Origin: Pelagibacterales bacterium SAG-MED47
GTDB lineage: Bacteria > Pseudomonadota > Alphaproteobacteria > Pelagibacterales > Pelagibacteraceae
Assembly (NCBI GenBank): GCA_014653355.1
Contig: JACWEO010000005.1
Location: 1-64,000 of the forward strand
Length of the DNA: 64,000 nt
Reading direction: 5' to 3'
Shown here: in pieces, positions 1 through 64,000 of the stretch
Layout: every line of letters starts with the position of its first letter
Position numbering within the stretch: the stretch's first letter is position 1
Made by a program: the position numbers and the translations under genes
Notes under the pieces: model-generated
Told to the model about the DNA's origin: nothing
What the model saw: only the letters and a program-made list of their open reading frames with translations
Database searches by the model: none

Positions 1-59
1 TTTCCAAAAATAACTCTTTTATATAACCAAAGCATATAGGCAGCCCCTATTATCATGTC
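1..59 (-). pseudogene. nuoM: Inverted internal fragment of nuoM (complex I subunit M)
   Basis: Read on the minus strand from about position 59, this stretch encodes DMIIGAAYMLWLYKRVIFG without a stop. That is the well-known internal NuoM signature (alphaproteobacterial NuoM has a GAAY-LWLYRR-V-FG segment shortly before its C-terminus). On the plus strand all three frames contain stops here. The true NuoM C-terminus lies immediately to the right on the opposite strand, so the fragment is inverted relative to its own gene. A palindromic CTAG at 59-62 sits at the join. An inverted chimeric join at a contig end, as made by multiple displacement amplification or misassembly, explains it best. A real inversion is possible but less likely. 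The assignment rests on motif recall, not alignment. Confidence 0.75.
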
Positions 60-172
60 TAGTTATTCCAACTTTATTTTTTGGTTTTTACCCAGAACCT
101 TTAATTAGTACAATTGAAGTTTCTGTTAGTAACTTAATAAAAAATTATAATATTAATTTAACAAATTTTTAA
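59..172 (+). CDS. nuoM: NADH-quinone oxidoreductase subunit M, C-terminal end only
   Basis: The frame ending at the TAA at 170-172 reads LVIPTLFFGFYPEPL followed by a short tail ending NYNINLTNF. The FFGFYPEPL segment is typical of the last transmembrane helix and C-terminus of NuoM, the antiporter-like proton-pumping subunit M of complex I. The stop lies 1 bp before the nuoN start, matching the normal nuoM-nuoN order. The frame cannot be followed further left: an in-frame TAA sits at 11-13, and positions 1-59 are an inverted nuoM piece from further upstream in the same gene. The 30-40 residues that should separate the two pieces are absent. Confidence 0.8.
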   Translation, partial: LVIPTLFFGFYPEPLISTIEVSVSNLIKNYNINLTNF

Positions 173-173
173 A

Positions 174-1592
174 ATGGCAAATCTAGAGTTGGTTTTTACA
201 GAAATTTTTATCTCCTTATCAATAATGTTTTTACTGATTTTAGGTGTTTTTAAAAAAGATAGTTCTAAATTAATATATAATTCTTCGTTAATAGTTCTAC
301 TTATTGCTGCAGTCATTACACTAAATGAAACTTTAGGTATTGAAAAAATGCTTTTATTTAATGGTAGCTTTATAATTGATTACTTATCCTCGTTTATGAA
401 AATAATGGTCTTACTGTCTACATTTTTGGTTTTGACAATTTCTTCAAATTATCTAAAGATTTTCAAAATTTTTAAAATTGAATATCCAATCTTAATCTTG
501 AGTTCAGTTTTAGGGATGATGATAATGATAAGTTCTAATGATCTAATTGTTTTTTATATGGGTTTAGAACTTCAATCATTAGCCTTGTACGTTCTCGCTA
601 CTTTTAATAGAGATCAACTCAAATCCTCCGAAGCTGGATTAAAATATTTTGTTCTAAGTGCATTATCCTCAGGTTTATTACTTTATGGTTGTTCGTTAAT
701 ATATGGTTTTACAGGTTCTACAAACTTTAATTTAATAGCTAATCAATTAAATGATAGTGAATATGCATTAACTTTTGGAATTGTTTTTATTTTAGTTGGC
801 TTAGCATTTAAAATCTCTGCAGTTCCATTTCATATGTGGGCACCAGACGTTTACGAAGGATCACCAACATCTGTTACTTTATTTTTTACTATGGTACCTA
901 AAATAGCTGCTCTTACTATATTTATAAGGTTTTTATACGTCCCTTTTTTAAGTTTGATTGAACAATGGCAAATGATAATAATTTTTTTGTCGATTGCATC
1001 TATGCTCTTTGGTGCAATTGCTGCTATCGGACAAACTAATATTAAAAGACTTATAGCTTACAGTTCAATAAGTCATGTTGGTTATGCATTAGCGGGACTA
1101 GCCACAGGTACGAATGATGGAATTCAAACTTCAGTAATCTATATTACTATATATATAATTATGAATTTAGGGTTATTTTCATGCTTGTTAATGATGAAAA
1201 GAAATAATGAATATTATGAAAGTATAGAAGATTTATCTGGACTATCAAAGAATCATCCTTTGTTATCTTTATCATTGTTGGTAATTTTATTTTCATTAGC
1301 TGGTATTCCGCCGTTGGCAGGTTTTTTTGCTAAGTTTTATATTTTTAAGTCTGTTTTAGAACAATCAATGTATTTCCTTGCTATAGTAGGCTTATTATCA
1401 ACGGTTGTAGCTGCCTTTTATTATTTGAGAATTATTAAGATTATGTATTTTGATAAAGAAAAAGAAAAATACGATACAGATCATAATTTGTGGTTAAAGT
1501 TTTCACTTACAGCCACTACTTTAATGATCTTAACATACGTTGTATTTCCTAGTCAATTAATTGAATTAGTTGCTAGAATAAATATTATTTAA
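174..1592 (+). CDS. nuoN: NADH-quinone oxidoreductase subunit N
   Basis: This is the 472-residue antiporter-like subunit N of respiratory complex I, one of the membrane-arm proton channels. The protein is almost wholly hydrophobic with about 14 predicted membrane segments. Hallmarks are YMGLELQSLALYVLATF (channel glutamate at Glu132), the lysine in GLKYFVLSALSSG (Lys157), and the strongly conserved VPFHMWAPDVYEGSPTSVT around residues 215-235. Length is normal for the family. It starts 1 bp after the nuoM stop and its TAA overlaps the birA ATG (TAATG), so translation is probably coupled along the operon. It is the last nuo gene, as usual. Confidence 0.97.
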   Translation: MANLELVFTEIFISLSIMFLLILGVFKKDSSKLIYNSSLIVLLIAAVITLNETLGIEKMLLFNGSFIIDYLSSFMKIMVLLSTFLVLTISSNYLKIFKIFKIEYPILILSSVLGMMIMISSNDLIVFYMGLELQSLALYVLATFNRDQLKSSEAGLKYFVLSALSSGLLLYGCSLIYGFTGSTNFNLIANQLNDSEYALTFGIVFILVGLAFKISAVPFHMWAPDVYEGSPTSVTLFFTMVPKIAALTIFIRFLYVPFLSLIEQWQMIIIFLSIASMLFGAIAAIGQTNIKRLIAYSSISHVGYALAGLATGTNDGIQTSVIYITIYIIMNLGLFSCLLMMKRNNEYYESIEDLSGLSKNHPLLSLSLLVILFSLAGIPPLAGFFAKFYIFKSVLEQSMYFLAIVGLLSTVVAAFYYLRIIKIMYFDKEKEKYDTDHNLWLKFSLTATTLMILTYVVFPSQLIELVARINII

Positions 1593-2134
1593 TGAAATTT
1601 AAAATTTTTAGGTTTAAAAAAGTTAAAAGTACAAACAGAACAGCGATAAGAATTATCAAAAAATTAAATTTAGACCATGGAATGATTATTTCTGAAACAC
1701 AAACAAATGGAAAAGGTCAATACGGAAAAAAATGGATTTCCTACAAAGGGAACTTATTTGTTAGTTTTTTTTATAAAATTGATTATGTTAATATTTCTAT
1801 TAAAAAAATTACAAAAATTAATTGTTTATTGGTAAAAAAATTATTATCTTTTTATTATAAAGGAAAAATTGTAATTAAAAAACCTAATGATTTATTTATA
1901 GAAAAAAAAAAGATTAGTGGAATATTGCAAGAAACTTTAAATAAATTTAAAAAGAAGTATTTAATTATAGGAATTGGTATTAACCTGATAAAAAATCCTA
2001 ATATTAAGAATTATCCAACAACAAATCTTAGTGAATTTATTGATAATAAAATATCAAAAAAAGGAGTCGAAAATAAATTGAAAAAAATTTTTGAACTAAA
2101 TTTAGACACATTGAACAAATCAAGAACTCAATAG
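1592..2134 (+). CDS. birA: Biotin--[acetyl-CoA-carboxylase] ligase, minimal catalytic form
   Basis: BirA activates biotin to biotinyl-AMP and attaches it to the carrier lysine of acetyl-CoA carboxylase. Visible motifs are the adenylate-binding loop GKGQYGKKW (residues 40-48), KKPNDLFIEKKKISGIL with the biotin-binding lysine near residue 107, and IGIGINL (127-132). There is no N-terminal helix-turn-helix, so it is not a BirA-type repressor. At 180 residues it also ends just after the catalytic core and appears to lack the small C-terminal SH3-like domain. Alphaproteobacterial homologues are usually around 250 residues. coaX starts 3 bp after the stop, leaving no room for a lost tail. The position after nuoN is typical of alphaproteobacteria. 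Confidence 0.9.
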   Translation: MKFKIFRFKKVKSTNRTAIRIIKKLNLDHGMIISETQTNGKGQYGKKWISYKGNLFVSFFYKIDYVNISIKKITKINCLLVKKLLSFYYKGKIVIKKPNDLFIEKKKISGILQETLNKFKKKYLIIGIGINLIKNPNIKNYPTTNLSEFIDNKISKKGVENKLKKIFELNLDTLNKSRTQ

Positions 2135-2137
2135 ACG

Positions 2138-2884
2138 ATGTATATTTTAGGAGATATAGGCAATTCTGAAACAAAAGTTTTTTTAGTAAACTCAAAATAT
2201 AAAATTCTAAGAAATGTAAATTTTCCATCAAAAAGAATCAATAATAGGATTTTGATTTCTAAATTTAACTTATTGATAAGAGACTATAAAAGTATTGAAA
2301 AAATTTTATTTTGTAGCGTTGTACCAAAAACTTTTTTTTTCATAAAAGATTTTTTATCAAAAAAAATTAAAAAAAAATGCTATGAGGTTAAAGACTTGAA
2401 ACTCAAAACTTTACTTAATATAGCTGTTAATTATCATCAAGTAGGTTCTGACAGAATAACAAATGCAATTGGTTTATTAAATAATAAGAATAACTTTATA
2501 ATTTTGGATTTTGGAACTGCGACAACTTTTGATGTCTTAATAAAAAATACTTACAAAGGTGGTATTATTGCACCAGGTATCAAACTATCATTGAATACGC
2601 TATCGGATGAGGCATCTTTAATACCTAAAATTAATTTGAAGAAGATTAAAAAAATTATAGGATCTGACACTATAAGTGCTGTTAGGTCTGGATTTTTCTG
2701 GGGTTATGCAGGTTTAATTGACAATATTATTAAATTGATTAAGAAAGAAACAAATAAATCTTTTAAATTAGTCATTACTGGTGGCTTTTCAGATTTATTC
2801 AAAAATTCAATTAAAACAAAAGCAATACAAAATAAAAATATCACTATAAAAGGCCTTATTAAAATTTCTAAATTGATTATATAA
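2138..2884 (+). CDS. coaX: Type III pantothenate kinase
   Basis: This kinase phosphorylates pantothenate, the first step of coenzyme A synthesis. It belongs to the CoaX type, an ASKHA-fold enzyme. The N-terminus DIGNSETK (residues 6-13) is the phosphate-binding loop. GSDRITNAIG carries the catalytic aspartate (Asp105), and LDFGTATTFDV (123-133) is the second ATPase motif with the monovalent-cation aspartate. GGIIAPGI follows, as expected. The length of 248 is normal. It lies between birA and rnj, a common alphaproteobacterial arrangement, and its TAA is directly followed by the rnj ATG. Confidence 0.95.
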   Translation: MYILGDIGNSETKVFLVNSKYKILRNVNFPSKRINNRILISKFNLLIRDYKSIEKILFCSVVPKTFFFIKDFLSKKIKKKCYEVKDLKLKTLLNIAVNYHQVGSDRITNAIGLLNNKNNFIILDFGTATTFDVLIKNTYKGGIIAPGIKLSLNTLSDEASLIPKINLKKIKKIIGSDTISAVRSGFFWGYAGLIDNIIKLIKKETNKSFKLVITGGFSDLFKNSIKTKAIQNKNITIKGLIKISKLII

Positions 2885-4543
2885 ATGAAAGATGAATTAT
2901 TATTTTGCCCCTTAGGTGGTTCTGGAGAAATTGGAATGAATATGAACCTATTCGGGTATGGTCCTACTGAAGATCATAAATGGATAATGGTAGATATTGG
3001 TGTAACTTTTGCGGATGACTCAATTCCAGGTATAGATTTAATTTATCCTGATCCAGGTTTTATTATTGAAAGAAAAGAAAATTTATTAGGTATTGTGTTA
3101 ACCCATGCTCATGAAGACCATATAGGAGCAATAGCCCACTTGTGGCCTAAACTTAAATGTAAAATTTATGCAACTCCATTTACAGCATTATTAATAAAAG
3201 AAAAATTCAAAGAAAAGCACATAGATATTTCAAAAGATTTAATAATTGTTGAATTAAATGGTAAAATTTATTTAGAACCATTCGATATAGAATATATTAC
3301 TTTAACTCATTCAATTTTAGAGCCAAATGGTTTAAGAATTAAAACTCCAGCAGGCGTAATTCTGCACACAGGTGACTGGAAAGTTGATCCCAATCCTTTA
3401 GTAGGTGAAGATATAAATTCCAAAAGACTTAAAGAAATAGGTAACGAAGGTGTGCTTGCTATGATTTGTGACTCAACAAACGTATTTAGTCCTGGAAGGT
3501 CTGGTTCAGAATTAGACGTTAGAAAAAATTTACTAAATATCATGAGTAGATTAAAGAAAAAAATCATAATTACTTCATTTGCATCAAATGTAGCAAGAAT
3601 GGAAACAGCATTTTATTGTGCTAAAATGACTGGAAGACAAATTTCTTTAGTAGGTAGATCGATGCATAGAATTTATAAAGCTGCGAGACAATGTGGTTAT
3701 TTAAAAAATACAATTGAACCTATTGATGCGAGAGAAGCAAAAAATTTATCAAGAGATAAAATAGTTTATTTATGTACGGGAAGCCAAGGTGAACCTATGG
3801 GTGCTATGATGAGAATATCAAGTTATATTCACCCTGATGTTTTTATAGAAAAAGGTGATGCGGTTATTTTTTCTTCAAAAATAATTCCAGGTAATGAAAA
3901 AAAACTATATAAACTTCATAATCAACTTGTTAAAGATGGAATAGAAGTCATTTCAGAAGAGACAGAATTTATTCATGTTTCTGGTCATCCAAATAGAGAA
4001 GATCTAAAAGATATGTACCAATGGGTAAAACCTAAATGTGTTATTCCAGTTCATGGAGAACATAGGCACATGATTGAACATATTAATTTTGCGAAAGAAA
4101 TGCAGGTACCTCATCCAGTCCAAGTAGAAAATGGAGATATAGTAAAACTATACCCAGGAGAAAAGCCAGAAGTTTACGATAAAGCTCCAAGTGGAAGATT
4201 ATTTTTAGATGGGAACATTAGTGTAGAAGAAGATTCTCAGTCAATAAAGGATAGAAAAAACTTAGGCTCAAACGGATATTTAGAAATAACTATCTTGATT
4301 ACACCCAAAGGAAATATACACAATAGTCCCATAGCGACATTTAGAGGTTTACCAATTTATGAAAAAGAAGAATTTATTTATGGGTTAGAGGATGAAATTG
4401 AAAAGACAACAAGATCTTTTAAACTTGGTAACAAGCAACAAGAACATAGTCTGATTGATGCTCTCAAAATATCCTGTAGAAAATTCACAAAAGAAAAGAC
4501 AGGAAAAAAACCATTTACAAATATTAATTTAGTTAAAATTTAA
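2885..4543 (+). CDS. rnj: Ribonuclease J family metallo-beta-lactamase nuclease
   Basis: RNase J is a zinc-dependent endo- and 5'-3' exoribonuclease used in RNA processing and decay. The protein (552 residues) carries HAHEDHIGA (residues 74-82), the metallo-beta-lactamase zinc motif, then HTGDWKVDP, CDSTN, the beta-CASP region with LCTGSQGEPMGAM, and VSGHPNREDL followed by PVHGEHRHM. This is the full set of RNase J landmarks. The C-terminal domain is present. The start is fixed by the preceding coaX stop (no gap) and the family-like MKDELLFCPLGGSGEIGMN. The stop overlaps the next ATG by 1 bp. Confidence 0.95.
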   Translation: MKDELLFCPLGGSGEIGMNMNLFGYGPTEDHKWIMVDIGVTFADDSIPGIDLIYPDPGFIIERKENLLGIVLTHAHEDHIGAIAHLWPKLKCKIYATPFTALLIKEKFKEKHIDISKDLIIVELNGKIYLEPFDIEYITLTHSILEPNGLRIKTPAGVILHTGDWKVDPNPLVGEDINSKRLKEIGNEGVLAMICDSTNVFSPGRSGSELDVRKNLLNIMSRLKKKIIITSFASNVARMETAFYCAKMTGRQISLVGRSMHRIYKAARQCGYLKNTIEPIDAREAKNLSRDKIVYLCTGSQGEPMGAMMRISSYIHPDVFIEKGDAVIFSSKIIPGNEKKLYKLHNQLVKDGIEVISEETEFIHVSGHPNREDLKDMYQWVKPKCVIPVHGEHRHMIEHINFAKEMQVPHPVQVENGDIVKLYPGEKPEVYDKAPSGRLFLDGNISVEEDSQSIKDRKNLGSNGYLEITILITPKGNIHNSPIATFRGLPIYEKEEFIYGLEDEIEKTTRSFKLGNKQQEHSLIDALKISCRKFTKEKTGKKPFTNINLVKI

Positions 4544-4788
4544 TGAGTCCTACAGGATTAGCTATAATCTATATTATAATATGGTGGATTGTTTTTTTTG
4601 CAATTTTACCAATTGATGTAGAAAGAAAAAAAATGGTTAAAATAGATGGTGAAGATCCCGGCTCACCTGAAAATCCAAAAATGTTGAAGAAATTCGTTTA
4701 TTGTACAGGTATAACAACAGTTTTGTTTCTAATTATTTATTTATTAATGAAATTTGAATATTTGAATTTAAGAAATATAATCACTTAA
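4543..4788 (+). CDS. DUF1467 family small membrane protein
   Basis: This 81-residue protein has two predicted membrane helices (about residues 5-25 and 52-72). The short loop between them is polar and contains GEDPGSPENP. The pattern WWIVFFAILP near the N-terminus and the GSPxxP loop are typical of the alphaproteobacterial DUF1467 family, whose function is unknown. It sits between rnj and proS, the usual place for this family, which supports the call. It overlaps the rnj stop by 1 bp and precedes the proS ATG by 1 bp. I assign no function. Confidence 0.85.
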   Translation: MSPTGLAIIYIIIWWIVFFAILPIDVERKKMVKIDGEDPGSPENPKMLKKFVYCTGITTVLFLIIYLLMKFEYLNLRNIIT

Positions 4789-4789
4789 T

Positions 4790-6124
4790 ATGTTTATTTC
4801 TAAATCATTTATTCCTATTCTTAAAAATAATCCATCTGAAGCAAAGATAAAATCTCACCAGTTAATGTTAAGAGTTGGAATGATAAAACAATCATCGGCA
4901 GGTATTTACTCATGGTTACCTTTAGGTTTTAAGGTAATGAAAAAGATTGAAAAAATTGTAAGAGAGGAACAAAATAAAATTGGTGCTCAAGAGATTTTAA
5001 TGCCAACAATACAATCTAGTGAAATTTGGAAAGAAAGTGGAAGATATGAGGATTATGGAGAAGAAATGCTTAGAATCAAAGATCGTCAAGATCGTGAAAT
5101 GTTGTACGGTCCTACTAATGAAGAACTTGTAACTGATATTTTTAGATCTTCTGTAAAATCTTATAAATCTCTTCCTCAACTCTTATATCATATTCAGTGG
5201 AAATTTAGGGACGAGATAAGACCTAGATTTGGTATCATGAGAGGTAGAGAATTTTACATGAAAGATGCTTACTCTTTTGATATAAACGATGAAGAGGCAT
5301 TATTTTCTTATAATAAGTTTTATTTATCTTATTTAAAAACTTTCAAAAGATTGGATCTTATAGCTATTCCAATGGCAGCAGATACGGGACCTATAGGAGG
5401 AAATCTTTCACATGAATTTATTATTCTTGCTGAAACTGGTGAAAGTAAAATTTATACAGATAAAAGAATTTTTGACTTAAATAGTGAGGGTACAAAATTA
5501 GAGAAAAAATCTCTTAAAGAATTAAGAGAAAAATATGAACAATTTTATTCAGTAACTGATGAAAAATTTGATAAAAAAGAATTTGAGAAAAAAATAAGTG
5601 AACCAAATCGTTTAATTACTAAAGGCATAGAAGTTGGCCATATTTTTTACTTTGGAGATAAATATTCTAAAGCGATGGGAGCATCTGTTGATTTGCCAGA
5701 GAGTAAAAAAGATTTTGTTAAAATGGGTTCTTATGGAATAGGAGTTTCTAGACTTGTAGGTGCTATTATAGAGGCAAAATATGATGAAAAAAATGAAGTC
5801 ATGAAATGGCCAATTTCTGTTGCTCCATATGATGTATCAATAATTCCTATGATAAATAAAAATGATATATCAGCACTTGAAAAAGCTAATAAGATTAATT
5901 TTGAGTTTGCGAAGAATAATATCGAAGCAATAATTGATGATACTGATGAAAATTTTTCATCAAAGATTAAAAAAATGAATTTAATAGGTGCACCATATCA
6001 AGTTATTATTGGCAAACAAAAAGATGGAGATTTGCTGGAATTTAAAGAAATTGGAAAAGAAGCTAAAAGAATTAATTTAGTTGAAATTATTAAGATAATT
6101 AAAGAACAAAAAGCAGGAAATTGA
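4790..6124 (+). CDS. proS: Prolyl-tRNA synthetase, short alphaproteobacterial form
   Basis: This class II aminoacyl-tRNA synthetase charges tRNA-Pro. Recognisable parts are the N-terminal KSSAGIYSWLPLGFKVMKKI-like segment, GPTNEELVTDIFR (about residues 107-119), motif 2 with RDEIRPRFGIMRGREFYMKD, motif 3 near MGSYGIGVSRLVGAIIE, and an anticodon-binding domain at the C-terminus. At 444 residues it lacks the large editing insertion found in the 570-residue E. coli enzyme, as is usual for alphaproteobacteria. Its TGA overlaps the TTG start of lolC. Confidence 0.96.
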   Translation: MFISKSFIPILKNNPSEAKIKSHQLMLRVGMIKQSSAGIYSWLPLGFKVMKKIEKIVREEQNKIGAQEILMPTIQSSEIWKESGRYEDYGEEMLRIKDRQDREMLYGPTNEELVTDIFRSSVKSYKSLPQLLYHIQWKFRDEIRPRFGIMRGREFYMKDAYSFDINDEEALFSYNKFYLSYLKTFKRLDLIAIPMAADTGPIGGNLSHEFIILAETGESKIYTDKRIFDLNSEGTKLEKKSLKELREKYEQFYSVTDEKFDKKEFEKKISEPNRLITKGIEVGHIFYFGDKYSKAMGASVDLPESKKDFVKMGSYGIGVSRLVGAIIEAKYDEKNEVMKWPISVAPYDVSIIPMINKNDISALEKANKINFEFAKNNIEAIIDDTDENFSSKIKKMNLIGAPYQVIIGKQKDGDLLEFKEIGKEAKRINLVEIIKIIKEQKAGN

Positions 6125-7350
6125 TTTCTACATTAGAAAAAGAAATTACATTTAGATTTTTAAAAGCTAGAAAAAAAGATGGCTTTCTAAATATTATTTC
6201 TATTTTTTCATTTATTGGTATTAGTCTTGGTGTTGCAGTTCTAATAATTGTTATGTCTGTAATGAATGGTTTTAGATCAGAACTAATTAATAAGATTGTT
6301 GGTTTTAACTCACATATTACAGTTAAACCTTATGAAAACCCTATAGATAAAAATTTAATTAATAAAAGTGTTAAGAAAATCTCAAAAGATCTAATTCTTA
6401 GTAATTCTGGTGAAGCAATAATTATTAAAAGTGAAATAACTAAAGGAATATTAATTAGAGGGTATGAAATTGATGATTTCTCAAAATTAGAAATTTTTAA
6501 TAATAATCGATTTATTAGTGATAACAAAACTTTATCAAAAAATCATATTTCGATTGGTAAGGAATTAAGTTTTACTCTTGATTTGGAAGTTGGTGATAAT
6601 ATCACTATAATGTCTTCAGTAGGAGTTGAAACAATTATAGGAAATTTACCAAGACAAAAAACATTTTATGTTTCTTCTATTTTTGAGAGTGGTGTACTTG
6701 ATTTTGATAATAATGTTGTGTTTATTAATCTAGAAACCTTAGAGGAGTTTTTAAATCTTAATAAAACTGATAGAATTTTAGAAATTTACTTAAATAATCC
6801 TCAAAATATTGAAAATCAAAAATTAATTGTTCAAAATAATTTTCCTAATAAATTTGTATATACCTGGTCTGATATGAATAAATCTTTATTTTCAGCTCTT
6901 AAAGTTGAGAGAAATGTAATGTTTATCATTCTATCCTTAATTATTATTGTTGCTGCTTTTAATATCATTTCAGGTCTAACAATTCTTGTAAAAAATAAGA
7001 CACGTGATATTGCAATTTTAAAATCAATTGGAGTTTTAAACAAATCAATAGTTAAAATTTTTTTTTTAATTGGATTTCTTATAGGAACCACAGCCACAAT
7101 TTTTGGTATAATTTTAGGAGTTACATTTTCCATATACGTAGAAAATTTAAGACAATTTTTGAGTTCTGTTTTTAATATTAGTTTGTTTCCAGAGGAAATT
7201 TATTTTCTAAGTACTATGCCATCAGAAATTAATCTATCATCTATTTTTCTAATATCTTTATGTTCTATATTTGTAACAATTATTGTTTCAATATTTCCAG
7301 CTTTAAAGGCTGCTAAATTAGATCCAATCAAAACACTTAAATATGAATAA
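6121..7350 (+). CDS. lolC: Lipoprotein-releasing ABC transporter permease LolC/LolE
   Basis: This is the inner-membrane permease that extracts mature lipoproteins for delivery to the outer membrane, working with LolD. The 409-residue protein has the MacB/LolC layout: one membrane helix at about 25-50, a large periplasmic domain (about 50-265), and three C-terminal helices. The conserved ARGIAILKSIG-like segment appears as TRDIAILKSIGV, and the end KAAKLDPIKTLKYE is diagnostic. Translation probably starts at a TTG (6121-6123) overlapping the proS TGA. The next ATG codons would remove the first helix. Only one permease gene is present, so it probably works as a homodimer. lolD overlaps its 3' end by 8 bp. 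Confidence 0.92.
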   Translation: MISTLEKEITFRFLKARKKDGFLNIISIFSFIGISLGVAVLIIVMSVMNGFRSELINKIVGFNSHITVKPYENPIDKNLINKSVKKISKDLILSNSGEAIIIKSEITKGILIRGYEIDDFSKLEIFNNNRFISDNKTLSKNHISIGKELSFTLDLEVGDNITIMSSVGVETIIGNLPRQKTFYVSSIFESGVLDFDNNVVFINLETLEEFLNLNKTDRILEIYLNNPQNIENQKLIVQNNFPNKFVYTWSDMNKSLFSALKVERNVMFIILSLIIIVAAFNIISGLTILVKNKTRDIAILKSIGVLNKSIVKIFFLIGFLIGTTATIFGIILGVTFSIYVENLRQFLSSVFNISLFPEEIYFLSTMPSEINLSSIFLISLCSIFVTIIVSIFPALKAAKLDPIKTLKYE

Positions 7351-8041
7351 TATAATTAGTCTTTCTAATTTAAATAAATCTTTTGCTGGTTCAAAAAAGA
7401 TTAAAGTACTAAATAAGATATTTTTTAAATTTAAAAAGGGAAAAATTTATTCTCTAATGGGTCCATCAGGTTCTGGCAAATCAACATTATTGAACTTATT
7501 ATCACTTATTGATAGACCTTCATCTGGTTCAATTTTAATTGAAAATAAATTAATTAATTTCAATGATTCAAATAAAAATGATGTTTTGAGAGCAAAAAAG
7601 ATTGGAATCATATATCAACAAGATAACTTACTTAATGATTTCACAGCATTAGAAAATGTCTACTTAGCAAGTTTATCAGGTGGTAATGACAAGGAATTAT
7701 CTAAGTCTAAGGCAAAAAATTTACTTAAAAAAGTTGGGCTTATAAAAAGAGCAAATCATTATCCATCAGAACTTTCTGGTGGTGAGAAACAAAGAATTTC
7801 TATTGCAAGGGCTTTAATTAATGATCCCCAAATAATTTTAGCTGATGAACCAACAGGAAGTTTAGATTTAGAAACGGCAAAAGAAATTTTTGAACTTTTA
7901 AAGAACCAAATAAATTCAAATAGATTGATAATTTTTGCAACCCATAATAGATTTTTTGCTAATAAGTCAGATTTCTTATTGGAAATAGTTAATGGTAGTA
8001 TAAAGATCATTAATGGCCCAGTCGAAAAATCAAAATTTTAA
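7343..8041 (+). CDS. lolD: Lipoprotein-releasing system ATP-binding protein
   Basis: This is the ABC-transporter ATPase that powers LolC. The 232-residue protein has a Walker [10 protein letters not shown] (40-48), a Q-loop YQQDNLL, signature LSGGEKQRISIARAL, Walker B IILADEPTGSLD and a switch histidine in FATHN. It is a single ABC domain without membrane segments. It overlaps the lolC 3' end by 8 bp. Its own last 29 bp are shared, in another frame, with the start of dnaE, which is long even for this compact genome. Confidence 0.95.
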   Translation: MNNIISLSNLNKSFAGSKKIKVLNKIFFKFKKGKIYSLMGPSGSGKSTLLNLLSLIDRPSSGSILIENKLINFNDSNKNDVLRAKKIGIIYQQDNLLNDFTALENVYLASLSGGNDKELSKSKAKNLLKKVGLIKRANHYPSELSGGEKQRISIARALINDPQIILADEPTGSLDLETAKEIFELLKNQINSNRLIIFATHNRFFANKSDFLLEIVNGSIKIINGPVEKSKF

Positions 8042-11000
8042 TCATTTAAAGATTCATTCTCAATATTCTATTTGTGAAGGAGCAATAAAAATTGATGATT
8101 TAAAGGACTATTCAAAAATTAATAAAACTAAATCCTTAGGTTTATGTGATACGTCAAATTTGTGTGGAGCGTTAGAATTTGCTGAAAAAATATCAAAGTC
8201 AGGAACCCAGCCTATTATAGGTACACAAATAAATTTTAAATTTAATGATACAATAGGATTATTACCCTTATTTGCTCTTAATGAAGATGGTTATAAAAGA
8301 ATTATTGAACTATCTTCACTATCTTATCTTAACAACGACCATTTATCTGATCCTCATTTAAAATTTGACGATTTACTTAACAAAAATAATGGTGTTGCTA
8401 TATTTTCTGGAACTATTTCTGGTTTATTTGGTGAATTATTTAATAAAGGTAAATTTACAGAAATAAAAAAATTATATTCAAAACTAAAATCCAACTTTAA
8501 AGATCAATTTTATATTGAAATTCAACGTCATGGAGATTCGAATGAAAAAGCTTTTGAAAAATTAAACTTAGGTTTATCCTTTGAATTAGAAGTGCCAATA
8601 ATAGCTACTAATGAAGTTTTTTATATAAACAAAGACATGCACGAGTCTCATGATGCGCTAATTTGTATAAAAAATAAAACTTATATAAACGAAAAAAACA
8701 GACCTAGATTTACTGATCAGCATTATTTTAAAGATGATCTTGAAATGACAGAGTTATTTATCGATCTTCCTGAAGCTTTAGAAAATAATTATAATTTTCC
8801 TCTACGTTGTTCTTTCAAACCATCATTCTCAAATCCTATTTTACCAAATATAAGTTCTGAAAAAGACGGTAATGCAGATCAAATTTTGAAAAAAAATTCT
8901 TTTGAAGGTTTAAAAGAAAAATTTAAAAAAGTATTAATTATTAATACTAATAATTTTGAGTCTAATGAAGATTATCTAAAATATAAAGATAGATTGGAAC
9001 ATGAATTAAATATTATAATTGAAATGAAATATGCTAGTTATTTTTTAATTGTCTCAGACTATATAAAATGGGCTAAAAATAATGATATTCCTGTAGGTCC
9101 AGGTAGAGGTTCTGGTGCTGGATCGTTGGTTGCTTGGTGTTTATCTATCACAGATGTAGATCCAATTAAATTCAATCTAATTTTTGAAAGATTTTTGAAT
9201 CCTGATCGTATATCAATGCCTGACTTTGATATAGATTTTTGTGAAGAAAAAAGAGATCTAGTTTTTGAATATTTGACAAAAAAATATCAAGACAGCGTCG
9301 CTCATATTATTACTTTTGGAAAATTAAAAGCTAGAATGGTTATAAGAGATGTTGGTAGGGTTCTAGGTCTAGCCTATGGTTTTGTAGATAGTATATCCAA
9401 AATGATACCGTTTGATCCATCAAGACCGCAAAATTTGACAGAATGTATTGCCAGTGAACCAAGGCTGCAAAAATTAATTAAAGAGGATCCTAGAGTAAAA
9501 AAATTAATTGAACTTTCTTTAAAATTAGAAGGTTTAAATAGAAATGTTGCAACACATGCTGCTGGTGTTGTAATTGCTGATAAAAAACTAACCGAAATTG
9601 TTCCTTTGTATAAAGATGCTGCAGCAGATTTGTTATTACCATCTACTCAATTTGATATGTATTCAGCAGAAAATGCAGGATTAATTAAATTTGACTTTTT
9701 AGGATTGAAGACACTTACTGTTATTAACAACACACAAAAACTAATTAAAAGAAAAAACAAAGAGTTCAATATTGAAAATATTAACTTTCAAGATCAAAAA
9801 GTTTTTGATTTGTTATCATCTGGGAAAACTGTAGGATTATTTCAAATTGAGAGTGCTGGCATGAGAGAAGCATTAATTCAAATGAAGCCAAATCATATAG
9901 AAGATATCATTGCATTAGTAGCATTATATCGACCAGGTCCAATGAGCAATATTCCAACATATAATGATTGCAAACATGGTAAACAAACTCCAGATTATTT
10001 ACATCCTTTGTTAGAGGATATTTTAAAGCCAACATATGGAGTTATTATCTATCAGGAACAAGTAATGCAAATTGCTCAAAAACTCTCAAATTTTACAGCT
10101 GGTCAGGCTGATATATTAAGAAGAGCGATGGGTAAAAAAAAAAGATCAGAATTAGAGAAACAAAAACAAAATTTTATTGCAGGAGCCGTTAATAATGGAA
10201 TCAGTAAAGAAATAGCTGCAGGAATTTTTTTAAAGATAGAACCATTTGCAGAATATGGTTTTAATAAAAGCCATGCTGCGGCTTATGCAATTATTTCTTA
10301 TCAAACTGCATTTTTAAAAACATATTTCCCTAGAGAATTTATTGCAGCATCCATGACAATGGATATTTCCAATCAAAATAAACTAAGTGAATTTTATGAA
10401 GAATTAAAAAGATTGGACATTCATATTACTAGACCAGATATAAATGAATGTTTTCAAGATTTTAGAACAGATGAAAATAATTTTTATTATGCACTAGGTG
10501 GAATTAAAGCAGTTGGATATGAAGCTATATCCAATATAGTTAAAGAGAGAAAAAAAAATGGAAAATTTAAATCAATTAGTGATTTTTTAAATAGAGTAAA
10601 CCCTAAGGATATAAATAAACTTCAATTAGAGGGATTAGTAAAATCAGGTGCTTTTGACAATATTAATTTAAATAGACAGTCTTTATTTAACTCAATACCT
10701 AATTTTATTTCTAAATCAAAAAATATTTTTGAAAATAAATCTGCTAATCAAATAGACTTATTTGGTGAAAATGAAAATCAAGAAAATGATTTATTATTAA
10801 AAATGGAGGATTGGAATTTTGAAGAAAGACTCTCAAAAGAATTCGAGGCTGTTGGTTTTTTTATTTCAGATCATCCTTTGAATCAATATAAAGAAGTATT
10901 CAACGACTATGATATTACTGATTATCATAAATTTAATAATAATGAAGATATTAAAGAAATAAATATTGCTGCAACTTTATTAAAAATTCAGGAGAGAAAA

Positions 11001-11429
11001 ACTGTTAAAGGAAATTCTTATGCTGTTCTTAAATTAACAGATTTATCAAGTGTATTTGAATTGTTTATTTTTTCAGATATTTTAGAAATAAATCGTGAAA
11101 TTTTAAAAGAGGGTAATTCTATAATTCTGACTTTAATAAAATCAATTTCAAATAACGATAACAGGCTCAAAAGGATAAATGTTCAAAAAATTGTATCTTT
11201 AAAAGATCTTGTCAATAAACCTATTCAAGAAATTGCATTTAATCTTAAATCTTTAAAGGAGTTAGATGAAGTTTCAAAACTTTTACCAAATAAAGGTAAT
11301 ACTTTAATTAAAATTAATATAAGCGATAAAAATACTCTTTTAAATTTTCAGCTTAAAAATAAGAGAGAGATTGATAGAAAAACTGTTAATCTGCTTAGAA
11401 ATAAAGAAATTTTAGCAAAAATTAGCTAA
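8013..11429 (+). CDS. dnaE: DNA polymerase III alpha subunit
   Basis: This is the replicative polymerase catalytic subunit (DnaE1 type, 1138 residues). The N-terminal PHP domain begins at once with FNHLKIHSQYSICEGAIKID, which supports the ATG at 8013 even though it lies within lolD. The palm carries MPDFDIDFCEEKRD (about residue 402) with the catalytic aspartates, preceded by PVGPGRGSGAGSLVAW. Other landmarks are YRPGPM, GVIIYQEQVMQIAQ, the helix-hairpin-helix region, and a C-terminal OB-fold. It ends the nuoN-to-dnaE run, and the next gene follows after a 129-bp gap containing its own control region. Confidence 0.97.
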   Translation: MAQSKNQNFNHLKIHSQYSICEGAIKIDDLKDYSKINKTKSLGLCDTSNLCGALEFAEKISKSGTQPIIGTQINFKFNDTIGLLPLFALNEDGYKRIIELSSLSYLNNDHLSDPHLKFDDLLNKNNGVAIFSGTISGLFGELFNKGKFTEIKKLYSKLKSNFKDQFYIEIQRHGDSNEKAFEKLNLGLSFELEVPIIATNEVFYINKDMHESHDALICIKNKTYINEKNRPRFTDQHYFKDDLEMTELFIDLPEALENNYNFPLRCSFKPSFSNPILPNISSEKDGNADQILKKNSFEGLKEKFKKVLIINTNNFESNEDYLKYKDRLEHELNIIIEMKYASYFLIVSDYIKWAKNNDIPVGPGRGSGAGSLVAWCLSITDVDPIKFNLIFERFLNPDRISMPDFDIDFCEEKRDLVFEYLTKKYQDSVAHIITFGKLKARMVIRDVGRVLGLAYGFVDSISKMIPFDPSRPQNLTECIASEPRLQKLIKEDPRVKKLIELSLKLEGLNRNVATHAAGVVIADKKLTEIVPLYKDAAADLLLPSTQFDMYSAENAGLIKFDFLGLKTLTVINNTQKLIKRKNKEFNIENINFQDQKVFDLLSSGKTVGLFQIESAGMREALIQMKPNHIEDIIALVALYRPGPMSNIPTYNDCKHGKQTPDYLHPLLEDILKPTYGVIIYQEQVMQIAQKLSNFTAGQADILRRAMGKKKRSELEKQKQNFIAGAVNNGISKEIAAGIFLKIEPFAEYGFNKSHAAAYAIISYQTAFLKTYFPREFIAASMTMDISNQNKLSEFYEELKRLDIHITRPDINECFQDFRTDENNFYYALGGIKAVGYEAISNIVKERKKNGKFKSISDFLNRVNPKDINKLQLEGLVKSGAFDNINLNRQSLFNSIPNFISKSKNIFENKSANQIDLFGENENQENDLLLKMEDWNFEERLSKEFEAVGFFISDHPLNQYKEVFNDYDITDYHKFNNNEDIKEINIAATLLKIQERKTVKGNSYAVLKLTDLSSVFELFIFSDILEINREILKEGNSIILTLIKSISNNDNRLKRINVQKIVSLKDLVNKPIQEIAFNLKSLKELDEVSKLLPNKGNTLIKINISDKNTLLNFQLKNKREIDRKTVNLLRNKEILAKIS

Positions 11430-11436
11430 TTTATAC

Positions 11437-11465
11437 TTGTTTATTAAATGAAAAATTTGTAAATA
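11437..11465 (+). promoter_or_regulatory. Possible sigma-70 promoter for rpsB-tsf
   Basis: TTGTTT at 11437-11442 and TAAATA at 11460-11465 are separated by 17 bp, the optimal sigma-70 spacing. It lies downstream of dnaE and about 20 bp before the GC-richer leader. The match to consensus is moderate and such hexamers are common in AT-rich DNA. Position is the main argument. Confidence 0.35.
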
Positions 11466-11483
11466 TTCAGAAAATTAAATTAA

Positions 11484-11558
11484 CACGCACACAGTTGTTG
11501 GTTTTATACCTCCGGTCCTTAATTGGAAATTACTGTGGTGGCTTAACCGGGAATAAAT
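11484..11558 (+). promoter_or_regulatory. Candidate structured 5' leader of rpsB (S2 autoregulation element)
   Basis: This 75-base stretch is clearly richer in G and C than its surroundings and directly precedes the rpsB ATG. CACAGT at 11490-11495 can pair with ACTGTG at 11532-11537. TCCGG at 11511-11515 can pair with CCGGG at 11547-11551 (one G-U pair), which would form a pseudoknot across the first stem. There is no purine-rich Shine-Dalgarno just before the ATG, so the fold may control ribosome access. S2 (RpsB) represses its own operon through the leader in several proteobacteria, and an rpsB leader motif has been proposed for Pelagibacter. I infer that this is such an element. Covariation was not tested. 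Confidence 0.55.
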
Positions 11559-12377
11559 ATGAAAATACCAAATGTAACAATACAGCAATTATTAGAGGCA
11601 GGTGTTCACCTAGGGCATAAAACACTCAGATGGAATCCAAAAATGAAGAAATATATTTTTGGCAAAAGAGACTCAATTCACATTATTGATCTAACACAAA
11701 CATTAGAATTAACCAAGATTGCACTAGAAAAGATTTATTCTACCATCGAAAATAATGGAAAAATTTTATTTGTATCCACAAAAAAACAAGCATCCGAAGC
11801 TATTGCAGAAGTAGCTAAAGAAACTGACCAATATTTTGTGAACTATAGGTGGTTAGGAGGTATGTTAACAAATTGGGGAACCATTTCAAATTCTATTAAA
11901 AAATTAAAAAAACTAGAAATAGATCTTATGACAGAAAATAGAGGTTTTACTAAAAAAGAACTTCTTAAAATGAGTGTTAAAAAAGATAAACTCCAAAGAT
12001 CTTTAGGTGGTATTGCGGAAATGAAAAAAATTCCTGAATTGGTTTTTATTATTGATACTAACTACGAGTCATTAGCAATTCAAGAGTCGGTGAAATTAGG
12101 AATACCAATTATTGCTATTTTAGATAGTAATTCAAATCCTGATGGGATTGATTTTCCAATCCCTGGAAATGATGATGCTCGTAGATCTATTGATCTATAT
12201 TGTAATCTGATTAAAGAAACAATTATCGCTGCAAAAAAAGCTTCTCCACCCTTAGAAATAAATAAACCTATAGAAAAAAAAGATTCAGCTAAAATAAAAA
12301 ATAAAACAATAGCTGAAAAAGACAGAGAAAAACTAGATATAAAATTTTCTAAAGAAAGTGAAAAAAAACTTAATTAA
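11559..12377 (+). CDS. rpsB: 30S ribosomal protein S2
   Basis: S2 is a small-subunit ribosomal protein that binds 16S rRNA late in assembly. The protein (272 residues) opens with the family-typical [22 protein letters not shown], continues through [16 protein letters not shown], and has [11 protein letters not shown] and [11 protein letters not shown]. After about residue 228 there is a lysine-rich tail of some 45 residues, similar to tails seen in other alphaproteobacterial S2 proteins. It is followed closely by tsf, the normal partner, and is preceded by a leader likely to mediate autogenous control. Confidence 0.98.
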
Positions 12378-12378
12378 T

Positions 12379-13230
12379 ATGAGTGATATTGAAAAAGTTA
12401 AAAAATTGAGAGAAGCAACTGGAGCTGGTTTTAAGGACTGTAACTTGGCTATAAAAGAGTCTGATGGTGATCTAGATAAAGCTGCTGAAATTTTAAGAGT
12501 TAAAGGAATTTCTAAGGCATCTAAGAAAATGTCAAGAGATGCAAAAGAGGGAGTTGTTGCTGTAAGTGGTGATGAAAAAAAAACATCAATTATCGAAGTA
12601 AATTGTGAAACTGATTTTGTGGCTAAGAATGATGATTTTGTAAATTTTGTTAAAGAGTTAAGTGAATTGAATAATGAAAAAAATTCAGAAATTAATGAAT
12701 TGAATAAAACTAAGATGAAAAATGGAAATAATGTTGAGGATAATCTCGTCGCTTTAATTGCGAAAGTTGGAGAAAAAATTACGATTGGTCAAACAAAAAC
12801 AATTTCTAATAGTTCATCAAAAAATTATCAATATTTACACACTGTTGTGAAAGACAATTTAGCCAAATTGGCTGTTGTTGTATCTTTAGAGACAAAAGAT
12901 AATTCTGAAAATGTTAAAACTTTTGGTAAACAATTATCAATGCATATTGCTGCATCAAATCCTTTAGCATTAGAGTCAAATTCAATAGAGAAATCTATTA
13001 TAGACAAAGAGCAACAACTAGTTACGGAAGAGCTAAAAAATTTAGGTAAACCTGAGGATATTGCCAAAAAAATTAGTTTAGGTAAGATGAATAAGTTTAA
13101 AGAAGAAAACGCACTATTAACTCAAGCATGGGTTATGGAGCCAAAGAAAAAAGTCCAAGATATTTTAAAAGAGCTTGCTATAGGTGATCTAAAAATAAAA
13201 GAATTTAGTAGAATCAAAATAGGTGAATAA
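12379..13230 (+). CDS. tsf: Translation elongation factor Ts
   Basis: EF-Ts is the nucleotide-exchange factor that regenerates EF-Tu-GTP. The N-terminal UBA-like domain reads [19 protein letters not shown], followed by the core motif [18 protein letters not shown], with an EF-Ts dimerisation domain in the rest. The open frame begins further upstream (12358) within rpsB, but the ATG at 12379 gives the family-standard N-terminus [15 protein letters not shown] and lies 1 bp after the rpsB stop, so I use it. Length from there is 283 residues. The next gene is frr with no gap. The pyrH gene usually found between tsf and frr is missing. Confidence 0.97.
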
Positions 13231-13782
13231 ATGTTTAATGATAAGGCATATAGCCTTAAGATGGACAAAGCAATTGAAGTATTCTCGAAGGAACTTTCTT
13301 CACTTAGAACTGGTAGGGCTAATGCAGCAATGCTTGATATAGTTAAAGTTGATGTTTATGGGCAACAGATGCCGATAAACCAAATTGGAAGTATAACTAC
13401 CCCAGAACCTAGAACAATAAACATTCAAGTCTGGGATCAAAATAATGTTTCTTTAGTTGATGCTGCAATAAAAAAATCAGAATTAGGATTAAATCCACAA
13501 ATTGATGGACAATTGATACGATTACCAATCCCAGAACTTAATGAAGAAAGGAGAGCAGAATTGAAAAAATTAATTAAGTCAATGGGAGAAAAATGCAAAA
13601 TTTCTATAAGAAATATTCGAAGAGATGCAAATGAAGAATTAAAAAAACTTCTTAAAACTAAAGAAATCGGTGAAGATCAAGAAAAATCTTTTGAAAAAAA
13701 TGTTCAAACTATTACTGATAAACATATTGATAATGTTGATGAAAAAGTTTCCTCAAAAGAAAAAGAAATAATGACAATATGA
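13231..13782 (+). CDS. frr: Ribosome recycling factor
   Basis: RRF splits post-termination ribosomes together with EF-G. The 183-residue protein shows the classic signature: MDKAIEVFSKELSSLRTGRA near the N-terminus, IGSITTPEPRTINIQVWD in the middle, and the three-helix bundle segment RRAELKKLIKSMGEKCKISIRNIRRDA. The ATG follows the tsf TAA directly. The 3' end overlaps uppS by 4 bp (ATGA). Confidence 0.98.
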   Translation: MFNDKAYSLKMDKAIEVFSKELSSLRTGRANAAMLDIVKVDVYGQQMPINQIGSITTPEPRTINIQVWDQNNVSLVDAAIKKSELGLNPQIDGQLIRLPIPELNEERRAELKKLIKSMGEKCKISIRNIRRDANEELKKLLKTKEIGEDQEKSFEKNVQTITDKHIDNVDEKVSSKEKEIMTI

Positions 13783-14453
13783 ACCCTTTAAAACATGTAG
13801 CCATTATCATGGATGGTAATGGGAGATGGGGTTTAAAATATAAAAACTCAAGAAACGCAGGTCATAAAGCTGGTCTAAAAACAGTTGAGAAAATAATAAA
13901 GGAATCAATCAAACAAAAAATTAAATACCTTACATTATACGCTTTTTCCACAGAAAACTGGAATAGACCAAAAAAAGAAATTAATTTTTTATTTAATCTT
14001 TTAGAAAATTTTTTAAAGGATAGAATTATTGACCTTCATAACAAAGATATAAAATTAAAGATTATAGGAGTAAAAAACTTTTCAACAAAACTAAATAAGC
14101 TACTTTCTTCTTCAGAAAAGAAAACTTCAAAAAATAAGAAATTACATATTAATTTAGCTCTTAACTATGGATCAAAATCTGAATTAATAAATGCTTTTAA
14201 AAATTTACATAAAAGTAAAAAAAAGATAAATGAAAAAAACTTATCAATGTATTTACAAACTAACAATATTCCTGACCCAGATATACTAATAAGAACAGGT
14301 AATACAAAGAGATTAAGCAATTTTCTACTTTGGCAGATTGCATATTCTGAAATTTTTTTTGAAAAAAAACTTTGGCCTGAATTTAATGAAAATGATTACC
14401 TAAATATTATAAAAAAATTTAAGCAAATAAAAAGAAACTTTGGAAAAATTTGA
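13779..14453 (+). CDS. uppS: Undecaprenyl diphosphate synthase
   Basis: This cis-prenyltransferase elongates farnesyl diphosphate to the C55 carrier lipid used for peptidoglycan and lipopolysaccharide export. The start MNPLKHVAIIMDGNGRWG carries the catalytic Asp12 and the phosphate-binding loop. LTLYAFSTENWNRPKKEI and DILIRTGNTKRLSNFLLWQIAYSE are the other conserved blocks. The length of 224 is slightly short but complete. It overlaps frr by 4 bp and its TGA overlaps the cdsA ATG (TGATG). It uses isoprenoid precursors made by dxr and ispDF, both encoded in this window. Confidence 0.96.
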   Translation: MNPLKHVAIIMDGNGRWGLKYKNSRNAGHKAGLKTVEKIIKESIKQKIKYLTLYAFSTENWNRPKKEINFLFNLLENFLKDRIIDLHNKDIKLKIIGVKNFSTKLNKLLSSSEKKTSKNKKLHINLALNYGSKSELINAFKNLHKSKKKINEKNLSMYLQTNNIPDPDILIRTGNTKRLSNFLLWQIAYSEIFFEKKLWPEFNENDYLNIIKKFKQIKRNFGKI

Positions 14454-15106
14454 TGAAATCTGAACTTTTGAAAAGAATACTAAGTACATTAATTTTAATA
14501 CCAATCACTTTCATTTTAATAATAAAGGGCAGCTTTCTTTTTAATTTTTTTATAGTTATTTGTTTACTTATTGCTTTATATGAATGGCACGCAATGAGCA
14601 AAAATAAACAATATAATATTTTTGGTCATATTTTTTTATTATTCTCTTTTTATTCTGCATATTTAATTAGAAATGATTTTGAAGAAAATAGCTTATTTGT
14701 TTTTATATTCATTATTTTAATATGTATTTCAACAGATATTGGAGGATATGTGTTTGGTAAAATTTTCAAAGGGCCAAAATTAACTAAAATAAGCCCCAAA
14801 AAAACTTATGTAGGTGTTTTTGGTGGTTATTTTTTTTCAGTTATTTGTACATATATATTATTCAATAATTCTGAAGTAATTACATCAGAATTACTACTTT
14901 TTGGGAAAGATAAATTTTTAATTGTATTAATTATTTCAACAGTAAGTCAACTTGGTGATATTACTATTTCATATTTTAAAAGATTGTCAAATATCAAAAA
15001 TACAGGTGAGTTGATACCTGGACATGGTGGAATACTCGATCGATTCGATGGTATGATTTTTGTTTTCCCTTTTTACTATATATTAAATTTATTAATAAAA
15101 TTTTAA
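14453..15106 (+). CDS. cdsA: Phosphatidate cytidylyltransferase
   Basis: CdsA makes CDP-diacylglycerol from phosphatidate and CTP, the branch point for all membrane phospholipids. The 217-residue membrane protein has about six predicted helices. The C-terminal signature SQLGDITISYFKRLSNIKNT with PGHGGILDRFDG, and upstream STDIGGYVFGKIFKGPKL with SPKKTYVG, are diagnostic. A TTG one codon upstream (14450) is in frame, but the ATG at 14453 overlaps the uppS TGA in the usual TGATG manner and is preferred. Confidence 0.95.
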   Translation: MKSELLKRILSTLILIPITFILIIKGSFLFNFFIVICLLIALYEWHAMSKNKQYNIFGHIFLLFSFYSAYLIRNDFEENSLFVFIFIILICISTDIGGYVFGKIFKGPKLTKISPKKTYVGVFGGYFFSVICTYILFNNSEVITSELLLFGKDKFLIVLIISTVSQLGDITISYFKRLSNIKNTGELIPGHGGILDRFDGMIFVFPFYYILNLLIKF

Positions 15107-16278
15107 TGAAAAAAAAAGTTGCTATTCTTGGTTCAACTGGTTCAATTGGTAAAACATTATTTAGCATAATTAAGAAAGATAAAAAAAATTTTGATGTTGA
15201 ATTATTAACAGGAGATAAAAATTATAAAGAGTTATTAAAACAAGCAAAGTTGTTAAAAGTTAAAAATTTAATTATAACTGATCAAAATTCTTATTTGATT
15301 TTTAAAAAAAAAAAAATTAAGAATATCAACGTTTATAATAATTTTTCATCATTTAAAAAAATTTTTAAAAAAAAAATTGATTATGTAATGAGTTCAATTA
15401 TTGGTCTTGATGGTTTAAGTCCAACATTAAAAATTATTAAATATACAAAAAATATAGCTATTGCAAATAAAGAGGCAATTATTTGTGGGTGGAACTTAAT
15501 TGATAAAGAATTAAAAAAAAATAAAACTAAGTTTATTCCAGTTGACTCAGAACATTTCTCAATTTGGTCTTTAATAAATAATAAAAATTATCCTGATATA
15601 AAAAGAATTTATATAACTGCCTCAGGAGGACCTTTTTTATTAACACCAAAAAGAAAATTTTCTAAAATTACTGTAAAACAAGCTTTGAACCATCCCACAT
15701 GGAAGATGGGAAAAAAAATATCTATAGACTCCGCTACATTAATGAATAAGATTTTCGAAGTAATTGAAGCCAAAAATATATTTAATTTATCTTATGACAA
15801 AATATCAATTTTAATTCATCCAAATTCTTATGTTCATGCAATTGTGGAATTTAATAATGGTTTAACAAAAATATTAATACATGAGACTTCCATGTATATA
15901 CCCATATACAATACTTTATATCATGATAAAAATAATAAATTGATTAAATCAAATAAAATTAATTTAAAAAAATTAAATAATTTAGATTTATCAAATCCTA
16001 ATTTGAATAGATTTAAATCTTTAAATATAAAAAAATTTTTACCAAATAAAGTGTCTTTATTTGAAACAATTTTAATAACTGCTAATGATGAAATTGTGAA
16101 ACTATTTTTGAAAAATGAAATAAGATTTAATCAAATTACGCCTTTAATTATCAAGATAATTAAAAAGAAAGAATTTAGTAAGTTTAAAAAAATTACACCC
16201 AAAAATTTAGAAAAAATCACAAAATTGAACAGATTAGTTCGTTTGAAAATAGAGTCTTTAGTGTATAAGTTCTCATAA
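15106..16278 (+). CDS. dxr: 1-deoxy-D-xylulose 5-phosphate reductoisomerase
   Basis: Dxr converts DXP to MEP with NADPH, the committed step of the non-mevalonate isoprenoid route. The 390-residue protein has the nucleotide loop AILGSTGSIGKT (6-17), IANKEAIICGW, the metal-binding PVDSEHFSIW, ITASGGPFL, and HPTWKMGKKISIDSATLMNK. It is very lysine- and asparagine-rich, as expected from base composition. It overlaps the cdsA stop by 1 bp. bamA follows after 8 bp. The rseP protease gene that commonly sits between dxr and bamA is absent. Confidence 0.97.
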   Translation: MKKKVAILGSTGSIGKTLFSIIKKDKKNFDVELLTGDKNYKELLKQAKLLKVKNLIITDQNSYLIFKKKKIKNINVYNNFSSFKKIFKKKIDYVMSSIIGLDGLSPTLKIIKYTKNIAIANKEAIICGWNLIDKELKKNKTKFIPVDSEHFSIWSLINNKNYPDIKRIYITASGGPFLLTPKRKFSKITVKQALNHPTWKMGKKISIDSATLMNKIFEVIEAKNIFNLSYDKISILIHPNSYVHAIVEFNNGLTKILIHETSMYIPIYNTLYHDKNNKLIKSNKINLKKLNNLDLSNPNLNRFKSLNIKKFLPNKVSLFETILITANDEIVKLFLKNEIRFNQITPLIIKIIKKKEFSKFKKITPKNLEKITKLNRLVRLKIESLVYKFS

Positions 16279-16286
16279 TTAGAAAT

Positions 16287-18530
16287 ATGATAAAGATAAT
16301 ATTTACAACATTAATTATATATTTTTTGAACATCGCACATAGCGTTTCTGATGAAATAAAAAATATAGAAATTTCAGGAAATCAACGAGTTAATGAAGAT
16401 ACAATTAAGATTTTCGGTGGAATATCGATTGGAGACGATTTAGATTCAAATAAATTGAATGAGGTTTTAAAGAAACTTTATGAAACTAATTTTTTTGAAA
16501 ATATTGAAATTAAGTTTGATGAATCAATTTTAAAAATTACAGTTAAAGAAAATTTAATTGTACAAAATCTACTTATACAAGGAATTAAAAATAAAGACTT
16601 ATTAAAATTGGTAAAATCAACAATTTTAACCAAGGAAAAAAGTCCATATCAAAAAAATTTAATAGATAAAGATATTGTTAAGATAAAAGATGCAATGCAA
16701 AATGTTGGTTATTATTTTTCCTCTGTAAATTTGCTTAAAAAAGAAAATAATAATAATACAATAGATTTAATTTTTGAAATCGATTTAGGTGAAAAAGCTT
16801 TCATCAATGAAATTTCTTTTGTTGGTAATAAAAAGTTTAAAAAAAGAAAACTTTTAAATGTAATTACTTCTGAAGAAGATAAATTTTGGAAATTTATTAG
16901 CAGTAAACGACTTTTAAATAAACAAAGACTAGAATTAGACCAAAGATTATTACTAAACTTTTATAAAGATAAAGGATATTACAAAGCTTCAGTTCTTAAT
17001 AATTCTGTTCAATTTGATAATACTGACAAATTCAATGTTATTTTTAATATTGATAGTGGAAAAAAATTTTATTTTGGAGATTTTAAAATAGCTATACCAG
17101 AGGATTATGACAAAAAACATTTTATTAAATTTGAGAAAAATTTACAAAAATTTTCTGGTGAAAAATATTCATTAAGAATATTAGAAAAAATGTTAAATGA
17201 AATTGAAAAAATAGCGACCAGTAAAAAATATGAATTTATAAATGCCAGAATAGATGAAAAAATTGTAAACAAAGATAAGATTAATATTACTATAAATATT
17301 CTAGCAGATGAGAATAATTACTATGTAAATAAAATAAATATATTAGGAAATGATATTACTATAGAAGATGTTATTAGAAATGAGTTAATAGTCGATGAAG
17401 GAGATCCATTAAATAAAGTCTTGTTTAATAAATCAATAAATAATTTAAAATCATTAAACATTTTTGAAAAGGTTGAAAGTGAAATTGTAGATACAAACAA
17501 TAATTTTCAAAAAGACATTAATATAAAAGTTGAGGAAAAAGCCACTGGCCAAATTTCATTGGGCGCAGGAGTAGGAACATCTGGTACTTCAACATCTTTT
17601 GGAGTCGTTGAAAATAATTTTTTAGGTCAGGGAATAAGACTAGACAGTAACCTATTTTTAAGTAAAGAAAGAATCAAAGGTAAATTTTCATATATAAAAT
17701 CAAATTATAATAACTCAGACAAAGACTTAATCTTATCTGTTCAAAGCCAAGAGGTCGATAGGTTAACAAATTTTGGATATAAATCTAACGATACAGGATT
17801 TCTGCTAGGTACAAACTATGAATTATTAGAAGATCTGTATTTTAAACCAAATTTTTCTGTGACATATGAAACTTTAACAACCGCATCCTCAGCTTCTGCT
17901 TTATTAAAAAAACAAGAAGGAAGTTATTTTGATACTGAAGTAAATTATGGTTTAATTATGGATAAAAGAAATCAATCTTATCAGCCATCTGACGGTTTTT
18001 TGTCTAGTTTTTATCAGACACTTCCTTTAAATATTGAAGAGAATCAGACTTTAATTAATGGATATGAACTTAAAACTTTTAATGAGTATATTGAGGATCA
18101 AATACTAACACTAACATTCTTTGCAAAAGCAGCAAATTCCTTAGGTGATGATGATGTTAAAATTTCAGATAGATTATATATGCCATCTAGAAAGCTAAGA
18201 GGCTTTGAGTCTGGAAAAGTTGGTCCTAAAGATGGAGAAGATTATATTGGTGGTAATTTTCTTTCAGCTTTTAACGCAAAAGCTAATTTACCAGTATTTC
18301 CCTCTTTCGAAACTATAGATTTTAATATTTTTTATGACGCTGCAAATGTTTGGGGTGTTGATTACGACTCTAGTATAAATGATTCATCAGCGTTAAGAAG
18401 CTCAACTGGTTTAGGTGTTGATTGGTATACACCTATAGGACCTTTAAGTTTTAGTTTTTCCCAAGCTATAACAAAAAAATCTTCTGATAAAACTGAGTCT
18501 TTTAGATTTAATTTGGGTACTACTTTCTAA
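16287..18530 (+). CDS. bamA: Outer membrane protein assembly factor BamA
   Basis: BamA is the essential Omp85-family core of the machine that folds beta-barrels into the outer membrane. The protein (747 residues) has an N-terminal signal peptide (about residues 1-20, ending IAHSVS), five POTRA repeats (the first beginning IKNIEISGNQRVNEDTI) and a C-terminal 16-strand barrel. The L6-loop motif appears as LRGFESGKVGPKDGEDYIGG, and the chain ends with the aromatic residue Phe (NLGTTF), as expected for a barrel protein. It is followed by skp, a periplasmic chaperone for the same clients. bamE, another subunit, is near 59 kb. Confidence 0.96.
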   Translation: MIKIIFTTLIIYFLNIAHSVSDEIKNIEISGNQRVNEDTIKIFGGISIGDDLDSNKLNEVLKKLYETNFFENIEIKFDESILKITVKENLIVQNLLIQGIKNKDLLKLVKSTILTKEKSPYQKNLIDKDIVKIKDAMQNVGYYFSSVNLLKKENNNNTIDLIFEIDLGEKAFINEISFVGNKKFKKRKLLNVITSEEDKFWKFISSKRLLNKQRLELDQRLLLNFYKDKGYYKASVLNNSVQFDNTDKFNVIFNIDSGKKFYFGDFKIAIPEDYDKKHFIKFEKNLQKFSGEKYSLRILEKMLNEIEKIATSKKYEFINARIDEKIVNKDKINITINILADENNYYVNKINILGNDITIEDVIRNELIVDEGDPLNKVLFNKSINNLKSLNIFEKVESEIVDTNNNFQKDINIKVEEKATGQISLGAGVGTSGTSTSFGVVENNFLGQGIRLDSNLFLSKERIKGKFSYIKSNYNNSDKDLILSVQSQEVDRLTNFGYKSNDTGFLLGTNYELLEDLYFKPNFSVTYETLTTASSASALLKKQEGSYFDTEVNYGLIMDKRNQSYQPSDGFLSSFYQTLPLNIEENQTLINGYELKTFNEYIEDQILTLTFFAKAANSLGDDDVKISDRLYMPSRKLRGFESGKVGPKDGEDYIGGNFLSAFNAKANLPVFPSFETIDFNIFYDAANVWGVDYDSSINDSSALRSSTGLGVDWYTPIGPLSFSFSQAITKKSSDKTESFRFNLGTTF

Positions 18531-18535
18531 ATTTC

Positions 18536-19036
18536 ATGTATTTAATTAAGATATTATTTTTAATATTTCTTTTTTTATCAAGTGCTAATTCTAATGAAAA
18601 TCTCATTATTAGATATCTAGATGTTGATTTTTTATTTAAAAATTCATCAATTGGTAAAAAAATAAATAATAATTTAAATAACGAAAAAAAAAAAATAATT
18701 GAAAATAGTAAGAAAAATGAAGAAAAATTAAAGAAAAAGAAAGATGATATTTTATCAAAAAAAAATATTTTAAGTCAAAAAGATTTTCAAGGTTTGGTTA
18801 TTCAACATCAAAAAGATGTTGATGCTTATAAAAAAGAAATAAATATTACTTTAAATAATGTAAATAAAAAATATTTAGATAAGAGTAAAGATTTGAAAAA
18901 AAAAATTGATAAAATCCTTGTAGATTATGCAAGCCAAAATAATATTTCCATAGTTTTGAGCAAAACTTCTATAATTGTATCTAACTCAGATCTAGATATT
19001 ACAGAGGATATTTTAACTATAATTGATAAAAACTAA
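18536..19036 (+). CDS. skp: Periplasmic chaperone Skp/OmpH family
   Basis: Skp holds unfolded outer-membrane proteins in the periplasm before they reach BamA. The 166-residue protein starts with a clear signal peptide (MYLIKILFLIFLFLSSANSN) and continues with a short beta segment IIRYLDVDFLFKNSSIGKKI. A long lysine-rich helical region (about 45-130) likely forms the coiled-coil tentacles, and a small C-terminal strand follows. Sequence similarity to E. coli Skp is low, so the call depends on architecture and on the position right after bamA. Confidence 0.85.
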   Translation: MYLIKILFLIFLFLSSANSNENLIIRYLDVDFLFKNSSIGKKINNNLNNEKKKIIENSKKNEEKLKKKKDDILSKKNILSQKDFQGLVIQHQKDVDAYKKEINITLNNVNKKYLDKSKDLKKKIDKILVDYASQNNISIVLSKTSIIVSNSDLDITEDILTIIDKN

Positions 19037-19038
19037 AA

Positions 19039-19488
19039 ATGATAACAACACTTAATAGAAATCAAATCGAGGATCTTTTACCCCATCGTGAACCAATGTT
19101 GCTAATTGATCAACTCATAAATATTAAAAAACTTCATTCTGCAACAGCTATTGTAAATGTTAAGAAAGACGCATTTTATGTTCAAGGACATTTTCCTGGT
19201 CAACCAGTAATGCCCGGGGTTCTTATTGTAGAGGCATTTGGTCAAGCTGCAGCTGCTTTGACAGCACATGGTATAGACAAAGAAACATATGAAAACAAAT
19301 TAGTTTTCTTAATGAGTGTAGAGAAAGCAAGATTTAGAAATCCGGTAATTCCTGATTGTAAATTAGAGCTTAAGATAGAAGCCATCAGATCTCACGGTCG
19401 AGTGTGGAAATATAAGGGTGAAGCATTTGTCGAGGGAAAAAAAATGGCTGATGCTCAATGGTCTGCAACAATAGTTGATAGAAAATAA
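19039..19488 (+). CDS. fabZ: 3-hydroxyacyl-[acyl-carrier-protein] dehydratase
   Basis: FabZ dehydrates beta-hydroxyacyl-ACP in fatty-acid elongation and competes with LpxA for the same hydroxyacyl-ACP. The hot-dog-fold protein (149 residues) contains LLPHREPMLLIDQ and the active-site stretch GHFPGQPVMPGVLIVEAFGQ with the catalytic His and Glu. In most proteobacteria the order is lpxD-fabZ-lpxA, but here fabZ precedes lpxD. It begins 2 bp after skp and is separated from lpxD by 54 bp, in which I see no clear signal. Confidence 0.97.
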   Translation: MITTLNRNQIEDLLPHREPMLLIDQLINIKKLHSATAIVNVKKDAFYVQGHFPGQPVMPGVLIVEAFGQAAAALTAHGIDKETYENKLVFLMSVEKARFRNPVIPDCKLELKIEAIRSHGRVWKYKGEAFVEGKKMADAQWSATIVDRK

Positions 19489-19542
19489 TCAGTAACATTT
19501 GTTGATACAGAGAATACTAAAAGTTTTGATAAGTATTCCTTA

Positions 19543-20523
19543 ATGTTAAATCCATTTTTTAAAAATGCTGGTCCTTTCAATATAGAAAAGTTATTGTTAA
19601 AAATTAATATTGAAAATAAAGAAAATTTTAAAAAAGACAAAATTTATAATGTTTGTGATCTAAAAACTGCTACTACTAAAGATTTAACTTTTTTTCATTC
19701 AATAAATTATTCTGAATTAGCAATAAAAACAAAAGCTTCTTATTGCATTACTTTGTCAAATCTTTCCCATCTTTTACCGAGCTCATGTAAAAAAATTGTC
19801 GTTAAAAATGTGTTAATAACTATGGCAAAAATTACAAAAGAATTTTATCCAAAATCAATTGTTGATGATTTTGATGTATCTGTAAAAGATATTTCTAAAA
19901 CAACTTTAAAGAAAAAAGTAAAATTTGGAAAAAATGTTTTAGTAGGTAAAAATGTAAAAATTGGAAAAAATTGTTTAATTGGTCATAATACGATTATTGA
20001 AAAAAATGTAATTATTGGCTCAAATTGTTCCATTGGTTCTAATGTTATTATCAGAAACACAATTATAAAAAATAATGTAAGTATTTTGGACGGATGTATT
20101 ATAGGAAAAAAAGGTTTTGGTTTCTTTCCAAATAATGAAAAAAACATAAGATATCCTCATATCGGAATTGTTATTATTAATGAACACTGTGAAATTGGAT
20201 GTGCCTCTACAATTGACAGGGGCTCATTATCAAATACGATAATCGGTAAGAATACTTATTTAGATAATCAGGTGCATATCGCTCATAATAATAAAATTGG
20301 AGATAATTGTATCATTGCAGGTCAAGTTGGTTTCGCTGGAAGCTCAACTTTAGGTAATAATGTTATGATTGGTGGTCAAGCAGGTGTTTCAGGTCACTTA
20401 AAAGTTGGAAATAATGTTCAAATTGGTGGTGGTAGTGGTGTTATTAAAGATGTGCCAGACAACACTAAAGTTATGGGATATCCAGCAAAAAACTTAAGAG
20501 AATTTATAAAAAACAATAGATGA
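19543..20523 (+). CDS. lpxD: UDP-3-O-(3-hydroxyacyl)glucosamine N-acyltransferase
   Basis: LpxD adds the second hydroxyacyl chain in lipid A synthesis. The 326-residue protein has a small N-terminal uridine-binding domain (to about residue 100) and then a left-handed beta-helix of hexapeptide repeats (IGxN, VxIG patterns, about 120-310). The HIAHNNKIGDNCIIAGQVG segment holds the catalytic histidine region. The N-terminus MLNPFFKNAGPFNIEKLL resembles that of homologues and supports the start. It overlaps lpxA by 4 bp. Confidence 0.95.
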   Translation: MLNPFFKNAGPFNIEKLLLKINIENKENFKKDKIYNVCDLKTATTKDLTFFHSINYSELAIKTKASYCITLSNLSHLLPSSCKKIVVKNVLITMAKITKEFYPKSIVDDFDVSVKDISKTTLKKKVKFGKNVLVGKNVKIGKNCLIGHNTIIEKNVIIGSNCSIGSNVIIRNTIIKNNVSILDGCIIGKKGFGFFPNNEKNIRYPHIGIVIINEHCEIGCASTIDRGSLSNTIIGKNTYLDNQVHIAHNNKIGDNCIIAGQVGFAGSSTLGNNVMIGGQAGVSGHLKVGNNVQIGGGSGVIKDVPDNTKVMGYPAKNLREFIKNNR

Positions 20524-21296
20524 TAGATAAAACTGCAATCATAGACTCAAAAGCAAAATTAGATAACAATGTTAAGATAGGTCCTTACTGTGTGATAGGC
20601 CCTAATGTTGAAATTGGGGAAAACACTATTATACAATCACATGTAAATATTTCTGGTAATGTTAAGATTGGCAGAGGTAATAAAATATATCCCTTTGTCT
20701 CTATTGATGACCCACAAGATTTAAAATATGCTGGAGAACCAACTAATTTAATAATTGGAGATAACAATAAGATTAGGGAATATGTGACAATAAATCCAGG
20801 AACAGTTGGTGGAGGTGGCAAAACAGTAATTGGAAATAATTGTTTATTTATGATTTCATCGCATATTGCTCATGATTGTCAGGTGGGAAACAATGTAATA
20901 ATTGCAAATAATGTCCCTCTGGGAGGACATGCAATCATTGAAGATAATGTTGTGATAGGAGGTAACTCTGCAGTTCAACAATTCACAAGAATTGGAAAAA
21001 TGGCAATGATTGGTGGGATGACAGGTGTACTGCATGATGTAATTCCTTATGGATTGTCAATAGGAAATAGAAATTCATTACAAGGATTAAACTTAATAGG
21101 TTTAAGGCGAGCTAAGTTTGAAAATAAGGATATTTTGGGATTAAGTGAAGCTTATAAGGAGATTTTTGCTACAAAGAATATCAATGAAAATATAAGTAAA
21201 TTGAATGGTTCTTTCCAGGAGAATCCATTAGTTAAGAATGTAATTGATTTTATAATAAAAGATAAAAAAAGATCTATTTGCACACCATTTTCGTAA
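20520..21296 (+). CDS. lpxA: UDP-N-acetylglucosamine acyltransferase
   Basis: LpxA performs the first committed step of lipid A synthesis, 3-O-acylation of UDP-GlcNAc. The 258-residue protein is built of hexapeptide repeats from the first residues (IDKTAIIDSKAKL) to about residue 185, followed by a helical C-terminal domain. The catalytic histidine is in MISSHIAHDCQVGNNV. SIDDPQDLKYAGEPT and NSLQGLNLIGLRRAKF are characteristic. It overlaps lpxD by 4 bp and ends 1 bp before lpxI. Confidence 0.97.
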   Translation: MIDKTAIIDSKAKLDNNVKIGPYCVIGPNVEIGENTIIQSHVNISGNVKIGRGNKIYPFVSIDDPQDLKYAGEPTNLIIGDNNKIREYVTINPGTVGGGGKTVIGNNCLFMISSHIAHDCQVGNNVIIANNVPLGGHAIIEDNVVIGGNSAVQQFTRIGKMAMIGGMTGVLHDVIPYGLSIGNRNSLQGLNLIGLRRAKFENKDILGLSEAYKEIFATKNINENISKLNGSFQENPLVKNVIDFIIKDKKRSICTPFS

Positions 21297-21297
21297 A

Positions 21298-22092
21298 ATG
21301 ATAGGATTAATTTTTGGTGATAATGATTTTCCAAAAGAAATTCTTAAAACTGTCAAAAAAAGAAAAATAAAATATTTAATAATTGATTTGTCAAAGTCAA
21401 AGAAATTTAAAAAAGAAAGAAAATCTTTTTCAGTTTCCATAGGTCAATTTGGTAAAATTATTAATATACTTGTAGAAAATAACTGTAAAAAAGTCTTATT
21501 TGCTGGAAAAGTAAACAAACCAAACTTTTCTAAATTAAAATTGGATTTTAAAGGTATTTATTACATCCCTAGGATAATAAAAGCTTCAAAGCTTGGCGAT
21601 GCAGCTATACTTAAAGAAATCATTAAAATATTAGCTCAAAATAAGATCAAAACTCAAAATTCACTTACATTTAATCCTGAGCTTACATTGAAAAAAGGTA
21701 ACTATTCAAAGATAAAACCAAATAGACAAGATCAATTAGACATAAAAAAAGCAATAAAAACTCTTAATAATTTAAGACAATATAATTTTAGCCAAGGAGT
21801 TGTAGTTAGAAATAAAAAAGTAGTTTTTATAGAAGGAAAAGGTGGAACTAAAAAAATGCTTGAAAAAAGTAGAAGTAAAAAATTTAGAAATCATGGTGTT
21901 TTAGTTAAGTTTCCAAAAAAAAAACAAGATCTTAGAGTTGATTTACCTACTATCGGATTGAAAACTTTAAAGCAAAGTAAAACTGCTGGATTAAAAGGGA
22001 TTGTAGTTAAAAACAAACAACATGTTTTTTTAGATAAAAGCAAATGTATTAAATTTGCAAACAAAAATAAAATGTTTATCTCAGTTAAATGA
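21298..22092 (+). CDS. lpxI: UDP-2,3-diacylglucosamine pyrophosphatase LpxI
   Basis: LpxI hydrolyses UDP-2,3-diacylglucosamine to lipid X and UMP, and replaces LpxH in alphaproteobacteria. The 264-residue protein matches the former DUF1009 family: GLIFGDNDFPKEI at the start, KVLFAGKVNKPNFSKLKLD, SLTFNPELTLKKG, and in the second half QGVVVRNKKVVFIEGKGGT and LRVDLPTIGLKTL. It is placed between lpxA and lpxB as in other alphaproteobacteria. Its TGA overlaps the lpxB ATG. Confidence 0.95.
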   Translation: MIGLIFGDNDFPKEILKTVKKRKIKYLIIDLSKSKKFKKERKSFSVSIGQFGKIINILVENNCKKVLFAGKVNKPNFSKLKLDFKGIYYIPRIIKASKLGDAAILKEIIKILAQNKIKTQNSLTFNPELTLKKGNYSKIKPNRQDQLDIKKAIKTLNNLRQYNFSQGVVVRNKKVVFIEGKGGTKKMLEKSRSKKFRNHGVLVKFPKKKQDLRVDLPTIGLKTLKQSKTAGLKGIVVKNKQHVFLDKSKCIKFANKNKMFISVK

Positions 22093-23225
22093 AAAAAATT
22101 TTTATATTAACTGGCGAACCTTCAGGAGATAAACTTGCTTCTAAAGTCATATCTAAACTTAAAAAAGATAATCCTAATATCGAATATTCTTGTGTTGGTG
22201 GAACACACTTAAATTCATTAGGAATAAAATCTATTTTTGATCTTAAGGAAATTACCTATATTGGTTTCACAAGCGTTATATATAATATTTTCAAAATAAA
22301 GAATAAAATAAACAAAACTGTTGAAGAGATAATTAAATTTAATCCAGATATTTTATTTAGTGTAGATAGTCCTGATTTTACACTAAGAGTAGCTGAAAAA
22401 GTAAAAAAATTAAATAATGAGATCAAGACTGTTCATTATGTAGCACCACAAGTATGGGTATGGCGAGAGGGTAGAGTAAAAAAGTTTAAAAAATTTTTAG
22501 ATCATATTTTGTTATTATTTGATTTTGAAAAAAAATATTTTGATAAGGAAGATATCCCTAATACTTTTGTTGGTCATCCATTATTAGAAAAAGAGTCAAA
22601 AGACAAAATTGATTTGTCTAATATCATACCAGATGATAAGAAAATTATTTCTCTTTTTTCTGGTAGTAGATCATCCGAAGTAAATTTACTGTTACCTATC
22701 TTGATTGATTTCATAAATATGATGAACAAAAAATTTGATAATTTCACTTTTGTTTTCCATACTACTGACGAGAATAAAAATCTAATTAGTGAAAAAATTA
22801 ATAATTTAAATTTAAAAAATGTTGAAGTTATTTCTGATGAAAATATAAAAAAACAGATACTAAATAAATCTATTTTTGCAGTTTCTAAATCTGGAACTAT
22901 TTCTCTTGAAATTTGTAATGCAAAAGTTCCTTCTATAATTATTTATAAAATGAATTTTTTGAATTTTTTAATCGTTAAGATGTTGGTAAAGATAAAATTT
23001 GCTAACATCATTAATATTATTAATAACAAAGAAATAATTCCCGAATTAATCCAGAAAGAGTGTAATTCTAAAGAAATTTATAATTCAGTTGTCTATTTTT
23101 TAAAAAATCCAGAATTAATGAAAAAACAAATAAATGATTGTGAGGAAACTTTAGCTAAAATCAGATCAAAAACCTCATCTTCAGACGAAGCTTCTTCAGT
23201 ATTAACAAAGTTTCTTATTAGTTAA
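22089..23225 (+). CDS. lpxB: Lipid-A-disaccharide synthase
   Basis: LpxB condenses lipid X with UDP-diacylglucosamine to give the lipid A disaccharide, a peripheral inner-membrane GT-B glycosyltransferase. Motifs are FILTGEPSGDKLASKVI at the N-terminus, SCVGGTHLNSLGIKSIF, VDSPDFTLRVAEK, HYVAPQVWVWREGRVKK, and SLFSGSRSSEVN in the second domain. The length of 378 is normal. It is the last gene of this plus-strand run. Its final 24 bp overlap the 3' end of gltX on the other strand, leaving no room for an ordinary terminator. Confidence 0.96.
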   Translation: MKKIFILTGEPSGDKLASKVISKLKKDNPNIEYSCVGGTHLNSLGIKSIFDLKEITYIGFTSVIYNIFKIKNKINKTVEEIIKFNPDILFSVDSPDFTLRVAEKVKKLNNEIKTVHYVAPQVWVWREGRVKKFKKFLDHILLLFDFEKKYFDKEDIPNTFVGHPLLEKESKDKIDLSNIIPDDKKIISLFSGSRSSEVNLLLPILIDFINMMNKKFDNFTFVFHTTDENKNLISEKINNLNLKNVEVISDENIKKQILNKSIFAVSKSGTISLEICNAKVPSIIIYKMNFLNFLIVKMLVKIKFANIINIINNKEIIPELIQKECNSKEIYNSVVYFLKNPELMKKQINDCEETLAKIRSKTSSSDEASSVLTKFLIS

Positions 23226-24602
23226 TCTTTTTGTTACTTCTTCTTTTCCAAGTGAAATAATTATATCATATATACCAGGCCCAAATTTGGAGCCTGTTAA
23301 AGCTATTCTTAATGGCTGCCCAACTCCTTTAAAATTAGTATCATTTGATTTAATTAATTTGTTTACTATAGGCTCTAATGTTTCTTTACTTAGTTTATCA
23401 ACGCTACCAAATTGATTATTGAAATCAGAAATGACTTTTTTAGCTTTATTATCTATTAATTTAATATCGTTTTGCTCAAAATTAACCTCATCCACCATTA
23501 TATATTGAGCATTATTAAATATATCTTCCAACGTTTTAGCTTTGTTTTTCAAGAAGATTAGAGATTTTTTAATCATATCCTTTTTATCTGAATTGATTTC
23601 ATTTTTATATAATTTGCAATACTCGGTAAATTGATCGAATAAATCTTTTTCATCGATATTCTTAATATAATGCTCATTCATTGATAAAATTCTACTCATA
23701 TCTAATTTGGATGGAGATTTACCAATTCCTTCAAGATTAAAATATTTGATACTTTCATCTAGAGTGAATATTTCCTTATCTTTATAAGACCATCCTAATC
23801 TAAGAAGATAATTTCTTAGAGCATCCGGCATAATACCAATTTTAGAGTAATCATCTAACGTAGATGTTTTATCTCTCTTTGATAATTTTTTTCCTTCAAT
23901 TGTGTGAATTAAAGGTATATGAGCAAAAGAAGGTAATTCCCATTTCATAGCTTGATAAATTTGTATTTGTTTAAAAGTATTTATTTTATGGTCATCACCT
24001 CTGATAATGTGTGTCATATTCATTTGATGATCATCAACCGAAGCTGATAAATTGTATGTTGGTGTACCATCATTTCTTAAAATAATAAAATCCTCAATAG
24101 TATTATTATCTATTTCAACATTACCTTGTACTAAATCTTTTAATACAGATGTTCCATCAATTTTACTTTTAAATCGAATTACTGGCTTGATATCTTTAGG
24201 AGCATCAGTTTCTTTTTTGTCTCTCCATTTTCTATCGTAAATGTAAGGAATTTTTTTTTGTCTTGCTCTTTTTTTTTGTTCTTCTATCTCTTCGTTTGAG
24301 CAATAACACTTATATGCATGACCATTTTTTAGTAATTCATTTGCAACTTTTATGTGATCTTCAATCTTTTTTGATTGTATGTATTCTTCTCCATCATAAT
24401 TTACACCAATCCATTTTAGAGATTTTATTATTTGATTTTTATACTTCTCTTTTGATCTTTCTTTATCTGTATCCTCTATTCTTAAATAAAAATTACCTTT
24501 TTGGTTTTTGGAATATAACCAATTAAATAAAGCTGTTCTTACTCCACCAATATGTAAAGCTCCAGTAGGGGATGGAGCAAATCTTGTTGCTACTTTTTTC
24601 AT
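23202..24602 (-). CDS. gltX: Glutamyl-tRNA synthetase
   Basis: This class I synthetase charges tRNA-Glu and, where GatCAB is used, also tRNA-Gln. The 466-residue protein has the HIGH-type motif PSPTGALHIGGVRTALFNW (10-28), CYCSNEEIEEQ (99-109), LRNDGTPTYNLSASVDD, HIIRGDDHKINTFKQ, and the KMSKS-type motif KLSKR (239-243). It is downstream of lexA with a 22-bp gap and probably cotranscribed with it. Its end overlaps convergent lpxB by 24 bp. Many alphaproteobacteria carry two gltX copies, and the sequence alone does not tell me whether this one prefers tRNA-Glu or tRNA-Gln. Confidence 0.96.
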   Translation of the reverse strand: MKKVATRFAPSPTGALHIGGVRTALFNWLYSKNQKGNFYLRIEDTDKERSKEKYKNQIIKSLKWIGVNYDGEEYIQSKKIEDHIKVANELLKNGHAYKCYCSNEEIEEQKKRARQKKIPYIYDRKWRDKKETDAPKDIKPVIRFKSKIDGTSVLKDLVQGNVEIDNNTIEDFIILRNDGTPTYNLSASVDDHQMNMTHIIRGDDHKINTFKQIQIYQAMKWELPSFAHIPLIHTIEGKKLSKRDKTSTLDDYSKIGIMPDALRNYLLRLGWSYKDKEIFTLDESIKYFNLEGIGKSPSKLDMSRILSMNEHYIKNIDEKDLFDQFTEYCKLYKNEINSDKKDMIKKSLIFLKNKAKTLEDIFNNAQYIMVDEVNFEQNDIKLIDNKAKKVISDFNNQFGSVDKLSKETLEPIVNKLIKSNDTNFKGVGQPLRIALTGSKFGPGIYDIIISLGKEEVTKRLTNKKLC

Positions 24603-24624
24603 TGAAAATGTTTAGACTATTTTA

Positions 24625-25302
24625 CTAGAAGTTTCTATATAAAGATACTAATACGCCCTGTACTTTAACTCTATCTGGGCCAAAAATTTTAGTTTCGTAG
24701 TTTTTGTTTGCACTTTCAAGCGCTACCACTTTACCTTTTTTTCTTATTCTTTTAAGCATTGCTTCATGTTCATCAATTAAAGCAACAACTATTTTTCCAT
24801 TATCAGCAGTGTCTGTTCGTTTAATTATAACAGTATCACCTTCATTAATCCCAGCTTCTATCATTGAGTCACCTTGGACTTTTAGACCAAAATAATCACC
24901 GTTTTTTTCTAAGTTACTAGGTAGAGGTATTCTTGACACTTCGTTTTGAATTGCTTCCACAGGAGTTCCTGCAGCTATTTTTCCTAAAACAGGCACCTCT
25001 ACATCATTAGACATAGGTTTCTCTTCATCTAAGCCACCTTTAATAACGCTAGGAGAAAAACTGTTGTAAATATCATTAGCTGAAGCTGTTTCTGGTAATT
25101 TAATTACTTCTAATGCCCTTGCTTTATGAGCAAGTCTTTTAATAAATCCTCTTTCTTCTAAAGCACTAATTAATCTATGAATTCCTGACTTAGACTTTAA
25201 ATTCAGAGACTGTTTCATTTCTTCATAAGAAGGAGATACACCGGAGTTTCTCAACTTCTTGTTGATAAATAAAAGCAGGTTTTTTTGTTTTTTTGTTAGC
25301 AT
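24625..25302 (-). CDS. lexA: LexA repressor (SOS regulator)
   Basis: LexA represses DNA-damage genes and cleaves itself when RecA filaments form. The 225-residue protein has an N-terminal winged-helix domain (1-65, with LFINKKLRNSGVSPSYEEM and SKSGIHRLISALEERGFIKR). The Ala111-Gly112 cleavage site lies in GKIAAGTPVEA, with catalytic Ser146 (GDSMIEAGI) and Lys184 (AMLKRI). All elements needed for autocleavage are present. The gene has its own 89-bp upstream region with an alphaproteobacterial SOS box, so autoregulation is likely, with gltX possibly drawn into the same transcript. Confidence 0.97.
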   Translation of the reverse strand: MLTKKQKNLLLFINKKLRNSGVSPSYEEMKQSLNLKSKSGIHRLISALEERGFIKRLAHKARALEVIKLPETASANDIYNSFSPSVIKGGLDEEKPMSNDVEVPVLGKIAAGTPVEAIQNEVSRIPLPSNLEKNGDYFGLKVQGDSMIEAGINEGDTVIIKRTDTADNGKIVVALIDEHEAMLKRIRKKGKVVALESANKNYETKIFGPDRVKVQGVLVSLYRNF

Positions 25303-25326
25303 AAGAACAAATATCGTACAAAATCT

Positions 25327-25341
25327 GTTCTACAAAAGTTC
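25327..25341 (-). promoter_or_regulatory. SOS box (LexA operator) upstream of lexA
   Basis: The plus strand reads GTTC TACAAAA GTTC at 25327-25341, an exact match to the alphaproteobacterial LexA site GTTC-N7-GTTC. It lies 25 bp upstream of the lexA start codon. A second, imperfect copy, GAAC-N7-GTAC at 25305-25319, lies just 3 bp upstream of the lexA ATG in the opposite orientation. The match, the spacing and the position in front of lexA together make the call strong. Confidence 0.85.
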
Positions 25342-25391
25342 TCTACAATTCACAATAGTAAAAAAAGCTAATAAAATAAAGAATTATTTGA

Positions 25392-26183
25392 CTAAAGAAC
25401 TGAAAAAATTGAATTATTATCTAAATTTTTCAAAAGTGATTCACCAATTAAAAAAGTTTTAATGGATGTTTTGTTTGAGAGTTCTAATAGTTCATCTTTT
25501 GTTTTTATTCCACTCTCAGAAATTAATGGACCTTGATGATTAATCAAAACATCATGAATATCAAAAGTTGTATTTATGTCGGTTTTTAAAGTTTTAAGAT
25601 TTCTATTATTTATCCCTATTAAAGCATCTTTAAATCTTAAAGCACGCTTTGCTTCTTCAACAGTATGAACTTCAACAATTACTGACATATCTAATTTGAG
25701 TGCTTCGTTATATAAGTCATCAGCAAGTTCATCATTAACTCCAGCTAATATTATTAAAATTGCATCAGCCCCATAACTTTTTGCTAAAGGTATTTGAAAT
25801 TTATCTACAAAAAAGTCTTTACATAAAATTGGCAAATTTACTTTTTGTTTAATTTTACTGATATGTATCATATTTCCTAAAAAAAAATCTTCTTCAGTTA
25901 AAACAGATAAACAAGTAGCTTTATTATTATTATATATATTTGCTATATTAACAGGATCATAATCTTTTATAATTACACCAGCCGAAGGACTTGCTTTTTT
26001 AATTTCAGCAATAACTGAAAATTTGTCTTCTTTAACGTTATTTTCGATTTTTTCTTTAAAATTAGTAAATGTTTTATTTGTACTTATTAATTTATCTAAT
26101 GATTCAAGTGAAATAGTTTTTTTTAGATTTACTATTTTTTCATTTTTCTTTTGAATTATTTTTTCAAGAACATTTTCAGCCAT
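25392..26183 (-). CDS. trpC: Indole-3-glycerol phosphate synthase
   Basis: TrpC closes the indole ring in tryptophan synthesis. The 263-residue TIM barrel shows VIAEIKKASPSAGVI, the catalytic CKDFFVDKFQIPLAKSYGAD, VEVHTVEEAKRAL, IGINNRNLKTLKTD, and SESGIKTKDELLEL. It is the last gene of a minus-strand run ppiD-like-trpE-trpG-trpD-trpC and overlaps trpD by 8 bp. trpF, trpB and trpA are not in this window. The moaC and moeA genes often found between trpC and lexA in alphaproteobacteria are absent. Confidence 0.96.
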   Translation of the reverse strand: MAENVLEKIIQKKNEKIVNLKKTISLESLDKLISTNKTFTNFKEKIENNVKEDKFSVIAEIKKASPSAGVIIKDYDPVNIANIYNNNKATCLSVLTEEDFFLGNMIHISKIKQKVNLPILCKDFFVDKFQIPLAKSYGADAILIILAGVNDELADDLYNEALKLDMSVIVEVHTVEEAKRALRFKDALIGINNRNLKTLKTDINTTFDIHDVLINHQGPLISESGIKTKDELLELSNKTSIKTFLIGESLLKNLDNNSIFSVL

Positions 26184-27168
26184 TTTGGATTTTTTCTAAA
26201 TGTTTAATAACTTTATTTGATAAAATATGTTCCCTTGCGTTATTGTAAGCATCAACATATTTTTGATAAGTTTCATTTACAATTAGACCTGCAGCAGCAT
26301 TTAAGCAAACAGCCTTAGAAAAATCATTGTCCTCACCTTTGAATATATTAATCATTTTATCTGCATTAAATTTAGCATCATCACCAATAAGATTATCAAA
26401 TTTATCTGCATTTACATTTAATTCTTTCGGATCAATTATAATTTCTGAAATTTTATTATCTTTTAATTGAATTACATTGGTTTTAGCATAAGGTGAAATC
26501 TCATCTAAACCATCTTCACTATTTACTATCCATGCAAATTTAATATCTAAATTATTTAAGGCATTCGCAAATATTTTTAATAGTTTTTGATCAAAGACAC
26601 CAACCACTTGTCTTTTTACTAGAGCAGGGCTACTTAACGGTCCAATCATATTAAATATAGTTCTTTTTCCAATTTTTTTTCTAATTGGTCCAACAAATCT
26701 CATTGCACTATGATAATTTGGTGCAAACATAAAACCAAAATTATTTTTATTAATTTGATCTTCAATATCATTTGGTTCTAAATTTATTTTGATATTTAGA
26801 GCCTCTAAAACATCACCTGATCCACACTTAGAAGATACAGCCTTATTACCATGCTTTGCCACTTTGACCCCCATACTCGCAAGTAATAATGCTGAGGCTG
26901 TTGATATATTAAGTGTATTCATGCCATCTCCACCAGTTCCACATGTATCAACACAATTTTCTACACTTACTCTTTTGGACTTATTTCTTAGAATAAAAAC
27001 ACCACCAGCTATTTCATCTGAAGCTTCACCCTTAGTTGATAAAAGTGTCAAAAAATCAAATATCTCTTGATCTTCTGCTTTACCTTCCATCAACAATTCA
27101 AAAGCGGCTTTACTTTCCTCAAATGATAAATTTTCTTTGTTTTTAATTTTTTCAATAAATTGTTTCAT
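26176..27168 (-). CDS. trpD: Anthranilate phosphoribosyltransferase
   Basis: TrpD joins anthranilate and PRPP. The 330-residue protein has the PRPP-binding loop CGTGGDGMNTLNIST, KHGNKAVSSKCGSGDVLEALN, the HSAMRFVGPIRKKIG-like segment (NYHSAMRFVGPIRK), and RTIFNMIGPLSSPA. This is the monofunctional form, and the glutaminase domain is the separate trpG gene 5 bp upstream. It overlaps trpC by 8 bp. Confidence 0.97.
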   Translation of the reverse strand: MKQFIEKIKNKENLSFEESKAAFELLMEGKAEDQEIFDFLTLLSTKGEASDEIAGGVFILRNKSKRVSVENCVDTCGTGGDGMNTLNISTASALLLASMGVKVAKHGNKAVSSKCGSGDVLEALNIKINLEPNDIEDQINKNNFGFMFAPNYHSAMRFVGPIRKKIGKRTIFNMIGPLSSPALVKRQVVGVFDQKLLKIFANALNNLDIKFAWIVNSEDGLDEISPYAKTNVIQLKDNKISEIIIDPKELNVNADKFDNLIGDDAKFNADKMINIFKGEDNDFSKAVCLNAAAGLIVNETYQKYVDAYNNAREHILSNKVIKHLEKIQNG

Positions 27169-27173
27169 TAATC

Positions 27174-27743
27174 TTAAATTTTAATAAAGTTTTTTAAAAT
27201 TTTTATACCTAGCTTAGTTTTAATACTTTCAGGGTGAAATTGCACTCCATGAACATGATATTTTTCATGTTTTACACCCATTATTAATCCATCTTTAGTT
27301 TCAGCAGTAATTTCAAGATCTTTTGATAATGATTTTTTATCAATTATTAAGCTGTGATAACGAGTTGCTTCAAATATTTTAGGAAGATTTTTTAATATAC
27401 CAGTTTTTTTTGATAAAATTTTACTTGTTTTTCCGTGCATTAGTTTTCTTGCTTGTACAATTTTAGATCCAAATACCTGTCCAATAATTTGATGACCTAA
27501 ACAAACACCAAGTATAGGTACTTTTTTATATAAAGATTTTACTATTTTAAGACAATTACCAGATTGGTTAGGATTACCAGGTCCAGGAGATATTACAATT
27601 TTATTATACTTCTTTTTTAAAATTTCTTTTGAGGTAATTTGGTCATTTCTAATTACATCAACATTTACTTTCAATGAAGATAAATAATGATAAAGATTAA
27701 AAGTAAAACTATCGTAATTGTCTATTAAAATTATTTTTTTCAT
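27174..27743 (-). CDS. trpG: Anthranilate synthase component II (glutamine amidotransferase)
   Basis: TrpG supplies ammonia from glutamine to TrpE. The 189-residue class I amidotransferase has IDNYDSFTFNLYHYL at the N-terminus, the oxyanion loop SPGPGNPNQSG, the nucleophile Cys81 in GVCLGHQIIG, and the catalytic His/Glu in HGVQFHPESI. It overlaps trpE by 4 bp. Proteins of this type can also serve PabB in folate synthesis. No pabB is in this window, so a dual role is possible but not shown. Confidence 0.95.
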   Translation of the reverse strand: MKKIILIDNYDSFTFNLYHYLSSLKVNVDVIRNDQITSKEILKKKYNKIVISPGPGNPNQSGNCLKIVKSLYKKVPILGVCLGHQIIGQVFGSKIVQARKLMHGKTSKILSKKTGILKNLPKIFEATRYHSLIIDKKSLSKDLEITAETKDGLIMGVKHEKYHVHGVQFHPESIKTKLGIKILKNFIKI

Positions 27744-29200
27744 TTTAATGCATTAATTAAAGCTTTTGCTTTATTCACTGTTTCTTCATATTCTTTTAAT
27801 GGTTTACTATCTGCAACAATACCAGCTCCAGCCTGAACATAGAATTTATTATTTTTTGACACAGCAGTTCTCAAAGCAATACATGTATCAAATTCACCAT
27901 TTGCAGAAAAATATCCGATACCTCCAGCATAAACTTTTCTTTTTGTTGTTTCTAATTCATCAATAATTTCCATAGCTCTAATCTTAGGAGCGCCTGAAAC
28001 GGTTCCAGCAGGAAAACCAGCTAAGAGTGATTTAAACTTAGAAAATTTGTTATTATATTTACCAATAACGTTAGAAACTATATGCATGACATGAGAATAT
28101 CTTTCAATAATGAAGCTTTCTGTCACTTTTACAGAATTAATTTTAGAAACTTTTCCAGCATCATTTCTTCCTAAATCTAATAACATTAAATGTTCTGAAA
28201 GCTCTTTTTTATCCCGAAGAAGATCTTTTTCATAAAATTTATCTTCTTTTTTTGTTTTACCTCTTGGTCTTGTTCCTGCAATTGGTCTTACTGTAATTTT
28301 GTTATCTCTAAGTCTTACTAATATTTCAGGACTTGCACCAATTATTTGAAAATCACTGAAATTAAAAAAAAACATGAAAGGAGAAGGGTTAGTAACTCTT
28401 AGTTTTTTATAAATATCGATTGGTTTTTTTGTTAATTTTGCTTCAAAACGTTGACTCAAAACTACCTGAAATATGTCACCTAATTTAATATGTTTTTTAG
28501 CTTTATTAACCATCGATAAAAATCTATTTTTCGAAGTATTTGATTTTACTTTAATATCTTGATTAATTTGATTTATATTTTTATTTAGACTTTTTATTGA
28601 CGATTGTATTAATAACTGAAAAAGATCAGATTGAATTTGATCATATTTTTTTTTGTAATCATTAATTTTTTCATCTTTAAAAATGTTACTTATATAGAAA
28701 ATTTCCTTTTTAAAATTGTCATGAATTATAAGTGTTCTAGGACGTAAAAGTCTAACATCTGGTATTTTTAGATCATTTTTGCAATTATTGGGAATTTTTT
28801 CGATATATCTAATTGCATCGTATGAAAAATATCCAGAAATAAGAGAACAAATTTTTGGTAAATTTTTTGGTGTCTCAAATTTAAAATCTTCAATTATTTT
28901 CTCAATCAAATTTTCAGGTTTTTGTTTGAGTTTAATTTTTATTTTATCTTTTATTAGGTAAGAATTATTATTGTTGAATTCCCAAATTTTATCTGGGTTT
29001 CGACCAAATATAGTATATCTACCTTTAATTTTACCTTTTTCAACTGACTCAAAAATAAAACTATTTTTTTCTAACAAAAAATTATCTATTAGATTTAGTA
29101 CTTCTTGATCATCTTTAACTTTTTTAGATGTGAATATAATTTGATTTTTATTGCTTCTATGTCGAAACTTGAATTCTTTGAAGCTTCGATTTAATTTCAT
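27740..29200 (-). CDS. trpE: Anthranilate synthase component I
   Basis: TrpE converts chorismate to anthranilate, the entry to the tryptophan pathway. The 486-residue protein has the chorismate-binding core with LGDIFQVVLSQRFEAKL, NPSPFMFFFNF, GASPEILVRL, RPIAGTRPRGKTKKED, LMLLDLGRNDAGKVS, FPAGTVSGAPKIRAMEIIDELE and GYFSANGEFDTCIALRTA. The start overlaps the preceding gene's stop by 4 bp, so there is no leader peptide or attenuator region upstream of trpE. It competes for chorismate with the chorismate mutase near 62 kb. Confidence 0.95.
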   Translation of the reverse strand: MKLNRSFKEFKFRHRSNKNQIIFTSKKVKDDQEVLNLIDNFLLEKNSFIFESVEKGKIKGRYTIFGRNPDKIWEFNNNNSYLIKDKIKIKLKQKPENLIEKIIEDFKFETPKNLPKICSLISGYFSYDAIRYIEKIPNNCKNDLKIPDVRLLRPRTLIIHDNFKKEIFYISNIFKDEKINDYKKKYDQIQSDLFQLLIQSSIKSLNKNINQINQDIKVKSNTSKNRFLSMVNKAKKHIKLGDIFQVVLSQRFEAKLTKKPIDIYKKLRVTNPSPFMFFFNFSDFQIIGASPEILVRLRDNKITVRPIAGTRPRGKTKKEDKFYEKDLLRDKKELSEHLMLLDLGRNDAGKVSKINSVKVTESFIIERYSHVMHIVSNVIGKYNNKFSKFKSLLAGFPAGTVSGAPKIRAMEIIDELETTKRKVYAGGIGYFSANGEFDTCIALRTAVSKNNKFYVQAGAGIVADSKPLKEYEETVNKAKALINALK

Positions 29201-30615
29201 TGAAAGAAGTTTTTAACTCGTTCAATAGTTTTTTGATTTAAAACTACATTGTATTTTTTGTTCAAAAGTAAATCATATGATTTTAAAATATTTTCTTTAA
29301 TATTTGTTTTTTCTTTTTCACTATATTCTTGAAAATTATCATCATTAGTATTTATTGTTTGTTCTTGAGTATTTTTAATTTTAGCAAGATAAATATTTTT
29401 TTCTTCGTCGTTAATGAGTGTAAAAGAACCAGTCGGTAAAGAATACAAAAGTTCTACTGCATTAATTTCAAACTTATTATTATCTTTAATTGAATTTAAA
29501 GATAAACTCTGAATTTTATCTTTACCTAATTTAACAAAATCTTTATCATTAAATTTTTTCTCATTTATTTGTTTTATTAGATTTCTATTGTAATCAAATT
29601 TATTCTTTTGATAGATCAAATTTATAATTTCTTCCTTAAGTTCTGGATCATCTAAATTAGGAGAACGTTCTTCTGATTTATTTATTCTATAAATAATATA
29701 GTCATTATCATTTTCAATAATATCAAATATGAAATTTCTTGACTCATATATTTTTTTTTCGACATCTTTTTTATCTGATGACATTCTAAAATTAGTCACT
29801 TCAACGGGTTCAATTTTAAACTTTGAAAGAATAATTTCTAAATCTATATTATTTGAAATATCTCTTTCGATAGTATCAATTTTATCGAAAAATACTTGGT
29901 TAAATTCATTTACTCCTATAATTTTTTCTGGATTAATAATTGCATAATCAAAATCTAAATATTCTACTTTTAATTTTTTATTATTTTCTTCTAAAAACTT
30001 CTGAATTTCTAATTCAGTAAATTCTTCTTTTTGTTTGTAAAATTTGGTTAATTCAATAAATTCTAATTGTATCTTTCTATTTTCCTCTTCAAATAGTTTT
30101 TTTGTGAGAAATTTAGGTGAAACTGTTCCCGCTCCAATATAATCAAATAAATTTTTTTGTAATTCTCTTCCTCGTAGTTTTAATTCAAACATCGGTGCTG
30201 ATTGGTTATTTTCTAATAAAAATTTTTCATATTTCATTCTCTCAAAGTTTCCATTCTCACTCTTAAAATTTTTATTTGATTTAATTTTTCTTAATAATGT
30301 ATCTTCGGTAATTATAATATCAAAATTTTTTACCTCCAAGTCCAAAAGAGTTGTAGAAATTAAAGTAGACAATAATTCCTCTATTATGTTTCTACTCAAA
30401 TTATCTTTTATTGTTTGTTTTGGAATATTTGTATTGTTTATGTGGTCAATAAAATCTTGAGTTGATATATTTTCATTATCAATTTTTGCAATTGTATTTG
30501 AATTTCCGCTACTAAACATGCTTCCCATACCCCAAAAAATAAAAGGTATAATCATTATAAAAACTAACAACCCAGCAAATTTAGTTTTTGCAAAATTTCT
30601 AAAACTACTTATCAT
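29197..30615 (-). CDS. PpiD/SurA-N-like membrane-anchored periplasmic chaperone
   Basis: The N-terminus has one membrane helix (about residues 14-34, FAGLLVFIMIIPFIFWGMG) followed by a SurA_N-type region (IAKIDNENISTQDFIDHIN). This is the layout of PpiD, an inner-membrane-anchored folding helper at the Sec translocon exit. At 472 residues it is shorter than alphaproteobacterial PpiD proteins (about 630). I cannot find the parvulin prolyl-isomerase motifs between the chaperone segments. The gene occupies the usual position of the alphaproteobacterial PpiD gene between tpiA and the trp genes. Prolyl isomerase activity is doubtful, while a chaperone role is plausible. Confidence 0.75.
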   Translation of the reverse strand: MISSFRNFAKTKFAGLLVFIMIIPFIFWGMGSMFSSGNSNTIAKIDNENISTQDFIDHINNTNIPKQTIKDNLSRNIIEELLSTLISTTLLDLEVKNFDIIITEDTLLRKIKSNKNFKSENGNFERMKYEKFLLENNQSAPMFELKLRGRELQKNLFDYIGAGTVSPKFLTKKLFEEENRKIQLEFIELTKFYKQKEEFTELEIQKFLEENNKKLKVEYLDFDYAIINPEKIIGVNEFNQVFFDKIDTIERDISNNIDLEIILSKFKIEPVEVTNFRMSSDKKDVEKKIYESRNFIFDIIENDNDYIIYRINKSEERSPNLDDPELKEEIINLIYQKNKFDYNRNLIKQINEKKFNDKDFVKLGKDKIQSLSLNSIKDNNKFEINAVELLYSLPTGSFTLINDEEKNIYLAKIKNTQEQTINTNDDNFQEYSEKEKTNIKENILKSYDLLLNKKYNVVLNQKTIERVKNFFQ

Positions 30616-30671
30616 TACTTTATAAATTTATTGAACTATAAAAAGCAAAGCTATAGATTAAAATATAGCAG

Positions 30672-31409
30672 ATGACAAATAAATATATGTACTTTATTGC
30701 AAATTGGAAAATGTTTGGCGGTTTAAATTCTTTAAAATCACTTAATAAAGTCATCAAATTTCTTAAAAGTTTTAAAAAGAATAAACTATTTGAAATAATT
30801 TATTGTCCACCTTTTACATTAATAGGCCCTATGGCAAATAAATTAAAATTTTCAAAGATTAAGGTTGGAGCTCAAAATTGTCATGAAAGTAAATCCTATG
30901 GTCCATTTACAGGATCTATAAATGTTTCGATGTTAAAAGATATTGGAGCTAAATATATAATTATTGGTCATTCAGAAAATAGACAAGCCGGTGAAACTGA
31001 TAAGTTGATAAATTCAAAAATTAAAAGTTCTCTAAAATCTGGACTTAAAGTGATTTTTTGTATTGGTGAAACATTTAGCGAGAGAAGGAAAAAAATTACA
31101 AATCAAATTCTAAATAAACAAATTAAGGCTGGTTTAAAAAATATTAAAAATAGAAATAAAATTTTAATTGCTTATGAACCTGTATGGTCTATAGGAACTG
31201 GCCTCATTCCAAAATCTCAAGATTTATTTAAATCAATTAGTTTTATAAAAAAGAAATGCAAAAAGTCTAAAGTTTTATATGGAGGATCTGTAAACCCTAA
31301 TAATATAAATATATTTAAAGCAATAAAGATTATAGATGGTTATTTGATTGGTAGCGCTTCTCAAAACTCAAAAAAATTTATTGATATAATTAAAAAATCA
31401 TATAATTAA
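30672..31409 (+). CDS. tpiA: Triose-phosphate isomerase
   Basis: TpiA interconverts dihydroxyacetone phosphate and glyceraldehyde 3-phosphate. The 245-residue barrel has the N-terminal NWKMFG, the catalytic histidine in IIGHSENRQ, the catalytic glutamate in AYEPVWSIGTGL (flexible loop following), and YGGSVNPNN for phosphate binding. It is divergent from the PpiD-like gene, with 56 bp between the two starts that must hold both promoters. A TTGAAC at 30631-30636 with TAGATT 17 bp later is one weak candidate. secG follows after 5 bp. Confidence 0.97.
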   Translation: MTNKYMYFIANWKMFGGLNSLKSLNKVIKFLKSFKKNKLFEIIYCPPFTLIGPMANKLKFSKIKVGAQNCHESKSYGPFTGSINVSMLKDIGAKYIIIGHSENRQAGETDKLINSKIKSSLKSGLKVIFCIGETFSERRKKITNQILNKQIKAGLKNIKNRNKILIAYEPVWSIGTGLIPKSQDLFKSISFIKKKCKKSKVLYGGSVNPNNINIFKAIKIIDGYLIGSASQNSKKFIDIIKKSYN

Positions 31410-31414
31410 CGCTA

Positions 31415-31717
31415 ATGGAAAATATACTATTAGTACTTAATATCATTTTTGCTTTTGTCTTAGTTATATTGGTTTTAATGCAAAAATCTGAAGGTGGAGC
31501 TCTTGGGATTGGTGTTTCCCAGGAAAATTTCATGTTTTCAAGGACTGCTGGTAACTTTATGACAAAAGCGACTGCTTTTGTTGCAACTCTTTTTATTATT
31601 TGTAGTCTAGGATTAACAATTATATCCAGAGGAGATCTGGTCCCTAGCTCTTCTGTATTAGATACTGTTGAGGAAAAAAACGAAGAAATGCCGTCAATTC
31701 CAGAAAATAATAATTAA
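31415..31717 (+). CDS. secG: Preprotein translocase subunit SecG
   Basis: SecG is the small accessory subunit of the SecYEG export channel. The 100-residue protein has two membrane helices (about 3-23 and 52-72) joined by the conserved loop VLMQKSEGGALGIGVSQENFMFSRTAGNF (the MQ-SEGGALG pattern), then an acidic tail. It lies between tpiA and pyrG, as is standard in alphaproteobacteria. Confidence 0.95.
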   Translation: MENILLVLNIIFAFVLVILVLMQKSEGGALGIGVSQENFMFSRTAGNFMTKATAFVATLFIICSLGLTIISRGDLVPSSSVLDTVEEKNEEMPSIPENNN

Positions 31718-31757
31718 TACTTTCCAATTACTTTTTTATTCGCTATAAGATAATTCC

Positions 31758-33374
31758 ATGGCGCGATTTATTTTTGTCACGGGCGGCGTGGTTTCATCAT
31801 TAGGAAAAGGACTATCATCAGCATCACTAGCTTATTTACTTCAATCAAGAGGTTACAAAGTTAGACTAAGAAAACTTGATCCTTATTTAAATGTAGATCC
31901 AGGAACTATGAGTCCATTTCAACACGGTGAGGTTTATGTTACAGATGATGGTGCAGAAACTGATCTTGACTTAGGTCATTATGAAAGATTTTCAGGAGTA
32001 TTAGCTACAAAGTCAGACAACATCACAACAGGAAAAATTTATAATGATGTTTTAAGTAAAGAACGTAAAGGAAAATATCTCGGTAAAACAGTTCAAGTAA
32101 TTCCTCATATAACAGATAGAATTAAAGAATTTATCATGAATAATTCTTCTAAAGAAGATTTTGTTATTTGTGAAATAGGTGGGATAGTAGGAGATATTGA
32201 AAGCTTACCTTTTATAGAAGCAATAAGACAATTTGCAAATGATGTAGAAAAAAAAAATGCATTATTTATTCATTTAACATTAGTACCTTATTTAAAATCG
32301 TCTGATGAAATTAAAACCAAACCTACCCAACATTCAGTAAAAGAATTAAGAAGTATAGGTATTCAACCTGACATTATTATTTGTAGATCTGAGAGACCAA
32401 TACCTTTGGAACACAGAAAAAAAATATCATTATTTTGCAATGTGGATATTAAAAATGTAATTGAAACTGTTGATGTGAAAACCATTTATGAAGCACCAAT
32501 AAGTTTTTTTAAAGAAAAGTTAGATCTCCAGGTTTTGAATTATTTTAAATTAAAATCAAAAAAGCCCGCAAACCTTACTCCTTGGAAAAAAATAACTAAG
32601 ATAATTTTAAAAACCAAAAAAGTGTTAAATATTGCTATTATTGGAAAATATGTGGAATTGAAAGATGCTTATAAATCTCTTGATGAAGCTCTTACTCATG
32701 GGGGAATTGAGAATAATGTTAAAGTTAATTTAGTAAGAATTGACTCTGAAAAATTAAAAGTTTCAGAGATTAAAAATAAATTAAAAAATATTTCAGGAAT
32801 TTTAATACCAGGTGGTTTTGGAAAAAGAGGTACAGATGGAAAAATTGAGTCTATAAAATATGCTAGAATTAATAAAATACCTTTTTTTGGAATTTGTTAT
32901 GGTATGCAAATGGCTATAATTGAATTTGCTAGAAACAAACTTAATTTAAAAGATGCTACTTCTAGTGAATTTGATAAAAAAGGTTTACCTATAATTGGTT
33001 TGATTAATGAATGGACTAAAAATGGAAAAAAGATAAAAGGAACCGATCAAGATTTAGGCGGAACTATGAGACTAGGATCTTATGAAGCTAGATTGCTAGA
33101 TAATTCAATCATTAAAAGTATATATGGAAAAAAAATAATTAAAGAAAGACACCGTCATAGATATGAGGTAAATATTAATTATATGGAGAAATTTAGGAAA
33201 AAAGGTATGATTTTTTCAGGTTTATCTCCTGATGGGACACTTCCAGAGATAATTGAGCTTAAAAATCATCCATGGTTTATTGGTGTTCAGTTTCACCCTG
33301 AATTTAAATCTAGACCTTTAGCACCTCATCCTTTATTCTCATCATTTATTAAAGCATCAAAAAATCATAAATGA
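31758..33374 (+). CDS. pyrG: CTP synthase
   Basis: PyrG aminates UTP to CTP using glutamine. The 538-residue protein has the synthetase domain ([77 protein letters not shown]). The C-terminal glutaminase domain has nucleophile Cys in [10 protein letters not shown] and [12 protein letters not shown]. Length is normal. There is a 40-bp gap after secG. The 3' end overlaps kdsA by 4 bp. Confidence 0.98.
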
Positions 33375-34195
33375 ATAGTTTAAAGGTTAATTGTGGGAAT
33401 ATAAATATCTCTAACGATAATAAAATTTGTATTATCGCTGGTCCTTGTCAACTTGAGACAGAGCAACATGCTTTAGACATGGCAGGTAAAATAAAAGAAA
33501 TTACTGATAAATTTGGTCTTGGATTTATTTATAAAACATCATTTGATAAAGCTAATAGAACGAGTTTAAAGGGTGAAAGAGGAGCAGGTTTAGAGGCTTC
33601 TTTACCTATTTTTGATAAAATTAAAAAAGAGGTAAAAATTCCAATTTTGACTGATATTCATAACATAGAACAATGTTCTGTTATTAGTAATCATGTTGAT
33701 ATACTTCAGATACCAGCATTTTTGTGCAGGCAAACTGATTTATTAATCGCTGCTGCCAAAACAAATAAGATTATAAATGTCAAGAAAGGACAATTCTTAG
33801 CTCCGTGGGATATGATTAATGTAACTAAAAAAATTTCAGATTCTGGAAATAAAAATATTTTAGTGACTGAAAGAGGTGCTAGTTTTGGATATAATACACT
33901 TGTTTCAGATATGAGATCATTACCCATCATGGCCAAAAATGGATATCCTGTAATATTTGATGCTACTCATTCAGTACAACAACCTGGTGGACTTGGAGAA
34001 AAAAGCGGGGGTCAAAGAGAATTTGTTGAATATTTAGCTAGAGCAGCAGTTGCAGTTGGTGTTGCAGGAGTTTTTATTGAAACTCATCAGGATCCCGATA
34101 GTGCTCCTTCTGATGGACCAAATATGCTTCCTTTAGATAAATTAGAAAATTTACTAAAACAACTTACAGATATAGACAATTTAATAAAAAATTAG
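33371..34195 (+). CDS. kdsA: 3-deoxy-8-phosphooctulonate synthase
   Basis: KdsA condenses phosphoenolpyruvate with arabinose 5-phosphate to give Kdo-8-phosphate for the lipopolysaccharide inner core. The 274-residue protein shows [85 protein letters not shown] and [16 protein letters not shown]. The enolase gene, whose product supplies phosphoenolpyruvate, starts inside its stop codon. It is the same pairing as in most proteobacteria. Confidence 0.97.
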
Positions 34196-35451
34196 TGAGT
34201 AAAATTTTAAAAGTAAAAGCTCGTCAAGTTTTTGACAGTAGAGGAAATCCAACTATTGAAGCTGAGGTTTATGTAAAAAATAATAGCGCCTCAGCCATAT
34301 GTCCATCTGGAGCCTCTACTGGTTCTTATGAAGCCTTTGAAAAAAGAGATAAAAATAATCAACGATATTTAGGAAAAAGTGTTCTAAGTGTGATTAATTT
34401 AGTTAATACAAAAATTTCAAAAAAAATAAAAGGTCAAAGTATCCATAATCAAGAAAGAATAGACTCTCTGATGATTAATTTAGATGGGACCAAAAAAAAA
34501 ACAAAATTGGGAGCCAATGCAATACTTGCAGTATCCATGGCTGTAAAAAGATTATCAGCTAATATTAGAAAATTACCATTATATAAAACTTTCTTAGTTA
34601 AAAAAAATTTTCAATTACCTTATCCTTTAATGAATATAATTAATGGTGGTGCTCATGCAAATAATGGTTTGCGAATACAAGAATTTATGATCAGACCTGA
34701 TCGAGCTAAAAATTTTTCAGATGCCATGAGGATTTGTTATGTTGTAATTAAAAATTTAAGTAAAATTATCAAAAAAAAAGGACTGTCTACATCTGTAGGT
34801 GATGAAGGTGGATTTGCACCAATGATTAGTAGTAACAATCAAGCTCTTGATTTAGTTGTTTCAGCTATTAAAAAATCAGGTTTTGTTAATGGAAGAGATG
34901 TATCAATTTGTTTAGATGTTGCTGCTAATGAATTATATAAAAAAGGGAAATATTCTATTCATTCGAAAAGTTATATTTCAGTGGAAAAATCAATAAAAGA
35001 GTACAAAAAAATAATTGCAAAATATAAAATTAGATCCATTGAAGATCCATTTGCTGAAAATGATTGGATATCCTGGAATAAATTAATGAGGAATATATCC
35101 AAAGTTCAAATTGTTGGTGATGATTTATATGTTACAAACTTAGAAAGACTTAAAAAAGGTTTTTTAAATATTTCTTCTAATGCGATTTTAATTAAACTTA
35201 ATCAAATAGGCACCGTGTCAGAAACAATTGAAGTTATAAAATTTGCTCAAATTATAGGATTCAAAACTATAATTTCTCATAGATCTGGAGATAGTGAGGA
35301 TACATTTATTGCTGATTTAGCTGTAGGTACTAATTCAGATCAGATTAAAACAGGATCTTTAGCCAGATCCGAGAGAGTAGCTAAATATAATCAATTATTA
35401 CGTATAGAAGAAGGACTTGGAAAAAAAGCCAGAATGAATAAAATTTATTAA
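34195..35451 (+). CDS. eno: Enolase
   Basis: Enolase converts 2-phosphoglycerate to phosphoenolpyruvate. The 418-residue protein begins with a GTG (34195-34197) overlapping the kdsA TAG. The N-terminus [22 protein letters not shown]-like sequence confirms that start. Other marks are SGASTGSYEAFE, NIINGGAHANNGLRIQEFM, VGDEGGFAP, the metal-binding EDPFAENDW, KLNQIGTVSETIE, SHRSGDSEDTFIADLAVG and KTGSLARSERVAKYNQLLRIEE. The start codon of divIC overlaps its TAA. Confidence 0.97.
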   Translation: MSKILKVKARQVFDSRGNPTIEAEVYVKNNSASAICPSGASTGSYEAFEKRDKNNQRYLGKSVLSVINLVNTKISKKIKGQSIHNQERIDSLMINLDGTKKKTKLGANAILAVSMAVKRLSANIRKLPLYKTFLVKKNFQLPYPLMNIINGGAHANNGLRIQEFMIRPDRAKNFSDAMRICYVVIKNLSKIIKKKGLSTSVGDEGGFAPMISSNNQALDLVVSAIKKSGFVNGRDVSICLDVAANELYKKGKYSIHSKSYISVEKSIKEYKKIIAKYKIRSIEDPFAENDWISWNKLMRNISKVQIVGDDLYVTNLERLKKGFLNISSNAILIKLNQIGTVSETIEVIKFAQIIGFKTIISHRSGDSEDTFIADLAVGTNSDQIKTGSLARSERVAKYNQLLRIEEGLGKKARMNKIY

Positions 35452-35759
35452 TGTTCAAAAGATTAAAAAAAAACTACTTCTTGTTAGTTTCAACCTTTTT
35501 AATTTTATACTTCTTTTTTAATCTTTTATCTGGTCAAAGAGGCCTTATTTCTTATTTCGAGAAAAATCAAACATTAAAAAATCTCCAAAAAGAAGAATTA
35601 TTATTAATTAACAAAACTAGGGACTTGGATTTAAAAAATTCGTTATTAAGTGACAATCTGGATCTTGATTATGTTGAAACATTAATTAGAGAAAGATTTT
35701 TATTCGGCAAAAAAAATGAAACAATTTATATATTAAAGAATAATGGACAAAAAAATTAG
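35451..35759 (+). CDS. FtsB/DivIC septum formation initiator family protein
   Basis: This 102-residue protein has a short cytoplasmic N-terminus, one membrane helix (about residues 10-27) and a periplasmic coiled-coil (about 35-70, [15 protein letters not shown] region). A C-terminal part ends with [18 protein letters not shown]. This matches the FtsB/DivIC family of divisome proteins that work with FtsL and FtsQ. The position between eno and lipA (with pdh genes in between in other alphaproteobacteria) supports it. It overlaps lipA by 17 bp. Confidence 0.85.
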
Positions 35760-36675
35760 ACCTAGACACCCTGAAAAAGTAAAGAACCCAATTAATCCTA
35801 TTAAAAAGAAGCCCGCATGGATTAGATCAAAGCTTACCAATAGCAAAGAGTTTTTTTTAACAAAAACCATAGTTAATAAAAATAATTTAGTTACAGTTTG
35901 TCAGGAAGCAAACTGCCCAAATATCACCGAATGTTGGAGTAAAAGACATGCAACATTTATGATTATGGGAGATACTTGTACAAGAGCATGTGCTTTTTGT
36001 GATGTTAAAACTGGCAAACCTAGAAAACTAGATGTACTCGAACCAATCAAAATTTCTCAAGCAGTTAAAAAACTTAATTTAAAACATGTAGTAATTACCT
36101 CTGTAGATAGAGATGACTTAGAAGATGGTGGATCAAATCATTTTTTTGAAGTTATAAATCAAACCAGAAAAAGTAATCCTAATACAACAATAGAAGTTTT
36201 GACACCTGATTTTTTAAGAAAAGGGGAAGCTTATAAAAAAGTTTTAGAAGCAAATCCAGATGTTTTTAACCATAATATTGAAACTGTTCCAAGCTTATAT
36301 TTAAAAGTAAGACCTGGGTCGAGATATTTCACATCTTTAGAACTTTTAAAAAATGCAAAAAAAGTAAATAAAAAAATTTTTACAAAATCTGGAGTTATGG
36401 TTGGTTTAGGAGAAAATAAAGATGAGATATTACAAGTAATGGATGATCTTAAAGCAGCAGATGTTGATTTTTTAACCATCGGTCAGTACTTACAACCCTC
36501 AGTAAAACATTTTCCTTTAGACAGATATTATACTCCTCAAGAATTTGATGAACTTGGAAATATTGCAAAATCTAAAGGATTTTTATTAGTTTCATCTTCC
36601 CCTTTAACAAGGTCATCTTATCATGCGGATGAAGATTTTGCTAAATTACAACAAAATAGAATTAATATTCATTAA
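35743..36675 (+). CDS. lipA: Lipoyl synthase
   Basis: LipA is a radical-SAM enzyme that inserts two sulfurs into protein-bound octanoyl groups, giving lipoate for the 2-oxoacid dehydrogenases. The 310-residue protein has both iron-sulfur sites: the auxiliary cluster cysteines Cys53, Cys58 and Cys64 ([13 protein letters not shown]), and the radical-SAM CxxxCxxC at Cys79, Cys83 and Cys86 (CTRACAFC). [17 protein letters not shown] and [14 protein letters not shown] are typical, and the [10 protein letters not shown] end is present. The start lies within divIC. The pdh genes it serves are not nearby here. Confidence 0.97.
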
Positions 36676-37112
36676 TGCCAAAAGCCTCTGTTACACGTCA
36701 GATAGTACGTGAAAAACAAAAATTAATTGATTTTGTTTTGGATATTGAAAAATATCCAGAATTTATTCCTTTTTGTATAGACTCTAAAGTTTATGAAAGA
36801 AACGATAAGGAAGATGAAATAGCGATTATTGCTGATCTTACTATTGGTAAGAAACCATTTGTTGATACCTATAAAAGTGATGTGAGATATAAAAAAAAAA
36901 AAGATTTGATTTATGTAACTAACATAGGTGGTCCTTTAAAACATTTAGAAAATAATTGGAAATTTATACAAAAAGAGAATTTCACTGAGGTTTATTTTGA
37001 TGTTGATTTTGAAATAAAAAATAAATTTTTAGATATGATTATGACAAAATCTTTTGAATTTGGACTTAATAAAATAGCAGATGCTTTTCAAGAGAGAGCT
37101 GAAAAAATTTAA
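36675..37112 (+). CDS. Coq10/RatA-like START-domain protein
   Basis: This 145-residue START/Bet v1-type protein begins with the recognisable VTRQIVREKQKLIDFVLDIEKYPEFIPFC stretch shared by Coq10 (ubiquinone-binding) and RatA. FVDTYKSDVRY and LENNWKFI in the middle also fit. In alphaproteobacteria a gene of this family follows lipA, as here. A role in delivering or using ubiquinone in the respiratory chain is inferred from Coq10. The E. coli RatA toxin reading is less likely, because no RatB partner is seen. It overlaps the lipA stop by 1 bp. Confidence 0.85.
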   Translation: MPKASVTRQIVREKQKLIDFVLDIEKYPEFIPFCIDSKVYERNDKEDEIAIIADLTIGKKPFVDTYKSDVRYKKKKDLIYVTNIGGPLKHLENNWKFIQKENFTEVYFDVDFEIKNKFLDMIMTKSFEFGLNKIADAFQERAEKI

Positions 37113-37118
37113 CTTAAT

Positions 37119-37577
37119 TCAAATAACATTATCAACTATTCTAATAGCTTTTTTCAATGTCGATTTTTGAATAGATACCCTATTTTTAGGATTAAAATTA
37201 TTTTTGCTAATGATTATTTTATTGCCTTTTTTAACGCCAATATAGACCAGCCCAACTGGTTTTTTTTTACTTCCTCCATTTGGTCCTGCAATACCAGTTA
37301 TTGAAACATTGATATTTGCTTTTGATATTTTTGATAGATTTACTACCATTGCTTTGCAACATTCATGGCTAACAGCACCAAATCTTTTAATAATATTCTT
37401 ATTCACTTTTAAAATTTTTATTTTTGCTTGATTAGAATAAGTAATAAGACCTAAATTAAATACTCTAGATGCCCCACTTACTGAAGTAATGGCATTAGCT
37501 AGCATACCTCCAGTGCAAGACTCAGCAAAAGATATCTTAAGTTTTTTTCTAGTTAATTTTTTTACTAAAGTTTTCAT
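37119..37577 (-). CDS. pncC: CinA C-terminal-domain protein (nicotinamide-nucleotide amidase type)
   Basis: The 152-residue protein corresponds to the stand-alone CinA C-terminal domain (PncC), which deamidates nicotinamide mononucleotide in NAD salvage. Motifs are KLKISFAESCTGGMLANAITSVSGAS near the start, YSNQAKIKIL, GAVSHECCKAMV and ITGIAGPNGGSKKKPVGLVYIG. The large N-terminal CinA domain is absent, which is usual. It ends a minus-strand trio ispDF-pgpA-pncC and converges with the coq10-like gene, with 6 bp between their stops. Confidence 0.9.
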   Translation of the reverse strand: MKTLVKKLTRKKLKISFAESCTGGMLANAITSVSGASRVFNLGLITYSNQAKIKILKVNKNIIKRFGAVSHECCKAMVVNLSKISKANINVSITGIAGPNGGSKKKPVGLVYIGVKKGNKIIISKNNFNPKNRVSIQKSTLKKAIRIVDNVI

Positions 37578-38080
37578 TAAATAAAATAACTACTTAAAAC
37601 CATAAAACAAATTAGCGATAAAACAACATATAAACCTGCACAAACATCATCCATGATTACTCCAAAACTATTTTTGAAATTTCTGTCAAAAAAACTTACA
37701 GGAAAGGGTTTTTTAATATCAAAAAATCTAAACAATACGAAACAAATAGCATAAAAAATTATTGATTCATTCGGAGATTTTTCTGTACCATGGGAAATTT
37801 CATATAGATAAATAGGAATTGATTGACCAATAAATTCATCAATTACAATTTCCTTTGGATCTTTATTTTCACTATTTTTAGTATGATTTGCCACAGCTGA
37901 AAAAGAATAAATAAAAATAATAATCAATCCTAAAAGAATATAGTTAGATGAAATATCTAAAATATGAAAGAGAACATAAAGGATAATTATTGTAGCCAAG
38001 GATCCAACAGATCCAGGAATTATTTTTATTTTTCCTATTCCAAACATTGTTACAAATAAAGAGTTAAATTTTTTAATCAT
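37577..38080 (-). CDS. pgpA: Phosphatidylglycerophosphatase A
   Basis: PgpA removes phosphate from phosphatidylglycerophosphate to give phosphatidylglycerol. The 167-residue membrane protein starts FNSLFVTMFGIGKIKIIPGSVGSLATI, then has EIVIDEFIGQ and, near the end, FRFFDIKKPFPV, FFDRNFKNSFGVIMDDVCAG, all features of the family (the IDE and DD metal-binding acids are present). It has about four predicted helices. It overlaps ispDF by 8 bp and pncC by 1 bp. Confidence 0.92.
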   Translation of the reverse strand: MIKKFNSLFVTMFGIGKIKIIPGSVGSLATIIILYVLFHILDISSNYILLGLIIIFIYSFSAVANHTKNSENKDPKEIVIDEFIGQSIPIYLYEISHGTEKSPNESIIFYAICFVLFRFFDIKKPFPVSFFDRNFKNSFGVIMDDVCAGLYVVLSLICFMVLSSYFI

Positions 38081-39182
38081 ATTTGTTTATTGAAATTAAA
38101 ACTTCACAAGCAATAGCTTTTTCTTTACCTATTAAACCTAACTTTTCTACAGTTTTTCCTTTTAAATTAATCTTATTTTTATCTAAATTCATAAGATTTG
38201 ATAATGAGTTAATTATCTTATTTCTATACATTGAGACCTTAGGTTTTTGACAAATTAAATTAATATCTAAATTATTAATTGAAAAATTATTTTCATATAA
38301 ATTTTTTATAATCGGTTTGAGCATTTTTGGAGATCTTATATTCTTAAATTTATTTTTATTACTTGGAAAATAAGTACCTATGTCTTTTTTTTGAGTAGCA
38401 CCTAAGATTGCATCGATTATTGCATGTAATATTACATCACCATCTGAATGACCTTGTAATCCTGAATGAAAAGGTATTTTTATTCCTCCAAGATAAAGTT
38501 TTTTATTTTTTATTAATTTATGAATATCAAAACCAATACCAAATGATACTTTATTAAGCTCAACATCATCTAAATAAGTAATTTTATAATTTTTAGTCTC
38601 ACCTTTAATAAAAGTAATCTTATAATTATTTTCTATAAATAATGTTGCCTCATCATTAACCTTAATTATTTGTTTAGATGAAAGATTGTACAAATCTTTA
38701 AACTTAAAAGCTTGGGGTGTTTGAGTTAATAGTGCTTTATCTCTGTTTAAATTAAATAGCTGATTTTGTGACTTATATTTTATTGAGTCATTTGAATGAA
38801 TATATGGAATGACAGCTTTATTTTTCTTGAGTTTATTAATCAAATTTTTTAATAGTTTAATAGAAAAATTTGGTCTTGCAGCATCATGAATAAGTACATT
38901 TGTAGGTTTGAACTTTTTTAGATATTTTAAAGCAATTAAAGAAGAGTCAGATCTTTCTTTACCACCCTTGATTACCTTTATAATTTTAGGGAGTTTTTTT
39001 TTTTTAAGATGATTTAAATTATTTGTTACAACTATTATGTTTTTAAAAAGCTTAGAATTTAGTGATTTTTCAATTGAGTGATCAATAATTTCTTTATTTT
39101 TATATTGATAGAATTGTTTTGCTATTTTATTATGAAATCTATTACTTTTTCCATTAGCAAGTATTACAAAATAGTTGTTCAT
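38073..39182 (-). CDS. ispDF: Bifunctional IspD/IspF enzyme of the MEP isoprenoid pathway
   Basis: This natural fusion combines MEP cytidylyltransferase (IspD, residues about 1-210) with MECDP synthase (IspF, about 213-369), and is usual in alphaproteobacteria. The IspD part has VILANGKSNRF, GGKERSDSS, VLIHDAARPN, LTQTPQAF and NDEATLFI. The IspF part starts GIGFDIHKL (metal-binding Asp and His) with GLQGHSDGDVILHAIIDAILGA, and has IGTYFP. Together with dxr near 15 kb it supplies precursors for uppS. The start lies 26 bp from the divergent ntrY start. Confidence 0.96.
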   Translation of the reverse strand: MNNYFVILANGKSNRFHNKIAKQFYQYKNKEIIDHSIEKSLNSKLFKNIIVVTNNLNHLKKKKLPKIIKVIKGGKERSDSSLIALKYLKKFKPTNVLIHDAARPNFSIKLLKNLINKLKKNKAVIPYIHSNDSIKYKSQNQLFNLNRDKALLTQTPQAFKFKDLYNLSSKQIIKVNDEATLFIENNYKITFIKGETKNYKITYLDDVELNKVSFGIGFDIHKLIKNKKLYLGGIKIPFHSGLQGHSDGDVILHAIIDAILGATQKKDIGTYFPSNKNKFKNIRSPKMLKPIIKNLYENNFSINNLDINLICQKPKVSMYRNKIINSLSNLMNLDKNKINLKGKTVEKLGLIGKEKAIACEVLISINKYD

Positions 39183-39208
39183 TTATTTAAATGTTATAAT
39201 TTTTAAGC

Positions 39209-41011
39209 ATGTTTGATTTTTTAAGAAAAAATATATTCATAATTATTTTATTTATTATCACATTATTAATAGGTTTTTTAACATTTTTAACATTTATTGA
39301 TAAAAGTTTTATAGAATTAAATCAAAAAAATTTATTATACTTATTAATATTAAATATCTTTTTACTTTTCTGCTTATTCGTGTTCATTTTTATTGAGATT
39401 AAAAGATCTATTAAAAATGATATTGACAAAGATGGTTTAACATCAAACAAAAAATATATTACTTATTTTTCTTTATTTACATTAATTCCTTCAGTTTTGA
39501 TTTCAGTATTTTCTTTATTTCTATTTTCATTTGCACTAGAAAAATATTTTGATAAAAAAGTAACAACTGTAGTAAACAATTCATATAAACTTGCTAAAAG
39601 TTATGTTGAAGAAGTAAGAAATAAGATTGAGTCAAGTATTATACTTACAGCGTTTGACACGAATAAGAGTGCAAAATTTTTAAATGATAATAAAAAAGAA
39701 TATATTCGTTTTTTGAACACTCAAAAATTAATAAGAGATGTTGACGAAATACATATTATAAATCAAAATAAAGATTTGTTATTTTCAACTTTAGAAAATA
39801 TAGAAAACTATAAACCACCTGTAGATAAAGCATTAAATCTAGTTTTAGATGATGATAGGCCTCTTAAAATTACTAATGCACCAGAAAATATCTCTGCTGC
39901 AATTATGAGATTACAATCTTTTGAAGATAGATTTATTTATATAATAAAATATTTAGATAAAGATATTTCGAATTATTTAACGGAGTCTCAAGAAGCCATC
40001 AATTTCTACTACACAGTTGAAGAACAGAGCACAGGTATAAAGATTTCATTTGCTTTCATTTATATTATAATTGTTACTCTTTTGTTATTTATATCTATAT
40101 CTATTGCAATAAGATTTTCTTCAAGATTTTTTAGGTCAATTAATAATCTTATAATAGCTTCAACATCAATTGGAAAAGGAAATTTAGATATTAAAGTACC
40201 TGAGGTTAAAACAGATAAAGATCTTGAAGTTTTAAATAGAAATTTTAACTCAATGATAAATAGATTAAAAAATCAGCAAGAAAAATTAATTATTAACGAA
40301 AGATATGAAGCTTGGGGAAGTCTAGCTAGAAAACTTGCTCATGAAATCAAGAATCCTCTTACACCAATTCAATTAACTATAGATAGAATTAAAAATAAAT
40401 TTTCCAATCAAATTTCTAATGATGATAAGGATAATTTTAAGGATAATCTTAAAATCATTAATACCCAAATTAAACAAATTGAGAATCTTGTTAATGAATT
40501 TTCTGACTTTGCAAGAATGCCAAAACCAATTTTCAAGGAAAATGATTTAGTAAAAATTTTGAATGAAAATATAAAACTATTATCTCAAATAGATCAATCT
40601 ATTATTATAACTTTTAATAATAAAAGAAAAATTTTGTTAAACTGTGATAAAGAACAAATGAATAGAGTTTTCTTCAATTTAATTAAAAATTCTATTGAAA
40701 GTATTTTGCAAAAATCAGAAAAAAACCCTAATTTTAAAAAGAAAATTCTAATTGAAATTTTATCAAATAATGACCATATTATCTTTAAGTTGACAGATAA
40801 CGGGATAGGGTTTGATAGTATCAAAAATGATATTAATAAAATACTAAATCCGTATTACACAACCAAAAAAAATGGAACAGGTCTAGGTCTAGCGATAGTT
40901 AATAAGATAGTTAATGATCATAATGGTGAACTTAATTTCTTTCAAATATCAGAAGGTGCAAAAATAGAAATTTATTTTAAAAAATATGGCAATAGAAATT
41001 CTAATAGTTGA
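39209..41011 (+). CDS. ntrY: NtrY-type sensor histidine kinase (no PAS domain visible)
   Basis: This membrane sensor kinase is paired with NtrX. The 600-residue protein has membrane helices near 10-30, 45-65, 88-110 and 280-300, with a periplasmic sensor region about 112-278. A HAMP region (about 300-352) comes next, then the dimerisation/phosphoacceptor motif AWGSLARKLAHEIKNPLTP with His378. The ATPase domain has NRVFFNLIKNSIES, DNGIGF and GTGLGLAIVNKI. In other alphaproteobacteria NtrY is over 700 residues and has a PAS domain between HAMP and the histidine. Here only about 15-20 residues separate them. It overlaps ntrX by 26 bp. Confidence 0.93.
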   Translation: MFDFLRKNIFIIILFIITLLIGFLTFLTFIDKSFIELNQKNLLYLLILNIFLLFCLFVFIFIEIKRSIKNDIDKDGLTSNKKYITYFSLFTLIPSVLISVFSLFLFSFALEKYFDKKVTTVVNNSYKLAKSYVEEVRNKIESSIILTAFDTNKSAKFLNDNKKEYIRFLNTQKLIRDVDEIHIINQNKDLLFSTLENIENYKPPVDKALNLVLDDDRPLKITNAPENISAAIMRLQSFEDRFIYIIKYLDKDISNYLTESQEAINFYYTVEEQSTGIKISFAFIYIIIVTLLLFISISIAIRFSSRFFRSINNLIIASTSIGKGNLDIKVPEVKTDKDLEVLNRNFNSMINRLKNQQEKLIINERYEAWGSLARKLAHEIKNPLTPIQLTIDRIKNKFSNQISNDDKDNFKDNLKIINTQIKQIENLVNEFSDFARMPKPIFKENDLVKILNENIKLLSQIDQSIIITFNNKRKILLNCDKEQMNRVFFNLIKNSIESILQKSEKNPNFKKKILIEILSNNDHIIFKLTDNGIGFDSIKNDINKILNPYYTTKKNGTGLGLAIVNKIVNDHNGELNFFQISEGAKIEIYFKKYGNRNSNS

Positions 41012-42341
41012 CGATAATCCAGATATAAGAAATATTCTTAATGAGTTGATAATTGATGCTGGTTATAAAACGAGAATAGCAGCAAATTATAATCAAGCAT
41101 TAAGTGAGATTGATAAAAAAATGCCTGATGTAGCAATACTCGATGTAAAACTTGATAAAGGTGATAACGATGGAATAGAACTTTTAACTCATATTAAATC
41201 AAAAAACAAAGACGTTCCGGTTATCATAATTACAGGACATGCAAATATAGAGATGGCCGTAAATTCATTAAAACACGGTGCTTTTGAATTTGTCGAAAAG
41301 CCTTTTGATCAAGCACGACTTTTAAATTTTGTTGGTAGAGCTGTGGAAAATTTGAGTCTCAAATCACAGAATAAAGAATTTGAGAGTAAACTATTTTCCT
41401 CTTATGAGTTAATAGGTAATAGTAAAAATATTTTAAACATAAAAGAGCAGATAAATAAAATTGCTTTAACAGACAGCAGAGTTTTGATTAATGGACCCTC
41501 AGGGTCAGGAAAGGAATTAATAGCAAGAAAAATTCACAAAAATTCAAAAAGAAATACTAAACCTTTTGTTATATTAAATGGTGCTTTGCTTGACTCAAAC
41601 AAATATGAGTCTGAATTATTCGGCGAAGAAAAGGCGAATGGTTCAATATCTTATGGAGCCTTAGAGAAATCTAACAAAGGGACTTTATTAATTGACCAAG
41701 TTTCTGAAATTCCATTAGATATACAATCTAAAATTTTAAGAGTTTTAACTGACCAAAAATTTAAAAGATTAAATGGTAACTATGATGTAAATGTTGATGT
41801 AAGATTAATTTGTTCTTCAAGCAAAGACTTAAATGAGGAAATTAAAATTGGAAATTTTAGAGAAGATCTATATCATAGATTAAATGTATTTGAGATTAAT
41901 ATTCAATCGCTAAATGAAAGAATTTCTGATATACCCTTATTGATTAACTATTTCTCTGAAAAAATTTCAAAAAGTTATAATATTAGAAAATTAGAAATTG
42001 ATGAAAACAACTCTTATATTTTAAACCATAATTGGCATGGAAATGTTAGAGAATTAAGAAACCTAATAGAAAGGATCGCCATTTTACAACCTAATACTAA
42101 GGATAAGATTTCAAATATTATTAAAGAGTCGTTAAAAACACATAATTTTAATGAGAAAATTACTGAAAATAGTTTATCTGTACCATTAAAAGAAGCTAGA
42201 GAAAAATTTGAAAAAGAGTATTTAACTATTCAATTAAAAAAATTTAATGGAAATATATCAAAAACAGCAAATTTTGTTGGTATGGAGCGAAGTGCTCTTC
42301 ACAGAAAGTTAAAAGTTTTAGGAATTAAAGAATTTAATTAA
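40986..42341 (+). CDS. ntrX: NtrX-type response regulator with degenerate AAA+ domain
   Basis: The 451-residue protein has a receiver domain (phosphoacceptor Asp53 in VAILDVKLDKGDNDG; EFVEKPFD with the conserved Lys), then an NtrC-like AAA+ domain (Walker A GPSGSGKE, 170-177), and a Fis-type helix-turn-helix at the end (FNGNISKTANFVGMERSALHRKLK). The loop that carries GAFTGA in sigma-54 activators reads ESELFGEEKANGSISYGA, so the sigma-54 contact motif is missing. The Walker B motif is LLIDQVSEIP, with Gln238 in place of the catalytic Glu. It is therefore unlikely to drive sigma-54 transcription and more likely acts as a DNA-binding regulator with sigma-70. Nearby trkAH and aapJQMP suggest nitrogen or osmotic control. 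Confidence 0.93.
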   Translation: MAIEILIVDDNPDIRNILNELIIDAGYKTRIAANYNQALSEIDKKMPDVAILDVKLDKGDNDGIELLTHIKSKNKDVPVIIITGHANIEMAVNSLKHGAFEFVEKPFDQARLLNFVGRAVENLSLKSQNKEFESKLFSSYELIGNSKNILNIKEQINKIALTDSRVLINGPSGSGKELIARKIHKNSKRNTKPFVILNGALLDSNKYESELFGEEKANGSISYGALEKSNKGTLLIDQVSEIPLDIQSKILRVLTDQKFKRLNGNYDVNVDVRLICSSSKDLNEEIKIGNFREDLYHRLNVFEINIQSLNERISDIPLLINYFSEKISKSYNIRKLEIDENNSYILNHNWHGNVRELRNLIERIAILQPNTKDKISNIIKESLKTHNFNEKITENSLSVPLKEAREKFEKEYLTIQLKKFNGNISKTANFVGMERSALHRKLKVLGIKEFN

Positions 42342-42342
42342 A

Positions 42343-43734
42343 ATGAATATAATTATATGTGGTGCTGGAAGAGTAGGTTTTACTATTGCCAAATTATTAA
42401 GTGAGCAAGGGCATTCTATAACTGTAATTGATCAATCTAGTGATGATATACAAAAAATAAATGATAGCCTTGATGTTAAAGCTATTGTAGGAAAAGCTAC
42501 CTATCCGTCTATACTTGAAAAAGCAAGTGCTTCAGAAACTGACATGATTATAGCTGTCACCCGAAATGACGAAATAAATATGCTTATATGCCAAATAGCA
42601 TATTCAATTTTTAATATACCTAAAAAAATTGCCAGAATAAGATCACAGGATTATCTTAATCCAAAATTTACAAAAGTTTATAGTAAAGAGAATTTGCCTA
42701 TTGATGTAATTATTTCACCAGAGATTGAGATAGCAAAATCTATTCAAAGAAAATTAGAAGCACCTGGTGCTTTAGATAGTGTCCCTTTTGCAAATAATAG
42801 AATTAGATTATTAGAGATTCTAATAAAAGAAAATTGTAAATCTATAAATATAAAATTTAATGAACTTACAAAGAAATATCCAAAGGTAGAGGCTAATGTT
42901 ATTGGAATAAATAGAGCAGAAAAATTTTTTATACCCAAAAAAACTGACTCAGTAAAAAGGGATGATAAAATTTATGTAATAATAAATTCCTCTCAAATGG
43001 CAGAAACTTTAGAGGCCTTTGGTCATGAAGAAAAAATTTCAAAAAAAATATTGATTATTGGAGGTGGTAATATCGGTTATAATTTAGCTAAAAATATTGA
43101 GGAAACATTAGAAACTGTAAGAGTAAAGATTGTAGAAAAAAATAAAGAAAGAGCAGAATATCTAGCTAATGAATTAAATGATACAATAGTTATTAATGGT
43201 AACGGTTTAGATGAAGAAGTTTTAACAGAAGCAAATTTAGATGAATCTGAAACAGTATTGGCTTTAACTAATGATGATGAAGATAATTTGATGGTTAGTG
43301 TTCTTGTAGAAAAATTTGCAAAAGATCAAAAAAAAGTAGATGAAAAGAGAACTATGGCATTAATTAATAAACCTAATTATTCTTTACTTCAATCATCTTT
43401 AAAAATTGATGATCTTATAGATCCAAGAATGAATACAGTATCTAGTATTTTAAAACATGTTCATAAAGGAACTATTGAAAATGCTTATACTATATCTAAT
43501 GGTGAATATGAAGTGATAGAGGCAGAGATTATTGAGACATCTGAACTTATAAATAAAGAATTGAAAAATTCTAATTTACCAGACGAAGTCAGAATTGGAG
43601 CAATATTAAGAGATAAAAAGGTTATTATACCAAGATCTAATTTCATCTTTAAAAAAGACGACCAAGTTGTTTTTCTTGCTAAAAAGGATTCAATTTCTTT
43701 TGTTGAAAATATTTTTAGATTAAGCTCAGTTTAA
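42343..43734 (+). CDS. trkA: Trk potassium uptake regulatory protein TrkA
   Basis: TrkA is the cytosolic NAD/ATP-binding gating subunit of the Trk K+ uptake system. The 463-residue protein is a tandem of two RCK modules. The first Rossmann fold begins NIIICGAGRVGFTIAKLL (residues 2-19), and the second begins ILIIGGGNIGYNLAKNIEE (about 232). Each is followed by a TrkA_C domain. It is placed directly after ntrX (1 bp gap), as trkA is in many alphaproteobacteria, and 4 bp before trkH, its membrane partner. Confidence 0.95.
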   Translation: MNIIICGAGRVGFTIAKLLSEQGHSITVIDQSSDDIQKINDSLDVKAIVGKATYPSILEKASASETDMIIAVTRNDEINMLICQIAYSIFNIPKKIARIRSQDYLNPKFTKVYSKENLPIDVIISPEIEIAKSIQRKLEAPGALDSVPFANNRIRLLEILIKENCKSINIKFNELTKKYPKVEANVIGINRAEKFFIPKKTDSVKRDDKIYVIINSSQMAETLEAFGHEEKISKKILIIGGGNIGYNLAKNIEETLETVRVKIVEKNKERAEYLANELNDTIVINGNGLDEEVLTEANLDESETVLALTNDDEDNLMVSVLVEKFAKDQKKVDEKRTMALINKPNYSLLQSSLKIDDLIDPRMNTVSSILKHVHKGTIENAYTISNGEYEVIEAEIIETSELINKELKNSNLPDEVRIGAILRDKKVIIPRSNFIFKKDDQVVFLAKKDSISFVENIFRLSSV

Positions 43735-43738
43735 TTAA

Positions 43739-45145
43739 ATGTTTGGATTACAGATAAGATATCTTAGTTTTTTTTTTGGTTTAATATCAATCTTATCTTT
43801 TTTTAATATAATTTATTCATATTATTTAAATTTATATCTTAATTTAGATACTTATTATTATACTTTTATAGTTTCACTTTTGTTGTTTATAATATTTTAT
43901 AAAATAATTATTCCTGATAGAAAACCTAATATTTATAATAAAATTTTTACTGTATTCTTAGGTTATATCTTAATACCTTTAATTTTATCTATACCATTTT
44001 ATTTTAGTATTTATAATTTAACTTTTCTAAATTCTTTTTTTGAGTCTGTTTCAGGTTTTACATCAACAGGTTTTACAATATTCGATAATACAAAATTGAT
44101 AGATCAAAGCTTAATTCTGTGGAGATCTTCCACTCAATGGATTGGTGGTCTTTATTTTTTATTTTCAATAATCTTTTTAATTGATATCTATGACGAAAGT
44201 TTTAAGAAAACGCTAACAAATTATATTTCTTTTAATAGTTCTGAGGTATTAAAACAGGCAATAAAGATCTTTTTCTTATATTCAGGATTAACACTTTTAA
44301 TTTTTATAATTTTAAATTTGATATCTATTAGATCCTTTGACTCTTTAAATTTAGCGTTTACAATTATTTCCTCAGGTGGTTTTTTACCAGTAAATGATTT
44401 ATCAAATATATTTAAAGAGCATTTTCAGATAATTGTCTTATCAGTTTTAATGTTATTTTCATTCTTCAGTATTTTTTTTAGTTACAACTTAATTTTTTTC
44501 AAAGATAAAAATATTAATTTTTTCTATGAGGATTTACATTTAATTTTTTATCTTTTAATCATTGTTTCAATTTTTTTTCTTTTTTTTAGTTTCAATAATG
44601 ATTTTTCTTACAATTTTTTATCAGCGGCAAGTAGCATGTCAAATATTGGTTTTTCATTAAATTCACAACAATCAAATTTATCTTTTGTATTTTTAATTTT
44701 AGTAATTATTGGAGGATCTTTTTTTTCTACTAGTTCTGGTCTCAGATTAATAAAATTATATTCTTTGTTTAAATATTCTATTAATCAAATACTTTCTTTC
44801 AGTAGACCAAAGAATATTTACACAAATAAGTTGATGTTTAGTAAAATAAACTTTGATTTTAATGAAATTAACAAATATTTTTTAACAATTTTAATATTTA
44901 TTATTTCTCTTTTTATTTTAATCTCTTTACTGACATTAAGTGGTATTAATTTTGAAAATTCATTTAAATTATCAGTTTTAACTTTGATGAATACGGTAAA
45001 TTCTTCAATTTATGGTCTAGCTGATTTTAATTTTACTAATCTTCATTTTCTAACAAAATTTACTCTTATTTTCTTTATGATTATCGGTAGAATTGAATTA
45101 TTAACAATCTTACTTCTCATGAAAAAATTTCTTTTTAAAAATTAG
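43739..45145 (+). CDS. trkH: Trk potassium transporter membrane subunit TrkH
   Basis: TrkH is the K+-conducting subunit. The 468-residue protein has about 10-12 membrane segments. The four pore-loop glycine regions are visible: VSGFTSTGFTIFDN (about 105), FTIISSGGFLPVND (about 210), SAASSMSNIGFSLNSQ (about 305) and TLMNTVNSSIYGLADFN (about 420). It follows trkA immediately. The coding sequence is very T-rich because of its hydrophobic content. There is no recognisable terminator in the 33 bp before tRNA-Arg. Confidence 0.92.
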   Translation: MFGLQIRYLSFFFGLISILSFFNIIYSYYLNLYLNLDTYYYTFIVSLLLFIIFYKIIIPDRKPNIYNKIFTVFLGYILIPLILSIPFYFSIYNLTFLNSFFESVSGFTSTGFTIFDNTKLIDQSLILWRSSTQWIGGLYFLFSIIFLIDIYDESFKKTLTNYISFNSSEVLKQAIKIFFLYSGLTLLIFIILNLISIRSFDSLNLAFTIISSGGFLPVNDLSNIFKEHFQIIVLSVLMLFSFFSIFFSYNLIFFKDKNINFFYEDLHLIFYLLIIVSIFFLFFSFNNDFSYNFLSAASSMSNIGFSLNSQQSNLSFVFLILVIIGGSFFSTSSGLRLIKLYSLFKYSINQILSFSRPKNIYTNKLMFSKINFDFNEINKYFLTILIFIISLFILISLLTLSGINFENSFKLSVLTLMNTVNSSIYGLADFNFTNLHFLTKFTLIFFMIIGRIELLTILLLMKKFLFKN

Positions 45146-45178
45146 TTTATTATTGTATATGTATAACTCAAATTTAAT

Positions 45179-45255
45179 GCGCCCTTAGCTCAGCTGGATA
45201 GAGCATCGGTTTTCTAAACCGAGGGTCGGAGGTTCGAATCCTCCAGGGCGCGCCA
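45179..45255 (+). tRNA. tRNA-Arg (anticodon TCT)
   Basis: A complete cloverleaf: acceptor GCGCCCT (45179-45185) pairs with AGGGCGC (45245-45251), discriminator G, encoded CCA at 45253-45255. The anticodon stem CGGTT/AACCG encloses the loop TTCTAAA, giving anticodon TCT for AGA codons. The T arm contains GGTTCGAATCC. It is 77 nt including CCA. Confidence 0.97.
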
Positions 45256-45407
45256 GTTTTGACCAAAATGGGTTTAATGTGACCAATTTATTAGACTGAT
45301 GTGATTTATTTTTTCTTGCAGTACTTTTTCTTCCATGCTTAAATTATAGATATTCAAAAGTTATTTTGAATTATTTGTTAACAAATAAATAAACAATAGG
45401 AAGAAAT
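45256..45407 (+). promoter_or_regulatory. Control region upstream of aapJ
   Basis: This is the longest gene-free stretch in the window (152 bp). It holds two copies of TGACCAA starting at 45260 and 45280, exactly 20 bp apart, that is on the same helix face. The first copy is centred in the inverted repeat TTTTG-AC-CAAAA (45257-45268). A weak promoter candidate is TTGCAG 45316-45321 with TTAAAT 45339-45344 (17 bp spacer). A perfect 18-bp palindrome TTATTTGTTAACAAATAA lies at 45371-45388. A Shine-Dalgarno-like AGGAAG is at 45398-45403, 4 bases before the ATG. I see no sigma-54 type -24/-12 element. Regulation by nitrogen status is inferred from the neighbours only. Confidence 0.5.
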
Positions 45408-46448
45408 ATGTTTAAATACTTAAAACAATTAACTTCTTTAGTTGCTATGGTAGCTGTGTTGTTCACTTTTACAACAGAGTCTATGGCTGCTAAAAAATCT
45501 AAAACACTTAAAAACACTCAAAAAAAGGGTTTTGTAAGATGTGGAGTATCTCAAGGTCTTCCAGGATTTTCTAATGCTGATGCAGCAGGAAATTGGACTG
45601 GTGTTGATGTTGATGTATGTAGAGCGGTAGCTGCTGCAGTACTAGGTGATGCAAACAAAGTTAAGTTTACACCACTAAGTGCTAAAGAAAGATTTACAGC
45701 TTTAACTTCTGGTGAGATTGATATCTTATCAAGAAACACAACTTGGACTCTTTCTAGAGATGCTGATATCGGACTTACTTTTGTAGGTGTGAACTTTTAT
45801 GATGGACAAGGTTTCATGGTAAGAAAAAGTTCAGGTATTACTTCAACAAGCCAATTCAAAAATGGTATCTCAGCTTGTACAAACATTGGTACAACAACTG
45901 AGTTAAACATGAGAGACTTCTTTAATTCTAGAGGAATTTCTTATGAGCCAGTTGCTTTTGAAAAAGCTGATGAAGTTGTAGCTGCTTATGATGCAGGTAG
46001 ATGTGATACTTACACTACTGATAAATCTGGTTTAGCTGCTCAAAGAACTAAAATGAAAAACCCTGATGAACACATTGTTCTACCAGAAACTATTTCTAAA
46101 GAACCTTTAGGACCAGTTGTTAGACAAGGTGATGCAGTATGGGAAGATATCGTAAGATGGTCTTTGAACACTATGATCGAAGCAGAAGAATACGGTATTA
46201 CTTCAGCTAATGCAGACTCAATGAAAACTTCAGAAAACCCACAAATCAAAAGATTAGTTGGTGCTGAAGGTGAAATGGGTGCAGCATTCGGTTTAGATAA
46301 CGAGTGGAACTTAAGAATTATCAAACAAGTTGGAAACTATGGTGAAAGTTATAAGAGAAATATAGCTGACACTGGAATTTTACCAGACAGGGGTCCAAAT
46401 CAATTATGGACTAAAGGTGGTATTTTATACGTTCCACCATCAAGATAA
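45408..46448 (+). CDS. aapJ: General L-amino acid ABC transporter, substrate-binding protein
   Basis: AapJ is the periplasmic receptor of a broad-range amino-acid importer. The 346-residue protein has a signal peptide (1-27, cleavage likely after SMA). The mature protein starts with KKGFVRCGVSQGLPGFSN and contains NWTGVDVDVCRAVAAAVLGD, RFTALTSGEIDILSRNTTWTLSRD, YDGQGFMVRK, CTNIGTTTELN, DTYTTDKSGLAAQR and GPVVRQGDAVWEDIVRW, all typical of this family. It is visibly richer in GC than its neighbours, in line with strong expression. Periplasmic binding proteins dominate SAR11 proteomes. A terminator directly after the gene separates it from the permease genes. Confidence 0.96.
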   Translation: MFKYLKQLTSLVAMVAVLFTFTTESMAAKKSKTLKNTQKKGFVRCGVSQGLPGFSNADAAGNWTGVDVDVCRAVAAAVLGDANKVKFTPLSAKERFTALTSGEIDILSRNTTWTLSRDADIGLTFVGVNFYDGQGFMVRKSSGITSTSQFKNGISACTNIGTTTELNMRDFFNSRGISYEPVAFEKADEVVAAYDAGRCDTYTTDKSGLAAQRTKMKNPDEHIVLPETISKEPLGPVVRQGDAVWEDIVRWSLNTMIEAEEYGITSANADSMKTSENPQIKRLVGAEGEMGAAFGLDNEWNLRIIKQVGNYGESYKRNIADTGILPDRGPNQLWTKGGILYVPPSR

Positions 46449-46467
46449 TCTAAGTTATAAATTACTT

Positions 46468-46500
46468 AAAAAGGGCTAGATTTTTCTAGCCCTTTTTTTT
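46468..46500 (+). terminator. Rho-independent terminator after aapJ
   Basis: A perfect 13-bp stem pairs AAAAAGGGCTAGA (46468-46480) with TCTAGCCCTTTTT (46485-46497), closing a TTTT loop and running into a T tract that ends at 46500. It lies 20 bp after the aapJ stop and 24 bp before the aapQ start. It is the clearest intrinsic terminator in the window, and its place inside the transporter gene set suggests that it lets aapJ be made in excess over aapQMP. Confidence 0.9.
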
Positions 46501-46523
46501 TAAACTCATATATAGTCTTAAGA

Positions 46524-47674
46524 GTGAATTTTAAACTAAAAGATATAGGTCCACAACTAATGACGGTTATAGCTGTTGTTCTTGTATTTGGTTTTTTTAC
46601 TTATAATGCACAAGTCAATATGGAGAATAGAGGTATTGATTTTGGTTATGGGTTTTTATCTCAAGAGTCTTCATTTGATGTTCAATTTTCTTTAATTGAG
46701 TATGATGGATCACATTCATATTTTAGAGCATATTTAGTTGGTTTATTAAACACGATACTTGTTTCAGTTATTGGAATTATTTTTGCTACAATACTTGGAG
46801 TAATTGTTGGTATTGCAAGGTTATCTCCTAACTATTTGATTAATAAATTTGCTGCATTTTATGTAGAATTTTTTAGAAACATACCACTGCTTTTACAAAT
46901 ATTTTTTGGTATTTTGCTGCTTTAAGAGCTTTACCACTTCCACAAGATGCAGAAGCAATGTTTGGAATTTCATACTTAACAATTAAAGGTTTATTTGTAC
47001 CAGCCTTTATTTGGCAAAATTTCAATATTTTCTTTTATTCAATTATTGCTGCAATTATTTCAATTATAGTAATTCGCATTCAAGCAAAAAAAAAACAAGA
47101 AACCCAAGGTAAACAAACACCAGTTTTATTAATATCAATAGGTTTAATTTTTATCTTACCTCTTTTAAGTTTTTTAATTGGTGGTGTAAGATTATCATTT
47201 GAAGTTCCTGTTTTAAAACAGTTAGCAACAACATCATTTATTTATGAAGGTGGTGTAAGCTTACCACCAGAACTAATTGCCTTAGCATTATCTTTATCTT
47301 TGTATACTGCAACGTTTATAGCAGAATGTGTCAGAGCAGGAATTCAGGGAGTTGGTAAAGGTCAAAAAGAGGCAGCAGCATCTATAGGTCTTACACCAAA
47401 TCAAATACTTAAACTCGTTGTCATGCCTCAAGCGTTAAGAATAATAATTCCACCCACAACAAATCAGTACCTGAATCTTACTAAAAATTCTTCATTAGCA
47501 GCAGCAATAGCTTATCCAGATTTAGTACTAGTTTTTGCAGGAACAGCATTAATGCAAACCGGTAAGGCAATAGAAATTGTATCTATTACCATGCTTACTT
47601 ACTTATCATTAAGTATTTTAATTTCATTATTTATGAATTGGTACAACAATAAAATAGCAATAACAGAAAAATAA
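46524..47674 (+). pseudogene. aapQ: General L-amino acid ABC transporter permease AapQ, interrupted by a one-base frameshift
   Basis: The first frame (GTG at 46524, to the stop at 46925) reads as the N-terminal half of AapQ up to RNIPLLLQIFFG. After the T6 run at 46902-46907, shifting by one base restores FWYFAALRALPLPQDAEAMFGISYL and the rest of the permease to 47674, including the inner-membrane permease motif EAAASIGLTPNQILKLVVMPQAL. The total length of 1151 bp is one base short of 384 codons. One missing T thus splits an otherwise intact gene of about 383 residues. No other damage is seen, so a sequencing or amplification error is most likely. Real inactivation or slippage is possible. 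The second half is too short and has no ribosome site to be a gene alone. Confidence 0.9.
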
Positions 47675-49116
47675 TGTCTAAAATTAATTTTTTAAAACCA
47701 GACAAATCTAATCTTTACACTTTTTTATATTTAGGTTCATTTTTGTTTTTTGTTAGTGTTTTAGATGTTCTTTTAAACTCTTTTTTTAGTTTAAATTTAA
47801 CAGGTTTTTTACCTAGTTTTCTTAATTTTTTATTGCCGTTAATTCTTGGTTTTATTGGTCTTTATTTTATAAGAATTGAATTAAGCGGTATTAAGCAATT
47901 AGATCTATTAAATAAGCATATTAACACTAATAATTTTAATGCCGTTTTATCTTTATTAATCATATTCATAATTCTAAAATCAATTCCACCAATATTAAGT
48001 TGGTTTTTTATAGATGCTAGTTTTGCTGGCGATTCAAAAGATGTTTGTACAGGCACAGGAGCTTGTTGGACTTATATAAAAGTTTGGATCAGAAGATTTA
48101 TGTATGGGATGTATCCTAATGGAGAACAATGGAGAATAAATTTATCTTTTATAGCTTTAGCTTTACTTGGGTCAGTTGGTTATTTTGCAACTGACAGATT
48201 TAAAAAATATTTAACTCTTTATTACGTTGTTATCTATCCTTTTATTGCATTCCTTTTTATATTTTTCTTTATATCAGGTGGTCCAGTATTTTTTGATTTT
48301 TCATATGGAATAATTGCTGCAATTCTATCCATCATTATTGGCTTCTTTATTCCTAGTAAATTTAAGTTTTATTACTTCTTAATAGTTCCTTTTGCTCTTT
48401 ACGTTTTATTAAAATATTTTATTTTTTACGAAGAATTAATTGAATTAGGAAAATTAGATGGTTTAAATTGGGTAGAAACAGGTGCTTGGGGAGGTTTATC
48501 ATTAACTTTTATAATTTCTTTCTTCTGTCTAATTTTTTGTTTTCCAATAGGTATGGCTTTTGCACTCGGAAGAAGATCTGGATTTCCTTTAATTAGATAT
48601 ATATCCATAGGCTTTATTGAATTTTGGCGAGGTGTTCCTTTAATCACAGTATTATTCATGTCAGCTGTAATGTTTCCAATGTTTTTACCAGCAGACTTTT
48701 TTATTGATAAATTGGTAAGATGTATAATAGCTATTTCATTATTTGAAGCAGCTTATGTTGCTGAAGTTATAAGAGGAGGCTTGCAAGCCCTTCCTAGAGG
48801 ACAATACGAAGCTGCAAAATCATTAGGAATGGGATATTGGAGAATGCATATATTTGTAATTTTACCTCAAGCTTTAAAACTTGTAATCCCAGGTATAGCC
48901 AATACATTTTTAGCTTTAGTTAAAGATACGCCACTAATTTTTGTTGTTGGACTTTTAGAAATAGTAGGAATGTTAAATTTAGCTAAAACAAACCCAGAAT
49001 GGTTAGGTTTTGCAATGGAAGGTTATGTATTTGCAGCAATAATTTTCTGGATTATTTGTTACGCAATGAGTAAATATAGCTATAATTTAGAACAAAAATA
49101 TAAAACAGATCGTTAA
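47674..49116 (+). CDS. aapM: General L-amino acid ABC transporter permease AapM
   Basis: AapM is the second membrane permease of the AapJQMP importer. The 480-residue protein is hydrophobic, with an N-terminal block of helices (about 1-240) and a C-terminal HisM-type permease core. The core has [72 protein letters not shown] and the coupling-loop region [21 protein letters not shown]. It is longer than the usual 370-390 residues, with the additional length at the N-terminal side. It overlaps the aapQ stop by 1 bp. Confidence 0.94.
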
Positions 49117-49121
49117 AAAAT

Positions 49122-49856
49122 ATGTCAGATAATATAATCCAAATAAACAATATGAATAAATGGTTTGGAGATTTTCAAGTTTTAAAAGGGATTAACTTAG
49201 AAGTAAAACCAAAACAAAAAATTGTTGTTTGTGGTCCCTCTGGTTCGGGTAAGTCTACTTTAATAAGATGTATAAATAGATTAGAAGAGCATCAAGAAGG
49301 TGATATTATAGTTGATGGAACTGAATTAACAGAGGATACAAAAAATATAGAACAAATAAGAGCAGAAGTTGGAATGGTATTTCAACAATTTAATCTATTT
49401 CCACATTTATCAATTCTTGATAATTGCACATTAGCTCCAATTTGGGTTAAAAAAATGCCAAAGAAAGAAGCAGAGGAATTAGCTCTTAAACACCTAGAAA
49501 GAGTACAAATATTAGATCAAGCTCAAAAATATCCAGGACAATTATCTGGTGGACAACAACAAAGAGTAGCTATAGCTAGAGCTTTATGTATGGAGCCAAA
49601 AATAATGCTTTTTGACGAACCAACATCAGCACTAGATCCTGAAATGATTAAAGAGGTACTAGATGTAATGGTTAATTTAGCGAAACAAGGAATGACTATG
49701 ATTGTAGTTACTCATGAAATGGGTTTTGCCAAAGAAGTTGCTGATCAAATGATATTCATGGATGAGGGAATGATAGTAGAAAAGGCAGACACTAAGGAAT
49801 TTTTTGCTAATCCAAAGAGTGATAGAACTAAACTTTTTCTCAGCCAGATACTATAG
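49122..49856 (+). CDS. aapP: General L-amino acid ABC transporter ATP-binding protein
   Basis: AapP is the ATPase of the amino-acid importer. The 244-residue protein has Walker [11 protein letters not shown]-loop [12 protein letters not shown], signature [15 protein letters not shown], Walker [16 protein letters not shown] and switch histidine [15 protein letters not shown]. The polar amino-acid family pattern (NxWFGxFxVLK at the start) is clear. It follows aapM by 5 bp and is the last gene of the operon. No clear terminator is visible downstream. Confidence 0.97.
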
Positions 49857-50021
49857 TCAATAGTAATTTCAAGGAATATTTCTCAAATAAGGCCTTAAGT
49901 ATTACTTGACATATTTCCTGTATAGCTGGTTTTTCCTTAAAAAATAAAAAATAATATAGTTGCAGGAGGTATTAAAAACTAGTTGAATAAGTTTTTAAAA
50001 ATAAAATTAAGAGGGGTCTTA
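49857..50021 (+). promoter_or_regulatory. Leader region of the XRE regulator with two ribosome-binding sites
   Basis: A perfect Shine-Dalgarno AGGAGGT lies at 49964-49970 with only a TTG 12 bases later (49983). A second purine site GAGGGG at 50011-50016 lies 5 bases before the ATG at 50022, in the same frame. AGGAGGT is rare in DNA this AT-rich. A perfect -35 hexamer TTGACA is at 49906-49911, but no matching -10 follows at 16-18 bp. TAATAT at 49952 could be a -10 without a good -35. I see no terminator for aapP here. Confidence 0.4.
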
Positions 50022-50390
50022 ATGGAAGATAATTTCAACAAGCATCTAGGCAATAAGCTTAAGCTTAGAAGATTGGCTTTAGGTTTAACTCAAACTAAGG
50101 TAGCAAAAGCAATTAACGTTACGTTTCAACAAATTCAGAAGTATGAAAAAGGTACAAATGGAGTTAGCTCTATTAGATTACTTCAACTTTCAAACTATTT
50201 GAAAGTTCCAATTAATTATTTTTTTGAAGATTTTTCAGAATACTTAATAAATCTCGAAAAATCTCAAGAGGGCCATATGAATGTAAATTATAACTTTTTA
50301 GTTAAATTATATTCAGAGTTAAATGCAGACCAAAAATTAAAATTTAATAAATCTTTACAAGTATCTAGTAATATTTCTAAAGTCGGATAA
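50022..50390 (+). CDS. XRE-family helix-turn-helix transcriptional regulator
   Basis: This 122-residue regulator has a lambda-repressor-type HTH at about residues 7-62: NKLKLRRLALGLTQTKVAKAINVTFQQIQKYEKGTNGVSSIRLLQLSNYLKVPINYFF. The C-terminal half (63-122) has no domain I recognise. The frame is open from a TTG at 49983 (13 codons more), but the ATG at 50022 has GAGGGG 5 bases upstream and gives the N-terminus MEDNFNKHLGNKL usual for this alphaproteobacterial type. Both starts have ribosome sites, so two forms cannot be excluded. Targets are unknown. It stands alone between aapP and a convergent tRNA pair. Confidence 0.88.
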   Translation: MEDNFNKHLGNKLKLRRLALGLTQTKVAKAINVTFQQIQKYEKGTNGVSSIRLLQLSNYLKVPINYFFEDFSEYLINLEKSQEGHMNVNYNFLVKLYSELNADQKLKFNKSLQVSSNISKVG

Positions 50391-50396
50391 CTTTTT

Positions 50397-50472
50397 TGGC
50401 TCCTCGGGCAGGACTCGAACCTGCGACCAATTGATTAACAGTCAACTGCTCTACCAACTGAGCTACCGAGGA
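50397..50472 (-). tRNA. tRNA-Asn (anticodon GTT)
   Basis: On the minus strand the acceptor TCCTCGG (50472-50466) pairs with CCGAGGA, followed by discriminator G and encoded CCA (50399-50397). The anticodon loop is CTGTTAA with anticodon GTT. The T loop contains GGTTCGAGTCC. It is 76 nt including CCA, and lies just downstream of tRNA-Cys on the same strand. Confidence 0.96.
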
Positions 50473-50523
50473 ATATTAAAAATCTCAACTTACTTTTTTT
50501 TAAGAGTAAAACAAGAATTTTTT

Positions 50524-50597
50524 TGGAGGCAACGCCCGGAATCGAACCGGGATACAAGGATTTGCAATCCTCTGCGTAACCATTCCGCCACGTTGCC
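50524..50597 (-). tRNA. tRNA-Cys (anticodon GCA)
   Basis: On the minus strand the acceptor GGCAACG (50597-50591) pairs with CGTTGCC, followed by discriminator T and encoded CCA (50526-50524). The anticodon stem GGATT/AATCC encloses a loop with anticodon GCA, and the T arm has GGTTCGATTCC. It is 74 nt. A TATACT 9 bases upstream (minus strand) may be its -10. The 51 bp between it and tRNA-Asn suggest a joint transcript. Confidence 0.96.
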
Positions 50598-50717
50598 GGA
50601 TGTTTTAGTATATAGCTACAAGGAGTTTTATATAAAATATTTGTAATTAGTCTATCAAATAACGATCTAATTTGATTATTGTTAATTTAGATTAATAAAT
50701 TATAAACTACTTAATCC

Positions 50718-53345
50718 ATGAATAGTGATAAATATATACATTCTGAAGTAGAAGATAATATTTATTCATATTGGGAAAAAAACGAATTATTTAAACCTAA
50801 GAAAAATTCAAAAAAATACTCAATTGTTATTCCACCACCTAATGTAACAGGAAGCTTGCATATGGGTCATGCTCTAAACAATTCCATTCAAGATCTTTTA
50901 GTTCGTTATTATCGAATGAATAATTACGAAACTTTGTGGCAACCAGGAACTGATCATGCAGGAATAGCTACTCAAGCTCTTGTTGAAAAAAAACTTGAAA
51001 AAGACAATTTAAATAAAAATGATTTAGGTAGAGAAAAATTTATTGAAAAAGTGTGGGAATGGAAAAATCAATATGGAGACATTATTATTAATCAGCTTAA
51101 AAAGCTCGGGTGCTCATGTGATTGGTCTAGAAACGCTTTTACAATGGATGAAAATTTATCAAAATCAGTAGTAAAAGTTTTTGTTGAATTACATAAAAAA
51201 AAATTAATTTATAAAGCAGAAAAATTAGTCAATTGGGACACAGTTTTAAAAACAGCAATATCCGATCTAGAGGTTGATCAAAGGGAAATGAACTCAAAGA
51301 TTTACTATATAAAATACCCAATAGATAATTCATCAGATTTTATAACTATTGCAACTACTAGACCTGAAACAATGCTTGGAGATACAGCTATTGCCGTTAA
51401 TCCAAAAGATAAAAGATTTAAAAAATATGTGGGCAAAACTGTCACTATCCCAATTGTAGGTAGAAAAATAAAAATTATAAAAGACAATTACGCAGATCCA
51501 GAACAAGGAACTGGTGCATTAAAGATTACCCCAGCTCATGACTTTAATGATTATGATGTTGGGCAAAGAAACAAGCTTGAAATTATTAATGTGTTCACCG
51601 AAGAGGGTAAAATAAATGATAATGCACCTAGAGATTATGTTGGATTAGATAGATTTGAAGCACGTAAAAAAATTTTAAACGAGTTAAAAGAAAATAATTT
51701 TTTTGCTAAAGAAGAAAATATTAAAAATAAAATACCATATGGGGATAGATCAAATTCAGTTATTGAACCTTTTTTAACAGAACAATGGTTTGTGAATGCA
51801 AAAAAATTATCTGTTAAAGCTAAGCAAATAGTTAAATCAAAAAAAACAAATTTCTTTCCAGAAAATTGGTCAAAGACTTATTTTCAATGGATGAATAATA
51901 TTGAGCCTTGGTGTATTTCTAGACAACTTTGGTGGGGCCATCAAATACCAGCTTGGTATGGTCCTGATAAAAAAATCTTTGTTGCAACAAGTGAAACTGA
52001 CGCAAAAAAACAAGCTAAAAAGTTTTATAAAAAAGATGTAGTAATTAACAGAGATCCTGATGTTTTAGATACATGGTTTTCATCTGGTTTATGGCCTTTT
52101 GCAACATTAGGTTGGCCTGATAAAAAAGATTTTGTTAAAAAATTTTATCCAACAACTGTTTTAGTAACTGGTTTTGATATTATTTTCTTTTGGGTTGCTA
52201 GAATGATGATGTTTGGAATGGAATTTTTAAATAAAGAACCATTTAAAGATATTTACGTTCATGCCTTAGTTAGAGATGAAAAAGGACAAAAAATGTCTAA
52301 GTCGAAAGGAAATGTAATTGATCCATTAGATTTAATTGAAAAGTATAGTGCAGATGCTTTAAGATTTACTCTTCTTTCAATGGCCTCACCAGGAACAGAT
52401 GTTAAACTTTCAGAGGATAGAGTTAAGGGATATAGAAACTTTTTAAATAAATTATGGAATGCTAATAATTTTTTAATTACCAATAAATGTGATTTTAACA
52501 AAACTGATAAAGTTCCTAAAATTTCACTAAATATTAATAAATGGATTTATTCAGAACTAATTCAAACCAAAGATAAAATTCAGAAAAATCTTAAAGATTA
52601 CCGATTTGATGAAGCAGCAAAAAATGCCTACCAGTTTGCTTGGCACTCCTATTGCGACTGGTACATTGAGCTTTCAAAGACTATTCTGTTTTCAGATGAT
52701 GAAAAATCTAAAGAAGAGGTAAAAGAAGTATCAGCTTATATATTTAAACAAATACTTGTTATTCTTCATCCATTTATTCCATTTGTTACTGAGAAAATCT
52801 GGTTAAAAAATAAATTTGATAAATCAGATAAGAATTTCTTAATGCACGCTAATTGGCCATCAGGCAAAGCTAAGAAAGATCAATCTAAGAAAGATGTAGA
52901 GAGTATCATCAATATTATTTCTGAACTTAGATCCTTTAAAAATGAGCTAAATGTTAGCCCAGGTTCATTTATTGATATTTCAATTAACAAAATTGCTAAA
53001 AAAAATAAAACATTAATGACCAATAATGAAATTATTCTTAAAAAGCTTGGTCGTATCAATAATTTCTATAATAAAGACCAAAAAAAGCCCTCAGCTACAT
53101 TGGTTATATCTGGCGATATATTTAAGATTTATTTTGATGAAAATGTAGATTTAAATCTAATAAAAGAAAACTTAGTTAAAAGACAGAACAAATATCAAGA
53201 GGAAATGGACAAAATATCTCAACGATTATCTAATAAAGGATTTACCGATAGAGCTCCAAAAAATATTGTTGAACAAGAAAAAACTAACTATAGTAATTTA
53301 AAAAATGATATCAAAAAAATATCATTAACAATTGAAAGTTTATAA
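50718..53345 (+). CDS. valS: Valyl-tRNA synthetase
   Basis: ValRS charges tRNA-Val and edits misactivated threonine. The 875-residue protein has the HIGH-type motif [15 protein letters not shown] (HMGH at 48-51), an editing domain with [37 protein letters not shown], the KMSKS motif KMSKS (525-529), an anticodon-binding domain and a C-terminal coiled-coil arm (about 800-875, rich in Lys/Glu). Upstream, 120 bp separate it from tRNA-Cys. ATG 53345 of ilvD overlaps its TAA, linking valS with branched-chain amino-acid synthesis. Confidence 0.97.
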
Positions 53346-55063
53346 TGCGGAAGTTTAATAAGAAGAAATTACCAAGCAGACATACATCTTTAGGAGCTGA
53401 TAGGGCCCCACATAGATCATTTTACTATGCAATGGGTGAGACAGAAAAAGATGTCTCAAAACCCTTTATAGGCGTTGTATCAACATGGAATGAAGCAGCG
53501 CCATGTAATATTGCATTAATGAGACAAGCACAATCTGTTAAAAAAGGTGTTAGAGCCTTTGGTGGAACACCAAGAGAATTTTGTACAATTACTGTAACTG
53601 ATGGTATCGCAATGGGTCATGAAGGAATGAAATCTTCTTTAATCTCTAGAGAAGTAATAGCAGATAGTGCTGAATTAACTGTTAGAGGTCATTGTTATGA
53701 TGCATTAGTAGGTATTGCAGGTTGTGATAAATCTTTACCAGGTTTGATGATGTCGATGGTTCGATTAAATGTTCCAAGTGTTTTTATTTATGGAGGATCA
53801 ATACTACCAGGAAGATATAAAGGAAAAGATGTAACTGTTGTAGATGTTTTTGAGGCAGTTGGAAAACATTCATCAGGGCAAATGTCAGCAAAAGAATTAA
53901 GAAAACTTGAATTAGTTGCGTGTCCAAGTGCAGGTGCATGTGGTGGTCAATTTACTGCAAATACAATGGCCTGCGTATCAGAAGCAATTGGTTTAGCTTT
54001 ACCCTATTCAGCAGGAACACCAGCTCCTTATGAAGAAAGAGATAAGTACGCAAAATTAAGTGGTAAAATGGTAATGGAACTATTAGCAAAAAAAATTAAA
54101 CCAAGAGATATTGTTACAAAAAAAGCATTAGAAAATGCTGCAACAATTGTTGCTGCAACAGGAGGATCAACAAATGCGGCTTTACATTTACCTGCTATTG
54201 CAAATGAAGCTGGAATTAAATTTGATTTAATGGATGTTGCAAAAATATTTAAAAAAACTCCTTACCTTGCTGATTTAAAACCAGGTGGAAAATACGTTGC
54301 AAAAGATATGTGGTTAGCAGGTGGTGTACCAATGTTATTAAAAACTCTTTATGATGGCGGTTATATTCATGGTGATTGTATGACAGTTACTGGAAAGACA
54401 ATGAAAGAAAATTTAAAGGGAATTAAATTTAATCAAAAACAAAAAGTTTTAAGAGCTTATAATAAACCATTATCACCAGATGGAGGTGTGGTTGGATTAA
54501 AAGGTAATTTAGCTCCCGATGGAGGAATTGTAAAAATTGCAGGACTTAAAAAATTACAGTTTACTGGAAGAGCAAGATGTTTCGATAATGAAGAAAGTGC
54601 AATGAAAGCAGTTCAAAGTAAAAAATACAAAGATGGTGATGTAATTATTATTAGATACGAAGGCCCAGTAGGTGGACCAGGTATGAGAGAAATGCTTTCA
54701 ACAACAGGTGCAATTTATGGACAAGGTAAAGGAGAGAAGGTTGCTTTAATTACTGATGGAAGATTTTCTGGGGCTACAAGAGGCTTTTGTGTAGGCCATG
54801 TTGGACCTGAGGCAGCATTAGGTGGTCCAATCGCTTTATTACGTAATGGAGATATGATTGATATCGATGCTAAGAGGGGAACTATTAATGTTCGATTAAC
54901 TATCGCTCAATTAGCTTCAAGAAAAAGAAAATGGAAGGCTAGAAAGTCTGATTTTGGATCAGGCACTCTTTGGAAATACGCTCAAACAGTTGGACCTGCT
55001 TATTTAGGAGCACCAACTCATCCAGGTAAGAAAAAAGAGGTAAAGGATTACTCAAAAATTTAA
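53345..55063 (+). CDS. ilvD: Dihydroxy-acid dehydratase
   Basis: IlvD is an iron-sulfur dehydratase in isoleucine, valine and pantothenate synthesis. The 572-residue protein has [50 protein letters not shown], the cluster cysteines in GCDKSLPGL and [46 protein letters not shown]-like [16 protein letters not shown], and [13 protein letters not shown]. It is noticeably less AT-rich than its neighbours, as expected for a well expressed enzyme. ribH starts within its stop. Confidence 0.97.
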
Positions 55064-55452
55064 TGAAAAAAAAATTTTTAATTGTTGTTGCTAATTATTA
55101 TAAAGATATTTCTGATGGTTTATTAAAAAGTGCAAAAAAAAATCTTCCTTCGAAATCAAAAGTTAAAATAATTAAAGTGCCTGGGGTATTTGAACTACCT
55201 GTAACAATATCAAAAAATATAAATAAATTTGACGCATTTATTGCTTTAGGATGTGTAATTAAAGGACAAACACCACATTTTAACTTTATTTCTAAAGCAT
55301 CAACGGATGCTATAATGCAACTCTCGATTAGTAATAAAAAACCTATAGGAAACGGTATAATAACCTGTCTGAATATGAAACAAGCTAAGTCAAGAAAAAC
55401 CAAAGGTAATGAGGCAGCTAAAGCTGTTTTGTCGGTTTTATCTCAGAAATGA
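55063..55452 (+). CDS. ribH: 6,7-dimethyl-8-ribityllumazine synthase
   Basis: RibH makes the riboflavin precursor lumazine. The 129-residue protein has KVPGVFELPVTISKNI, the substrate and phosphate site FIALGCVIKGQTPHFNFISKAST, and PIGNGIITCLNMKQAKSR. The N-terminal part is shorter than in typical 150-160-residue enzymes, but the active-site blocks are intact. It precedes nusB and overlaps it by 4 bp, a widespread pairing. Other rib genes are not in the window. Confidence 0.95.
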   Translation: MKKKFLIVVANYYKDISDGLLKSAKKNLPSKSKVKIIKVPGVFELPVTISKNINKFDAFIALGCVIKGQTPHFNFISKASTDAIMQLSISNKKPIGNGIITCLNMKQAKSRKTKGNEAAKAVLSVLSQK

Positions 55453-55859
55453 GAAGTTTATTTTCTCCAAAAAATAACCCCAGAGTTATCATTATACAAA
55501 AGTTATATGGTAATTTTTTTAATGAAGATGAGTTTATAGTTTTCCCTAAACATAGATTTAAAAAATTCATAAAAGATGTAGTTTCTGGTACTATTGAAAG
55601 AAATGAAATAATATTAGACGAAATTAATAATAATATTGGAGATAAATTTGATTTTAATAAACTAGATAAAGTTTTTCAAGTTATTTTAAAATCGGCTGCA
55701 TATGAATTATTATATAAACCTAATCTTTCTATTAACATAATTATTAAAGAATATTTAAATGCATCTAATTTTTTTTTAGAGAATTCCCAGACAAAATATT
55801 TAAATGCTTTACTTGATGTTATTGCTAAAAAGATAAGACAAAATAATGCAAGAGTTTGA
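55449..55859 (+). CDS. nusB: Transcription antitermination factor NusB
   Basis: NusB binds the boxA element with S10 and promotes antitermination, chiefly in rRNA operons. The 136-residue all-helical protein shows the family features VIIIQKLYGNFFNEDEF near the start, and ILKSAAYELLYKPNLSINIIIKEYLNASNFFLENSQTKYLNALLD near the end (the LxxSAxxEL and EYxxxA patterns). It follows ribH and overlaps thiL by 14 bp. Confidence 0.9.
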   Translation: MRSLFSPKNNPRVIIIQKLYGNFFNEDEFIVFPKHRFKKFIKDVVSGTIERNEIILDEINNNIGDKFDFNKLDKVFQVILKSAAYELLYKPNLSINIIIKEYLNASNFFLENSQTKYLNALLDVIAKKIRQNNARV

Positions 55860-56805
55860 TCTTATAAAAAAATATTTTTTAAAGTTATCAAAAAATAATA
55901 GAGGTGCACTCAATTTAAATGATGATGTTTTTTTTGATAAATCTAATAAATTAGTAGTTTCTATTGATACTTATGTGGAAGGTGTACATTTTGTAGATTT
56001 CACAAAACCAGATCTGGTTATAAAAAAAATTATAAGATCATCAATTTCAGATTTAATTTGCAAAGGTGTTAAACCAAAATATTATTTTATATCAGGTTCT
56101 GGAAATACGAAATCATTTTCAAAAAAGAATCTAAAGAAAATTTCAAAATCTTTAAAAAAAGAACAGAAAAAGTATAATATTTTTTTGTGTGGTGGTGATA
56201 CTGTAGTATCAAAAAAAACAAGTTTTACTATTGCAAGTTTAGGTTTTTCAGAAAAAATAATCAAAAGAAATAACGCTCGATTAAATGATAATATTTTTGT
56301 AACTGGTAATTTAGGTGATAGTTTTGCTGGTTTAAAAATTTTAAAAAAAAATATATCTGTTAAAAATAATCTAAAACAATACTTTGTAAATAAATATTAT
56401 TCACCCGATCTACATTTAAATTTATCGAGCAAATTATTTACTTTTGCAAATACATCGATTGATATATCTGATGGTTTAATTGCAGATCTAGAAAAACTTA
56501 TTAATAATCAAAAACTTTCATACAAATTATTTTTAGATAAAATTCCTATTTCACAAAATTTAGAAAACTTAATTAAATCAAAAAATTTAGATAAAAAATT
56601 CTTCATTTCAAAAGGTGATGACTTTGAAATCTTATTTACAGCAAAAAATTCTAAATCAAGAATCATTAATAATATTGGCAAATCTCTTGGTCTAAAGATT
56701 TCAAAAATTGGAAAAATTTGTTCCAGTAATCAAAAATCACAAATTATTGATCAAAAAGGTGACGAAATTGCCATTAAAGACAAAGGTTATAGTCACAATT
56801 TTTAA
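55846..56805 (+). CDS. thiL: Thiamine-monophosphate kinase
   Basis: ThiL phosphorylates thiamine monophosphate to the active diphosphate. The 319-residue protein has LNDDVFFDKSN, STDTYVEGVHF-like SIDTYVEGVHFVDF, SSISDLICKGVKPKYYF, FLCGGDTV, FVTGNLGDSFAGLKIL, SIDISDGLIADLEKL and SKGDDFEILFT, covering the ATP- and Mg-binding acidic sites. The start ATG lies in the last codons of nusB. It ends 81 bp before hppA, a gap that contains no clear promoter by eye. Confidence 0.94.
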   Translation: MQEFDLIKKYFLKLSKNNRGALNLNDDVFFDKSNKLVVSIDTYVEGVHFVDFTKPDLVIKKIIRSSISDLICKGVKPKYYFISGSGNTKSFSKKNLKKISKSLKKEQKKYNIFLCGGDTVVSKKTSFTIASLGFSEKIIKRNNARLNDNIFVTGNLGDSFAGLKILKKNISVKNNLKQYFVNKYYSPDLHLNLSSKLFTFANTSIDISDGLIADLEKLINNQKLSYKLFLDKIPISQNLENLIKSKNLDKKFFISKGDDFEILFTAKNSKSRIINNIGKSLGLKISKIGKICSSNQKSQIIDQKGDEIAIKDKGYSHNF

Positions 56806-56886
56806 AAGTTAATTATTGCCTTTTATGTTTTTTTTTGTATTGTCCCTGACTTATATTTAACAACCAATAACTAATTTAAGGTTTAT

Positions 56887-58992
56887 ATGAACTCAACTAT
56901 AGAAACAATTCTTTTATATACAATTGCTGCAGGCTTCTTATCAATTATTTATGGATATTTTACAGGAAAAAATATCTTAAATTCAAGTGCTGGTAATTCA
57001 AAAATGCAAGAAATTGCATCAGCAATTCAGATTGGTGCCAAAGCATATCTAGCTAGACAATATAAAACAATAGCTATTGTTGGTGTTGTGGTTTTGATAA
57101 TAGTTAGTTTTGCTTTTAGCCCTCTAGTTGGTTTGGGTTATTTATTGGGCGCTACTCTATCTGGTATCGCTGGATATGTGGGTATGTTAGTTTCTGTTGA
57201 AGCCAATGTCAGAACTGCTGAAGCATCTAGAAAAGGTTTAGCTAGTGGATTAGCAGTTGCTTTTAAATCTGGTGCTGTAACCGGTATGTTGGTTGCAGGT
57301 TTGGCTTTATTATCAATAGCAGTTTACTATTACCTATTATTAAAATTTAGTATTGATGAAAGAGAAATAGTTAATGCGTTAGTTGCATTAGGTTTTGGAG
57401 CTTCATTAATATCAATTTTTGCAAGATTAGGTGGTGGTATATTCACAAAAGGAGCTGATGTCGGTGCAGATTTAGTTGGAAAAGTTGAGGCTGGAATACC
57501 AGAAGACGATCCAAGAAACCCTGCCGTTATTGCTGACAATGTTGGTGATAATGTTGGAGATTGTGCGGGTATGGCCGCAGATTTGTTTGAGACTTATGCA
57601 GTCACTATTGTAGCTACAATGGTCTTATCTTCTATTTTCTTCCCAGGGGATATGTCAATGATGATTTATCCTCTAACAATAGGTGGAGCTTGTATTCTAA
57701 CTTCTATATTAGGAACTTTTTTTGTAAAACTTGGTAAAAGTAAAAACGTAATGAATGCATTATATAAAGGATTTGTTGTTTCTGCTTTATCTTCTTTAGT
57801 AGTTCTTTATCCAGTAACTGATTATGTATTGGGATTAGATAATGTATATAATCTAAACGAGATATCCTTTACTGGTATGAGTTTGTATTATTGTGGAATT
57901 ATTGGTTTAATTATTACAGGATTATTGATATGGATAACTGAATACTATACTGGTACAAATTATAGACCTGTTAGAAGTGTTGCAAGATCTTCTACTACTG
58001 GCCATGGAACTAATGTAATTCAAGGATTAGCAATTTCACTAGAAGCTACAGCAATCCCTGCTTTAATAATTGTTGGTGGAATTCTTTTAACTAACCATAT
58101 CGCTGGTTTATATGGAATAGCAATTTCTGTAACAACAATGTTAGCATTAGCAGGAATGGTTGTGGCTTTAGACGCTTATGGTCCTGTAACGGATAATGCA
58201 GGAGGAATAGCGGAAATGTCAAAACTACCTAATAATGTTAGAAAAACTACAGATGCATTAGATGCTGTAGGTAATACTACTAAAGCTGTTACCAAAGGTT
58301 ATGCTATTGGTTCTGCTGGATTAGGAGCTTTAGTTCTTTTTGCTGCTTACACAGAAGACATAAAACATTTTTCAAAAGTTGCTGGTTCAAAATTAGAAGG
58401 CATCGTTGTAACTTTTGATCTATCAAATCCATACGTAGTTGTTGGTTTACTAATAGGTGGAATGCTTCCATATTTATTTGGTTCAATGGGAATGCAAGCT
58501 GTTGGAAGAGCAGGTGCAGCTGTTGTTGTCGAAGTTAGAAGACAGTTTAAGAAATTTCCAGGCATTATGAAAAAAAAGCAAAAGCCAGATTATGCTAAAT
58601 TAGTTGATTTATTAACTGTAGCAGCAATAAAAGAAATGATCATCCCATCTTTGTTACCGGTGTTATCACCTATAGTTTTATATTTTGTTATCTTTGTTAT
58701 TGGTGGTCAAGTTGCTGCTTTAGCATCTGTTGGTGCAATGCTTTTAGGTGTAATTATAACAGGTTTATTCGTTGCAGTTTCAATGACTGCAGGCGGTGGA
58801 GCATGGGATAATGCTAAAAAATTTATAGAAGACGGTAATCACGGTGGGAAAGGTTCTGAAGCACACAAGGCTGCTGTAACTGGTGATACCGTAGGAGATC
58901 CTTACAAAGATACAGCTGGGCCAGCTGTTAATCCCATGATTAAGATAACTAATATAGTAGCTTTACTTTTATTATCAGTAATTGCTAGTTAG
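56887..58992 (+). CDS. hppA: Membrane-bound proton-translocating pyrophosphatase, K+-independent type
   Basis: HppA couples pyrophosphate hydrolysis to proton pumping. The 701-residue protein has about 16 membrane helices and the catalytic blocks [57 protein letters not shown] and the C-terminal [14 protein letters not shown] with [20 protein letters not shown]. The potassium determinant reads GNTTKA with Lys466, the signature of the K+-independent class. It converges with bamE, with 5 bp between stops. Confidence 0.97.
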
Positions 58993-58997
58993 TATTT

Positions 58998-59465
58998 TTA
59001 ATCAACTTTTTTTCTTTTGCCTAGCGGGTCGTTAATTTTTTGTCTCATACTTGATAGGAAGTCGTAAATAAATGTGTCTTTTTTATATTTTTTTTCTGTT
59101 TTGAGTGACGAAAAATCAATTTTGTTTATATCATTTATATCATAAAAAATTTTATCTACTAATAAGCCTCTATTATCTATTTCAACAATTAATACATTAT
59201 TAACAATAATCTTTTCTTTACTGAATTTTATTAACTTTTCATTAGAAATTTCTCTTTCTAAAAAAATCCATATATCATTATCAAATGTACTTTTTGTAGA
59301 AGGCGGACCTAGTATGAGCTGGATGTCATTTTTATTCGTTATATTTATAAATAAATCTTTTTGTTTTTCGCCAAGATTTCTGACACCATGTTTTTTAACA
59401 ACCTTGTTAAATGTACAATTTGTTACTATCAAAGAAAATAGAATTATATATAATATTTTAAACAT
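58998..59465 (-). CDS. bamE: Outer membrane assembly lipoprotein BamE (SmpA/OmlA family)
   Basis: BamE is a small lipoprotein of the BAM complex. The 155-residue protein has a short signal peptide ([17 protein letters not shown]) with the lipidated cysteine at Cys17. The residue before it is Asn, where Gly, Ala or Ser is usual. The body contains NKNDIQLILGPPSTKSTFDNDIWIFLERE, the SmpA/OmlA core (the LGPPS turn and a following aromatic strand). It sits between hppA and the bc1 chaperone gene as in other alphaproteobacteria. Its ATG shares two bases with the ATG of the divergent neighbour. Confidence 0.88.
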   Translation of the reverse strand: MFKILYIILFSLIVTNCTFNKVVKKHGVRNLGEKQKDLFINITNKNDIQLILGPPSTKSTFDNDIWIFLEREISNEKLIKFSKEKIIVNNVLIVEIDNRGLLVDKIFYDINDINKIDFSSLKTEKKYKKDTFIYDFLSSMRQKINDPLGKRKKVD

Positions 59466-59925
59466 GAAAGATAAATATATTAATCTTTATAATAATTTAA
59501 TAAATTACACCAGAAATAAAAATCTGTATTTAGACTTAAATCGTAAAGATAATTTTTCTGATCGTTTAACTCTTTTTTTATTACATTTTGCTTTTTTTTT
59601 AAAAAATTTCAAAAATGATCAAAATAAAGCTATTTTACAAGAAATATACGATTTTAATTTTAGACAAATTGAACTTAGTATTCGTGAAATTGGTTATGGA
59701 GATCAATCGATAAATAAAAAAATGAAAGATTATGTTAATTTATTACATTCAATGATCTCAGAAGTTCATTTTTGGGATAATCTTGAAAAAAAGACTAAGA
59801 TTAAAAAAATTTCAATTTTCTTTCAAGATTTTACAAAAATTGATTATTTAGTTGAATATTTTGAAGATTTTAATCAAAAATTAAGCAAAAAAAAATTTGA
59901 ATTTTTTTTAGAACAGTGTAATTAA
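59464..59925 (+). CDS. Ubiquinol-cytochrome c chaperone (CBP3-like) family protein
   Basis: This 153-residue helical protein resembles the bacterial family related to the mitochondrial cytochrome b assembly factor CBP3. Key parts are [57 protein letters not shown]. The REIGYGDxxxxKKMK stretch is the family's central signature. The frame is open 50 codons further upstream through bamE, but the ATG at 59464 gives the family-like N-terminus and the upstream part is antisense to a real gene. A role in cytochrome bc1 assembly is inferred. The start overlaps that of bamE at a CATG. Confidence 0.82.
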
Positions 59926-59930
59926 GCATA

Positions 59931-60113
59931 ATGGCTGTACCAAAAAGAAAACAAACACCATCTAGAACGGGCATGAGAAGATCTCAAAATATGAAATTCT
60001 CATCTAAAAATATAATTGAGGATAAGAACTCTGGTGAATATAGGTTATCTCACCATCTAGATTTAAAAACTGGCATGTATAAAGGCCGTCAAGTTATAGA
60101 TCCTAAGGAATAA
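59931..60113 (+). CDS. rpmF: 50S ribosomal protein L32, cysteine-free form
   Basis: L32 is a small large-subunit protein. The 60-residue sequence [20 protein letters not shown] is diagnostic. The C-terminal half has no cysteines, so the zinc ribbon seen in some L32 proteins is absent. It precedes plsX by 18 bp, as in many bacteria. The DUF177 (YceD) gene that usually precedes rpmF is absent. Confidence 0.96.
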
Positions 60114-60131
60114 ATAAATTAAGATCAAAAA

Positions 60132-61136
60132 ATGTCAGATTTAATCAAGATTGCTGTTGATGCAATGGGTGGTGATGGTTCACCTAAAAAAATAGTTGAT
60201 GGAATTATTCATAATCATAAGTCAAATAAACAAAATTTTTATAAGATTTTTGGTGATGAAAACGAAATAAATAAATTTATTGACAAAAAAATTAATAAAA
60301 ATTTTTATAAAATTATTAATACAAAAAATACTGTAAAAAGTACGGATAGTCCTCTGGAAGCTGCAAAAAGAGGTAAAGATACTAGTATGTGGTTAGCTAT
60401 AGAAAGTGTTAAGAAAAAAGAAAGTGATATTGTTATATCGGCAGGAAATACAGGGGCATTATTAGTAATTGCAAAATTAAATCTTAAAATGATCGAAAAT
60501 ATAGATAAACCAGCTTTATCTGCATTATGGCCTAATAAAAGTGGGATGAGTGTAGTTTTAGATCTTGGTGCAAATATAGAATGTAGTTCAAAAAATTTAG
60601 TTGATTTTTCTATTATGGGAGCCTCTCTTTATAAGTCACTATATCCACTTAAAAGTCCTAATGTTGCATTATTAAATATTGGTTCTGAAGAACTCAAGGG
60701 AAATGAAATTATTAAAGAAACTTTTCAAATTTTAAACACCAAAAAAACACATGACTTTAATTTTTCTGGATATATAGAAGGAAATCAACTTATGAATGGT
60801 GATGTAAATGTTATAGTCTCAGATGGATTTACTGGTAATGTTGCCTTAAAAACAGCAGAAGGTACCGCAAACTTTATTATAAGTGAATTAAAAAAAGCTC
60901 TGTCTGGTAATTTGTTAGGAAAAATTTCATCCTTATTAAACATTTTTAATCTAAGAAAATTTAAGAAGCGACTAGATCCTAGATTATATAATGGGGCAAT
61001 ATTCATTGGTCTAGATACTCCTGTTGTAAAAAGCCATGGAGGAACTGATTTTATTGGATTCTCAAGTTCACTAGATGTCTGTAATAGAATTGTTAAAGGG
61101 AATTTGATAAATAAGATTAAAGATAATTTAAAATGA
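60132..61136 (+). CDS. plsX: Phosphate acyltransferase PlsX
   Basis: PlsX makes acyl-phosphate from acyl-ACP for phospholipid synthesis. The 334-residue protein begins IKIAVDAMGGDGSPKKIVDG, and includes STDSPLEAAKRGKDTSMWLAIESV, SAGNTGALLVIAKL, LDLGANIECSSKNLVDFSIMG, LLNIGSEELKGNEIIKET, VSDGFTGNVALKTAEG and HGGTDFIGFSS. The stop overlaps the following IHF/HU gene by 4 bp. The fabH gene normally found right after plsX is missing. Confidence 0.97.
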   Translation: MSDLIKIAVDAMGGDGSPKKIVDGIIHNHKSNKQNFYKIFGDENEINKFIDKKINKNFYKIINTKNTVKSTDSPLEAAKRGKDTSMWLAIESVKKKESDIVISAGNTGALLVIAKLNLKMIENIDKPALSALWPNKSGMSVVLDLGANIECSSKNLVDFSIMGASLYKSLYPLKSPNVALLNIGSEELKGNEIIKETFQILNTKKTHDFNFSGYIEGNQLMNGDVNVIVSDGFTGNVALKTAEGTANFIISELKKALSGNLLGKISSLLNIFNLRKFKKRLDPRLYNGAIFIGLDTPVVKSHGGTDFIGFSSSLDVCNRIVKGNLINKIKDNLK

Positions 61137-61432
61137 GACTCAATTTAACTAAAAAAGATTTAGTTAAATCTGTATATATGCAAATTGGTTTTTCAAAACA
61201 GATTTGTGAAAGTCTAATTGATGAATTCTTTTCTTTAATTGTTTCAAATCTTATTAAAGAAAAAAAAGTAAAAATATCTAAATTTGGAACTTTTATAATT
61301 AGAACAAAGAGTTCAAGAATTGGGAGAAATCCCAAAACTAAAGAAAAAAAGATTATTTCTAAAAGAAACGTTGTTTTATTTAAAGCATCAAAAGAATTTA
61401 AAAATTTTGTAAATATTAAAAACAATGAATAA
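61133..61432 (+). CDS. ihfA: HU/IHF family DNA-binding protein, probably IHF alpha
   Basis: This 99-residue nucleoid protein has the HU/IHF fold: N-terminal helices LTKKDLVKSVYMQIGFSKQICESLIDEFFSLI, the strand VKISKFGTFIIRTKSSR, and the DNA-intercalating arm IGRNPKTKEKKIISKRNVVLFKASKEFKNFV (Pro in GRNP). The position between plsX and a merR-type gene is that of ihfA in alphaproteobacteria (plsX-fabH-ihfA-merR), so I favour IHF alpha over HU. It overlaps both neighbours. Confidence 0.88.
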   Translation: MRLNLTKKDLVKSVYMQIGFSKQICESLIDEFFSLIVSNLIKEKKVKISKFGTFIIRTKSSRIGRNPKTKEKKIISKRNVVLFKASKEFKNFVNIKNNE

Positions 61433-61793
61433 AATTGATGATTCTTACAAAACTATTGGACAGGTTGTAAAATTGTTGGGTTTAAGATCAAAAAAAGGTA
61501 ATACATTACCAACTCACACAATAAGATTCTGGGAAAAAAATTTTAAACAAATTAAGCCAAAAATTCTTAATGGAAACAGAAGATATTATGATAATAAAAA
61601 TATTGAATTATTGAGAAAAGTTCATTTTTTATTAAAGGACCAAGGTATGACTATAAATGGGGTAAAAAAGGTTTTAGACCACAACCAAACTTTAAAACTT
61701 GACGAAACATTAAATCATTCTATAAGAGCAAATAGTTTAAAAAAAAAATTAATTAATATTTCTAAAATAATAAAAAGTTTGAAAATTAAATAA
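61425..61793 (+). CDS. MerR-family transcriptional regulator
   Basis: This 122-residue protein has a MerR HTH (YKTIGQVVKLLGLRSKKGNTLPTHTIRFWEKNFKQIKPKILNGNRRYYDNKNIELLRKVHFLLKDQGMTINGVKKVL spans residues 6-83). The HTIRFWEKxF and GNRRYY patterns are those of the alphaproteobacterial MerR that follows ihfA. No metal-binding cysteines are seen. The effector and targets are unknown. It overlaps ihfA by 8 bp and rpmG by 1 bp. Confidence 0.9.
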   Translation: MNKIDDSYKTIGQVVKLLGLRSKKGNTLPTHTIRFWEKNFKQIKPKILNGNRRYYDNKNIELLRKVHFLLKDQGMTINGVKKVLDHNQTLKLDETLNHSIRANSLKKKLINISKIIKSLKIK

Positions 61794-61984
61794 TGGCAAA
61801 AAAAACTCATATTAAAGTAAGATTAGTACCTGAGTCAAAACCTGACAGTCCTTTTTTTTATTATGTTAAAAAACCTGCAGGTGGTGAAAAAGCTAAGATA
61901 AAATTAAAAGTTAAAAAGTATAATCCAGCTACTCGTAAACATGAGGTTTTTATTGAGAAAAAACTTCCACCTCATAGCAAATAA
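61793..61984 (+). CDS. rpmG: 50S ribosomal protein L33, cysteine-free form
   Basis: The 63-residue protein MAKKTHIKVRLVPESKPDSP with FYYVKKP and KLKVKKYNPATRKHEVFIEKK matches L33. No cysteines are present, so no zinc is needed. Its stop abuts the stop of the convergent chorismate mutase gene (61984/61985) with no gap at all. Confidence 0.96.
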   Translation: MAKKTHIKVRLVPESKPDSPFFYYVKKPAGGEKAKIKLKVKKYNPATRKHEVFIEKKLPPHSK

Positions 61985-62275
61985 TTATTTTTTTTTAAAA
62001 TTTCTTTTTTCAAAATCAATATAAGCAAATATCATATTTTTCCATATTCTATTGGTTATTTTAGGATCTATACCATTACTTAAAGATTTATTTTTTATAT
62101 TCCTTAATATCATTTTGATTCTTTTTTTATCAATGATTTGATTTTTTTTTTCTTTTATAGCTAAAACTTTTTTTACAAGATTAGTTCTTTTTTTAATAAT
62201 TCTTATTAAAGAATTATCTAATTTATCTAATTTTAATCTAATTATACTTAATTTTTTTTTATTCAATGGCGACAT
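61985..62275 (-). CDS. Chorismate mutase, AroQ type
   Basis: Chorismate mutase converts chorismate to prephenate, the branch to phenylalanine and tyrosine. The 96-residue all-helical protein begins LSIIRLKLDKLDNSLIRIIKKRTNLVKKVLAIKEKK, matching the AroQ pattern (IDxxLxxLLxxRxxLxxxVxxxK), with NRIWKNMIFAYIDFE at the end. It stands alone on the minus strand, has no fused dehydratase or dehydrogenase, and competes with TrpE for chorismate. The 43 bp to ctaA hold both divergent promoters. Confidence 0.88.
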   Translation of the reverse strand: MSPLNKKKLSIIRLKLDKLDNSLIRIIKKRTNLVKKVLAIKEKKNQIIDKKRIKMILRNIKNKSLSNGIDPKITNRIWKNMIFAYIDFEKRNFKKK

Positions 62276-62318
62276 TTATATATTTGGAATATTAGAAAAA
62301 TATTATATTTATCCGTCT

Positions 62319-63335
62319 ATGTATACAATAAATCCAAAAATTAATAATCAACTATCTTTATGGTTAATTATGATGTTTTGGTTTATTTCCATTATGATTG
62401 TGGTCGGTGGTCTCACAAGATTAACAGACTCAGGATTATCTATTACTAAATGGCAATTATTTTCAGGTTTTTTTCCTCCACTGAATAATGATGATTGGTT
62501 AAGATATTTTAACCTGTATAAAGAAATTCCAGAGTTTAAAATTCAAAATTATAATATGACGATAAATGAATTTAAAATTATTTTTTGGTGGGAATGGGCG
62601 CATAGATTTTTGGGAAGATTAATTGGTATTGCATTCCTAATACCACTTATATATTTTTCATTTAAATTAAGAATAAATCAACTTTTAAATCTTTATTTCA
62701 TTTTTTTTCTTATTTGTTTCCAGGGTTTTATTGGATGGTATATGGTTAAAAGTGGTTTAGTTGAAAGAACAGATGTAAGCCATTTTAGATTATCATCTCA
62801 TTTGCTCATCGCTTTCTTAATCTTATCATTAGTTTTCTGGAACTATTTAAAAACTAGATTAATAAAAAAAACTAATAATAGAATTAACTTTTATTTTCCG
62901 TTTTTTTTTTTAATATTAGTTTTCATTCAAATAGGAGTTGGCGCCTTTGTATCAGGTATGGATGCAGGATTAATTTATAATACTTGGCCATTAATGGGTG
63001 AAACGTATTTCCCAGATGATAATGATCCTATAAATTTATTAAGATTATCAATTTTTAATGACCCATCACTTGTTCAATTTATTCATCGAAACTTAGCTTA
63101 TTTTATTGGAGTGTTTTATTTATTTATATTCTGTTTTGTTTACACAAAAAAATATAATGAACTTTATAAATCAATTAATACCTTGGGTTTTTTTATAATT
63201 TTACAAATTATATTGGGTATTTTTACAGTGTTATATGGTGCTCATATTTATATAGCAGCCTTGCATCAATTAAGTTCTATTTTTTTAGTAAGTTCAAGTA
63301 TTTATTTTTTTTATATAAATTCAAGATTTAACTAA
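62319..63335 (+). CDS. ctaA: Heme A synthase (COX15/CtaA family)
   Basis: CtaA oxidises heme O to heme A for cytochrome c oxidase. The 338-residue protein has about eight membrane helices and the conserved blocks VVGGLTRLTDSGLSITKWQ, FWWEWAHRFLGRLIGI (heme-ligand His), FIGWYMVKSGL, VSHFRLSSHLLIAFLI (His), GAFVSGMDAGLIYNTWPLM, VQFIHRNLAYFIG and IAALHQLSSIFLVSS. The type is the alphaproteobacterial and mitochondrial one (class without disulfide loops). The last 8 bp overlap the convergent metY 3' end. Confidence 0.96.
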   Translation: MYTINPKINNQLSLWLIMMFWFISIMIVVGGLTRLTDSGLSITKWQLFSGFFPPLNNDDWLRYFNLYKEIPEFKIQNYNMTINEFKIIFWWEWAHRFLGRLIGIAFLIPLIYFSFKLRINQLLNLYFIFFLICFQGFIGWYMVKSGLVERTDVSHFRLSSHLLIAFLILSLVFWNYLKTRLIKKTNNRINFYFPFFFLILVFIQIGVGAFVSGMDAGLIYNTWPLMGETYFPDDNDPINLLRLSIFNDPSLVQFIHRNLAYFIGVFYLFIFCFVYTKKYNELYKSINTLGFFIILQIILGIFTVLYGAHIYIAALHQLSSIFLVSSSIYFFYINSRFN

Positions 63336-64000
63336 CAGCTTTTAAAGTTCTTTTTGAAGATTTATTTAAAGCTTGATCTAGATCTTCGATAATATCATCA
63401 ATATGTTCAATTCCAATGCAAAGTCTTACATATCCCTGAGTAACCCCAGAAGCAGCAAGTTGTTTTGAATCTAGCTGACTATGAGTCGTGCTTGCTGGAT
63501 GTGTAGCAAGACTTCTTGCATCACCAATGTTAGCAACATGATAAAACATTTTTAATGACTCTATAAATTTTTTACCGGAATCAATGCCACCTTTCAGTTC
63601 AATTCCTATCATTGCGCCATTACCATTCTTTAAATATTGTTTTGCTCTATCTGATATTTTTTTTTCATGTTTAGTAGAATAAATTACCTTTGAAACTTCT
63701 TTATGTTTAGATAGAAAATCAACAACTTTTTCAGCATTTTCACAATGTTGTTTCATTCTTAAAGCTACGGTTTCTAGACCCTGTATTATAGAAAATGCAT
63801 TATCAGGTGCTAAAGATGAACCAAGATCTCTTAATAGACAAACTCTTGCTCGAATAGCAAATGGTATGTTTGCTCCAGTTAATTCTGGTACAGCTTTTCC
63901 CCATATTACTCCATTATAACTTGGATCAGGTTCATTAAATAATGGTTGTCTTTTAGGATCAGCAGTCCAATCAAAGTTACCTGCATCTACAATACTACCA
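63328..64000 (-). CDS. metY: O-acetylhomoserine sulfhydrylase-like PLP enzyme, 3' part (5' end beyond window)
   Basis: The minus-strand frame is open from 64000 down to the TAA at 63328-63330 and encodes the last ~223 residues. It reads GSIVDAGNFDWTADPKRQPLF near the edge, then GANIPFAIRARVCLLRDLGS, APDNAFSIIQGLETVALRM, HCENAEKVVDFLSKH, MIGIELKGGIDSGKKFIESL, HVANIGDARSLATHPASTTHSQL and VRLCIGIEHIDDIIEDL. These are blocks of the Cys/Met-metabolism family, closest to MetY, which makes homocysteine from O-acetylhomoserine. The PLP lysine and the start lie outside. Any SAM riboswitch upstream cannot be seen. Confidence 0.92.
   Translation of the reverse strand, partial: GSIVDAGNFDWTADPKRQPLFNEPDPSYNGVIWGKAVPELTGANIPFAIRARVCLLRDLGSSLAPDNAFSIIQGLETVALRMKQHCENAEKVVDFLSKHKEVSKVIYSTKHEKKISDRAKQYLKNGNGAMIGIELKGGIDSGKKFIESLKMFYHVANIGDARSLATHPASTTHSQLDSKQLAASGVTQGYVRLCIGIEHIDDIIEDLDQALNKSSKRTLKAVS

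Follow-up and report, generated by a model that had tools for sequence, protein, structure and literature searches.

The ntrX gene of Pelagibacterales bacterium SAG-MED47 raises the question of what ATP does in a response regulator whose AAA+ domain carries glutamine in place of the catalytic Walker B glutamate. The gene was studied in a window of 64,000 nucleotides, by which the whole analysed stretch of DNA is meant (contig JACWEO010000005.1, positions 1 to 64,000). The bacterium belongs to the SAR11 group, the most abundant bacteria of the ocean.

Identity and context of the window's NtrX

The gene encodes NtrX, which forms a two-component system with NtrY and is its response regulator. Receiver, AAA+ and Fis-type helix-turn-helix domains were all found, with ntrY directly upstream, trkA downstream and no GAFTGA. 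The top NCBIfam model was NtrX with 536.8 bits, followed by the next family about 200 bits lower. While the curated NCBIfam cut-off of 600, an annotation threshold, was not reached, the lower score was read as SAR11 divergence because of the operon context and because Brucella NtrX was the best solved match (PDB 5m7n), being the closest solved relative both by sequence and by fold. From the features of a bEBP in the strict sense, Sigma54_activat homology was present (162.6 bits for the AAA+ domain, Pfam), while GAFTGA, the Walker B DE pair and an rpoN gene in the genome were not found. The structure model (pLDDT 87.5), which speaks to the fold only, predicted an intact fold.

The 3' end of ntrY overlaps the start of ntrX by 26 bp, and the ntrY product has H378 of HisKA and the HATPase boxes DNGIG and GTGLG all intact. 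The trkA gene is likely part of the same operon. The coordinates of all features are collected in Table 1.

Table 1. Genes and NtrX motifs in the window (window coordinates)
Feature	Position	Strand	Remarks
ntrY, cognate sensor histidine kinase, 600 aa	39209..41011	+	Pfam NtrY_N, HAMP, HisKA, HATPase_c
ntrX, NtrC-family response regulator, 451 aa	40986..42341	+	REC-AAA+-Fis; Pfam Response_reg, Sigma54_activat, AAA_lid_14, HTH_8
Receiver phospho-acceptor Asp53	41142..41144	+	Invariant across all NtrX compared
Walker A GPSGSGKE, residues 170-177, intact	41493..41516	+	G170, G173, G175, K176 invariant, 212 NtrX
Switch asparagine Asn198, present here, lost in genus g2	41577..41579	+	Pairs with the Walker B Glu in the glutamate switch of PspF
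Shortened L1 loop ESELFGEEKANGSISYGALEK, residues 208-228	41607..41669	+	Alignment with NtrC paralogues and Aquifex NtrC4
Walker B Asp237-Gln238 (GAC CAA), not DE	41694..41699	+	Sequence reading
Arginine fingers Arg292 and Arg298, within NFREDLYHRL, intact	41859..41879	+	Alignment
Sensor II Arg355, intact	42048..42050	+	Alignment
trkA, K+ uptake regulatory subunit	42343..43734	+	Pfam TrkA_N/TrkA_C; next gene after ntrX
trkH-like K+ transporter subunit	43739..45145	+	Weak Pfam match PF02386, 31 bits vs cut-off 27

At Walker B, residues 234-238 read LLIDQ, with Asp237 encoded by GAC (41694-41696) and Gln238 by CAA (41697-41699). The GAFTGA of sigma-54 activators is replaced by the shortened L1 loop, of which residues 208-225 read ESELFGEEKANGSISYGA (window 41607-41660). 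The initial annotation had described LLIDQ at Walker B and a missing GAFTGA, and both the description and the numbering proved right when the open reading frame and its codons were reread.

Absence of the GAFTGA loop

About 280 distinct NtrX proteins were gathered, covering the genus, family, order and class of the window's bacterium. GAFTGA occurred in none of these ~280 aligned alphaproteobacterial NtrX, Brucella NtrX included, and Caulobacter NtrX has already been described as lacking it (PMC10274813). A loss specific to Pelagibacter is ruled out by this universal absence among the NtrX aligned; the loop was most likely lost early, at the root of alphaproteobacterial NtrX or close to it. 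The initial annotation had set the missing loop beside the Walker B change; the two are of different standing. Judged by these homologues, the absence of GAFTGA is an ordinary NtrX trait and has no special meaning for Pelagibacter.

Residue 238 across SAR11 and the class

Gln238 was found in 96 of the 98 distinct NtrX of the window's Pelagibacter subclade (codons CAA in 81 and CAG in 15), with one His (L128) and one Asn (L125) making up the rest. In contrast, all 24 NtrX of the sister subclade, which belongs to the same Pelagibacter genus, carried Glu. Asn occurred in 22/22 NtrX of genera g2, g3 and g4 of the same family, and Glu in genera g5 and g6 (9/9) as well as in a second family, f2 (22/22). 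Genome by genome, residue 238 was Glu in G011, Gln in G013 and Asn in G158. Throughout the wider class, Glu was present in 102 of 106 NtrX rows; His (L076), Asn (L319), Asp (L297) and Gln (L338) occurred once each, and in one further class row (L137) Asn replaced Asp237. The glutamine of the initial annotation is natural and fixed in one subclade, and is no trait of SAR11 NtrX in general: Asn stands in three genera and Glu in the rest.

A one-codon error of sequencing or assembly, for which nothing speaks beyond the draft state of the window's genome (43 contigs), has practically no probability left and was ruled out, since 96 distinct NtrX of the subclade share Gln through two codons. An alignment of SAR11 relatives had been proposed as the check for such an error; it returned Glu in the sister subclade, yet Gln in 96/98 of the window's own.

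In a careful tree of 61 NtrX, the Pelagibacter subclade with Gln, His and Asn (support 100/97) adjoined Glu-bearing Pelagibacter, while the Asn genera formed a separate clade (98/91), giving two origins of a non-Glu residue 238 in SAR11. A single origin of all non-Glu SAR11 NtrX was rejected when these were constrained to one clade (AU test, p-AU 0.00012). On a tree of 212 rows, residue 238 required six or more switches between Glu and another residue. Four further losses of Glu in the class fell outside SAR11 and were counted as independent because they lie in different families and not by branch support, since long branches are numerous on the quickly built 212-row tree. As reconstructed on these trees, the loss of the catalytic Glu is lineage-specific and recurrent, with at least two independent losses within SAR11.

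In about 40 Pelagibacter genomes ntrYX seemed to be lost; this was rejected as mostly unreal, lipA, which lies a few kb away, being also undetected in most of the 18 genomes checked. In four draft Pelagibacter genomes with lipA (L357-L360), the contig ends 0.4-2 kb past lipA and before ntrYX, so that the absence there is probably an assembly gap. Two broken copies of ntrX were also observed. In a complete genome of 1,284,727 bp (L130, G158), the frame is broken in the receiver near an A-rich stretch, with residues 4-72 and 73-448 in different frames; a pseudogene, a sequencing error or frameshifting all fit. In genus g2, the ntrX of one genome (L272, G598) shows one internal TAA stop.

rpoN and the NtrC-type paralogues

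The profile PF04552, which picked up rpoN in control genomes that carry it, did not find rpoN in the window's genome (1.13 Mb, 43 contigs, ~91% complete), and none of the 294 genomes of the order scored above the family cut-off. The statement of the initial annotation that Pelagibacter has no RpoN agrees with this result. One sub-threshold match of 19.8 bits (L062, G021:C2:141677-142015), a partial match to the sigma-54 DNA-binding domain in an open frame of 874 aa, is likely due to chance.

In the class, rpoN was present in 66 of the 80 genomes tested, including all five with an altered NtrX Walker B pair; these five were chosen for their oddness and serve as a check for exceptions, not as a random sample. 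The 14 genomes without rpoN kept DE in NtrX without exception. A link between the loss of rpoN and the loss of Glu is thus unsupported, and the absence of rpoN, from which the initial annotation had argued to a changed role of the domain, does not account for the Walker B change: altered genomes outside SAR11 carry rpoN and rpoN-less genomes keep DE. The region upstream of ntrX was additionally read in 40 operons of other alphaproteobacteria, where an NtrC-type paralogue occurred in 34. DE was present in 34/34 of these paralogues and GAFTGA or GSFTGA in 31/34. Together, the rpoN counts and the DE of the paralogues indicate that the loss of Glu tracks the NtrX family and not the loss of sigma-54.

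Conservation of the AAA+ domain

The median number of changes per site on the 212-row NtrX tree was 30. Zero changes were counted at the Walker A residues G170, G173, G175 and K176, which bears out the earlier description of Walker A as intact, and zero also at R273 and R298. R292 changed once, D237 and R355 twice each, Asn198 five times and residue 238 eight times. In the Gln subclade, the binding residues were kept in 98/98 NtrX and Asp237 in 97/98. The Walker B of Ca. Pelagibacter SCGC AAA795-A20 (L223) reads LLIEQ, a D237E change at the Mg-binding Asp that is unique in the Gln subclade.

Rough pairwise estimates, with synonymous sites near saturation, gave a dN/dS of the AAA+ domain of ~0.08 in the Gln subclade versus 0.13 in the Glu sister subclade, and of 0.30 in the Asn genera versus 0.20 for their receiver. 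The low dN/dS and the kept binding residues indicate that the AAA+ domain of the Gln subclade is not decaying, while the faster AAA+ domain in the Asn clade would fit a partial relaxation there. In genus g2 (L047, L049, L269-L273), Asn198 is changed to Asp in addition to the Walker B Asn, which leaves neither residue of the glutamate switch pair unaltered. At the sensor I Asn position, NtrX of the class varied (S in 46, N in 37 and T in 13), and in 32 NtrC-type paralogues of the same operons N or H occurred in 30.

Proposed role of ATP in NtrX

The window's NtrX is probably a member of the NtrC family that binds ATP through its AAA+ domain and can do without hydrolysis. The sequence pattern agrees with this reading, with residue 238 replaced repeatedly among nearly unchanged ATP-holding residues, DE kept in the paralogues and the fold predicted intact, and PspF E108Q, R. 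capsulatus NtrC and the Brucella NtrX structures, all described below, speak for it as well. SAR11 has only sigma-70 and sigma-32 as sigma factors, and NtrY/NtrX is one of its four two-component systems, phosphorylated NtrX having been detected by phosphoproteomics (PMC13198564). In the proposed mechanism, NtrY would phosphorylate NtrX at Asp53, ATP would sit in the AAA+ domain as a ligand of structural or allosteric function and be hydrolysed hardly or not at all, and NtrX would work with RNA polymerase carrying sigma-70 or sigma-32. Since the sigma-54 loop was lost long ago in alphaproteobacterial NtrX, hydrolysis would already have been dispensable before SAR11 arose. The catalytic Glu would therefore have been free to change and was lost several times, with Gln, Asn or His able to replace it without loss of function, while the ATP-holding residues remained constant. 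An ATP-binding, non-hydrolysing sigma-70 regulator, as the initial annotation had suggested, appears as the best explanation from these comparisons; the absence of rpoN as the cause of the Glu loss drops out.

As a counterpoint, Glu is kept in most GAFTGA-less alphaproteobacterial NtrX and must be of some use there, whether structural or catalytic. Why most NtrX retain it is the main puzzle; the Glu might, for instance, be needed structurally where subunits meet. The need of Caulobacter NtrC for both Walker motifs, the residual activity of PspF E108Q and the faster AAA+ domain of the Asn clade also weigh against the main reading.

A doubtful but still appreciable alternative is that SAR11 repeatedly evolved an ATP-locked NtrX, in which the change from Glu to an amide was selected and would turn the AAA+ motor into a permanent ATP-holding assembly or a sensor of energy charge. 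Such an NtrX, tightly bound to ATP and pre-assembled, would be constitutive or sense the ATP level and would suit a streamlined genome. The engineered PspF E108Q, also a Glu-to-Gln change, displays exactly such locking, with less than 1% ATPase, ATP bound 30-fold more tightly and hexamers formed constitutively (PMC4132715). Likewise, the change is repeated in SAR11 with amides in both large clades, Gln is retained across synonymous codon changes (CAA 81, CAG 15; 96/98), and Walker A residue 172 differs too, being Ser in the window's subclade versus Thr in the sister subclade. However, selection for Gln and tolerance of it fit alike, since Glu to Gln takes one base change and the two Pelagibacter subclades have fixed differences at no more than about seven sites; His and Asn are also found at residue 238. 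Brucella NtrX reportedly lacks ATPase activity and nucleotide-driven oligomers even with its Glu.

It is improbable that NtrX of the Gln, Asn and His types still hydrolyses ATP slowly and needs to do so, helped by another acidic residue or the switch Asn. The nearly invariant arginine fingers and sensor II and the acidic residue 241 of nearly all NtrX could be so explained, and PspF E108Q is not fully inactive and supports some activity (PMC4132715). Its ATPase is nevertheless below 1%, genus g2 has lost the switch Asn198 too, and residue 241 is acidic in the NtrC paralogues as well, hence no special replacement. Slightly less probable again is plain decay, with the AAA+ domain as a spacer, ATP binding gone and the Walker B change as one step of erosion; the faster AAA+ domain of the Asn clade and the lost Asn198 of genus g2 point that way, but in 212 sequences Arg273, Arg298 and the Lys and glycines of Walker A are invariant and the AAA+ dN/dS in the Gln subclade is low.

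Novelty and significance

NtrX, its lack of GAFTGA and NtrC relatives acting at sigma-70 promoters are already known, and ntrX is reported to be essential in Caulobacter. A search confined largely to open-access literature returned no account of NtrX losing its Walker B Glu naturally and repeatedly. In the lineages described here, the catalytic Glu of an AAA+ transcription regulator has been exchanged in nature more than once, and closely related proteins with Glu are at hand as controls. Two events that are easily merged can be separated, as the loss of sigma-54 contact is ancient and concerns the whole family, while the loss of Glu is later and repeated and is not tied to the loss of rpoN. 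Whether ATP is fuel or ligand in NtrX and in GAFTGA-less NtrC relatives thereby becomes directly testable. If the ATP lock were true, it would govern NtrX in the most abundant marine bacteria.

Comparison with known systems

VpsR and FleQ are likewise NtrC-family members, able to work at sigma-70 promoters with no need of ATP hydrolysis (PMC10274813, PMC10723142). Unlike the window's NtrX, they are controlled by c-di-GMP and are not NtrX orthologues. Caulobacter NtrC also lacks GAFTGA and acts at sigma-70 promoters, but both its Walker A and Walker B are required in vivo, as judged from D235A and not from a change of the Glu (PMC10274813). Rhodobacter capsulatus NtrC is a further activator of the family without GAFTGA; according to the passage of PMC10274813 that cites this work, ATP binding is needed at its sigma-70 promoters and hydrolysis is not. 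It is a paralogue, NtrC and not NtrX.

PspF E108Q and the Walker B mutant of NtrC1 (PDB 4qnm, 3m0e) belong to the same AAA+ subfamily and are altered at this very site. They are engineered sigma-54 activators with GAFTGA, whereas the window's NtrX carries a natural change and has no such loop. NtrX of Brucella abortus is an orthologue with the same three domains, no GAFTGA and 41-42% identity. It reportedly binds ATP, with no ATPase activity and no oligomerisation with nucleotide. Its structures (PDB 5m7n, 5m7o and 5m7p) were solved with ATP and with ADP, and it differs from the window's NtrX in that the Walker B Glu is kept (LYLDE).
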